This document shows, one piece after another, positions 1 to 64,000 of a DNA stretch of 64,000 nt (the stretch's first letter is position 1; every line of letters begins with the position of its first letter). The stretch comes from Cucumis sativus (Eukaryota; Streptophyta; Magnoliopsida; Cucurbitales; Cucurbitaceae). The notes beneath the pieces are model-generated. The model did no database searches. It had not been told where the DNA came from and saw only the letters and a program-made list of their open reading frames with translations. The stretch covers positions 10,974,001-11,038,000 of the forward strand of contig NC_026656.2 in NCBI RefSeq assembly GCF_000004075.3, written 5' to 3'. The position numbers and the translations under genes were made by a program.

Positions 1-419
1 GTTTGTTTTTTCATCTGTGAAAAGATCGATTTTGAATGCAATTTTCTGTTAGAATTATTTGTTTTATGCACTCACTTAATGTGCTTAATGAACAGTTCAC
101 ATCCATCTGCTAATTGATTATCTTTGAAATTGAAGTTTTACTTATATTACTCATTGGAGATTGCTAGAAGATGGATATGGAAATTCCTCTATGAGTGTGT
201 AATGTACAATGTGTCGGTTGATATATAACAGGTTCTTTTGGGTCGTTCTCTTTGATGTTCTTAAAGGATTTATTTATGTTTACATGTCTTACTTTATTTC
301 TTCCTCCAATTCATTATCTCAACATCCCGCTGCTAACATGTGTTCCTAATTTCAATCATTGCAGCCAAAAGAATCTTTTTTGTGACCTTAACTGAAGTTA
401 CTGACTAACTCTCTTTCAG
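1..419 (+). other. intron of the LESV-like gene (5' side off the window)
   Basis: No reading frame here resembles the protein encoded downstream. The stretch is T-rich and ends in a pyrimidine tract followed by AG at 418-419, immediately before the first recognisable exon. I read it as the 3' part of an intron whose upstream exons lie outside the window. Confidence 0.7.
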
Positions 420-1179
420 GAGCAAGGCCTTGTTCACCTTGAAAAAACAGCAGACAAGTGGGGGATAAATGGAAGTGGTACTGAGTGGCAAGAGAAATGG
501 TGGGAATACTATAATACCTCTGGTCAAGCTGAAAAGAATGCTCATAAATGGTGTAAAATTGATCCGAACACATATGTTGATCCTGGTCATGCTCATATCT
601 GGAATGAAAGGTATCAATTTTGTTTTTCAATTGTTAGAGATGCTAAGCAACTTTCATTTGTCCTCTTGACTTGGTCTTTTATGATGTATTCTCAATCCTC
701 TGATTCCCTTCTTCAAGCTTTTGTACATTCAATTTGGTGATATGCTTCTCAAGAAATTGTCTATTTCGATCTGCTTTAGCATGTAACTTTCCTCTTGCAG
801 ATGGGGCGAAAAGTATGATGGACAAGGTGGCAGCATTAAGTACACAGATAAATGGGCTGAACGATGTGAAGGTGATGGATGGACGAAGTGGGGCGACAAA
901 TGGGATGAAAACTTCGATCCGAATGGTCATGGCATCAAACAGGGTGAAACTTGGTGGGAAGGTAGACATGGAGAACGGTGGAACCGTACATGGGGGGAGG
1001 GCCACAATGGTTCGGGCTGGGTTCATAAGTATGGAAAGAGCAGCAGTGGGGAGCATTGGGACACACATGCTCAGCAGGAAACCTGGTATGAGAGATTCCC
1101 ACACTTCGGCTTTTATCACTGCTTCAACAATTCAGTCCAGCTCCGGGAAGTTCAGAAACCATCCGAGAGGGCTTCGTAA
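420..1179 (+). CDS. LESV: LESV/ESV1-family tryptophan-rich starch-binding protein, C-terminal two exons
   Basis: Two exons are visible: 420-610 (GT donor at 611) and 801-1179 (AG acceptor at 799-800). The split AG|A codon joins them in frame, and TAA lies at 1177-1179. The encoded end of about 189 residues is very rich in Trp, Gly, His and charged residues, with repeated blocks such as WGDKWDE, GETWWEGRHGERWNRTWGEG and SGEHWDTH. This is the tryptophan-rich glucan-binding region of the EARLY STARVATION 1 / LIKE ESV1 family. Known members sit in plastids on the starch granule and influence how glucans crystallise and how starch is degraded at night. The ending with FPHFGF and NSVQLR looks closer to LESV than to ESV1, from memory of the Arabidopsis pair. 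One site reads AERCEGDGW, with Cys where I would expect Trp. The N-terminal half and transit peptide are outside the window. Confidence 0.8.
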
Positions 1180-1292
1180 GTCTTCGTTTTCTTACTGCCA
1201 AATGAATATAAAAGCTTATAGTATATAGTCCATTTTGAAGAAAGTAGAATGCTTTTTCAGGATTGATACCGTTTTCCTGGCATTGTACATGC

Positions 1293-1298
1293 AATAAA
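1293..1298 (+). promoter_or_regulatory. candidate poly(A) signal of the LESV-like gene
   Basis: AATAAA occurs 114 bases after the stop codon, a usual distance for a plant near-upstream element. It has not been tested by transcript data. Confidence 0.4.
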
Positions 1299-1299
1299 G

Positions 1300-4200
1300 A
1301 GAACTGCACAACATATTCCTAGACATTGATAATAGGAAACTTTTTAGGTCAATAAATTAGCATTCTTTCTTTATTTTCTGAGATGATTATAGATAGTATC
1401 ATAGTTCCAAATATTGGAAAGGTCCCAAAGTCTAAATAACTCCCCACTATGACCACCAAAAGAAGCAATAAAGAAACAACTGCAATATCTTCTTCTGTCT
1501 TTTCAATTAGTTATACATGTGTACATATTCTGCATATAGAAGTAGACCTAAGTACCATTGAGACTGTTCCAAGAAATTACATGGGAGTCATCACACATAC
1601 AATTGGAACCTAAATTTTATTATTACATTAAAATGAAAGTTTGTTTAAATAAACTATATGCCCTATATGACTTGGACTGTCCAGGTTATGGTTGTGTTTA
1701 CTTGTGTTGTAGTATTGACTCTAGAACAATGCTCAGGTGCATTCCAAGATTGTAATACATCAATCTGTATGCATCTCACATTCTTAAACTACAAAAAATA
1801 ATTAAAATGTTTTTCTTTAAAAAAAAATAAAATGAATTTGCCTTGTGGCAAAAAATGATTGGATGATTTAGTGAGATGTGCAAAAAATATTTCTATTGAC
1901 TTTTTGCTCCAGTGAGAGCTCTTACACCCAAGCTGTATCTTGAAACTTTCTTCCCAAGTTCACACACGAATGCGTTTGTGTTGGTATATTTTGAATGGTA
2001 GAATTTGGACCTGATTAGTTTACCAATTTCAAGTATAAATTGACCATTTTCCCCGGTGTTTTAGTACTACGAAAGTGTACTTTGGAAATATAATGTCGGT
2101 GCATCAACAATGTGAAAAGTACGTGGGGGTGGGTCTAGTGATAGTAAGTTCATGAGTAATTACTCTCAAGCTATGTTGGTCATGAGCCCAAAATTTAATA
2201 CACAGCTAGTTTTCTTGGTGGCCATATGTAGTAATAAAGCCATCAAACAACTTATCTCATAACAATAGTCGACATGTCTGTAATTTAGCCAAACGTCAAG
2301 GTTTTATTGGATAATTATTTTGTTTTTTGGTCTTTTGGTTTTTGAAACTAAGTCTTATTCCTCTCAACTCCATACCATGAATAAGTAAATATAAGAGTTA
2401 GAATTTTTGGTCTTTTTTCTCTTCAAAATTTAGTGAGTAGACAAAACAAAGAAAGAAATTTAAAGTTGGAACGAAGGTTTATATGTTCAAATTGGTGAAA
2501 CAATAAACCAAAAATCAAATGATTTATTAATTAATACAAAACAATTGAAAGGTAGGAGTAAACTTCATAATTCTTTTAGCCATTTGGGATGATTAAATTC
2601 ATGGGATGTGGCTTAAAAGTCAAATACTACCATTTTAAGTACTTTACTTTCCAAAAGGAAAGACCCATTGTGAATCCCCTACCGACCATTAACAAACACA
2701 TTCCAAATCTCTTGTATCATTCTTATATCATTTTTCAACTCTAGTATCTATGTTTTCTAGTAATAATCCATCGATTTTCATAGTGTTTCCATGTTTGAAA
2801 CACACAGAACCTCAACATCTACTTTTATTTTTCATTATGATGTTCTAATTCATGGAATCTTCATCCCTAAATTAAGAAAAAAAAAGTAGTATTTTTCAAC
2901 ACTTTGGCTCCACCACAATGTAAAAGACACTCTACTTCATTTGATGGAGAGATTGTTAAATGTGAATATAATAAGGATTACAAATCGGGATTAAAGGCTT
3001 CGACTCAAACATGAGTTGGTGATTACAATCCATTACAAATCTATTACATCCCAACATTCTCTATGTCAACAAAACATACTCAAATTTGGATGGAAGAATT
3101 GTTGGATTTGGCCCATCTCCAAAAAAGAAAAAATCTAAGTATCCACAAAAAGAAAAAAAAAAAAAGTTTTCTTTGTATTAATTCAATATATTGAGAATTA
3201 AACATTATATTTAGAGTGAAATAAAGGCATATAAATTGAGAGGGATTGTTGTGAAAGCAAAGATGTAGGATAGGAATTGGAAAGCAGAAAGCGCGTTTGG
3301 GTTTTATCACTTTGTTTTCAAATGTGTTTGGCCCCTCACAGTCTTCACTTTTTTTCTTCTTTTCTTTTATAAATTCTATATTTTCATTTCCTTGTGGATC
3401 AAGTTTCTTTTTTCTTATTAAAATATTTGGTTTATTACTTTTTTTATTTTTAATTATCCATAAATATTTTGATTACTCACCCATACTACCTATGTTTGTT
3501 GAATTGTAATGACTATTTGATGTTTATCATTCAAGTTTTGCATATGATTTTAAATCAAATTTTTCTAATGATTTTTTGGTTTTAAATAAGTTAAAATCTC
3601 ATTTCTTTGTTTCTCTACTTTACACTTAATTTTATTTTAATATGTGTACTTTCCAATATAACTCTTAAATTGTTGGGACTTAATTTTAGTCCAAAATGAT
3701 AGTTTTTAGTAGTAATTTTTATGTTTTTATGAGGATAAGTTTCCGTAAGCTATAGAGAGGTGCTAATTTATACATACATATATATATATATATTTTAAAG
3801 ATGAAACATAAAGGTAATTCTGAAAAGCATAAGAAAACAAAAATGTAGAGATTTAAAAGAAGTAAAACTAAAATAAAATTAGGAGTTTGAAAATAGAAAA
3901 TCATATTTTGAAGTTATAAAATATAGGTGTTGGACCACTTGGTATAATACAATGTAAATTCCATTAAATGCACTACAAAATTTAATAAGACAATGACTCA
4001 ACAATATTTTTATTTTTATGTATTTAGAAAATAATAATTAAGTTTTTGTTTTTTTAAATGAGTCGGTCACATTTGATTTACGTCAAATCAAGTATTTATT
4101 ATTAGGAATGAATGAATAGTAATGAATCTTTTTGTAATTACGTTTGGTGTTGTTTACTTATGTTTTGTATATGCACTGATACATAGGGCTTACGTGGTCA

Positions 4201-4660
4201 TTCACACGCCGTAAATGTCTTTATTTGTACTTGGGGTATCTTATTATTATTACTATTATTTGATAGAATTGAAATTTAAAGAGAAGGCATTTTCGTACAT
4301 GATATTAAGAAAAACATTGAATGAAATTAATAGGAAGAGATTAACCCAATAATATTGTTTCTAAAACGGAAAATAAACAAAGAAACTGAATAATTCGTCT
4401 TGAATTCTGTTGAAAAGATGAAAGAAAAGAAAAAGAAGTTTAAAGAATGAATTGTGAATGGATGAAGATTTTTCATGGAAATCCACAAAAGTTGGATGTA
4501 ATTAAAAATGATTTCTTTTAGAATATACTCATCATAATATATCGTAAAAACATTAACGTGCAATTTTGGTTATAAATCTCACTTTTATTCCAAACTTTAA
4601 TTTTCTATGAAATTGCTTACCCTTTGACCTTACTTAAATTTCAATGGAATTTGATATTAC

Positions 4661-4715
<55 letters not shown>

Positions 4716-6160
4716 ATTTTCATAATTTCATTCTAAATATTTAAAAATAAATTTTGTTTCAAAAAGAGAAATTGCTAACTCAATCCCTACAAAACATGGT
4801 TATGAGTCTCATGTTCACTCATTAATTTGTTTTTTCTTTAAAGAAAGATTATTATATTATAATGTGTTATTTTATTATTAGTTACAATTTTTTGATGTGA
4901 ATTATTTACAATATTAAGGTGAGATTTCAACTTTTTGACTTTTACATTTTTATTTAATGGTTTACTTCTTTAGTTATGTGAACTAATCTTGAATTGATGC
5001 AATCTACTCATTTATTAAATCCCTAAAACATAGTTTAGAGAAAATAAGTAGAAGTTGATGTGTAATAATGTAAAAGAATGGGTAATTGAAAAAAGAAGTT
5101 TGTTGTTATTTTTATACAAATATCAAATATCAAATATCTTTGTTTTATTGACCTGTTTTCCTCTGTCTCCGTCATTTTTTTAAAAGAAAATTACATCAAA
5201 TGACAAAAACATTTAGAAAAAATACCCAATGATATCTATCTTTTGCATATTGTGAATATAACAAATGTGACAAGTAATTAGTGATATCAAACGGCTATCA
5301 AATAGTTATCAGATAATTAGTTTTTAAATTTGCTACTTTTGCGATTTAGAAAATGTAGTGACACGAATCCTATTATCACAATTTTTTTTGCTATTTTCGC
5401 AAACACCCATTTTTTAGAGGAAAATAAAAGTTTTAACTCCTTTTAATAGTACATTTAAATCACAAGATTGTTTATGACAAAAAAATGTTTTTTTAATGAT
5501 ATATTTTTAATAAAATAAGTTTAAAACTTTAACATTTACACGTTTAGTTCGATCTCTTTATAGACAAATGTTTATATATAAAATTGTGTTTAGTTTATCA
5601 TATACTATCAATGTTTATGAACTAATTTCATAAAATATATTTTGAATTTTTTCGCACGACATCTTGAAGTTATTAATTTTTAAGTTACTTGAAATTATTG
5701 AAATTTAAACTAACATTAATTTTATTTTTTTATTAATTTTTTTTGGACAATTCAGTTTTAGAAGCGTAAATATCTTGAAATGTAAATACATAATGATAAA
5801 AAAAAACATATAATTGATTTCCAAACGAGAAAATATAAATAAAAACAATAATTTTTGTTGTACTATTTTTAGTTTGAGGGAGGATGTTTTATTCTCTTCT
5901 ATTTTTTGTTTCACCATTTTGGTTTGTTGTTCACACTAAGTTTTCTTATATTGAATTACTATCCCTACACATAATTACTCTACTAGGAATCCATGAGATG
6001 AAAATTGTTGGTGTTAATAGCTTTTAATGACACTCCCATTGGTCACAAAGTTACATTTTTTGACTATTGAGACATTATAACATTAAAATATGTGGGTCTT
6101 TCAAAAACAATATTTTAATAGTTTGTGGTTGTAGTTTCCTAAAAAGAAAAATAAAAAGAT
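1300..6160. other. intergenic, AT-rich
   Basis: I see no gene. The short open frames here are low-complexity Phe/Ile/Lys/Asn runs with no start context or splice partners. It contains a perfect (AT)n microsatellite at about 4667-4712, T- and A-runs, and no clear terminal inverted repeats. Confidence 0.6.
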
Positions 6161-6167
6161 TTTGTGG

Positions 6168-6176
6168 TATATATAT
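6168..6176 (+). promoter_or_regulatory. TATA-box-like element of the calmodulin-like gene
   Basis: A TATATATAT run lies about 95 bases before the ATG. It is followed by a CT-rich leader of alternating TCTCTC at about 6200-6240, which is common in plant 5' UTRs. A start of transcription near 6200 is inferred. Confidence 0.5.
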
Positions 6177-6266
6177 TAGATTCTCACACAAGCCTTTTCC
6201 CCTCTCTCTCTCTCTCTTCCTCTCTCTCTTTCTTTCTTTGAAGCTCTTCTGTTAGTTTCCATTGAA

Positions 6267-7075
6267 ATGGGGGAAGCTCTGACTAAAGAACAAATGGATC
6301 AACTTAAAGAAGCTTTTTTTTTATTTGACAAAAACAAAGATGGTGCCTCATTTTCTTTCTTTTTCTACAGCATCGTGATTCAATTTTGTTTAATGACTTC
6401 ACTTTTATGTCTTTACTCTGTGTATTCAACAAGCAGGTCGTATCACCATTGATGAACTAAGAGCAGAGATCAGAAATTTGGGTCACAATCCAACTGAGGA
6501 AGAACTCAAGGAAATGATACGAGAAGTTGATGCTGATGGAAACGGAACAATTGAGTTTGGAGAATTCCAAAACTTGATGTCCAAAATCATGAAGGTTTCT
6601 CATTTCGTCTTATTCCCCCCTTGATTTTGGGTTTTTTTTTTTTTTTCTCTCTCTTTTCTTCTTCTAAAATCTGAGAGACCATTTTTGTTTCTGTTCTGTT
6701 TTTAGGAAGAAACAGAGAAAAAACTCAAAGAAGCCTTCAAAGTGTTTGATAAAAACCAAGATGGATATATATCAGCAAATGAGGTAAAAGCCAAAATCTT
6801 TTGAAATTTGAAGGAAACCCATTAAAGAATGTTAATTTTTAAGGAGACCCATTAAAGAATGTTATGTATTTCATGATTTATTTCTTATTATTTTGCAGCT
6901 GAGCCATGTCTACTGGATGCTTAATTCGGGGGAGGAGAAGTTAACAGATGAGGAAGTTTTTCATATGATCAGCGAAGCTGATTTGAATGGTGATGGCCAC
7001 GTTGACTATCATGAGTTTGTCAAGATAATGACTCAAGATGTGTCCCAAATCCTACCAGAAAGTGGCTTTTTTTAA
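6267..7075 (+). CDS. calmodulin-like protein (CML8/CML11 type), four EF hands
   Basis: Four exons: 6267-6342, 6437-6594, 6706-6783 and 6899-7075 (489 nt, 162 residues). Introns are GT-AG. The first interrupts the Gly codon of EF-hand loop 1 (GATG|GT), the intron position typical of plant calmodulin genes. All four 12-residue Ca2+ loops are canonical: DKNKDGRITIDE (21-32), [12 protein letters not shown] (57-68), [12 protein letters not shown] (93-104) and [12 protein letters not shown] (132-143). Each has Asp at 1, Asp/Asn at 3 and 5, Gly at 6 and Glu at 12, so it should bind four Ca2+ and act as a cytosolic or nuclear calcium sensor. The helix between loops 3 and 4 carries about three extra residues compared with calmodulin (around [10 protein letters not shown]). 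The C-terminus has a short extension ending ESGFF. The overall look is nearest the CML8/CML11 group; the exact member is not resolved. Confidence 0.92.
6811..6870 (+). repeat. 30-bp tandem duplication in intron 3 of the calmodulin-like gene
   Basis: Two adjacent 30-bp units (6811-6840 and 6841-6870) share ACCCATTAAAGAATGTTA with few differences. It lies inside the intron just upstream of the exon 4 acceptor and probably does not affect coding. Confidence 0.8.
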
Positions 7076-8008
7076 TGATCATATGATATACAACCAAAAC
7101 GATAAATCTAGATTGTGTGAATGACCAAGAAAGATAGCTCTTCTTTGATTTGTTCATATCCCTATTATTTTATTGTATTTGTGAGTATTTGACTTCACAT
7201 CAAGTTGGAAGTCTAGAAGAAATTATGGTTTAAGATAGATAGAAATGAAATTGTATGCAATATTTCAATATGATTTGGAAGCAAAAGCAAGCAAGCTAGC
7301 ATGTTATGGTAGCTAAAAGATTATGACAATTTCGAAGCATTTTTAGAAATTTCTCTTGTGATTATGATATGTGTACTTTTTCAACTTGAACCAGAAAACT
7401 TGACCAAACCTGTAATCTTCATTTCATTTTCTTGGCAGTTGGTAGTCACCAGTTTTCTTTGTAAACACAAAAACAAAAGTTTGTTTTTAGTGCATCTTCT
7501 TCACTTTCGTAATATGATGTTAATTTCTGAAGAATAGCAGCGCATCCCAATTGAGCCTTGTTATGACGCAGCAATGTGGAAGTTCGACGGTTCTTCCTTC
7601 AATGTGAACACGAAAATCAACGCACGAAGATACCTGCGTTTCTGAGTTAAATGGGATAATACAGTATAGCTACAGCAAATGGAACTTCTCATCTGTTTAC
7701 AAAAGAGTACGTTGAGGAAGCCGAATGGGATAACAAGACAAAGGATTCCACGGAAAAGTTGGCCTTGTGAACCTGTTAATCCTGTTCAAAAAGAGATTCC
7801 ATTCCACCAGAAAGAAAATTTCTAACTTTACCAAGCTAATGATTCACTTCACTAAACAGAACTTATATAATGACAGAGATATAAGCATACATATATTACA
7901 TGAAAATGAAAATCCAGTAACCAACTTCAAAGAAAAGCATCAAACTTATATGTTACAACTTCCCCATATGCACATATGTTATAGGGGTAGGCCACTGCCT
8001 CAAATGAC
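7076..8008. other. 3' flank of the calmodulin-like gene and an unassigned, less AT-rich patch
   Basis: The first few hundred bases are probably the CML 3' UTR. From about 7540 to 7770 the base composition is visibly more balanced than the surroundings. One short frame on + starts MWKFDGSSFNV and stops after about 22 residues. I do not recognise it and call no gene. The rest is AT-rich flank of the convergent ATP sulfurylase gene. Confidence 0.5.
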
Positions 8009-8014
8009 TTTATT
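8009..8014 (-). promoter_or_regulatory. candidate poly(A) signal of the ATP sulfurylase gene
   Basis: On the minus strand this reads AATAAA, 104 bases beyond the stop codon. The position is plausible; there is no direct evidence of use. Confidence 0.4.
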
Positions 8015-8117
8015 CAGCTCTAGACACTTAACGGAATGTCAAATTTATATTACAAACAAGAGAGAAAGTGTTCTGTTACAATCCATTTGATGTACTATGA
8101 TTTATATAAGATTTAAT

Positions 8118-11100
8118 TTAAGCTGCTACAGCTTCCGGCTTTGGGATCCTCCCATTTTCTGCTGGAACTAAACTTTTGTAGTATTCGACCAATACGTTCC
8201 AGCCACTGGGACACATAAATCCATCTGGTGGATTCTCCTTATTCCTTGCGAGATTTCGCATCTAACAAATAACAAGAAAAGACACCATCTCAGAATCTCT
8301 ATTCCCTCTTTTTTGTTTTAGTTTTAGAGACAAAAGACAGTTATTTTGTGTTGGAAAAGCTATGAAGCTGGCATCGATTCTCTTGAATCGGGGAGATTGG
8401 TATGAGAAAGTACCTTGGTGCCCGATATGAAAAGGAAATCCTGAGGTCTTGAGGGATCAAAAAAGGCCATTTTTCCTTGCGTTTTGTCATATGCAGCAAC
8501 CTATATTAAAGTTGAAAGTTGGGATTAATAGGAAAGGCAATGAAGATTAAGTGATTGTGGCAAAAAAGTTAGAAGTTCCTATCAGCAAAACCTTGAAAGG
8601 AAGGATGTTTAATCGCTCTAAACCGGGTGCCATGCTCAATACTTTCTTCCCATGGTCAGCATCATACAAATCCCTTTTCTCAGTTGGATGGCCCATGCCT
8701 GCCGGATCACGACCGACGATGTAAAAGTTAGCCCCTGCATTGATCCTTGCCTTTGCGTGCCACTGGACCTCAGTTGGACCAGCATAATGCATTGGTGACG
8801 GGAAAATGGAGACAACAGTTGTCTCGGGATCAAGAACACCATCCTCAAGAACCTAATGAAGTGAGTTACGAAAGTTGACTTAGTAGCATTATGGTGAGGA
8901 AAATGGAAATATGATATGAAGGGAGGTGCCTAGCTGGGAACCTTTTGATGTTGTTTGATCCTCCAGTGAAGAGGAACATCATCAGCCTTGGTGTATCCAC
9001 CCAATGGATTAAGCAAGAGGATGGGGTTGTTGTAGCCCATATTAAGAAGACGACGACGAGTATCAGTCATGAGAAGAGCATGACCATTATGTACGGGGTT
9101 GCGAAGCTGGAAAGCAAACACTGCATCGGCATTGCGGCTGGTGAACTCGTTGCGAAGCTGTGCAGGTGATAATCGAAAACGATCAAGGCCATCGTGGTAT
9201 TTGATTGGTTCTATGACCTCAAGATCGCCTCCTATTAGCCAATTTCCAGCATTCTTAATAGCCTCATCAACATAAGGGAGACCTGAAGCTGTTGTTCCCC
9301 ATGTTCTTGCAATCCTTTCTTCCTTGGGGTGCTTGTAAATCTCAATACTGATTAATCCAACAAAAACCATCAGACAAACTACTCCACTCCCCTTGTGGAT
9401 TTCTATTATAACATCAATTAAACCATCAAAGCGTATATTCCAAAACTAACAAAACCAATATAATATATAGAAGCAGTGAAAGACAGTTCGATTTTGTTAG
9501 TTTTGGGACCAACCAAGAACTGAATCAAATCAATCGACTACCAGCCAATGGTCAATACAGAAAAAAAGAAAAGAAAACAAAACCAACTAATTATGGCATC
9601 ACTATAATCCCAACACCAATGTATTGTATGCTTTTTCATTTTTAATTTTTAAGAAGTCCACCATTAATAGATAATGTGAACTCAAGGAAAAAAAAGACTA
9701 GTATACATATTATTTCAATTTTACATACTTTTATATTCATACTTAATTTCTCATTTGCTTATAATTTTACATCTCTAAATTATAGATTTTATACTGTCTA
9801 CCAAAAAAGATTAGGAGGAAAAAGATATAATGCTACTTGTTTAAGAAACATCAATTATAAAACACCTTCAAATTAATATTGAAATGGATGCAATAAAAAG
9901 ACAATAAATATAAGGAGAAAATAACTTTTTGTTTCCAAAGTTTTTAATTATGTTTCCATTTCTTCAAATCCGTAAGTTTTAAGGTTAGCTTTCATTTGGT
10001 CTATATATTTTTAAATGTTGTATTTTAATCTCGAGCATCGAGTTTAGTTTTTATCCGATTCCTAAATTTCTAGATTTTACACTAGCGCTTGTTTTTGTTC
10101 ATTGAATAAAATAATTTAATTAGACAATTTTACTTCATACATATATTTAGATTAACTTTATTAGGGATGAAAAATTAATTAATTCTATTTCATTAAAATT
10201 AATTTATAGAAAATTATCACAAACCACTGAAATCAATACTACTAACTCAAAAGTAAAAGTGAAATATTCAAATCGAAATGGGTAAAAGAAAATTTAACTA
10301 TTTACAAAATATATATATAAAAAAAAAAAAACTAAAAACATCTTCACAAGTTTTGCTATATTTTATAAATAATTACAATATTTTATCATTTTTGAAAAAT
10401 ATCCCTAAATAAAAATGTCATATTTTAAAATTTGAAGGACAAATAAAAATTATACTCAAAATTAGGTAGATTATTTGTTAACAAAAAAAAAAAAAAAAAT
10501 TATGATTTATACTTCTAACCTTAATTCATACATGCTTTAGATATTGCTGTTGTTAATATAAGTTAATCAAATTTTAAAAAAAATTAAACTAACTAAAATA
10601 AATTCGTTTTTCTTACTTTTCATTCTAATTAAAAAAAATTGCACCATAACTTATTTTAAAACTAATGTGATTGTAACACGAAATTAGTCCTAATTAATTG
10701 AAAATTAACCTTAAACACGAAGATGGACCCTAATAAAAACTTAAATAGCTAAAGTAAACTTGATAATTTGTATGATCTTCCTCCACAAAGTCAAACGTTG
10801 GATGCAAACCAAAATTATGTAAAATTTTGAAAAATAAAGATTGAACAGAAATTACATTCAAAATTCAAAACTAAACAAGAAAGAAGAGTAATTTTTGTAG
10901 TAAAGTTAGATTCATTTTCCTTAACAAGGCGTGGGATGAGAACTCATAACATGGCCGATCAAAACATAGTTGAAAATGACATGAATTCATAGTTCTGAAT
11001 TAAAATTTAATTCAAACTATAGTTAAAAATATATTTTGTAAATATTTGTTTTCGAATGTCTAAAATTATATATATCAAATAGAGATACAAAAACAGAACA

Positions 11101-11631
11101 GAGTCGAAGAAAATAGTAATCTTACTCATTGAGAATTGCGACTGGGCGATCATCGGAGCCGAAGAGCGCAACCTTAGAGGAGTCGCCGATTCGGTTCTTG
11201 AAGTCATCGTCGATGGCCAAAACGATCGGCACCGACATGTTAACAACCGATCCATCTTGAAGACGGAGCGAATTGAAATGAAGCGTTTGGAGGAACTCGG
11301 ATTCTCTCATGAATCCGGTGAGAGGGCTAGCCCAGCCCTCGCTCAGAACGTGAACCCATTGCAGATCGATTCGCGACAGCTTGATTCGGGGCAGGCTCAG
11401 AGCCTCCCGATTCTTGGAACCCCTCATGGATTCCTCCACAATAAGTTCCACAAGCTTTCCCCCGTCCGGGTCGATCAACCCGCACGAGACCCGGATCCGA
11501 CGGTGGGTTTTGGTTTTTACTCTGAGAGACATTGGAAGCATAATCGGCGGTGTTACGGCTTTAGTGAATGTAATTGGAGACTGGGGGAAGAGATTTGAAG
11601 GTTTGATGAAGGCGGCGGCCATGGACGCCAT
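8118..11631 (-). CDS. APS: ATP sulfurylase (sulfate adenylyltransferase), plastid-targeted
   Basis: Five exons on the minus strand: 11631-11126, 9347-8942, 8852-8592, 8500-8414 and 8261-8118. They total 1404 nt and 467 residues, close to plant ATPS lengths. It makes adenosine 5'-phosphosulfate from ATP and sulfate, the first step of sulfate assimilation. Visible motifs are [10 protein letters not shown] (249-258), the nucleotide-binding motif with its HxxH-like histidines; [16 protein letters not shown] shortly after; and [10 protein letters not shown] (351-360). The first ~50 residues are rich in Ser/Thr/Pro/Arg and poor in acidic residues, and end near RIRVSCG, so a chloroplast transit peptide is likely. 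The start is the first ATG (11629-11631); the frame is open further upstream only to a GTG. Intron 1 is 1.8 kb; the others are about 90-155 bp. [11 protein letters not shown] departs slightly from the more common PLDVRMKQHEK-like stretch. Regulation: see the miR395-type site in exon 1. Confidence 0.95.
9348..11125 (-). other. intron 1 of the ATP sulfurylase gene
   Basis: A 1778-bp AT-rich intron. On the minus strand it starts GTAAGATT after AATGA and ends in CAG before TATTGAG, which restores the Asp-Ile-Glu junction. It has many poly-A and poly-T runs, including an A-run near 10480. I see no nested gene and no clear transposon ends. Confidence 0.85.
11278..11298 (-). promoter_or_regulatory. 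miR395 target site inside ATP sulfurylase exon 1
   Basis: Read on the minus strand, the 21 bases from 11298 down to 11278 start GAGTTCCTCCAAACG and end CTTCAT, encoding EFLQTLH. Against the conserved plant miR395 sequence as I remember it, I count 18 Watson-Crick pairs, two G:U pairs and one mismatch at miRNA nucleotide 1. ATP sulfurylase mRNAs are established targets of sulfate-starvation-induced miR395, so the site is expected here. Cleavage is inferred, not shown. Confidence 0.85.
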
Positions 11632-11699
11632 TGGAGGTGAAGACACGAGGTCAGGGCCGGCGTCAGGTTCGGTTCCCGGTCGTCTCTGTTTCTTCAGAA

Positions 11700-12944
11700 A
11701 CGGGGGTGTTTAATAACTAATTGTACGGATAATTTGGTTTATTAGGTACCAAAACCAAAATGAATATTTCTTAAAAATTATTATTTGGAATTATTAATCA
11801 AATAAAATATGAAATTGGTTCTTCTATTTTTTCAAAACAAAATAGAGTCATACAATTGGTTTTTTATTGCTTTTATATTTTAAAAAACATAATAATACTT
11901 CCATCCTTATTTGTTAACCAAAAAAAATTATGATTTTTTAAAAATTTTGTGCGATTAAAAGCAAAAGATCTTAAACTTAAAGATACTATAACATAATTTC
12001 CACTATCAACATAATTTTGAAGATTAAAAAACGTTTCATAAAAGTAATAGTGGAAGTATAATTATTTTTAATTTAACTTGTTTTTTTTTTTTAAATGGTA
12101 ATTAAAATGTGCTTATCCTCTACACAGTCTTTAAAATCAATTTATAATGTTTTAAAATTTTTGTAAATATAGTTTAAAGTGGATTTTGAGAAAGTATATA
12201 TATTGGAAGAATGGTTGTCAAAAAAGAAAAGAAAAATCAGTAGGGGAAATGAAGTTGAAAATATTAATTAATTAAGGAATTAAGTTTAGTGGGGTGTTTG
12301 ATTAAGGCTAATGGATGTGGACATTGTTACCATCTATTTTACATTGCTTTTCTAATTAGTGCTAATCTCAACTTTTGGGCAGCTATACTAATAATAATAA
12401 AAAACCTAAATGTTAACTAATAATAATTAATTTTAAAAAACTTTTCTTTTCTTTTTTCTTTTCGCTTTTCATATTTTCTTTCTTTCTTTCTCAAAGGAAA
12501 AAACATGTAAAGGTTTTGAGTTTATTAAAATGATACCATCTGAACTTTCAGTTTTTAAATTTATACATTGTAATTTTCATTTTCATTAAATAATCACTTT
12601 TCATATTCAGTGTTATTATCTATTAATAAATTTAAAGAAATTGAAAATAGAGAATTTTTAAAAAGAGTGAATTTTACAACATATTTGCAACTTATCATAG
12701 CTAGTCATTGATATGCTATAGTGATAAAAGACTATCAGTAATAGAAGACGATGTAATAGAATCCAAAATTTTGTTATAATTTGTAAATATTTTAATTTAT
12801 TTTGTTATTTCTAAAAAATACTTCTTTAATTAAATTCATTATTATGATAGGAGTTAGGAAGGTTGATTGTCATATGCCTTTGTATCAAAGAAAAATATAC
12901 TTTTCTTTCACTTGTTTGTATAAAAAATGTCTATAAATTTGAAA
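11700..12944. other. ATP sulfurylase 5' flank and AT-rich intergenic DNA
   Basis: The 70 bases or so above the ATG are GC-richer and form the 5' UTR of the minus-strand gene. Beyond that is AT-rich sequence with poly-T/TTTTC tracts near 12440-12490. At 12690-12770 there are degenerate TAGTCATTGATATG/GACTATCAGTAATAG-type units resembling the minisatellite at 32.2 kb. No gene is seen. Confidence 0.55.
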
Positions 12945-13865
12945 AGGGTTTAAAAATATCCCTATTATTAATTTTGGATGAAATCATTAAAGTTTTTATT
13001 TAGAAAGTGTGGATGAACTGTTGAAAAGTTTTATAAATATACTTAAATTTAAAAATATTCAAATATACTTTAATTAATCTAATTTTATACCAAATTTCTT
13101 AGTATCTAAAATAAAAACTAAAATTTTAAGTTAAAACCAAATTTCGATCGATAGGTAGAGATTTATATCGATATATTCACATGTCCATGAGTTCCATATC
13201 AATAGAAGATGTGAATCAATATTTCCATTACATCTTAAAAAATTCCACATATCACAAAAAATAGACATCAGAATAACACTATAATTATAATATAAATAAT
13301 AGATATGTTTACTAATTTGAAAATAATAAAATATTTATTAAATTATTTAAAAATTTTATAATTTTTCCAAAAATATCGATGGAAATGACATTTCAAACCT
13401 TGGTTAAAACATAAAATTTCAAAAAAAATATCACAAAATTCTAAAATAAAAATTTCTTCTTAAAACATAGTAAAACAATGATTACTCAAACAAAAAAAAA
13501 AACCCTCACATTGACAAATCTATTAGACAATCACTATCTAGTAATAGTCAAAATACATTTTTTACTTCACAATTAATTGTACGTTAATTAAAATAATAAC
13601 TATAAAAATTGGTTGTGTTTGTGTTCTATTAGTGCTTGTTAATAATCAAATAAAATTAAGATCACAGTTTTAACTTAAAATTTTGGTTTTTATTTTGATT
13701 GGAGAGAAAATTGGTATAAATTTTGAATTAATGAATGTATTTTTGAATTTTTTTTAAAAAACTCAAAAGTATTTATAAAACTTTTTCAATAGTTGATTGG
13801 TATTTTTTAAACAAAACTTTAACAATTTCTATCCAAAATTAAGGATATTTTTTAAATTTCTTTTA
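12945..13865. mobile_element. foldback/MITE-like element with ~190-bp imperfect inverted arms
   Basis: The left arm (about 12945-13137) and right arm (about 13677-13865) are imperfect reverse complements. Shared landmarks are AATTTTGGAT, GAAAAGTTTTATAAATA, TTTATACCAA and AAAATTTTAAGTTAAAAC. The ~540-bp centre is unrelated AT-rich DNA containing ATCGATAT-type motifs. There is no coding capacity. Boundaries are judged by eye and I could not settle a target-site duplication. A related arm occurs near 54.1-54.3 kb, so this is a repeat family. Confidence 0.6.
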
Positions 13866-16787
13866 AAAGATTGAAGGACCTTTTGGGGTATTTTTGACCC
13901 AATGACCCTACAAAATTTAGGAGCATTTTTTTTATATAATTTAACTTATTTTATGACCAAACTTTTTAAAATATTTATAAATATTGTAGAGAACTTTTTA
14001 AAATATTTATAAATATCGTAGAATATTAGAGTACAGGTGTAATAGATCAGGATAGATTAGATGAAGATAGACTATGGTTTGATTAGGGTTAAAACAATTT
14101 ATTAATTGATAAGCATGAAAAATAAAATGTATTGGATAATTGAGCTTTAATTTTTTAACTTTTTATACACAGTAATAACAATAACAATAAAATCAATTTT
14201 TTATTTGTTAAAATTAAGTTTTTTTTAAAAAAAACTTTTGTGTTTTGATAGTAGAGGCCACGTGTGATTACCATATATAATAGTACAATGCAATCAAATA
14301 AGAATAATAAAAATGATTATACAATATATAAATGAAAAGGTATGAATTAAAGAGAGCATAATTTTAATGGCAATATGTCTAAAGTTAACTCATATGTTGA
14401 ATTTGAATTGGATTTAAGGGTAAGGAGAGACCCAACAAACTATTAAAGGGAGGCCACACCTTAAACCTTTTTTATTTTATTTTCAATTTTATGTATTGTC
14501 TCATACACCCACCAGCCACCAACAATTCTTTTCAAATATATAAACAACCATACTCTAATCAATTCATAGCTAATTTTTTTTGTGACACATATTTCAGATT
14601 TGGACTGCTCAACTATACTTATTTTCCCTCCTTTCCTCTTAATTAATAATATTATTTTATATAATTAACATCTAAAGTTCAATTACCGATGATAATAATC
14701 GTCTTTCTTTTAACCAATTTAAGCGTTTAATTTTAACAATAAATTAAGTATTTGAAAATTAGTCAAAATGGTTTGAAGTATGTTTTTTAAATAGTTTATG
14801 GAAAGAATTTAAATAAAAATGTATTTTTTTTTTCTTCTTTCAACTGCATCCTATCTATTATCTAACCCTTAAACTATATGAAATATGTTAAGAGTTGGTT
14901 CGTATAATTAATAGAAATTATTAGTTTTTTAATTTTAAGAAAAAGGACGATAACAAGTGAGGCCGACAGCTTAGATATCTATATTTTAAAACTACAAAAA
15001 GAATTGTTACCTTTTATGATTTGAACTTATATATTGTCTAATTAATCTAATGTTTTGGTATCGTAGTAGAGGATAACCACTATATAATCTTTTGGGATTT
15101 TATTAAACACTAAAGTATATATTTATATCTTTTGTATAATACTATAACAAATCAATTTTGTATTTTCTGTTTTTTAAATAAATATCAATTTTACTTGTTT
15201 GGACTTTGGAGTTGGTTCAATTTTTAGTCTCTTATCTTTTGAATTCTTTATACTTTCAATAAGTCTTACATTTAGCCTCTTTTAGTTATAAATTGATTAA
15301 ATAATAATAATAATTTTTGTGAATAGTGCGTTTTTGCAAAATAATTTATAATCGGTTTTTTTAATGTATATATATATATAAATAAACTAAGATTGGAGTT
15401 AGATTTATTTAAAATATAAAACTTAAAAGAATAAAAACTAAAATGATATTTTAACCTAAAAAAGAAAATATCTCATAAAATGAACTTGATTGAGTGAAAT
15501 TTATCACTAGGTTTTGTTATTGTTAATGGTTATGGTGGCCATCGTATGTATAATTTCATTAAAATTTTAATTATAATTTAATTTAAGGAGTTGTCTAATT
15601 AATTTAATCTATTGGGCTGATTTTTATGTAGCCAATCCTAGATTAGGTATATATTCTTTAAAAGTAGTGTTATTAATTACACATCATAATCTATTTTACA
15701 ATGAATTGGGAATATAATAATCACCCAAAAGTAGGGTGAGATCATTTAGTAGAATAATTATGGGATGAGGAAAGAATCTTTTATATTTAGGAAGAGATAA
15801 TCATGTTAATTACTAGGGAGTTAAATTTACTTTGCACAATGTATGAATGTAAGGTATCAATGATCAATAGACATGTGATTCGATTCCTTCTCTCCTCATT
15901 TTGTACTAAAACAAATATCAAGTGGTTTCATTCATAATCATATTTTAACCAAATTTGATTGAAATGATTAAGACATTATATCATTGTCTAAAATGGTAAA
16001 AATTTGAATCTCCACGCAATAAATGGTTGTATTTTAAATTTTAAATTGTCTTGATTTGTAAACTTAGCTATCTCAAAATTATTGAAACAAAAATGAACCA
16101 TTATATCATTTGCACTTTTTGATGCAAGCCCCAATGTCAAACTGAAGCATAGTTCAACCTTGAGACATGTATTCGTTGATTAGACATCAATCGTATAATT
16201 GTGTATGAAAATTTTGATAATTTGTTGAAGCATTAGAAAAACTTAGACAATAATATTAAAATACATTGCATTTGAAATATTTTTCAAAAGGCAAAAATGG
16301 AAAGAGAAGAAAGAGATGAAGATGGCCCCTGGCCTTAATGGATGCCAAAGGGGTAATGAAAGTATATGTTTGGGTGAACCCACCACTTGATATTAAATCT
16401 GCCTCTTTCATTCATTTTTGTCTCTCCAAAAAAGATTAAAAAACATCATATACATATAAACATTTAACCTATTCATTATGGGTGTCCTTGTTATAATCAC
16501 TTACCTTTCAAAAGATTTTCTAAAAGTATTTTAAACAATTTTTATATAAAAAAACAATAATAATAATAATAAAAGGTTTTTTAAAAAAACGAAGAAAAAA
16601 AAATATTTACATTTTATAAATTTTTTTTTTTGTTAAATATTCTATTTTTGATTGTTTTTTATTAGAAAATCATATTTGCAAAAAAAAAAAATTTAAAATT
16701 ATTCTTTAAACATTAATCAGTAGTAATTTAGTTTAGTCTCTGCTATTTACTTTTCACTCTTAGCTGATAAATCTAGTTTAAATTTAA
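13866..16787. other. intergenic, AT-rich
   Basis: No gene is seen. There is a short tandem duplication at about 13961-14024 built on CTTTTTAAAATATTTATAAA. A 22-bp block (14434-14455) recurs exactly at 20916-20937. The rest is low-complexity AT-rich DNA. Confidence 0.6.
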
Positions 16788-16820
16788 GGGATTGTTTGGG
16801 AGGGGGTTTATAGAATATTA

Positions 16821-18515
16821 AGGTGTGTTTGGGGGAAGAGTTGAGTTATAGAGGATTAGAGTTATGATAAACTTGGGATGATGATAAGATGTGTTTGGGG
16901 AAAGGGTTATGGAAAAAGTGTTATGATAAGATGTGTTTGGAGGAAGGGTTACGTGGGTAGGGTTATAATATGATATGTTTAGTGAAAGGGTTATATGGGT
17001 AGTGTTATGAAATTTTTTATTTTTTATTTTTTTAAATTTAGATTATAGATCCAATACACAAATTTCTATACTTAATTTACTCAATCATTTTAGTTTTCGT
17101 AAAATAATTTGTCCAAATTTCCTTAAATACGACGCTCATTTTCAACATTTTTTTTTTAGTAATCCTTACTTGTGGATAAATTTTTTATAAAAAAATTCAT
17201 ATTCTAAATGTAATACATAAATTTTGTATATTTAATTTATCAAATTGTCATAGTTTTTGTAAAATAATTTGCCTTAATTTCTTTAAATACAATGCTCATT
17301 TTCAACATTTGTGCGATTTTTTTTTTAAATATATTCTACATCAATTACACGAATTTCGTATATTTAATTTACCAAATCGTCCTAGTTTTCATAAAAAAAA
17401 TTCCTTAATTTCTTTAAATACGACGTTCATTTTCAATCTTTTCTAAGTAGTCGTTAGGTGCGAATAATTTTCTTTTTAATTCATGTTCTAAATTCAATAA
17501 CACAAATTTCATTTATTTAATTTATCAAATTGTCCTAGATTTTGTAAAATAAGTTGCCTTAATTTATTTAACTACAACATTGATTTTCAACATTTTGTAA
17601 GTAACGTTATGTTTCAATAAATTGGTTTTTATGAATGTGACACGTAACCGAAAAACATGTAAATAAGTGCAAATAATCATCGAAATTACGAAGTCCTGAA
17701 AACAGAAAATAACAATCAAGACTTTTACCAACTCTAGTTTTGTTTTCTCGTGTGAAATTACAATGAATCTAGTTTTAGATTTCTCTTCAATTTATTTTAG
17801 ACTACTTTTAAAATATCAACTTTAATTTTTATTATTTTTAACGGTGGTTTATATACTTTCAAAATATTTATTTTAGTCATTATGCAATAATGATTAGGTA
17901 AAAAATCATGAATCTACCATCTCTATAACAAATGATTTGTTATGTTAATTTAACAAAACTTAATTTAATAACCAAAATAACATTATGAAAGTGACGAAAT
18001 ATAGACACCACCTCTAGATTTGTTGAAATTACGGTCCTCACTAATTTTTAATTTAATCAAATAGTCCTTATAGTTTGCTAATTGTTGTAATCAATTTATG
18101 GTAATTTGTTAAAATTGTACCATTTTTTTTTTTTATTGAATTGATATTCCTTAGATATTTAAGCTAGTTAACAAAATACAATAAAGTTGAGATTGATATC
18201 AAAATCTTAATTTCACAAATATATTGATGTGAATTCTAACATAAAGTTGATTGAAGGTAATTAAATTAAAATTTTAATGGTGTAATTTACAATAAATTAT
18301 CCAATTCAAGAGTAAAGGAAGAAATTAAAATTTTAATAATGTATGTAGAAACTATAAATGAGAAAAAAATATTTAAAATAAATGAATTAATTATAAATGA
18401 ATAAGTGTTGAGAAAGGGTTGAGGAGAGGGGTTAGGGGTAAAACTAGGATTATAATAACCCTTTTCCCAAACATGGGTTGAGTTACCTAACCCAACGGCT
18501 CACCCAAACATACCC
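16821..18515. mobile_element. nested Tourist-like element inside the cluster
   Basis: The left end AGGTGTGTTTGGG and the reverse-complemented right end GGGTATGTTTGGG match as terminal inverted repeats. TTA flanks both sides (16818-16820 and 18516-18518), again a Harbinger-type target duplication. If correct, this 1.7-kb element inserted just inside the left end of the outer one. Immediately to its right (18519-18590) another GTTTGGGGGAGGG-type motif suggests a further partial unit. Confidence 0.55.
17040..17600. repeat. four degenerate ~130-160-bp direct repeats inside the Harbinger-like element
   Basis: Four copies share the order: CAAATTTC-like block, TTTAATTTA-CAAAT, TAGTTTT-GTAAAATAA, CTTAATTTCTTTAAATACGA, then GCTCATTTTCAACATTT. 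The last landmark ends near 17150, 17310, 17440 and 17594. Copies differ at many sites, so the array is old. It encodes nothing obvious. Confidence 0.7.
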
Positions 18516-19691
18516 TTAGAATTATCATAATCCCCCACTCCTGTTTGGGGGAGGGTTAGCATAAGAGGGGATTAGGACACCCTTTGTCTTTATTTTTAAA
18601 TTTTTACAGCTCTATTATTTTTGCATTACTGACATTTTGTAAAGATTAAAAAGGATCTACAATTTTCTTTTCTCTTCTTAAAAAAGTATTAAAATTTTAG
18701 TTTTTTTTAAACTGAGTATTGTATTTTAAAATATTAGTAGGGTGGACAGTAAAATTTTAATAAAATAAATTTAGGAAAATTAGTTATATAAGATTTTTTT
18801 TAAATAGAGAAAAGATTTATACCCTTTCATACAAATAATCATTTTTTTTATATAAAAACTTAGCTTATGAACATTTTTTTATTAAAGGGTTACCTATTTT
18901 AAAAAATTAAAGAAAAATATAGTTTTTAAAAACTTGTTATTGTTATTATTTTTTAATTTTGATTATTAATTCGTAGTTAAAAAACATGACTTAATTTTAA
19001 AATAACAAAATAATTAACCAACTAACATTGTTTATCTTTCAAAATTAAAATTAAGTTGATAAACATTATTTGCATATACAACCTTCAAACCTTCAAAAAT
19101 TTGTTATTAGTTTTTACTATAGTTTTACTCAATCAAAATTTGAGAAACTAAAAAAATGTCTCAAATTTAGAATTAGAATTGAACTAGAAATTTTAGTGTC
19201 CAAAGTTGGAGGGAAAAATAATGATTAAATTTAATAAATATTATAAAAAATTGTAAAAAAATAATTTTAATAAAAATGGAAAATGGATATCGAATGAAGA
19301 CTGATTTTTTTTCACAAAAAGAAAACTTAAAGATTGAGAAGAATTTTTTTAAAAAAAAATATTTTTTATAGCTAAAATTACTTCCTAATATGATTTATTA
19401 AAATAAATATATTAAATTTGTTCATTGGATATACATTAAAAAAAATCATAACACTATGATAATCCTTCCCTCAAACGCATACTATCATAACACTACCTAT
19501 CATAATCCTTCTCCTAAACGCATATTATCATAACACTACATCTATCAATAATCCTTTCACCACATACTATCATAACACTGCCAGTAATAAACATTTCCTC
19601 AAACACATATTATCATAATAGTTTTATCATAACTCCAGGATTATCATAACACTAACCCCATAACTCTACCCTTCTTCCAAACAGTTTCTAA

Positions 19692-20104
19692 ATGTCAGTT
19701 TGTAATATTGCATCAAGACTTATAGACAAATTTGATCCATACTTCAACAATTTAGATTTTAAGAAAAATTTCATTCAATCTTCCTAATATATGTATATTT
19801 AAGAAGGGTGGTAGATTGTCCTCTTGAGTTTTTTTAATCTAGTGGTTTGATGGCTTATGTGTTTGGTTGGTGTTGTCATCTCTCTACAAATAGTTGGTTT
19901 GACGGTTAGGTTGTTGATTGATGTTTTTTTTCTTTGTCCTTATAGCTTTTTGTTGTTTTGCTTAAATCAAGTTTTGTATTGTTCCTTTGATATAAGGACT
20001 TATCTTAGGACGAGTGTTACTAACCATTTTTCTCTCTCACAATTGATTGCTGTGTTTGGGAGTTTACCATCTTCAGAAAAGAAAAAAAATCTAGACCTTA
20101 GTGA
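19692..20104. other. intergenic; T-rich open frame of doubtful meaning
   Basis: An ATG-initiated frame of 95 codons (19857-20144, +) runs into the LTR-like feature below. Its hydrophobic, low-complexity composition does not resemble a protein I know. It may be remnant sequence upstream of an LTR. Confidence 0.4.
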
Positions 20105-20790
20105 AAGGGGGAGATTGTTAATTAGTTTTTTCAATGTTGGTTAAATATCCTTATTTAAGATCTTTAGATTTGGTTCTTGGCTTTTTGATGGTTGTTCCAA
20201 AAGTTGTTTTAGAGTGACCTTATTTAGCAGTTGTGTTTGTTATGAATCATAATATTTTCCTTTTCTGTTGATTCATTCGATGAATATTTTGTTCTTTGGT
20301 ATGTTGTCCTACTAATTAAGAGTACATGGAGCAGTTGCTACACATGTTGTTTTGGCTGTTCATTTCATCAAAAAGTTTGAGAGAGAATATAGTGATTATT
20401 GTTCTAAACTATATTGTCTTTGAGTGTTGGCAGCAAAACTTGTGAGTAGTATGTTTGAGAGTGTAACGATTTAAAGATAAACTACACTGCTTTAGAGGGA
20501 GCCTAAAGTCATTTAAAATTGAGAAGGTTTTCTCATTTTTAGGGAGAGAGCAAAAGGTTGGTTCTTGAGTGAAGGGAGTTCACGTAGAAAATGAGAAAAG
20601 ATTCAATCTAGTGAGATGAGTCTCTTCGCTACTTATAGTCACATACTTACAGGAAATCTAAGTTCTAGAGAGAGAGTTCACATTCAAAGAACTTGTGCAA
20701 GCTTGTTAGTTCAAAAAATACAAATTTATCGTCAAAAGTGTTTCATGAGATTATTCTAGTCCTTGTAACTAAAATTTGGCATCAAGATTA
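20105..20790 (+). mobile_element. possible LTR-retrotransposon relic (LTR-like block)
   Basis: A purine tract AAAGGGGGAGA (about 20104-20114) is directly followed by TTGTTAATTAG, the look of a copia-type polypurine tract and LTR start. About 660 bases later TTTGGCATCAAGATTAG resembles a degenerate primer-binding site (plant consensus begins TGGTATCAGAGC). The block between has no protein frame. No second LTR or pol domain was found, so this is a weak call. Confidence 0.3.
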
Positions 20791-23700
20791 GTAGAAGTAG
20801 TTTCAATTTCAAATTTTTTCTTGAGAAATTATTGAAAATGAAAATAGTTATGAAGCTTATTTATTTATGTTCCTAATTCTCGAAAACAAGAAGCAAAATA
20901 TAGAAAATGCATGAAAACAAACTATTAAAGGGAGGCCTTATCTACCCGTAGCTAAGTGGACTTTTTAGAGTGTGATCTAATTTTTTTCTTAAGTTTGTAA
21001 TTTTTTGTGTAATAGATAATTGGACATCTTCCATGCATGCCTTTTCAAATTAACAAACATATTGGAAATTTTATATCCAATTAAAACTCTCCTAATTTGT
21101 TATCCTACAAATACTTTTTAAAATATTTGAATTTCTATTTATTAAATAACAATTTGATTCAAAAGTTTAAGCGGATAAGGTGAAGGTACATTTAATATAA
21201 TATTTAATCCTATTCTATTAACTTTTTAAAGGTAATATATCTAAAAAAATATATTTTGGTCATGGAGATGTTGTGTGGTTAGAAATTATAGAGATTGGAG
21301 GAAAGGTGTAGATAATATATTAGATGTAGAATATCACAAGAAAGTAGCAAATATGAACATATACCTCATGTAGCATAAATTTGTGGTGTGGACGTATGTC
21401 CACCGTACAAATACACAAATAAGAAAAGAAAAAGAGGATAAATAATATGTAGCATGTTGAAAACATTAGGAAATATTGAGTTTGCTAGAAACAATGAAAG
21501 GATGGGACAAGTATTATTCTTCTACCCTTGATTGATAGTTATAATATATCCTCCAGTTACGTCAATTTGTTTCTTTTCTTATACCTTTGTCAACAAATTA
21601 AATGGCTTCACCATTTGAGTGTGGGACATCAAACTGATCATGTGTCTGTTCTATCATGGACTATTCCTCCTAAATTTCACTTTTCTATGAATAATTTCTA
21701 AGTTATGAATGAATGTTGATAAGAAAAACAAAGAGGTTATTGAAAATATATATTCCAAAATTGAATAGTTGGAAAAAATATTGACCAAAATGATAATTTT
21801 GGCCCTTAATTAATTCTACCCTTTGTTTGATTACGGTCCAAAACTACAAAAAATAAAAATAAATAAAGAATAAAACACCAACTTTAGCTTATTAACTCTT
21901 TAGATTAATTGTAGGCACTACAATTAAATAATGCTAAATAATAAACAAAACTTAACTTATCACTTTACACACCTCATTATTATTTTCTTACATGAACAAA
22001 ATGATTTTATTATTGTAAGATAGAGAACTAAGCAACATAAAAAAGCCAAGGGAAATTAGGATTATCCATTAGACTGTTGGAAAGGATTAACATATACCAA
22101 ATTCATCAACTCATTTTATAATAAATTAATTCACATAATTAATTTTTTAACCGTTTTTAAAAATTAATTCTAGAATAATGAAATTTCCATTTAATGTTTA
22201 AAACCTTTCTTATTTTTATCCTTAAAAACCACCGTTGGTTTTGGAAAAGACTAAAAAGAATATAATTTTTATCTTTCTTCATTCTAGGAGAGCAACTAAT
22301 TTGCTATTTAGTGCTAAGGTCGTGCTGATTTTACTTTCAAAACTTTGGATTTATCTACAATACAGCAATTGACATTTGATTACAACATAGAGCTAAAGTG
22401 TTTTTTTCAAAATAAAAAGAAAAAAAAGATATAATTTTCCTTTTCTAAAAAATATATCATGTAGGTGTAGTATGAAAGGTAAAAGTTGAAAGATGTCAAT
22501 GGAAAGGGTCAAAAATGGAGATTGAAGGTCCCCAAGGTTGAAAAAAGAGAGGGCCTTTTTAGGTACAAAGAGAAACCGAGTATTGTGCGAGTTGAGAAAG
22601 AGACTGAATATATATATATATATATAATATATATATAAGGGTTGGTTCATTTTCCAAGAACCTCTGATGGTAACTTGAAGGGAAGTGATAGCATTACATA
22701 TCACTGCCCATTATTAATAACACTTCTCATCTTTAATTTGTCTTACTCTCACTCTATGCTTCTATCTGACGTCATACCCTTTAATTAATTTGTTACCACT
22801 TATTACTTACAACCAAATTCTTTTTTATTTATTTAGGTTGGTGAGTGTTCAAATCTTCAACTGAATCTTTGAAGTTTGAAGAAACGAAACCTATTCTTTC
22901 ATATGCTTCAATCAAAATATAAATTCTATGAAAGCACACTGTCAATTATGAAATGTGATTATTCTTAAACTAACTTCTTTCATCATGCATGTTGCTTGAT
23001 AATTTGTATATTATTCATTATCCCTGTGTTCTATTACAACTTTATCTATGCTTTAGTTTCTATGTACTTCTAAAATATTTTTTACATAGTTTTGGCTGTT
23101 TGACAAACCACCCCTTTTTAGGGTTTACACAATTCCTAAACCAATTGTCTAAATTCTTTTAAATTTAGGACACAACTATATATCTAACTCAATAAAATTT
23201 ATAAGAAATTAAATTCATAAATACGTAGAACCATTCGCTACGTGGATTGAACCTTTCTCTTATAAGGCATTTATCGAACTTACAATATCCTTTATTTGCC
23301 ACTAGAACAATGTCCGATGATTCTTAACATATTAAACCTTCAAAATTTGTAGACATTTTCTAAATTAGAGAATTTGCTAAACATAAACAAGAAAGTATAC
23401 GATTATGTTTATAATCTAAGTTTTTCAACTTTTCAACTTGTATTTAATAGAATTAACTTATTACTTCATATTTAAACTTTTAATTTTTTTTTTTTAAAAA
23501 AAAAGCAAAACAAAACCCATTACACAAAAGATAAAATTGAGTGGTTAAAGGTATACACATATGGTATATAGATGAAGAGATTATTAAGATTTGAGTGAAC
23601 TAAAAGGAAAGATACACAAAATGGAAAGTTAGGTGAATTACTGAAAATATATACAATATGAAAGTATTTTAATGTAAAGCCATAATAGCCATAAAAACTT

Positions 23701-25035
23701 CAAAAAATAAGGACAAAATAAACTTATAATATACATGAAAGTTGAGCTAATTACGCCCTTGGATACCTATTATAATTTCAAAGAAAAAGTCTTGTAGAGT
23801 TCATAAGAAAGACCTGATAATAGTAGCAATCTTGATGGAATTGAGACTTGTCTCTCTCATGACAAAACAAAAATTTACAATAAATGACTAATAGTAATTA
23901 TTCACTCACTGTAAGCAACCAAAAGAAAAGCCATTGATCTTCAACTAGGGTTATATACCTAAACCATGACAACTTTCCATTGAGATTAATTAAAACATAT
24001 TGGAGAGTAATTTTAAAATTATATAATATTTGAGTGTTGAAAGGTCACATGAAATTTATTTGAACAATTTCAAAATCACTTAATCTTAGACAAACAAGAT
24101 GAACCATTGGATGAATGGGGTTTTTGTAGATCTTCAAAAGTCCAATCTATTTTATATTCTAACTTTTCAAATTGAAGAGGAAACAAAGAGAAATTTTTTT
24201 TTTGGCCTTATCCTTAAAACTTTTTGTTCTACCATTGGACACACATACCAAAGATCTGCACTTGTAAAATCAACCTCTCCAAATTTTATTTTTAGAAAAA
24301 AGGGTGTAACATTTAAAGCAGAAGAAACAAAGTAAGCATAATTGAATTGAATGAGAAGCAAAAGAGAAAGGGGTCTGAAAATGGTGAAAAAATTGTTGTG
24401 AAAAATCGTTATCATATTCACTTCTCTGAATCATTTCCCCTTAGATAAGACACACTGCTAATCCGCAATAACACCAAACAGTCAACAAGTACGAAGAAAC
24501 ACACATCACATCTCTTACAATTTTTCGATCTATTCTCTTTCTCTCTCCTGGTTCATTCTCGATTCCATTAATCTATTTGCGCAACCTACTCGATAAGATA
24601 TCCAACTCTAATATGGTTTGAAAAGGTCGGAAAAAGATAAGATGCGAAGTCTCTCTTTGAAAATATGAAAGCAAAACTGTGAAACCACAAGAGATTTGTT
24701 TGTTTGTTTCCTAAAGCCTACTTCATATAAAACCTAGTATTTTAATAAAAAATAAAATATTCAAGACATGCATACAAATTATGAATGGAAACAAAAGGGG
24801 AAGATTTAAACCCCATCAAAGAAACCATCTTTAAGGAGTTCTTCAAATTATCAAAAAAAAAAAAAAGAAAATTGTTCAGAGACATAAAAATCTCAACTTT
24901 TACAAACCCTAGAAAGATTTTGAGATTTTTGTGAATGTACTGAAAGAATAAAATCACACAAAACAGAAAAAGAAAACAACCCAGAAGAAAATCTAAGAAA
25001 CCCAGATGAGGAATAAAGGAACAGAAATTTCATAC
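20791..25035. other. gene-poor stretch; its right part may belong to the MIR167 transcript
   Basis: No protein gene is seen. It contains the second copy of the 22-bp block (20916-20937), a TATATA microsatellite near 22608-22635 and AT-rich filler. The segment 24420-24720 is less AT-rich and, read on the minus strand, could be downstream exons of the MIR167 primary transcript. That is inference only. Confidence 0.5.
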
Positions 25036-25139
25036 CTTTTTTGAAGGATTGTGGATGCGAAACGGCTGATTGGGTCTGAAAATCATGAGACTAATTAGGG
25101 TTTTTGTTTTGGTATTGGGATTTTGAAATTAGGGCTAAA

Positions 25140-25282
25140 TTGTTCGTGCATAGCCAATAACAGGTAAAACTGCCATATGATCTGATCTTTAACCTCAATA
25201 TTTACAAAATTCAAAAGTAAAATAAGGAGAGATTAAGATTAGATCATGCTGGCAGCTTGAACTGATATAAGCACACGACAGA
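25140..25282 (-). ncRNA. MIR167: MIR167 precursor hairpin
   Basis: On the minus strand the 5' arm contains TCAAGCTGCCAGCATGATCT (25260 downward), which matches mature miR167 except at nucleotide 2. The 3' arm contains AGATCATATGGCAGTTTTAC (from 25183 downward), the expected miR167* partner. GATCT pairs with AGATC, and CTGCC with GGCAG, with a small internal bulge. The lower stem continues with GTG/CAC-type pairing toward CGTG and CACG at the base, and the loop is about 55 nt. This 5'-arm mature / 3'-arm star layout is that of known plant MIR167 genes. miR167 guides cleavage of ARF6/ARF8 transcripts and so tunes auxin responses in flowers, ovules and roots. A GT donor at 25035 (AAAAAAG|GTATGA on minus) downstream of the hairpin suggests a spliced primary transcript. 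Confidence 0.9.
25240..25260 (-). ncRNA. miR167: predicted mature miR167 variant (5' arm)
   Basis: 21 nt, starting U-C-A-A-G-C, where the common form starts U-G-A-A-G-C, and ending AUGAUCUA. The star strand would be 25183-25163. The exact Dicer cut is inferred by alignment to the usual miR167 position. Confidence 0.8.
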
Positions 25283-25381
25283 AGAATTAGGTCAAAAAGA
25301 AAGGCAAAGTTTGCCTTTTCTTTTTTCTTTTTTTTTCTTTTGGTTGATGAAGAAGAAGGATATAGAAGGAATGAAGAAGAA

Positions 25382-25428
25382 GGGATGAGGGAATATATAT
25401 ATGTATAGATAGATAGATAGATAGATAC
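25382..25428 (-). repeat. (AT)n/(GATA)n microsatellite in the presumed pri-miR167 leader
   Basis: ATATATAT followed by five to six GATA units lies upstream of the hairpin. It is likely length-variable between accessions. Confidence 0.8.
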
Positions 25429-25635
25429 CAAAAATAAAAAGAAAGAAACTATTGGATAGTTTTGTATTCTTTAGGGTTTTTATTAATTAATGTTGAGAGT
25501 TAAATATTTGTATAAAAACGAATAATAAAAACAAAAGGAAAAACAAAAAATAAAAAATAAAAATAAATAATAATAATAGAGAGTGAAATTAAGTGGTCCA
25601 AAAAAGGTAATGGGAAATTGAATAATGTCACGCCA

Positions 25636-25650
25636 GGACTATATAACCCC
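25636..25650 (-). promoter_or_regulatory. TATA-box-like element for the MIR167 transcript
   Basis: On minus it reads GGGGTTATATAGTCC, about 350 bases upstream of the hairpin. Distance and sequence are reasonable for a Pol II MIRNA promoter. Initiation near 25610 is inferred. Confidence 0.4.
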
Positions 25651-25795
25651 TAATCAAGTTTGCATATAGGTTAACAAAAGCCCTTTCCTCTAATTCATTC
25701 CTATATACAAATAACCCCAAAAGTTAATTACCCATTACTTTTGGTGTTCTATATAATTATTAAAACATTCCCTCATTTTAACAACATGCCCCTTT

Positions 25796-25856
25796 TCTTT
25801 TTCTTTTTCTTTTTTCTTTTTTCTTTTTTCTTTTTTCTTTTTCTTTTTCCTTTTTC
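25796..25856. repeat. pyrimidine microsatellite (TTTTTC)n
   Basis: A run of CTTTTT/CTTTTTT units upstream of the presumed MIR167 promoter. Confidence 0.85.
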
Positions 25857-25859
25857 TCA

Positions 25860-27300
25860 ATAAACAATTCAATAATCTTTACTTTTATAACCTTCCATAG
25901 GAATTACTACTTATTTTACATGTTGTTAGAAATAGCAGAAAAAGTTACTTCTAATATTTACCAATATACTACAATTTTAAATTTGTCTATCATAATAAAC
26001 ATGTTTCTATTTAGTTATTCTATACCTTACCACCTAAAGAAAAGGGTAAATTTTGATGTTGATCTCAAATTAGAGCTTAATTGGAAAAAAAATGAACTCA
26101 TAACACATCAAACCGATTGAATCGTGGAGATAAGAGGTCAACAATTAGCTACTTCCACTTGCACCTTTGTAGCATTCCATGGCATTATGCGCAACTCTAT
26201 AAGACAGACTTGTCAATATTTGCGAAAAGCCCACAATGTTGTGACGCTTCGAACCAAATGACCACAGAGATTTCTATCAGCGTTGTGGTGCTATCCTTAG
26301 CGTCGCGGCATTGCTACAAATTTTGTGAATAGTTTTCGGCCTCTAGCTAGGTTTCATCTATTTTCAATTCCAATCGCTTTTGCATGTCGTCCTCTTTATT
26401 TTCTGAGTTCTTTTGGGTTGCTTTTGTTGCCTATCTCTCATTACTCGACATGCTGAGAATGAGCTAAGGTACTCTATTTCTAGCTTGAAATACTAGGGTT
26501 TTCATTCTATTTCATTGCATTTGTGAAGATTTGAAGTAAATAAGTGTCTTGTTGGATCTTAATACTGTTTAGAAGGGAATTTAATTCACGCTTGAGAACA
26601 CGTTATGTTTGCTTTTTATTCATGTGCAAATTACTTGTAAATTGTGCATGATATTTGTAAAACTATAAACAAGCTTAGATTGGTAACCAAATTAGGTTGG
26701 GTTCTTGTAATTGGCTTAGAATTGAACCACTAATTGAATAATTAGCTAGATGGATGGAGGTTAATTATTCACCCTAATGTTTCTATTTAATTAATGTAAT
26801 TGATTTGATTAGAACTGACATACTTTTCATCTTTTCGAATTAAACTAATTTGATATTTAGAATGATTTAGTTTGCTTTTCTAATTGAATTGATTAGGTGT
26901 AGGGTATGAATTCTATTTGGTGATGAGAATCTCATGAGCAAATGCTTTGAATAGTGGGAACCCGATTAACCCAAGTTAGCTAAGATCTTTTAAATTTTGA
27001 GAATTCACTCCAATTTAACTTTCTTCCAATAATTTTAACTTTGTTCGTAATCTAAACCAATTGCAACTTTGCTATCGGCTACCCTTTGGATGGAAATCGT
27101 TGCCTTTAATTTGTAAGATGGATTTTTCTTAATGAAATTGGTCTGATTTAGTTATATTATTTTCATTATTTTGTACTTATATTTTGTTTATAATTTATTT
27201 TAATATATTATTTATAAATTTATAGGATATTAATTTAAACTACGACTTTATTTAATTTAACTTAATTGATAAAAGTTTAAGAAAGACAATCATATATATA
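25860..27300. other. unassigned non-coding block, possibly retroelement-derived
   Basis: From about 26100 to 27130 the composition is more balanced than the flanks, and no splice-connected reading frame is evident. The style (many TTGAATTGATT, GGGAACCCGATTAACCC-like phrases) is like a retrotransposon LTR or untranslated region, but I find neither paired LTRs nor a primer-binding site. It ends in an (AT)n tract and A-run near 27292-27320. Confidence 0.35.
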
Positions 27301-27319
27301 TATATAAAAAAAAAAAAAA

Positions 27320-30300
27320 AAGTTGAATCAATCAAAATTTGGTAATTAAATAAAGTATTGCTAGGAAGGTGAAATGATTTTGGGAAAACTAAACCCTAAA
27401 AGCTAATTATGTTAGAATACATCATCAAAAGGTGAGTGTGGATAGATTAATAAACAACTTTGTTTGTCAAACAATAAGATTCTCCTATAATTGTTTCTTT
27501 TAGTAAACTTAGAGAGTGTTCGAAGAAAGATTACCTAAATCTGTATAGTACACTAAATATTATTTTACCTTTTCTCATTAGTTATATCCAACGTTATTTC
27601 AAAACTCTCATTTGCTATACAGTTTTTACTATTTGACATTTATCCTTCTTTTTATTCTTTGTTACAAGTGTTTAATATTTTCTTCTTGGACTAAAGTAGT
27701 TTACCACATCAAACACAATTTTATAATAACCCATAACTATAATATTCAATTTTCTTGTCCCAAACGTTTCCCTAATGATAAGATTTATGGTTTGATCTTC
27801 TTCCGTGAACGTGGTTTATCACTAATGAACTCTAAGAATTGGATCTATTTGTTATATTAACATATTTTTTATATCGTGCTATATTTGCATATATTTGTAT
27901 TATTGTTATTATTATCTTGGTAAACGCCCAAGAAAATTTAGAGGAAATCTTTGCTTTGTGATGACTGTAGGCATAAAGATTATATTATATTTTTAGAAAT
28001 GAATTTTTTTATATATAAAAAGAAGTATATATATTTTGTTAATTTAAGGAAAGAGGGAATTGAAAAAGGGTTTTTGTTTATATGCTATTTTGTTTTGCCA
28101 ATGCCAATGGCCTTTCTGACTGCTGCCAGCTGCATTAATACAACTTATTGGGGTCTCTGATATAGACAATATGAGAAAATGACTTTTTTTTAAGTTTTGG
28201 GTTCTAATTCCCTATTCTAATTTCTAATTTATTTTTAATTTCTTTAATTACTTCTTCTAATCATTTTTATTCAATCTTCCCTAATCCTACTTAAACTACC
28301 CTTCATCAGTGCTAATCATTGATTTGTGTTAAGATTTATGAAATAATAGATGTTGTTTGATTGTGAGAGTGAATTTACATATATGTGATATCACATATTA
28401 TACCATTGTCCTTATTACTTAGTTGATGATTGCCTCTCTGGCATAGGGTTCTCACAATAAACGTCCAAATTAAGATTCCTTTTTAATTATAAAGAATATA
28501 ATATATTGCATTGTCACATATAAGTGTGTGTGTGGATTTGGAACCTAGCAGTACTTTAGCTCAAAGCTGACAACTAAATTAAAGTGTCCAAAGATGAATG
28601 CCATTTTCAAATTTGTCAACCTAAACTATAGTTTTTATGATCAATCATATAGGCTTCCCTTTACTAAATAATTGCAAGAGTATTCAAATCTTCACCTCAT
28701 ATTTGTAACATACACAGTACTCTAAAACAAATATACAATAATGAATGATACAATGCTACATCAAACCAACAACGTTGAAAGAGGTGGCCATGATTAGACA
28801 TTAATTATTCCCTTTTGTTGAGTTCTTTTTGTAGCTAAAGTTTAAAATTTCACAAAAATATTAAAATAGATCAATTTTATAACTCAATTGGTTAAAGTCT
28901 TTCTAGAGGTAAAAAATAATGTCGAATATTTGATTTTATTGTTGAAGTGTTAGCTAAGTAGTTATATATAATAATTTAGAGCATAAAATAGGTTTTTGAT
29001 ATAAGAAAAAGAAAAGTTAAATAATAAAAAAGAAAAGTATTGGATATAGCCTTTACATAAATGCTGATAGTTATTAATGATAGCTATGAATAAGGGGATA
29101 CTGATTTGAGTAGGGGTTGGTTCCAACACCCCATTTTAGAAGAGGGAAACCATTAAGGAAGTTTTTCCCACAAAAGGCAAAACATTTTTGGTTGGGACCA
29201 AAAATTCCACAGGTGGTCCTATTATTATTATTATTATTATTTACCCATCTTATTTTTTTTAATTATCAAACCCCTATGTGTGTGTATATATATATATATA
29301 TATGCTTTTATACATACATATACATACACATATACATACACATATACATGGCATAAGGGTATCTCTTCCATTAATGCCATTCTTTTTGAACCAATAAGGG
29401 TAATTAGGAAACCCTTTTAAACAAGTCCTTTTTTTTTTGTTTTTGTTGTTGTTGTAGGGATGTAGAGAAAATATAGAAAGAAAATAGCATCTTTTAAGTT
29501 AAAAATGGCTTTTTGTTTTTGCTTCTTCTTTTACCCTAAGAACCCCAAAAGGTGTATTTTTACTATTTAAGACTTTAGGGTCCATTGAAACCAAGAATAA
29601 CTGTTTTGGGGACTCCAAGTGGGGCTTCACAGTGGTCCATGTAGTAATATTATTATTCATTCTGCTCCCATATTGGCTTTTTTTCTTTTCTTTTCTTTTG
29701 GGTGAAAACTCCACTTTATCAAGTGTGATTTAGCAATGAAGTTGGAGTTTTTGGGAAAGGAAAAGTAGTGGTGGAAATTTTGTTGAGTGAGTTAAAGAGA
29801 GTGTGAAAATGGGAATCCTGAAGTTGATTGGAGACTGCTATGATATCAATGCTCTTCATCTTTTTTCACACCCCCAAAAACTACTTCATCCTTTTTTTTC
29901 TTTTTCTTTTTTATTTATCTCTCTCTAATTACGCTGTCTCATTGTTAGTTAAAAACACTTTTAAATTTTAAAATACAATCTAATTAATTACTAACGGAGA
30001 CTTATTATCAATTAAATTTATATTACTTATTACTTATGAGATAAATGAATTATCTGGTTGTCAATCGATTTTAAAAAAGAACCTCATAATATCTACTTAA
30101 CAAACCACTCATAACAAATGAATGATGTGATAAGATAAGAAATTTTCTTTTTCAGCATAAATCAAACGTCTCTCAGCTAAAGCACTAGCTAGGGACTTCG
30201 TCCAATCAATGAAAAATGAGCCTTTAATGAGATCTTAGCATATTAATAGTCACAATCACCTTAAGCACCTTTGATCTCATTACATTTGAGAATGAATTTA

Positions 30301-31290
30301 AAAACTAGCAAAGCAAACACATCCTAGAATTGGTCCGAAAATACCCATCCAGTTCATTCTAGCAAGTCTCCATGTAGCATTAGTATTCATGAATACCACT
30401 TGTTGAAAATGCCAACTAGGCATGGGAAGACGATATGGATGATCACCACCTTATACTCAATTCCTCTTGAGAAGCACATTCAGGCATCACTTCAATCATC
30501 CATGATTACTCTATGTGATCCTGGTGTTCTTTTTCACAAGCTGTTACTCAACAACGTTTCCAAATAATGTAGGTAAGATTTTCAAGATGATTCAACACGT
30601 ACACAACATATTAATTAAATGGATTCCTATCCAATATATATAATAATGTTTTCCAAACAATAAATCTTAGTCGTCTTTGAAGGGCCCTTAAGTTGGCAAT
30701 ACTCTACTCTCTATCATAAGCCAAATTAAATTTGAATAATTGTCTTCCGTAAAGGATCCTTTTCCAAGCACAGATAGGACACATTACTCCCCAAATCCTA
30801 ATTCATTTAGAAAGGCATAAGGATAAAATATAGGATATTCACTAACTTTTATTAGCCAACAGCAGTCTCGTTAAAGACATGGAGAGCCAAAGCATAGCAG
30901 TTTCCAAAGTACTATACATGCACACAAAACTACGCCAATGAATTTTGTTAATTGAAATTGAAAAGAACCCCATAAAATTAGGGTATTGTAAATGCATGAA
31001 TGAAGATGGCTAATGTTGTGAGCATTAACATTTTGAGAATTGAAAACAACTCAGAGTGTAAGTGGGGATAACTTTTGGTCCCCTCCTTAATATTAACATA
31101 CTTGGTTGCGGCCTCCTACACACAACAACTTTTCCTTTTCACCTCTACCGATCGAATCTTCCACTCTCTCTTAGAGGGACCGAAAAACGTAGCATTTATA
31201 CTTTTCAACATCCCCAAAAGAACCTCCAAAAATTTGTCCCACTGAGGAGCTAGTGATCAATGCCAAAGATTTAATTCTGCTTCTCTAAAA
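27320..31290. other. gene-poor stretch
   Basis: No gene is supported. There is an (ATT)n run near 29220-29240 and a TATATA/CATATACA microsatellite at 29282-29350. Segment 30130-30600 is less AT-rich and on the minus strand holds short phrases resembling a decayed copia polyprotein tail (for example DWTKSLA), too broken to call. The G-poor segment 31060-31260 has no recognisable product. Confidence 0.5.
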
Positions 31291-31300
31291 TTATATTGTT

Positions 31301-31865
31301 CTACTACAAAAATTACAGCAACCTAAATTTAAATGATATAGTCCAATCATCAAATATTCAAATTTGTTAAATATCACTATAAAAAAAAATTGTATATCTC
31401 TCCACCCATAAATTCTCCATAAAATGTCCAAAAAAAGTGTCCCAAAATCAACTCTTAACCAACAACACCTCGTTGGAATGTCGACACAAACGACCATTGC
31501 CGATGTAGATAATGTGCGTCGGTTTAGACGAGCAAGCCTGATGTCTTAATTCAAAACATCATACTTGAACCGTCCTTTTTGTTTTTTCTTTTTTAATTTA
31601 TCATCCATGTTTCTCCGACGACGCATAGGGAAGAATTGTCGAGAAAACCTAAACCCTCAATTTTATTGTTAACCTTTCCGCGACGTCAAGGACAAAAACG
31701 TCGGGGAATAGTTAAATAATTATTTTACTAATTAATTTTTTCCAACGGCATTAGTGAAATGTCGACCTTGGTTTGGACAAAGGCCGACGTATCACTTACA
31801 ACGTTGGGAAAAGTTCGATTGGCCGATGACATTTCTACACCTTATTTGTTTCGTATTCACAGAAC
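31301..31865. mobile_element. CACTA-like transposon relic
   Basis: It begins CTACTACAAAAATTAC, similar to the CACTACAA-type ends of En/Spm elements. It then carries a CpG-rich patch (31480-31840) with many short GTCG/CGAC-centred words such as GTCGACACAAACGACC and CGACGTCAAGG, like the subterminal repeats of these transposons. No matching right end is found and there is no transposase. Confidence 0.4.
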
Positions 31866-32204
31866 ACACAGATGATGAGAAACAAAAGAGAGAATAGGCC
31901 GAGCTAATTATGGAAAAAAGGTAGTGTCTAAATCTCATTTTCTTAAAAAAAAATCTTCAACACACCTCACATCGTAATATTTGTTTTGCTTCTACATTTT
32001 TCCAATTGTATAACTTTCTCAACTTTTTTCTTATGTTGTGAAGTTGTTAAAGTTAGAGAATCATATTAGAAGCTTGAATCCCTCAACAATGTTTGAACAT
32101 CACTAACCTCAACTCAAAGGAAACAAAAAGTCAAAAATCACTGATAGCATTATATATATATATATACAATTTATCATCTTAATGTTACACCCATAGCATT
32201 ATAG

Positions 32205-32680
32205 AAGATAGAGTCTATTGTGATAACCTAGGATATGAGTCTATCATTGATAGACTACTATCAGTAATGGACTAGGATGCAAATCTATCATTGATATACT
32301 ACTAGATAGACTAATATCACTGATGGACTAGCATAAGAGTATCATTGATGGACTAATATCACTGATGGACTAGCATAAGAGTATCATTGATGGACTAATA
32401 TCACTGATGGACTAGCATAAGAGTATCATTGATGGACTAATATCACTGATGGACTAGCATAAGAGTATCATTGATGGACTAATATCACTGACGGACTAGG
32501 ATAAGAGTCCATCATGGACTACTATCACTGATGGACTAGAATACGAGTCTATCATTGATGGACTACTATTAGTGATGGACTAGGATACGAGTCTATCATT
32601 GATAGACTACTATCAGTGAGACTAAAATATTAGTGATGCACTAGGATACAAGTCCATCAATGATAGACTAACGTCACTAT
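32205..32680. repeat. 42-bp minisatellite
   Basis: Four essentially identical 42-bp units start at 32311, 32353, 32395 and 32437. Each runs CTAATATCACTGATGGAC, then TAGCATAAGAG, then TATCATTGATGGA. Degenerate units flank both sides at about the same period. The core ATC(A/C)(T/C)TGATGGACTA is partly self-complementary. It lies in non-coding DNA. Confidence 0.9.
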
Positions 32681-35050
32681 GCTCATATTAACTAATTCAA
32701 CTAATAGTCTATCCGTGATAACTTGTATTCACGAATATTTTTAGAGAAAAAAATGAATTTATTTTAACCTAAAAATGTAGAAGTGAGAAAAATTCTTAAT
32801 ATGCTCAATTTCTACGAATCCTCAAACTGATGAAGTCCAATGTAAGTGAAATTAAACACATTTTTTAATATAAAAATACTAGTAAAATCAATTGAATTTA
32901 GCAAAATCACCCTAGAGTGATGAAATTAAATCAAATTGTAAAAATTAGATGAAGTAAAATTTTACGGAAGAATCACATATAAAAACAATATCAAACTGAG
33001 ATTGAAAAAAATCGCCGAGTGAAGAAATGATCTTAAAGTAGAAGAAAATCACAGAGAAGATGGAGAAGAAACGATGGAGAATGGAAAAAAAGACGTGAAT
33101 ATAGAGAATGAAGAAAACAAAAGTGAAAATGGAAAGTGGATAATAGGGAGAAGGAGAGAAAATTGTGGAGATTTCTTTTAAAACAAGGACAATTTTGAAA
33201 TATTTTTAAAAAGAATACAAAATTTGTTATATTTGCAAATTATTCAAGCAATTGTTATATACTTAATATTTTATGCCAAAAAAGTTATGTATTATAAAAT
33301 TTCTATGATAAAAAAGGAAAGAAAATTAGGATAAATATGTCCATGGGCCAAACCCGAGTAATTATAACAAAATGTATTAATAGAGTTCTAAGATTGAGAC
33401 TCCCTCTACAAAGACTCAAACCTTGTTTCAAATTGTGAGACTCCCTTTTACTTGAATTCTATATTTCCTTTCAGAAATAAAATTCTGTGTGTCCATGAGG
33501 ATCTCTAATAAGATGAATCAAGAAACACAAAGCTGTAAGAAATACGAGGGAAGAAGTGCAGCGCTCTCACAATCGTCAATTAAATGTGACTAAAACACAA
33601 ATATAGAGAATCTCACTATTGCTTCTTCTACTTCAATGAAACAACCAACTCAGCCCAACCACTAAATATCCTCTAAATATGTAATGAAGAAAGTGAAGAA
33701 GTTTGCAACCCTACTTTCTAAAATGCTCTCTCTCAAATCAAAACAAAATAGACAAAAACACTACAAAAACGAAATTCCTAATAAGAAAAATATCTTGCAG
33801 AGTCTACCTCCCCTAAAACTAAAAACATTTTATCACCTTAGACATTACGTGATCACCTTAAACAGATATTATCGATTTCAGAAAACCTAAAAAAAATAAG
33901 TCACATAATATCAATAATGTGCATAAAAAATTGTTTTTTGTAATATTTTTCATAAACTTCTATCGTCCTCAACTTGTTATCGATATTTTCATCACATTGA
34001 CTTTCTATCACCATGTCTCAATGTTTTCTCATGAAAAAGATGAGATGAAGTTTTATAAAAAAGAAAATAAAATTACGAAGGTTTATTATATATATAAATT
34101 GTATATATATTAGGAACAACTATGATGTCAGCTCAAAGGTTAGAGATCCAACATAAGCTCAACCTTAAAGGAACGAAACCCCCTAACGTATCAGGCAAGA
34201 ATTGTTGGACTGGTTGACCTCAATCCAAGAATGACTCCAACCAATATCAACAACTCTCTTCTCCTTCAAACCTTCAAGAACTTAGTTATGTCGATGAGAT
34301 CTCACAAATGTTAGATAACATTCATAAGCTTAGGTTATTTTACTCCATTTAATTTCTTCATGATTGGTGAATGTCTATTTAAGAAATTGGTCAAGCAAAT
34401 GGTTTCAAATGAGAAAAATAATGCAATTAAAACATTACAAATCAGTCACTGATCTAAGACTGATCTGTTGATCATTTTATACTTTCTTTAGATAAAATGT
34501 GCAACCAAAATGATGATGTCTTCGTTTATTAAATAAAGTTAAAAATTATTACAAAGACAGAAACAATAAATTTACTTTTACTTCCTATAAAAAGTAATAG
34601 ATTTGAATCCTCTCTTCCTTCCTACACTTGGACACAATCTCCCAAGTAGAAAAGTCCTATGGTCACTACATTATAAATTGCACAAATTATTTATTTGACT
34701 ATTAGGTAACAATGACACATTTCCATCAATTAACGATAGCCACATATACTAATCTAAGACTTTACAAATTATGACCATTAGGTGGAAGAACAGACTTCAC
34801 AACTTAAAGATAACATGGGTCTAATGTCCTTACCAGTTCTATACTTTCACGAAATATTCCTTGTAATTAAACAAGAAAACTCAGCACTGACAAACAAACG
34901 TTGAAAAAGGACTATCATTGAGATTGTTGGGTGAAGATATATACAATAAGAATAAGAATAAGAATAAAAATAAAAAAACAAAACTTCCAAAACTTCCAAA
35001 ACTTTCAAAACTCACCTGTGTGTCCGCAGGAAATTGCAGTATCTGCTAAG
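32681..35050. other. intergenic upstream of the aldo-keto reductase pair
   Basis: No gene is seen. The Lys-rich frames near 33.7-34.1 kb lack features of a real protein. GA-rich sequence at 33000-33170 is a purine-strand simple region. The last ~100 bases before 35050 resemble the upstream region of the second AKR copy (GGAAATTGCAGTATCTGC versus GGCAATTGCAACATCTGC), so the duplication included promoter or leader DNA. Confidence 0.55.
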
Positions 35051-35076
35051 TATAAGCTCTCTCTGGTTACTTAAAA

Positions 35077-37302
<2,226 letters not shown>

Positions 37303-38258
37303 AAGCCAGTGTTCGACTTCTCACCATCTTGAGCCATGAAATCCCGGAAAGATCCATTTTCATTTGAAAAGATGGTGAAAGTTGCTACTGATGTCCAAGT
37401 AGTACCTCAATTGAGAATCCACGAGATCATTAGTTATTTATCATATTTTCTTCCAAAGCTATAAATAGTCACTTCAGAATATGTTATATGGAGTTTTTCG
37501 AAAGCATATTAAATAGAACTTTTTTCTTTTTTTGAGAGTGCTCTCACTACTTTAGAGAAGAATTACCTTGTTTTGGCCATTCCCTAAGGCTAATACCAAC
37601 CAGCTGCATCATGAATGGTCCATTGTCCATTGAGAAATGCTTATAATTCGAGATTAATATAGACCACTAGTGTCCCAGTTGTTCCTCATTCAAAGGGAAA
37701 AATGTAACTATAGTTCTACAGATGGACATGATGCCCAAAGCTCTACAAGTAAATGACTATTTAAAGACCGGTTTAATTATCTCTATTTGAAGAAAACATA
37801 AGTAACCTTGTCCTACATATAGCCAAAGATGGGGAAAGTATTTTATTATTAATCAAATGAAATATTAACTACACAAATATTTAAGAGTTAACCGTCGTAA
37901 ATTAACCTTATAGGTTGGAATGGAGTGGTTGGGAATTGGACATAAATTTTGCAATAAGGACAGGAGAAAAGACTTATGAACCTTTAAAATAAGGTCCTGC
38001 GTCTTGTCAATTGTTGGCATTTTTTATTTACCCACAACCACAAAATATATAATGAAAGATTCCATGTAATTAAAGAAAAAATTGAGCCCTGAGAATAAAA
38101 CAAAGAAATTGTTGATCAAAGCTAATCAATGGGGAAAAGCAAAACATTCATCATTCAGTCTAAACTTTAAGAACAGAGAACCCAACAGCCTCGAAATTCC
38201 TCTGTTTTTTTGGAGGCAATTGCAACATCTGCAATTTAAGTTTTATGATCATAGTAAA
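37303..38258. other. spacer between the two aldo-keto reductase copies
   Basis: It holds the 3' flank of copy A and the upstream region of copy B. No gene or clear repeat is seen. Confidence 0.6.
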
Positions 38259-40542
<2,284 letters not shown>

Positions 40543-42111
40543 AAGCTACGTCAGACCTCTCATCCTTGGTTGTTAGTTGTTACAACTTCAGACATGAGTA
40601 AACATTTCATTTCCCAGCTCTGCCATACAACACTACAGATTATAAAATTCTCTCTTCACATTGTTCGCTATACAAATATGTTTTCATTCAAAACCACCAT
40701 AAGATCATATAAGTAACCTTATGTTAAAATCTCATTCAAAATCTACAACATTCCATTTCTTTAAAAGAAAAAAAAAAAACTTCAATTTCATTCTTTTTCC
40801 ACCACACAAGTCATACAAAATGAAGACTGATAAAAGACTTGGATAGTTTTCTTCTTCTTTTTTTTTTCTTAAGAGGGTTTTATATGTTAGAAGCCACAAC
40901 TTTATGGGTTTATTCATAATATTTCTATGGGCCCTCATGAACTAGAGTAGGAATGAGAAAATAGTACCCAACCAAGGACCTATTTGATAACCATTTGGTT
41001 TTTAATAAACATTACTTCACCCTATTAATTTTTTTTTTTTTTTTTTTTGTTATCTACTTTTTAGGAGTGTTTTAAAGAAACAAAATTTGAAAACTAAAAA
41101 TTTGGCTAAGAATTCAAATGATTAGTAAGCGAAGTTGAAAATTATGACAAAAAAATTATAAGAAAACTTGCACAAATCTTGGGGTAAAAGAAAAAACAAA
41201 AAATCAAATGGTAATTCAATGCAAATACCCATTTTGCTGATCATTCCATTTTTTGTTTTTGTTTTTAAAGATTAAGCTTATTTCATTTCCATGTCTTACA
41301 ATGAATTGCATATCTTTCTTAAATACAATGGTTGAATTTTTAGCCAAATTTCAAAAACAAAAACAACTTTTTAATAGCTCCTTTTTTTAGTTTTCAAATT
41401 TTGGATTGGTTTTTAAAATGATTGGTAGAATGTAGATAGAAAGGAAAAAAGTCTGAAGTGAAAATAGTGTTTATAGGCTTAATTTTCAAAAACAAAAACA
41501 AATTGGTTAGCATACAGGGTCAAAGTTGTCGGATCTTAAACTACAAATATTTAACTTTGAAACTATATTCGGCCCTCATTTCAATGGTTCACTTATCCAC
41601 TTTGATTGGAGTATCCTAGGAGGTGGGTCACCCCCCCAAAGAGAAAAAATGAAAAAGGGAGGCAATCAGGGTTCAACAAATAGGCCCATACTGCCATAAA
41701 ATTTGGCAGCAGCAGTACAAGGCTGCTGGCTGACCGAATTATACCTGAACATGGAATCAAACTCAGCTTGCATTCAAGGGGATAATACTTAATATAAGTG
41801 AAGTTTTCAAGGCATGCACATTGGATTCGGAATCAGTATAAAGTAAAATTTGGCAATACAAACGCACCAAGAAGATTGTTTTTTTTATATCCATGAGTGA
41901 GCTTGGCGCGCTAAAACCCTATAATAGTTAAGTGTTCAATAAAATCTCAGAAAATTATTTAAACTACGTCTCTTTTTTTACCACTAAGTTAGTCCAGATG
42001 GTTGACCCAATCAGTCAATTAATAGCACAGTAAGATAATTTATCAGAAGCCAAGCGATAATGAATAGAAAAAGCATAAAATTAACATCAATGTTACAAAT
42101 TCAGAAGATGC
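40543..42111. other. intergenic
   Basis: No gene is seen. There is a poly-T run near 41030-41048 and a run of seven C at 41631-41637. Segment 41580-41830 is less AT-rich but has no recognisable product or tRNA-like fold. Confidence 0.55.
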
Positions 42112-42246
42112 TTACAAGAGAGTTGGCTTGTAGGTATAAATTTTCTTATCCTTCCAGTGACGAGCCTCTGATCTCCTTGAGGCACGAAACTTTCTTGTCA
42201 GCATGAAAACCAAAAAGTTAATAATCTCTGGAGGAAAAAACACCAT
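42112..42246 (-). CDS. possible short ORF or terminal exon, 44 residues, unknown
   Basis: On the minus strand an ATG (42244-42246) opens a frame of 44 codons to TAA (42112-42114). It is hydrophobic at the start (MVFFPPEIINFLVFML), then strongly basic (RKFRASRRSEARHWKDKK), ending PTLL. A pyrimidine-rich stretch ending CTCCAG precedes AGATTATT, so it could instead be the last exon of a transcript. I do not recognise it. It lies about 590 bp beyond the stop of the acireductone dioxygenase gene on the same strand. Confidence 0.3.
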   Translation of the reverse strand: MVFFPPEIINFLVFMLTRKFRASRRSEARHWKDKKIYTYKPTLL

Positions 42247-42533
42247 AACTGGCCCTCAATACTTTAGAGAAGAATACAATTGACATGTTATAAAAGAACA
42301 GTAATCTTAAGGAAGTGATAAAATTATTTATCTGACACGTGAACTCAATAATTCCTGAAGCATTATGGAACAGACTATCGTCAAAGAAAGGTACTATAGG
42401 CTGGTAGTATTAATAAACACAAATATGAGTTTCTGTAGAACAATAAAAATAAATGTAATTTAAGCACAACAAAAGAGAAAAAGAAAACCATTCAAATTCT
42501 GCAAAGAGAAAGATTCCCATCTTAAAAATACAA

Positions 42534-42539
42534 TTTATT
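42534..42539 (-). promoter_or_regulatory. candidate poly(A) signal of the acireductone dioxygenase gene
   Basis: AATAAA on the minus strand, about 160 bases after the stop codon. Inferred from position only. Confidence 0.35.
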
Positions 42540-42699
42540 TGAGAATATCTAAGTTTCAGACATTTACTTAGACCAGGTTTCAACAGCAGTTGCCATATTT
42601 ATACAGTATTTAATCTAAGCCATACCCAGCAATACAAGACCTGAGCTTAACCCCATAGCTTTGTATTAAATGGCATAGTACAGAAGAACACACAAATCT

Positions 42700-43600
42700 T
42701 TAATGAGCCTTGAGTGCCACTCCAGCTTTCTCAGTGAAGGACATGAGGTACTCTTTCCTTGCTGGGTGCTGCTCCTGTGGTCGGTTAAAAGGGGTCCAAA
42801 CTGGCTCTCCCTTGAATAGTCTCATTAACTGTAAATAATCCAATGAATTGATAATTAATATCTTGAAATGAGAATCTTTGAAGTTAATGGTATTTAATCC
42901 TACCTTGGTATAATTATTGGTGTCCAGAGTAAAACGATGGTAGATACCAGCCGGCAAGATGATAAGATCGCCGGGCTTAATCCAGATTCGAATCCAACGG
43001 TCGTTCTTGTCCCGTACATCAAAGTAGCCACTTCCATCCAAACAGTAACGAATTTCCTCATCAGCATGAATGTGTTCTGTGTAGAAATCCTTCAATTTCC
43101 CTTCGTAATTGGCAAGTTTCTCTGGAGATATATCAAGTAAATCCTACCAAATCAAAACAAAATTAATCAAAAGAAGAAATTAACGAAAACATGTAAATGC
43201 AAAACGGCGATGGAATACTGAATATTCACAGACCACGTAGTTATATCCTCTATCGTCTCTGATTTTCTTCAATTCCTCATCGTTTTCATATATCTCAGGG
43301 TTCAATTTCCAATACAAAACGCCTAATTCTGCAGATAATTCATTCGATTCAATTCAATTCAATTATAGGGCTAAAAATCTGTTTCAGAAGTTATGGATAA
43401 GAGGATGGAAGTGCACCTGCCAATTGATTCATGGAGACGAATTCTTTAGGGTTTGGGTGATGAGGAAGCCTCTGGTCTTCATTGCAATCGTCCATAAACC
43501 AAGCCTGCAGAAACATAAGTTTCATCCATCAATCTTTCGACTAAATGTGGATATGTATAAGAAGCAGTTGGGTTGGGTGGAGTCTTACCTCGATCGCCAT
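42700..43600 (-). CDS. ARD: acireductone dioxygenase (ARD/ARD')
   Basis: Five exons on minus: 43600-43589, 43504-43417, 43328-43234, 43143-42904 and 42828-42700. They total 564 nt and 187 residues, the normal length. All junctions are GT-AG and in phase; the first exon encodes only MAIE. It is a cupin-fold metalloenzyme of the methionine salvage cycle. It oxidises acireductone to the 2-oxo acid precursor of methionine plus formate when iron is bound; with nickel it follows an off-pathway reaction that releases CO. The metal ligands are visible: His89 and His91 in [11 protein letters not shown], Glu95, and His134 in LPAGIYHRF. The start MAIEAWFMDD and the conserved DWRGYNYV-like block (here RDDRGYNYV) fit the family. 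In plants it recycles methylthioadenosine from ethylene and polyamine synthesis, probably in cytosol or nucleus. Confidence 0.95.
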
Positions 43601-45200
43601 TGTTGAAGCTGCTCTGAGTTGAAAGGTCGAGAATATACTCCGATTAAGAATGGAGCTTCAAATTTAAAGGCAGTGGACGGCGGAAGGAACAGACTCTCTC
43701 ATCGGTTGAGTGATGAAACTGGAAGATTCCAAGCAGATTTTTTTATTATTATTTTTTACTTAAAAATTTGTTTAATTAATGTCAATGGAGCTGCCACGTG
43801 TATGGGAGATTCTTTTCAACCTTGTGGTAACCTGGATGAGTGATGACATGGAATTTTCAAATTTTTACCACCATGCACAAAATTATGGGATTTATTTCAT
43901 GACTAATTATGTGAATTTTATTTTTATTTATCCATTTTTCAATATATTTATTTAAATTTTTATACTCTCAATCTATGTTTGTTTCTATTCTTCAACTTTT
44001 TAAAATGGATCATTTTAATTTAATAAAAAATGAGGTGAATAGTTACTTTTCAAAGTATATACATGAACATTAGTTAAAGTAAAAAACTACCGCTACTTAA
44101 TGAATTTTTAAGTATTAAAATTTGAATGAATAAAAGTTGAATCTAGATAACCAAAATAAATATTTTAAAAGTATTTGAGATTTCAAAAATCCAAAATCAA
44201 AAGTATAAGTTATTTTGTAGATTTAAGTTGAGTTTAGTTAATAATATAAATTAATACAAATAATGATGGAGTAGTTCTCTCCAGTTGTTGGTACTCAAAC
44301 TGTGGATGAATTGTTTTTACCCAGTGAATTTAATTACATGCCAGTTACCAAATATCTCCTTGAACATCTTTTAAATTGATTGTCTTAAATCAAAGATAGA
44401 TATCGTTACAAGTGAGCTAGTTAAAGTCAAGTTCTTGAAACACAAATTGAACTAAAAGCAAAATTATTTTTTTTAGAACATTTGTAATTCATAAATTTCA
44501 TAGTATTTTTAGTTTGTTTAATTTTAACATAAAATAGTATCATCTATCTAAGATAAATTAGGCATAGATTGTGATATTTTAAAATAATTTTCTTAAATTT
44601 AAACCATTAATTTATTGAAATTAGTTAAATTATAATTTTCATTCAAAGATATACAATAGGTTAATAAATTCAAAAAATTAATCTAAAAATGTAATAAATA
44701 GTAATTATTTTGTAAAAGAATTAAAAATAAACTAGGACTAAATATATGATTTACAGATTCTCAAAAAAAGAAAAATTATAAAAAGTAAAGAGTATAAAAA
44801 ACTAAAATGTATATATTAATCTAAATTTTTAATATTTTAATATTCAACTTTATACTTAGTTGTGTGACAACTAATTAGTGACTATTTTATTATATAATTT
44901 CATTTAACTATTTTCGATATTCCTATTTACACTCATTTTTATATGAACTTGTTCGATGGATTACAAGATTTTTAATTATAAAACTTTGTCCTAAATCCTA
45001 CCTTTCATTTACATCTCGATTTAAGTTTTTTCATCTCTTCCCATCTCAAAAAGTTCCCTCTACTTTCTCGAACGTGATGCTCAAAATCAAGTAGCTAAAG
45101 TGATGCTCGAACGTGAAAGAACGGCATCAAAACCAACTACGGGGCGAGTTTGAAGCTTGTGAAAACTGAATACAGGCATTGTGTTTTGTGGGGTTGGATG
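43601..45200. other. ARD promoter side and AT-rich intergenic DNA
   Basis: The first ~130 bases upstream of the ARD start are GC-richer, probably 5' UTR and core promoter. The rest is AT-rich with no gene, no clear repeat ends and no RNA gene seen. Confidence 0.55.
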
Positions 45201-45614
45201 CTAAGCACTTGCAAATATGAATCTGGTATACACAGAAAGAAAGAGGGTCTTGGGACAAAAGATAGCATACATTTTTTTATACACGATGCATGAGAACATC
45301 ATCATCTCAACCCAATAAGCCTTGATAGCAGAAACATGAACAAGTTCCTAATCATCCTACCATCGGTTGCAATACCGTGTTCTGAGTTACAAAATTGATC
45401 AGCTTGAGTGAGATACTCATACCGTTTGGATATAGACACCTCTCCCACGCAAGATCTCCAAAATATGACTGGTTCATGAAGGTCTACATAACGCTCCTTA
45501 ACACAGCCAAATCGTGCAGCGGATAACCATTATCGAATTTGCATCTCTTCTTTCTCTCAAGTTGTCAATCACAAGGATGATGTTTGAAGTAGCATGCCAT
45601 CAACGAAGTTCAAC
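45201..45614 (-). other. probable 3' UTR of the PEAPOD-like gene
   Basis: This stretch is less AT-rich than the neighbouring intergenic DNA and follows directly after the stop in the inferred last exon. The 3' end is not determined. Confidence 0.5.
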
Positions 45615-48600
45615 TCAGCACTCCTGGATATCTGCAGAAAACTCCCAAACTCAGATATCAAACAGCTTTGTACTACATATATAACAAATGGGTTTGATTT
45701 TTAGAACTCACGGACACAATTATAACCCATAGAACAAATCCTGTTTAAGAAAAGTCGTCTAACTATTGGGCTGTTGTGTGCTTTTAACAGCTTTTATATC
45801 CAGATCCTAGAATACGTCAGCTTCTTTTTAAAAAAAAGAACTGATATCATGGCTCCCATCAATCTATTGCTTCTAGAAATTAATAAAGGGTGAGGAGAGG
45901 TCAAAACAAAGAAAACTGCGTACATATATAAAAGTTTTCAAATGACTACAGAAAATGCTGATAAATCTATAGGCCATCTTAGTTAAGAAAGTGAATTTTA
46001 ATTGCCAGTTTTAATGAGTAATGAAAATACATATAAAGGTAAGAAAAAAGTCAACTGCTAAAATAAAAGCTCTACAGGTATCTACCTTTGACATTAAGGT
46101 CGACAGAAAAACATGCAAGTTTTGGCTGATTGTCAGCTGGTCCAACGAAGGCTTTTGCTACTCCAGTTGGGGATAAAGAGCTCGTCACAATTTGACCTAA
46201 ATTCTTATTGGATATGTGCGTCCTCATTTGATGGTTCATATATCCCTCCAGGCTAGGAGAAGACAATCCTGTATTTTTCTTGTTCTTTAACCTTCCCCTT
46301 ACAGAAATATAACCACAAAGATGGGAGGGAAATGAATGAAATGAGATTGGAGACCACAAAGCTTATGTACCATGCAAGATGTCATCATTATAGACTTATA
46401 ACAGAAAAACAAACTTAGTCAAAGGTACCTGTCCTTTCGCTTTTCAAGATATCTCTGTAATGAAACTTTCCGACTCGCCTGACCCTCAACATCTAATATG
46501 AAAATTCACAATTTTTATGAAAAGCTATTGAATAGATCAGCTGTTTCTATGGGTAGCTGTTAATTATTTGCATGGGCAAAGGGGGGAAAGAAACGTCATG
46601 GAGACTGGTCCAACTAAATGGCAACTCGTGGATGAGAGATAACAATTTAGAATGGGAAACAGTAGCAGCAAAGACGGAAACTTTTACAGCAGGGAGTCAT
46701 AAGCTCTAACTTACTATTGACAAGACTTGTTACATTATAAATTCATTATAATGAAACCCACAAAATCAGATACCAGCGTTTGAAATTGAATTAACATGGA
46801 AAAAGGACAGTTGAATTGTGAACATAAAAGTTGTAGTTGAACTTTTACCAAATTATACCACCAACAAATATCTGGTCAACGTACAGAATTATTTACAATT
46901 CTTTCTAACAAACATGAGAAATACAAGGTTTTTATTTTCATAATGCAATTAACAAAATTGCAAGCAAACAGAATGGTTACCAGAATCCCGCATACTGGTC
47001 CCCTTTGCATGCTGCTGCTGCTGAGGGTGCTCACCCAACTTCTCTGTCAAGTCAGTACAATCTGTCACTTAAATAGCTACCACCAATTTTGACTTGCTAG
47101 AGTGTGCTACTTCTTGAGAAATTTGAGAAGAAAGGAATAAAAAATTGCTTAGAGGGTGGAAAATGGACATAAGAGACTTTTGGTCTCTTGTTAGAATTCA
47201 TGTTTGACTACGTTCTCAAAGACCTTTGTATTCTATAGTTTTTTTCTTTTTTTAATTGGATTCCATTTTTGTGGCCTTTGGTTATTAGTATGCCGTAAAT
47301 AATCTAACATTAATCAAATAATTATTACCTTTGGGATGCTAATTGGTATCTTTCTCCACTGGGGTATGTGTATAGATTGGCAATAGTGAACAACATTACT
47401 AAACTTCATTTTAAAAGGAGATATGTGTACAAAATCAAAAGACATCTAAACTCTAAGAGGCAGTTTAACGTGGAAAAAACGAGTAGCTTCATGGAGATCC
47501 AAGATCTATCTATCTATCACCAACAAATGTAGATTTCAGAACCTATGGCTGCTAGATTACCCACCAGAAGTATGGTCCAATAAAAGGTGCCAAGTGGAGT
47601 TGATGCTACAAATAAATTTTCAAAGCACAAAAAATCATTTTGCAACAAAATTGCTAGAGCCCACATACTAACCTGTGTGCACATTTCGATAGATGGTAGC
47701 ACTAGGAGGAAGAAAGTCATCTCTGTCACTGGAAGTCTGCAAAAGACATGGTGGAGACTGACATGCAGCAGTTCCACTCATGGGATGATTCTGAGGGAAA
47801 TGAATTGGACTAGCTGCAAGATGCATGATTGCCCACGCCTGCAAATCCAGAAATGAGTACGTCATGTTGAAAGGGAGAGGAAAAAAGAACATGTCCATGA
47901 TAAATATTCTTCAGAAATCAGATAATGTCTATACCTTATCTGGTGGAACTCCATCATACACATTCACCTTGCCACAATAGAAAATTGTCATTTGGCCATC
48001 CACTCCATTTGTATCGTATTGATCTCTGTCAACCATTAAAACATTTGTTCCCATCTCTTTTCAGTTAGAATAAATTTGATTAAAGAATGAAAAATTGGAA
48101 ATCATTTAAAAAGATTAGAAATTCTCTAAAAGGTGCATGTATAGTCTTCAAAGCAGAATTCCAGAAATTTTTTATATAGATGTCAAAATCGAAGTTATTG
48201 AGATTTGAGTGACTGATCAAATATCAGCCAAGCCAATTTGTAAAATATAAACCAAAGAAAAATTCCCAGAAACTTATTGTCACTTTCCATGCCATATAGT
48301 CAGGAATCAACAAATAAGGCATCATCAAGTTTCAGCTCAGGTACTGCTATAGCAAAAATACATCCAGGTATGCCAATGGGATTAACCATGTAGGACTGTG
48401 ACTTTAAGGAAGAAAGAAGTGCCCACAACCTTATTCACATGTTTGCATTCTAAAATATCAAATCAAACCTATAGCTTCACAAAGAAATAACAAACTTCTC
48501 ACGATAGATAGTTCAAGTAACTTCTTTCCAGCAAGACTCTAAACTTGACCAGCAGATAACAGATAACTTCTTCATAGCTTCACTTTCTTTTCTTATGCTC

Positions 48601-49700
48601 ACATTTGAAACCCCAAAATTTTGTTCATGCCTAGTAATCGGGGAATAAATGCCAAAACAAGGATCCATGGTTCATTCACAACTTTTCAAAAGCACGAACT
48701 CTAAAAGAACAGCAAAACTGCACAAAGTTGCATGGTTAGAAGATGAAACACAACGTGGCATACATGAATCCAGGCATAGGAATTGCTAAACGTATACGAT
48801 CCACAGATCAACATCAAATGGAAGAAGTAGCAGAAAGTCTAAGATATTCAAGGATAAACCTGGGACTAGTAACATTGTTCTCTGGTTCAACCGGGGGATC
48901 CTCAGGAGTAGATTTCGCAGTCTCCACATTGCTATAAGCAGATTCATCAACTGACATTGTAACCTGAGCATCATCACTCGGTTCTTTGGGTGAATCACCT
49001 TGATTTGAATTTATCTACACATACATCATTAGTAATGAATTTGAGAAGCATTCACAAATTTTCTCAAAAAAGAAGGGTTAAAAAAGTTGATCAAAGAAAA
49101 CCCTTCATTCAGTAAGTGAAAAAAACAGGACTTTGAGTGGACATTTTCAAGGGAGATCTTTTTTATTTTTCTTTATCAGCAACCAAACAAAAGGTTGAGT
49201 GAGAAAAGTCCCAAAAGCAAAATTATGAAACCAAAACTCACCCGAGGCGAAACGACGACCTTCCTGAGAGCGCCGGCGCCGGAATCATCACAAGGCTCAA
49301 GCAATGCTTTAAGAGAAATAACCTGCTGGATCGCCTGAGATTTGTTCCAAGAGGGCCGCCGCATTCCTGACCCGACACGTGTGAGGACACAAGCAAAAAA
49401 TAAAAACAAAAATTAAAATCGTAATCATTCTTCCAAACCCGCTAAACAAGAAAGGGAAGAAGAAGAAGGAAGAAAGAGAATGGAAGCTTCCGTGATTTGG
49501 GGGCGCCGGAAAAAATGGAGGGAAGAAAGGGACAAAAATGGAAATTACAGAAACAAAGAAGAGGGTGCTAAAAAAAAAAAACCTTTTTCTTTTAGGTATT
49601 TGCGACAATCCTCTCGAGTGAGCTGCGAAATGTCATCCTCCGTCAACTGGTTGAGGGGTTTGTCGAGTATAGACCGGAACGTCGCCGCACCGGCACTCAT
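45615..49700 (-). CDS. PPD: PEAPOD/TIFY4-type transcriptional regulator
   Basis: Nine coding exons on minus: 49700-49583, 49366-49242, 49014-48860, 48025-47935, 47838-47673, 47043-46981, 46492-46429, 46297-46086 and 45631-45615 (1011 nt, 336 residues). The start is the first ATG; the frame upstream opens only from GTG. Domains in order: the N-terminal PPD domain with LTREDCRKYLKEKG and MRRPSWNKSQAIQQV (about 20-60); the TIFY motif TIFYCG (146-151, TIFYSG in Arabidopsis PPD2 as I remember it); a QQQQ-containing linker; and a degenerate Jas-like block SRKVSLQRYLEKRKDRGR (246-263). A FSVDLN motif lies near the C-terminus. PEAPOD proteins act in the nucleus with KIX8/9 and NINJA/TOPLESS corepressors to limit meristemoid division, setting leaf, fruit and seed size. 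Uncertain points are the last exon (intron GTAGAT donor, ending DIQEC) versus read-through to a stop at 46072, and the exon 8 acceptor (GGGAAG kept or skipped). Confidence 0.92.
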
Positions 49701-49759
49701 TGCCGCAGATTCCGAGAAAACGGACGAACCAGGTGGCACTCCGCCCTAAAACCTTCAAT

Positions 49760-52700
49760 CAAGGCCGGAAAGATAGGGAATAGAGGGCGGCGACGGTCAT
49801 CGGAGAGCGGCCGGCGCAATTTCAGAGGCGGAAGAAGGGGAATTGAAGAAGGGGGTGGTTGTGAACTTGATTAAGGAGGGGGGGCGTCTCTCCAATACGG
49901 CAGGGAGAAGTGGTTTTTTCTTTTCTTTTCTTTTCTTTCTTTTCTTTTTCGTTTTTTCTTTTATTATTGTTATTATTAATTATTATTATTATTCATTATT
50001 AAGTAACTGCGCTTCTCCCTAGACTGCCACGTAAGTAGGTTACGTGTATTATTGACCTCATTTAATATATTGTTATTGTCATTATTACACCTCCCCTAAT
50101 CTTATTTATTTCACTAATTTGTCATTATAGAGTCTCCTAACTTACTGTAATACTATTATTCCAAACAATAACTTACTAATTACCTTATATTGTTTTACCT
50201 CCAGACAATTAAAATAGCCTATCATAGCATAACACTTTTAATCCTTAATTTAATTTTCATATGAACTTAGATTTGAAAAATGACATTTTTGTTCTTTTTA
50301 AGTTGGATTTTATTTTTATGGTCTATGAAATATTCATTTGGACTATAGATGGTCTCAATATTGACCACTCATTGTCAGGAGAGAATACAGCAAATTTAAA
50401 ATATGTGTATTATTATTCCAAAAGTCTTCATCAACACAAATTCAACACTCAAATAACATCAAACATACATTTCATTCTTCAAATCTTAACCCTAAATAAA
50501 ATTTAAATTCAAGTTTTAATAATAAATTTAAATTCACCAAATAATTGAAACATTTTTAAAATAACTACTCATCCAATCCTTCAATATGAGCAATGAGCTC
50601 ATGATCATGCTTGTCTAGAGCATGTTCCCTACATCTACGGTACCCCTAGCTAACAATCCTTTTTTTTCATGATTTTATTATACATTAAACTTTTAATAAT
50701 GTCAATTGGGCTCATAAACTTTTTTAAAAGTTAAAATTAGATCATCGAGCTTACAATAATCGTAAAAGATTGACTCAATATGATACAAATTCTATCTCTA
50801 AACTTATATAATTAGTAATGCGTGCAACTATGTAATTTTGAAGGTCCAAATTTAAATTTTTGTTAAGTTTGAGGTCTAAATTTTAATTTTGAAAGTTTAA
50901 AGATATAATTGCAACTAGTGTAATACTTTGCTGTCATTTTGTACGTTTAGTCGTTACAAAGAGTTTACCTAAAATTATACTACACTAATTGTTACATTAT
51001 CATTCATTTGGTCACACATCCATAACTATCTCTTTGTGTAGTTACGAAGAACCATGATTATGACCAAAGGTTATCGTCTAGTTAAATTTCAAAAAGACTT
51101 GCCTATAAGTCTTTTTCAAACACAAAGAATCAAATAGACACAAATTTTAAGTTATTAAAAGGAGGATACAAATTTGATTCAAATAAATTTTGAAAATAAA
51201 TCAAATTAAAGTATTTCACCACCACTAAAAATAGCTTTTCAAACCGTTAGTTTAATGTTTAATTTATAATTTAACTTAATCAGTATATATAGCTCCCAAC
51301 TATTACTTGAAACGCTACTTTATTTTCTTGAAGTCTAATATTTCGATTCCCCACTTAACTTGTGTTTGAACTATTAAAAAACTTTTAAAGTATTACTTTA
51401 GTTCATGTAATTTTGAGTTTGTTTTACTCTAACACTTGTACTTTCAAGTGTCAGCATCTAGTTCACCAGTTTTCGATAAATTTTGAATTAATCGTGTCTC
51501 TTAAACTTTTTTTTTTGTAGAAAATGATTGAATATCAATAATAATGTGGGTAAATTACAAAGATTATACTCAAACTTTTTATTGCAAATCCTAAAACTTG
51601 TAAAAGTGTTGTAACTAGATACTTAACTTTATAATTGTTACCATTTCTACGGCTACCTAAGTTTGAGAATTCTAATCTTTTCAATTGAAAATTTATGGAT
51701 CTAGTTGTAAGTTACAACTTTCATTACACTCCATACTCTATGAACCGTTTTTTATTTACCTTTATATTGTATGCTAATATAATTTTAAAATTTATAGTGA
51801 AAATATTTTTTAAAAAAATATAGACAAAATCCCGTCTAAATTTTAGATTTATTAAAAATAGATTAGCTAAAATTTAAATAAAAATTTGAATATATAGGGA
51901 TGGAAATGATATTTTAAGTTTAAGAAGAGAAAAAGAGGTAAGAGTGTTTTTAAGTGAGATAAGATATTTCCAAAAACAATGACTCCAATAGAGGGGATTA
52001 ATTGATTTAAGATTTATTAGAAATACATTAGGTAAAGTTTAAAATCTAAAGTTGACAAAATCCGTGTACTATTCGTATTTAACCTTGAGAGATTGATAGA
52101 AGTGTTTTATTTTTGTTTTAATAGAGAGTGCATTAAACCTGAATCAGAGGAGAATTAAAGGACCAAGATTATGATTGATAATTGCATTTTTGATACAAAC
52201 AACTAGCAGCATAAAGAAGAATAGAATGAATATATTTGATTTGACAAAAAGAGAGAGAGAGAGAGAACACTGTGAAGCATGTCAAGACAACACCAACTTT
52301 CAAACAATTATTTATGAGATTAATCACATGATAGAAAAGAGGGAGAGGGGTTGAATAGAGGAGATATGCATATATAAGAGTCACAAGTGAAGGGGTGTAA
52401 GTAAGGTAAGGAAAAGAAGTAGAGAATTGTATTGAGGGGGCATTAAATTTGACAGAGGGGTACTCAATTTTCTGACATAACAGCTGACCCCTCCTTAATT
52501 ACTTTTAAATTTTAATTATAACATTAATATAAAACTTAAAAAAGGTTAAAATAACATTTTGGTTATTGTTTGTTTTCATGGTTTGAAATGTTTAATTTTT
52601 TGTTGGTGTGTTTCTATTAGATCTTAAATTTAGTTTCTATTCAACCATGGCAATAATTTTTGTGTAAAGAAACGTAAAATGTGAAAATATTTAGGGTTTT

Positions 52701-54099
52701 TTCTAAAATAGATTTATGTATTTTGTTGTTTAAGATCGTGTTTGAAAATTAAAGATCATGAAAAAAAAATCGTTTGGATATTAAATTGTCAAATATAAAC
52801 TACCACCTAACAAAAATACATAAATCTAAACGACCGTTTATATATGACAATCATGTACCAAAAAAATTTTTTAAAAAAATCATTGAGATTTGACTACCCT
52901 CTAAACAATGTACAAAAATTCTTTAAAAAAATATTTAGAATTGAATCCAAATCTAATAGATCAAGGAAACAATACTCAAATCTAAACAATTGTTTCTAAA
53001 ATATATTACACATACCTTTTTCAAATATATTAGGTGTGTAGAATGTCAATTAATCATGAAGCATTTTTTGTATTTTTCATAATGGACATGTAGACTTTTT
53101 CCGTTTTCGTTGTAAATATTTTGTTATATTTTTTTAAAAAAATCTACAATAAAATATAAACCAGTGGTGGGGGATTAAATTAACTTTAAACTTATTCAAA
53201 GTCTATCAACTAAGATTAAACTTTTGTTGAATTAAGGAACTAAAATAATATTTTTTTATTTTTTATTTTCATATCCACATTCTTTATACAGTTGGGTGGG
53301 CGTTACACCAGTCTTCTAATAAATCAAAATAAAAACAAAAACCTTTAAGTTAAAACCTAGAATATCACACAATTTTTAAAATAAATAAATTTTTGCAAAA
53401 ACATATCAAAACAATAAATAGTTAAATAAAAAATGAATTTTGCTATTAACACACACTCACGTTGTTAATATATTCAAGTCTTTTGAATCCCATTACTACA
53501 CTTTCATTATTCTTTTTCTTCTTGTTAAAGTCTCTGTACCTTAATTAAAGTGGGTAGTTTTATTAATTTAAATAATTTACTTCTTTTTTCAAAATGACAA
53601 TGTTTTTTAGACTTTTGAACGGTCGTAATAATTTTTACACAATTTGAGTTCTTTTGAAAGTTACAGCGTATTTCTTCCTTTCTTTTTTTACTTTAAAATG
53701 GTTTTAAGTGCAAAATTTAAAAAATATAAATTGATACACAGATAAACATGCTCAATCCAAACGATTTAAATTTGAATATGATGCAGAGAAAATTATATAT
53801 AACAAAAATAAGAAATGGATGGAGAAAAGATGATAATTTGAAGTAATTAATGGTAGTTTGGTTGCTTTATAAACAACACAATAATTCTTGAAAAAAAAAA
53901 GACAAAAAACATATAAAGAGAGGGCCAGATTAATAAAATGCCCAATCCTATACTATGAGGCCCTTAGAACTTCTTTTCCTTTGCTTCCCTAACTCCAATT
54001 ATTTATTCATTATTCATATTCCAATATTTGGAATTTTACATACAACAAAATTATCCCAATACTTCATCCTAACTTCAATTATTAAAAACAAATGCTAGT
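49760..54099. other. PEAPOD 5' flank and AT-rich intergenic DNA
   Basis: GC-rich 5' UTR/promoter DNA extends to about 49910. It is followed by a TTTTC microsatellite (about 49917-49960) and an (ATT)n run near 49970-49995, then AT-rich DNA. A (GA)n tract lies at about 52248-52266. I see no gene or RNA hairpin that I can support. Confidence 0.55.
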
Positions 54100-54330
54100 T
54101 TGGGTAAAAAATATTCCTAAATTTTACTTTAAAAATATTTCAAAAATACCGACATTTAGTTTTAGATGAAAATCCTTAAAATTTCAAAAAAAAAGAAAAA
54201 GTTTCATAAATATTAAACTTACAAAAAAATACCCTCACTAACTCAAATTTACATCAATTTTCCATCCACTAGAATAAAAACTAAAAATTTTAAATTAAAA
54301 CATAAAATTCTACCAAATCTCTCAAAATCT
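54100..54330. mobile_element. arm of the foldback/MITE family seen at 12.9 kb
   Basis: The order TTTAGTTTTAGATGAAAAT, GTTTCATAAATATTAAA, TTTACATCAATTTTCCATCC, AATAAAAACTAAAAATTTTAAATTAAAAC parallels both arms of the 12945-13865 element. I did not find the matching opposite arm, so it may be truncated. Confidence 0.5.
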
Positions 54331-56598
54331 TAAAATAAAAATTTATCGTCAACAGGTATAAAATAAAAACCAGTTAAATAGAAAACATGTATTTAATTAT
54401 TAACGCATCAAACTTTAATACCCTCCAAGCTTATTTCTATAGTTTTCTTCTATTTTCTCTCTCTCCATTCTTAGCTTATTAAATAAAAATAAATAAAAAC
54501 TACTTGAAAATGTCTAATAAATTATCCGTCTTGAATAGGAAGAAAAGAGTTCTTTTTAAAGGATTTTGATAAAAAAAATGTGTAAATTTCATATTGAAAA
54601 TGTGTTAAAAGCTAAGTTGAGATGTTCTCAAACAACATATCATTCTTTTTTTAAAACGGCTTCTTTTAAAAAATATATGTTAAAAAGCTAAACTAATTAA
54701 ATACCGCTTACATCTAATATTTAGTGTAATAATTGTGGGATGGAGAATTTAACCTCTTACATACTTATTGGATGTTAATTAATATTGAGCTAAACTTATT
54801 TGACCAGTAAATATAGCGTTTTGATGAGAGAGGAAAGAGAAAAAGTATGTTGGGCTAGGGGACTGTCTAAAATAAAATAACGTAGCGTTTAAATAAAAAG
54901 TATTATAATTAACTTTTTTAAGTATATGGGATAAAGGGTTGTAGTAATATTTAAAAAAAGAAAGTAAAATAATATAAGAGAAAGAAGAATATAATGAGAA
55001 AAGTCCGTAAATAGTAAAGTGTAGATCTCTACCACTCACTCAACTTCACTTTGGAGGGTAGCAAATTGGAGGCAAATTCCTATTGGTTGCCTTTCTAGGC
55101 CCTCACTTGCACAACACATCTCTCAAATAATCAAAATTCACCCCATTTTAAATTACTTTTTTTCTTTTCTTTTCTTTTCATAATATACACTTTTTAATTA
55201 ATTAATTTTTTACCATTACCATCACTATTACTGTTTTAAAAAAGTTTGTCAAAAGCCATGTGTCACGTGGGATCACCCCCCAAATTTTGAATACAACCGT
55301 AGTACTACTCAATTTAATTATTGGTCAATTTTCCTAGTTTAGTCTATTACAACTTCCATAAGCTTAACAGACATATGCATGCTTGTTAGCTACTCATATA
55401 AAGATTGCAAATACAACGGAGTTATTTTGAGAATAAACATAGAATTGTGAGTTAGATAGTTGTAATAGGGGGAATTGGGTGAATGATTGAAGAAGAGATG
55501 GTTGGGTTGAGGAGAGTGATCGAGTGGGGTCATTTGGATTCAGATGTATGTCTTCCTTCTTCACCTTCACAGTCCTTCACCTTCATCTTCTCCTTCTCCT
55601 CTCCCACTATTCCTAAACAGTGTTTTGTTCAAGATTTTCTTACTTTATTCCCAAATTGCCCTTTTGAGTTTGTGAGTTTGTGGTTGCAAAATTGAGGCTT
55701 CCTGATTCCTTTCATAATCATTTCCCGATATCGGACAATTGCCCCATTCCAATCCCAATCTATTCTTACTCCTACTTACTTCTTCTTCTTCCTTTTTTTT
55801 TTCCTTTTTATTTTGAAATTGTGTACCTTATTTTAAATCTTATAATTTTAAATCTATTTGGATAATATTTCATTTTCTCTTCTTTTTTTTCTTTTTAAAA
55901 TTAACCTTTTTTTTAAAAAAAATTCTATCTAAGAATTTTTCTTTTAAAAAAATACATATAGCAATTTTTTTTCTGATTTTTGTTTCTTTTAAAACTATTT
56001 ATAAAAATATGGTAAATAAAAAAAGTCAATTTTATTTCTCATATTTTTTTTAACTTACATGTTAAATAAAAAATAATACATCTTTTTTTTACCAACAATT
56101 TAAATAAAGATAGAAAATTTTAAAGTTACAGGTATATTTGAAAGCTTTAAAATATTTTAAAACTTTTATTTTAATTTATATTTCAATAAATTTAATATAA
56201 TTTAAATATGATCAAATATAATTAACATTCACATCATCTAATAGTCTAGTAAGTATTCCATTAAGTTAAAGTGTAGGAAAACTTTCATAATATAACAAAA
56301 TACCAAAATATTTGTAGTCTCGTCTAACAAAATAAAAAACTCATGAAACCAACCATTTTTTTTAAATACATATATTTCAGGTTTGCCTTTACTTTTCATT
56401 TTCTTTCTTATACTCGTATAAAAAAATATTTGGTATATTGGTACATTTACATTTAGCAAATATATCACATGTGACCAATTAATCGTGTTTTGACGACATT
56501 TTTGGTATTTTCCAATGTGGGACAACTTTTTTCATTTTCGAAATTGTTCTATGTAATATAAGTATTTTGGAGTTTGTTATATTTATAAAAAAAAACTC
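54331..56598. other. intergenic, AT-rich
   Basis: Segment 55020-55110 and the CT-rich stretch 55540-55800 are less AT-rich. An ATG-initiated frame at 55483-55695 (+, 70 codons) lies there but shows no domain and uses low-complexity Ser/Pro/Phe. No gene is called. Confidence 0.5.
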
Positions 56599-57506
56599 AC
56601 TACTACAAATTTGACATTCTTTAATATAGAAAGCACGTAAAAAAATGTCACATTGATGGTCTTTGCCCATAACATGTCATTCATTAGAAACCTTCTGGAT
56701 GATAGTTGAAATCCAAATTTATAAATAATTTTAATACATGGGTGGGAATTTGAAACCGATACCTCTTGTCCAAAAATACATATAGATGTCAATTGAGTTA
56801 AACTCATGTTAGCCAATTTCTACAAATTTTAAAAATCCTAAATTACAAACTTTCAATTCAACTCATTAAAATGAAACACAGTAACTAATTTAACTTTGAT
56901 AAAGTCATTTATTTTAATATAATTATAGTTACAATCGTTCTTTTAAAAAAATAAAAATAATATTGTATTATTGATGAATATCGTATTTGTGAGTTAGTTA
57001 AGGAGAGTTCTAATTTTGTGGTTTGTGAAAAATATTTTTTTCTTGAACACTGATATCATTTTTGTCGATGGATCTTGCATCTTATCATAAACCCAAAATT
57101 ATAAATTAGTTTTTCTCGATGGTCCATGATTTTTTTCTTGTCATTGTTCATCAAGAAATCCAAAACAAATACATTAATTTTTTTCAATAATGACAATTGC
57201 AAATTAAGAAAATTCATCTTTTGATGGGTCTCGTTCATCAAGAAAACCTAACTAACTTGATGGGTATTGCGAGTCAATTAATATATTATCCTTAATTTTT
57301 ATTGTTTATCGAGAAATAGTTTTCTTAACATTTGTGGGTCAACAATAAAACTAATGAAAATTTGTCCATCAATTCACATTTTTTTGTGTTTATTTAACAA
57401 AATAATGAGACTTTTCTTGACATACATGACCGTGAAGATAAGCATTTGTCACGATCATCAAGAAATCAAAATCCACATGCGTCAAGAAAGACCAAATTTG
57501 TAGTAG
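56599..57506. mobile_element. CACTA-like MITE, ~0.9 kb
   Basis: The left end ACTACTACAAATTTGAC and the reverse-complemented right end CTACTACAAATTTGGTC form terminal inverted repeats. Both are flanked by CTC (56596-56598 and 57507-57509), a 3-bp target duplication as in En/Spm elements. The inside carries several inverted subterminal words of the type TTTCTTGATGAAC / GTTCATCAAGAAA. No transposase. The left end may carry one extra base compared with the right. Confidence 0.7.
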
Positions 57507-57640
57507 CTCTTAAAGTTAATTGAAAAATCATTTAGAAGTATTTAGCAAACGTGATGACCAAATGTCTCTTTTGAAACTTGCTAAATAGATATGAACTTCA
57601 AACATTAGGACGAAAAGTACAATTTTTTTCTAATTGTTAT

Positions 57641-57838
57641 TATTTTGATGGTTATAAATATTATAATAGTTTTAGGGTTATAATGATATATATTTTAATA
57701 CTGTTATAATCTAAAATTATAATAATAATTATTTTGATGGTTATAAATATTATAAACGATTTAGGGTTATAATGATATATTTTATTATTTTGATGGTTAT
57801 AAATATTGTATCCGTTTAGTAGTTATAATGATATATTT
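57641..57838. repeat. three degenerate direct repeats (~55-90 bp period)
   Basis: ATTTTGATGGTTATAAATAT followed by GTTTAGGGTTATAATGATAT occurs three times, beginning near 57641, 57730 and 57788. It is non-coding. Confidence 0.75.
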
Positions 57839-58305
57839 AAATGTATTAATTCAATTATAGATCTAAAATGGATTGTTACAAAATATTATTGTAACTTATA
57901 AGTTGGAGCAGTTATCATATTTTTAATTAATGGAAGCATTAATTATCTAAAAAAAAGTTCATTAAGTAAACTTATAATTAACTTCAAATATTTTGATATG
58001 GAATAGAATAATATATAAAGAATAAGAAGGAAAACACATTATGAGGGAAGAAATACATACCTAAATCAATTCCTCCTAACAAAGAAAAAGGTTATATTAA
58101 ACAGAAATATGATGGAACAAAATTAAAAAAAAAAAAAAAAAGTGAATGATTGTGTAGGGCAGTTCAATGTGGGTGCCCTTATATTAACATATCCAAATTC
58201 CAAAACAAAATCACTCACTCACTCACTCTCTACAAAAATCTTTGAATCTTTTATTTCTTTAGACCATTTTGACTCAAAAATTAGAAATATGAAATAAAAA
58301 TAAAC

Positions 58306-58329
58306 TTTATATATATATATATATATATA
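58306..58329 (+). promoter_or_regulatory. (TA)n tract acting as possible TATA region of the EPFL gene
   Basis: A perfect TATATA run lies about 100 bases upstream of the favoured ATG. It is also a microsatellite, so promoter strength might vary with its length. Confidence 0.4.
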
Positions 58330-58425
58330 GATTGAGATATGACAGCTCTCTGTTTTTTTTCTCGTTTTCTGTTTCGATTTTATGACCTTTCTCCACTTCA
58401 CTTCCTCCTCCATTTCTGGCCGCCG

Positions 58426-58541
58426 ATGGCCCTACTCCTCCTCCTCCACCACCGCCGCCGCACTCCTCTATCCCTCCTCCTCCTCCTCCTCCTCACTTCC
58501 TCCATTGCCGCCCGCCCCACTCCCATCGGTAAGTTTCAATT

Positions 58542-58573
<32 letters not shown>

Positions 58574-58881
58574 TTTATTCTCTCTCAAACCACCCATCTC
58601 TTAATTCCTCTATTTATCAACCCATTTCTCGGTTTGTTTTAACAAAAACAGACCAGGAAGCAGAACCAAAGCTTCTTCCACCAGGAACAAAGGAGCCATT
58701 TTTGACACGGCGGAGACTCAGCGGACCAGGGTCGTCCCCGCCCACTTGTAGATCCAAGTGCGGTAGTTGCCGCCCGTGTACGGCTGTGCACGTCCCTATT
58801 CAACCGGGCCTTAGTTTGCCCTTGGAATATTACCCTGAAGCTTGGCGTTGCAAATGCGGCAACACCCTCTATATGCCATGA
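58426..58881 (+). CDS. EPIDERMAL PATTERNING FACTOR-like secreted peptide
   Basis: Two exons, 58426-58528 and 58652-58881 (333 nt, 110 residues), joined at a split Gly/Asp codon; stop TGA at 58879-58881. Residues 1-29 form a signal peptide with a long leucine core ending near SSIAAR. A pro-region follows, then RRRLSGPGSSPP and a cysteine core with Cys at 67, 71, 74, 77, 101 and 103, finishing WRCKCGNTLYMP. The CxxxCxxCxxC...CxC pattern and the ending are those of EPF/EPFL peptides, ligands of ERECTA-family receptor kinases with TMM that pattern stomata and other organs. The short loop with PLEYYPEAW places it away from EPFL1, EPFL4/6 and EPFL9 as I remember them; the member is not resolved. 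I chose the second in-frame ATG because it gives a clean signal peptide; an upstream ATG at 58339 would add 29 residues. The intron begins with a TTTC microsatellite. Confidence 0.88.
58541..58574 (+). repeat. (TTTC)n microsatellite in the EPFL intron
   Basis: About eight TTTC units lie just after the splice donor and before the AG acceptor at 58650-58651. Confidence 0.9.
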
Positions 58882-59811
58882 AATTTTAGCAAAACAAAAT
58901 AAAATAACAATCCTTTTTTTTTTTCTTCTTCTTCTTCTTTGTCAAATATATTCTGCTGATCAATTGTTTTTGCCACTTGTAGTCACTTCAATGGGAGTTC
59001 TTTTTTTTTTCTTTTTTCTTTTTGAAAAAATGTTCATATGATATATAATGTCATCGAAACTTGAAATCCCCCATTGTTTTTTGTTTTGCTGCGTTGGGAA
59101 AGAAAGTTTAAGCACTTTGGAAATGCAATAGTTTTTATTTTATTTGGCCATCATTCTCTTTTTCTAATTCGAAATTTTCAATTTAATTTATATTAATTGA
59201 ACAATAATTAGTAATTAAGGAAACTAACTCATTGATGGAGAAGATCTTATACGTTATCCTTATTTTGTAGTTTTCTTATTTTCTAGTTATATAGTTAGTG
59301 AACATAGGGTCTATTGATATTAGATTTCATAAATAACTAAGAATATATAATTTATTTTTCATGGTTATTAATGAGGAGGTAAGTATTTTTATTGGGTAAT
59401 TAAAAAAGATTGTGACAAAGGGATGTTTTGAGAGGGCATTACATGTGAAGGGGGAGGAATAATAATAGGGTTAGCACATTCCTATAATTAGGGTAGTAAG
59501 AGTTAAGTGGACAAAATGAGTGGAAGATGGAAAACATAGCAAATTAGAGTAATGAATGAGTGATATGTATGAAATAAAGTACATGAAAAAAGGGGAAATG
59601 GGACACTTTGGTTTCTTTCTTTTACTTCCACGAGAAGGAGTGACGCATTCAAATGTATGACCACTTTCTCAACAACGTTTCTCTAAACTTGGAAAACTTT
59701 TCTACATTGTTTCAACACTAATGCTACCTAATTTATTGTGAATTACGTCAACATTGTTTAGAAATATCAATACAAAAAAACATCATCTTTTTGCGTTAGA
59801 AATAGTCAAAA
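58882..59811. other. EPFL 3' flank and intergenic DNA
   Basis: It contains the probable 3' UTR with TTC-rich runs near 58920-58940, then AT-rich sequence without recognisable features. Confidence 0.55.
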
Positions 59812-60061
59812 AATTCCAAAAAAAAAAGCGTCGGAAGTTGAACTTCCGATAACAACTCCGCCATTGAGAGTTTGGTTGAAATGTACCCGTCGAAAAACCA
59901 TCTCACAACGCCTTAATATCAACCGTTGGGAGTCGGACGACAACTCACATACGCCTAAATACGATATAGTTAGAAGTACGCTAACAACTCCCAACAAAAT
60001 TTGGCGTTGTTGAGGGGTTTGATTTCAAAATTTTAACTTTGAAAGTTTTTACTTTGTAGTG
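59812..60061. mobile_element. CACTA-type right end with subterminal repeats
   Basis: The right end reads, in reverse complement, CACTACAAAGTAAAAAC, a classic CACTA terminus. Upstream are repeated words around GACAACTC, AACAACTCCC and GTTGGGAGTCGG in a CpG-richer patch. The left end was not found, so this is a fragment or its partner is diverged. Confidence 0.5.
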
Positions 60062-63000
60062 TATGAAGCTCTGCAGTATATTAAAATGTTAAATTCGTAT
60101 ATTTAATTGAACTATGTTCGTGTTAAACACAATTTGAGTTGTTTTGAACCTATCATAAAATCAATCTCCAAATATCTTGAGTTGTTGTGTTCTGGGACAA
60201 TATACAAAAAGCTGGTCTTTTTCTCCCTTTTTAATTTTTTTTTTTTTTTACTATACACACACCTTTATCTATTCAACACTTTGGGTTTGTACATTTTCAC
60301 CATAACTTTGTGTGTCAAAAAAGGTATTTCTCAAGTTAAAATATTATCATGATAAAAGCTAGAGATGGACGATTTTGTTCAAGATTCTATGATAGTTTTT
60401 TCCTATCGTAATTCTCGAAAATTGCAACAACATATACCAACATTAAAATCACTATTCACAAAACAAACAACAACTCCATTAAGTATAGTAAAGTCAAACG
60501 AAAACACCACCTAGATTAATTAAAAGATTCGAACCTAAACACCACTAAGATAAAAGACCATACAAATTATCATTGAATTAAGCTCGCTTCCACAACATCC
60601 AAATGATTTGGGTTGAGGATAAGTTGGAACGAAAGTTATTTAGGTGTAGGGTGAATAAGAGAAGTAATATTTAACCTAAAAAAAAAAAGAGGGAAAAACG
60701 TGTGAGCAGTGGACTACAAATTAGAAGGTATAGTAAGATGCTAAAAGTGGACACTGTTCATAAATAATAATAATAAATAAAACAAAGTAAAATAAAAAAG
60801 AAACAAAAAAAAAAATGTAACTAAATTCCAAAATTACCCTTGTTGAAAAATATAAATTACTTTGAAAATTATTAGTAATAAAGGATGGAAAAATTGCCCC
60901 TCGTGCATGTGCCAGAATTTCTGAGCTCACACGTGGGGCCATTCTCACCGCTGTCACCCTGTTTTTATATCCAATGTATTTTACTCATCAAAATCATTTT
61001 TTCTTTATTTTGTTGTATAATTGGGGTCCCCAAATTTTTGAATGGTCCATTCTCTCTTAATCACGTTTATTTCATCCAGGGTAAAATTGTCACAACTACC
61101 AATCATTCAAACATAAATAGCACCCGATATTACTAAACTAATTATTGATGGAATCTAAAATTTTAGGATATGTTATAAATATTTTTATTTGAAATACATT
61201 GAGATATTTATTAAAAAAAATAAAAAAGAATTTATCACGTGTACATACATAATGAATTTAGGTACTTTTCAGTAAAAATACCAATTTATGTGGCTTAGGG
61301 GTGAGGTTCTTTTTTAATCTTAATTTTATGTTATATTAATCTTTAAGATTACATACCACACATCTCATCATTATTAACATATACATAGCTATTAAAAATT
61401 TAGAGGTTTTTATATAACAATAATGAGAATGTCCCCCACATTTGTATATTAAAAATAGTTTATCCACATTCTAACTTTCTAATTTGGAACCATACAAATC
61501 CAACCTTTGGATTTCTTTTTTTCTTAAACAAAATTTAACATGTAGAGTTAGGGATTTGTAATTATTGATTAAAGATGTATGCCTAAATAAGTTAGACATA
61601 AGCAATAATTTTATCCTATAGATTAATGGAGACTTACACGTTTGGGGTCAAACTTTTGTAGAAATAATGTTATAATCTTCAATCTTTGACTTGGAACAAT
61701 TTATTTGTTGTAAATTCAAATTCATAACAATTTAGATTTTGTCAGGAAAAAACTCATCGAAAGTAAATATCAATGTTTTACTACTACACAACTAAATTCC
61801 ATTATAAACAAATTTAATCTTTGATCTATTTATCAATGCACACCGGTGAACAAATCATTTTTCGCATGAAAACTAAGTTTTTACAAATTATAACGTTCAA
61901 AGACCAAATGATTTTCAACTCAAATTATTTAGAATAAATCGTTTTACGGTTATTAAGTACTTTTAACCATTTTTCAAAATAATAATATGACCTCGTTATC
62001 ATCAATACTTTACATTTTTAAACTGGAAAAAGATCATTTTCACAAAACAATACATTAGATCTTACCTACTCCTTTTCTTTTTTATTAAAAAGGATGTAAT
62101 ATTAATATACTAAACCTCTACATTGTTTATAGTTATGGGTCCACCTTAACATTTTTGATATAGTGATGGGTCCTCTAAGGGTAATGATGATAAAGGGTTT
62201 AGGGAAAAGGTGAAAAGAAGTATATAAGACTTGAGGAGAGGGATAGTGGGGAATGCTTGTTTAATGAATAAAAAAAGAGTAAACAAGGTGAGGTTTTGAT
62301 TGGGTTTTAGACTCTATAGACAGTCTAGACTTTGAGATTAAAGAAACAAACTAATGGCAATTGAAGAAAGGGGGAAAAAATAGCAAGAAGAAGACGTTCA
62401 AAGAAAGGACCCACTAGTTTTTTAGGGGAAATTGGACTGTGAAATGAATTCAACTTGAATTTTTCAAAAAAAAAAAAAAAAAAAAAAGGAAGAAGAAGAA
62501 AAAGAAGAAGAAAAGATTGTGTGTTTTATGTGGGTGGGGAGAGACAGGTTTGACAAGGGAAGATGTGAAAGGTGTGGGCCATTTTCCCCATTCCCTTCAC
62601 CATCTCCTTTTGGTTTTAGTTCTCAGATGGGTCAAAAATTAGAAAAAAAAAAAAAAGGATTTATTTTTTTGGTGAAGTGATGGTTTGATTTGATGGAGAG
62701 GTTTGGAAGGGAGAGGGTGGGTTTTGCAGACTTTTGATGGTGCAGTCAAGACCAAAGACCATGTCCCTCCATTCCTCATGTCTATGAATTTTCATCCATT
62801 CATTTTCACTCTCCCCCTTCCTTAACAATTATCCACTCCCAAGGACAGTTTTCACACACTTTCATGTGTAGAGATAATAACCTTAAATTATCTAACCATA
62901 TAGACATAACAACCATAAGGACACGGTTGTACAACCTATGTCTATACAACAAAACACGTTCAAGTAAATAAGGTTGGTGATACCTCAATTCTCATGTTTA

Positions 63001-63600
63001 TCTAAGCACACAAAGTTGAAAGCTCAAGTGTACATACAATTACTGGACATAGATGCAACAAAACATGAACAAACATACATATGTTGTTGGGGAGTGGATG
63101 AATGGGTTTATGCATTTATATACTTAAAAATAAGTTTTATGAATTTTGCTCTCATATTTTATTGTTTTTGTACCACATGTTTAGTTAGTAAATGCAATAA
63201 GTGTTCAATGCATGTCTAACAAATGTTAGTCTTATTTTGACTTTGTACAACACTTTCTAACACATCTAATCCCACAACAAGCGTTCCAAAAGTGTTCACC
63301 CAATGTTGAACATGGACACACTAGCCAAACTACAACCTTCATACTTCTTAGGTTAAAAATGTTATTACTTGTATAAAACAAACGTCAAAAGTCAATAGAT
63401 TATGTCATTATCACTAATAGAATAATATAAAAGCAGCTTACGTAAGAAACCTAAAAGAGTGTTTTAATCAAAATTTGCAGATCATAATATGATGGAGAAA
63501 AGGAAAAGAAAATATAAAGTATAAAGGGCCTGACCTGATGCATAAGATAGTATCTAAGTATGATATGACGCTAAAATTATGAGAGCATGTATTGTTGCTG
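60062..63600. other. intergenic
   Basis: No gene is seen. There are A-runs near 62466-62487 and 62642-62656, and GA-rich DNA around 62490-62515. Segment 62520-62830 is less AT-rich with no recognisable product. Confidence 0.5.
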
Positions 63601-63765
63601 TCAGTAATTCAGTGTCGAGGGCATGTGCTGCCTCTGCTGTTTGCTTTGAGGAGATGGGAATAACCTAGGGAAACGAAAATCTCGGCTTCTTCTTCCATGT
63701 CTAAAGTATGAGGGTATATTTAACAAATAGAAGAATAGTGCTGAAAAGAAGCCAACTATTTTCAT
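63601..63765 (-). CDS. possible small ORF, 54 residues, unknown
   Basis: An ATG on minus (63763-63765) opens a frame to TGA (63601-63603). The start MKIVGFFSALFFYLL looks like a short signal sequence or membrane segment. The rest is basic and Pro/Gln-rich (RHGRRSRDFRFPRLFPSPQ). Local composition is less AT-rich than the surroundings. I know no matching peptide family. It may simply lie in the 3' UTR of the gene entering at the right edge. Confidence 0.25.
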   Translation of the reverse strand: MKIVGFFSALFFYLLNIPSYFRHGRRSRDFRFPRLFPSPQSKQQRQHMPSTLNY

Positions 63766-63964
63766 TGTTTAGCACTCAAAAGCTTTCTTTGACTTTAATT
63801 TCACATTCTATATATGGGAACTGTCCTCCGTTTCATCTTTCACCTGAAACCCATGTCTGCACGCACATTATGAATAGTTGAGTTAAGACTTGAAGGAGAA
63901 ATCAAGCACAGGCAGCTCATTTAATCTTATATCTACCAACATTCACTTAATTTTCCAACTGAGT

Positions 63965-64000
63965 TCAAGTGGTTTGCATGGGTTCTTCATCAGCATCCCC
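63965..64000 (-). CDS. possible C-terminal end of a minus-strand gene at the window edge
   Basis: On minus the frame from the edge reads GDADEEPMQTT then TGA (63965-63967). The next ~450 bases have 3'-UTR-like composition. Eleven codons are too few to identify a product. An ATG on the plus strand at 63978 (MGSSSASP) is an equally short alternative. Confidence 0.3.
   Translation of the reverse strand, partial: GDADEEPMQTT

Follow-up and report, generated by a model that had tools for sequence, protein, structure and literature searches.

The locus considered here raises the question of whether a MIR167 gene whose predicted mature RNA carries C, rather than the canonical G, at nucleotide 2 encodes a miR167 that pairs differently with the family's ARF targets. 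It lies in a 64-kb window (the whole stretch of DNA analysed, C2:10974001-11038000) of the 226.6-Mb genome of Cucumis sativus, which comprises 88 contigs; below, C2 and G2 denote the base at nucleotide 2 of the RNA except where a genomic coordinate is given.

A MIR167 foldback with C at nucleotide 2

A preliminary description of the window had placed a MIR167 foldback on the minus strand and proposed that it be folded. The coordinates (25140..25282, minus strand), letters and fold of this predicted precursor were all confirmed: the 143-nt segment from 25282 to 25140 forms a hairpin of −48.5 kcal/mol (shuffles: mean −25.36, sd 3.36; z = −6.89), and 0 of 200 shuffles folded as well. The predicted mature 21-mer, TCAAGCTGCCAGCATGATCTA, occupies the 5′ arm (25240..25260, minus strand) with C at nucleotide 2 (position 25259), while the star predicted from fold and sequence, AGATCATATGGCAGTTTTACC, lies on the opposite, 3′ arm (25163..25183, minus strand). 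The predicted mature RNA shares 20 of its 21 letters with canonical miR167 and matches the 18-nt core AAGCTGCCAGCATGATCT exactly; the window has a single, mismatch-free occurrence of this core, which in control searches allowing up to three mismatches was matched in 1 of 100 shuffles (mean 0.01). By sequence and fold, the locus is a MIR167 gene.

The details at nucleotide 2 also proved to be as first described. The 5′ arm begins TCAAGC, the star base opposite nucleotide 2 is T (U in the RNA) and nucleotide 2 is unpaired in the MFE fold; nucleotide 1 is unpaired too, creating a 3×3 internal loop. Sixteen of the 21 mature nucleotides are thus paired in the predicted fold, and the five that are unpaired fall to three when nucleotide 2 is set to the G of the paralogues.

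The Rfam MIR167 model (RF00640) gives a sub-threshold match at the locus, with 48.8 bits on the plus strand and 30.1 bits on the minus strand. Its gathering score of 100, which is the library cut-off and not a defining feature of a MIR167 gene, was reached by nothing within the 64-kb window and by none of the seven cucumber copies (best 58.2 bits). At an E value of 0.01 or less the model matched four of these seven (the window copy, L002, together with L003, L004 and L007), and in the window copy, L003 and L004, the copies with both strands listed, the plus strand outscored the minus strand. The minus strand is taken as the gene here because the miR167 letters read 5′-to-3′ on it, in the 5′ arm.

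Just upstream of the precursor, at 25318-25300 on the minus strand, is an inverted repeat, AAAGGCAAACTTTGCCTTT, whose perfect 8-bp arms are separated by a 3-nt loop. An A/T run resembling a TATA box, TATACATATATATATT (25392..25407, minus strand), was picked out by eye upstream of a pyrimidine-rich leader and is a possible core promoter. Elsewhere the window contains a gene matching ATP sulfurylase in Pfam, with the site GAGTTCCTCCAAACGCTTCAT at 11298-11278 (minus strand), which against miR395 has a mismatch at position 1, G-U pairs at positions 7 and 14 and the remainder paired, and is predicted to be an ordinary miR395 target site. It also contains a gene for an epidermal patterning factor-like peptide (58339-58881, plus strand; Pfam EPF) and frames matching aldo/keto reductase (35463-35906, plus strand) and acireductone dioxygenase (42700-43095, minus strand).

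MIR167 copies in the cucumber genome

The comparison with the other MIR167 loci of the species that the preliminary description had called for was made within the cucumber genome itself, and it set the window copy apart. The core gave 12 matches genome-wide with up to two mismatches, seven of them exact, and a reversed-pattern control gave one. Six of the exact cores belong to copies beginning TGAAGC (G2) and one, the window copy, to a sequence beginning TCAAGC (C2). Opposite nucleotide 2, all six G2 paralogues carry C, with which the G is paired, as against U in the window copy; as its nucleotide 2 is C and the opposite base U, both arms of the window copy differ from the paralogues. For one of the six, L001 (C1:32155639), the opposite C is seen with 250 or 400 nt folded, not with 150; its loop is approximately 146 nt, its hairpin was seen only when at least 250 nt were folded, and it joins L005 in a small tree. 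In the small tree of arms the window copy is placed with the copy on C3 (support 0.655). Local duplication from L003, which lies on the same contig at a distance of 405 kb, was considered as the origin of the window copy and rejected, as blastn of the 3-kb loci confined the likeness to the precursor arms. The same comparison with L005 returned one 59-nt match outside the precursor (76%, E = 3e-4).

Two loci with two-mismatch cores were rejected as second C2 copies. The core at C2:12682530 (L012) is preceded by TC but folds without the miR167 arrangement, with 9, 10, 9 and 13 of 20 bases paired in four folds, the 13 with a segment some 250 nt upstream. That at C5:5461206 (L013) carries the letters of a cacao site for a GATA protein given in the portion of PMC4602222 that was available.

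Pairing with ARF target sites

When the genome was searched with the ARF pattern AGATCAGGCTGGCAGCTTGT, allowing up to three mismatches, 14 matches were returned: three exact sites, the seven MIR167 copies themselves and four others, with none for the reversed control. All three exact sites end GCAGCTTGT, and the exons that contain them all encode RSGWQLVFV. Taken as whole proteins, the three exons match Pfam AUX_IAA just above the cut-off and two of them match PB1 below it; the exon compared with the PDB (L009) matched ARF7 and ARF5 chains. Assignment of the three sites to ARF6/ARF8 rests on the known targets of the miR167 family, not on a tree; in melon, two ARF6 genes and one ARF8 gene, the same number as here, are predicted miR167 targets (PMC5524408, in excerpt).

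Nucleotide 2 faces G in each of the three exact sites, so that G2 is mismatched and C2 is paired, as the preliminary description had held for the ARF site. In all three, this G opens a valine codon (GTA), which means that improved pairing at this position can arise more readily by a change in the microRNA; nucleotides 1 and 14 face bases at second and first codon positions, respectively. C2 abolishes the sole mismatch within positions 2-13. In a simple scoring scheme of our own (mismatch 1, G-U 0.5, both doubled at positions 2-13), the three sites score 5, 4 and 5 with G2 and 3, 2 and 3 with C2, and the calculated duplex energies move from −31.0, −31.2 and −31.0 to −33.1, −33.3 and −33.1 kcal/mol, a gain of 2.1 kcal/mol at each. 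The suggestion that C2 improves target pairing at the 5′ end of the guide is thus borne out on paper.

The two rejected loci were scored in the same way. The site at C2:12682530, CAGGTTATGCTGGCAGCTTGA (L012, L026), shows near-full pairing with the C2 form (score 2, vs 4 for G2), and may be a target of that form or a chance match; read without introns, that strand offers no frame of more than 47 aa across the site. At C5:5461206, C2 would worsen the pairing, from 4.5 to 5.5.

Strand loading, processing and relation to known miR167s

The preliminary description had further held that C2 loosens the end of the mature-star duplex, and that this could favor loading of the 5′ strand. The loosening itself was reproduced: the energy at the guide 5′ end is −1.6 kcal/mol in the window copy; it would be −3.8 if G2 faced the unchanged star, and it is −6.0 to −8.7 in the duplexes of four of the six paralogues (L001 and L006 were left out). 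The consequence drawn from it was not supported: three of the four paralogue duplexes are more stable at the guide end than at the star end, and cucumber nevertheless contains large amounts of the G2 form. Among csa-miR167 5p sequences from shoot tips the G2 21-mer dominates, with 2,016,681 counts for six family members, and the dominant 3p sequence, GATCATATGGTAGCTTCACC, which is contained in copy L003, has 34 counts (PMC6238408, as far as its text was accessible). Strong guide ends and an abundant G2 21-mer together argue that end stability is not decisive for the miR167 family. They also speak against the proposal that the looser guide end is itself the selected effect, favoring AGO loading of the 5′-arm strand with target pairing as a side effect. 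A 5′ U may be enough for AGO1. Despite the low end energy of the window copy, we consider selection for loosening very unlikely.

The reading that we favor with good confidence for the window locus is that of a functional gene, as predicted here, which in cucumber probably corresponds to cme-MIR167e of melon. DCL1 would cut its precursor, AGO1 would load the strand with 5′ U, and the loaded RNA would slice ARF6/ARF8-type mRNAs as other miR167s do; from the predicted C2:G pairing, the window member would bind the same ARF targets somewhat more strongly. The C2 21-mer is not new as a sequence, as it is in print for both cucumber and Moringa. As cucumber miR167e it is given as UCAAGCUGCCAGCAUGAUCUA in Table 5 of PMC5958113, with ARF as its predicted target and qRT-PCR data; in the part of that paper available, the reference set is the melon data in miRBase, and the 21-mer printed there could therefore be a label taken from the reference and not a read proven in its own right. 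The qRT-PCR there shows ARF up at nearly all times and miR167e first down and then up, with no clear inverse relation. Moringa mol-miR167 is the exact C2 21-mer, with 27 reads (PMC4773123, Table 1, in excerpt). In the phloem transcriptome of Cucurbita maxima, a contig resembling cme-MIR167e (E = 4e-19) has nine aligned reads (PMC7093818). The C2 letters were absent from the accessible portions of PMC7327070, PMC9031375, PMC8885689 and PMC6263057.

Because the 3×3 loop lies at the expected first-cut site, a competing reading is that the 5′ end is shifted: DCL1 would cut one base away, the main product would be an offset form, such as one beginning UUCAAGC, and the real nucleotide 2 would not be this C. 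Consistent with this, the fold leaves nucleotides 1 and 2 unpaired along with the base beneath, and the form listed for Arabidopsis miR167c, UAAGCUGCCAGCAUGAUCUUG, is displaced by one base from the usual one (PMC4602222, in the part available). However, it is the unshifted form that is printed for cucumber miR167e and for Moringa mol-miR167, the latter with its 27 reads, and a shift seems to us improbable. A reading that we still regard as unlikely, but would take more seriously, is that expression of the C2 copy is weak, or the copy is drifting, and that nothing follows from the change, as the six G2 copies are able to provide most of the miR167. The dominance of the G2 21-mer in cucumber shoot tips favors it, and means that the C2 share may be small, and the precursor is weakened by its two additional unpaired bases. 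Against drift are the printed C2 21-mers of cucumber and Moringa, and the position of the melon member on published trees. The Aquilegia member, aqc-miR167, probably begins UCAAGC. In the sections of PMC4602222 that could be consulted, aqc-miR167 and cme-miR167e are the first-diverging pair among group II miR167s and their precursors form their own clade, so that the two group together on both mature and precursor trees, which suggests long retention if both carry C2; Table 2 of the same paper, however, assigns the G2 sequence to both, which is hard to reconcile with its own tree.

If the window locus is a functional MIR167 gene, as we favor, its C2 form matters for what it says of the family, the gene itself being ordinary. 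Canonical miR167 is inherently mismatched to its ARF targets at nucleotide 2, the C2 member is not, and the occurrence of one C2 member beside six G2 members in a single genome makes it possible to test cleanly how far this mismatch tempers auxin-response control. More speculatively, and with considerable doubt, C2 miR167 could be an old, retained sub-lineage (Aquilegia, Moringa and cucurbits) acting as a high-affinity ARF6/8 repressor alongside the G2 members; in these the mismatch at position 2 would be maintained, from the side of the target, by the valine codon of the ARF and perhaps retained as a damper.

Among known systems, the closest in letters is cucumber miR167e, which is the identical 21-mer with an ARF target; the available part of PMC5958113, with its melon reference data, gives no locus and no discussion of nucleotide 2. 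The window locus is probably the orthologue of cme-MIR167e, judged by shared name and letters and not by alignment. Moringa mol-miR167 is likewise identical in its 21-mer, but its listed star ends UUUCACC, which puts C opposite nucleotide 2 where the window copy has U; the same letters are listed for mol-miR167h, and this star may belong to another locus (PMC4773123, in the same excerpt). Canonical miR167a/b differs from the window copy in a single letter of 21, and this G2, mismatched to the ARF site, is paired in the precursors of all six cucumber paralogues, whereas the C2 of the window copy is unpaired in its predicted precursor fold and would pair with the target.
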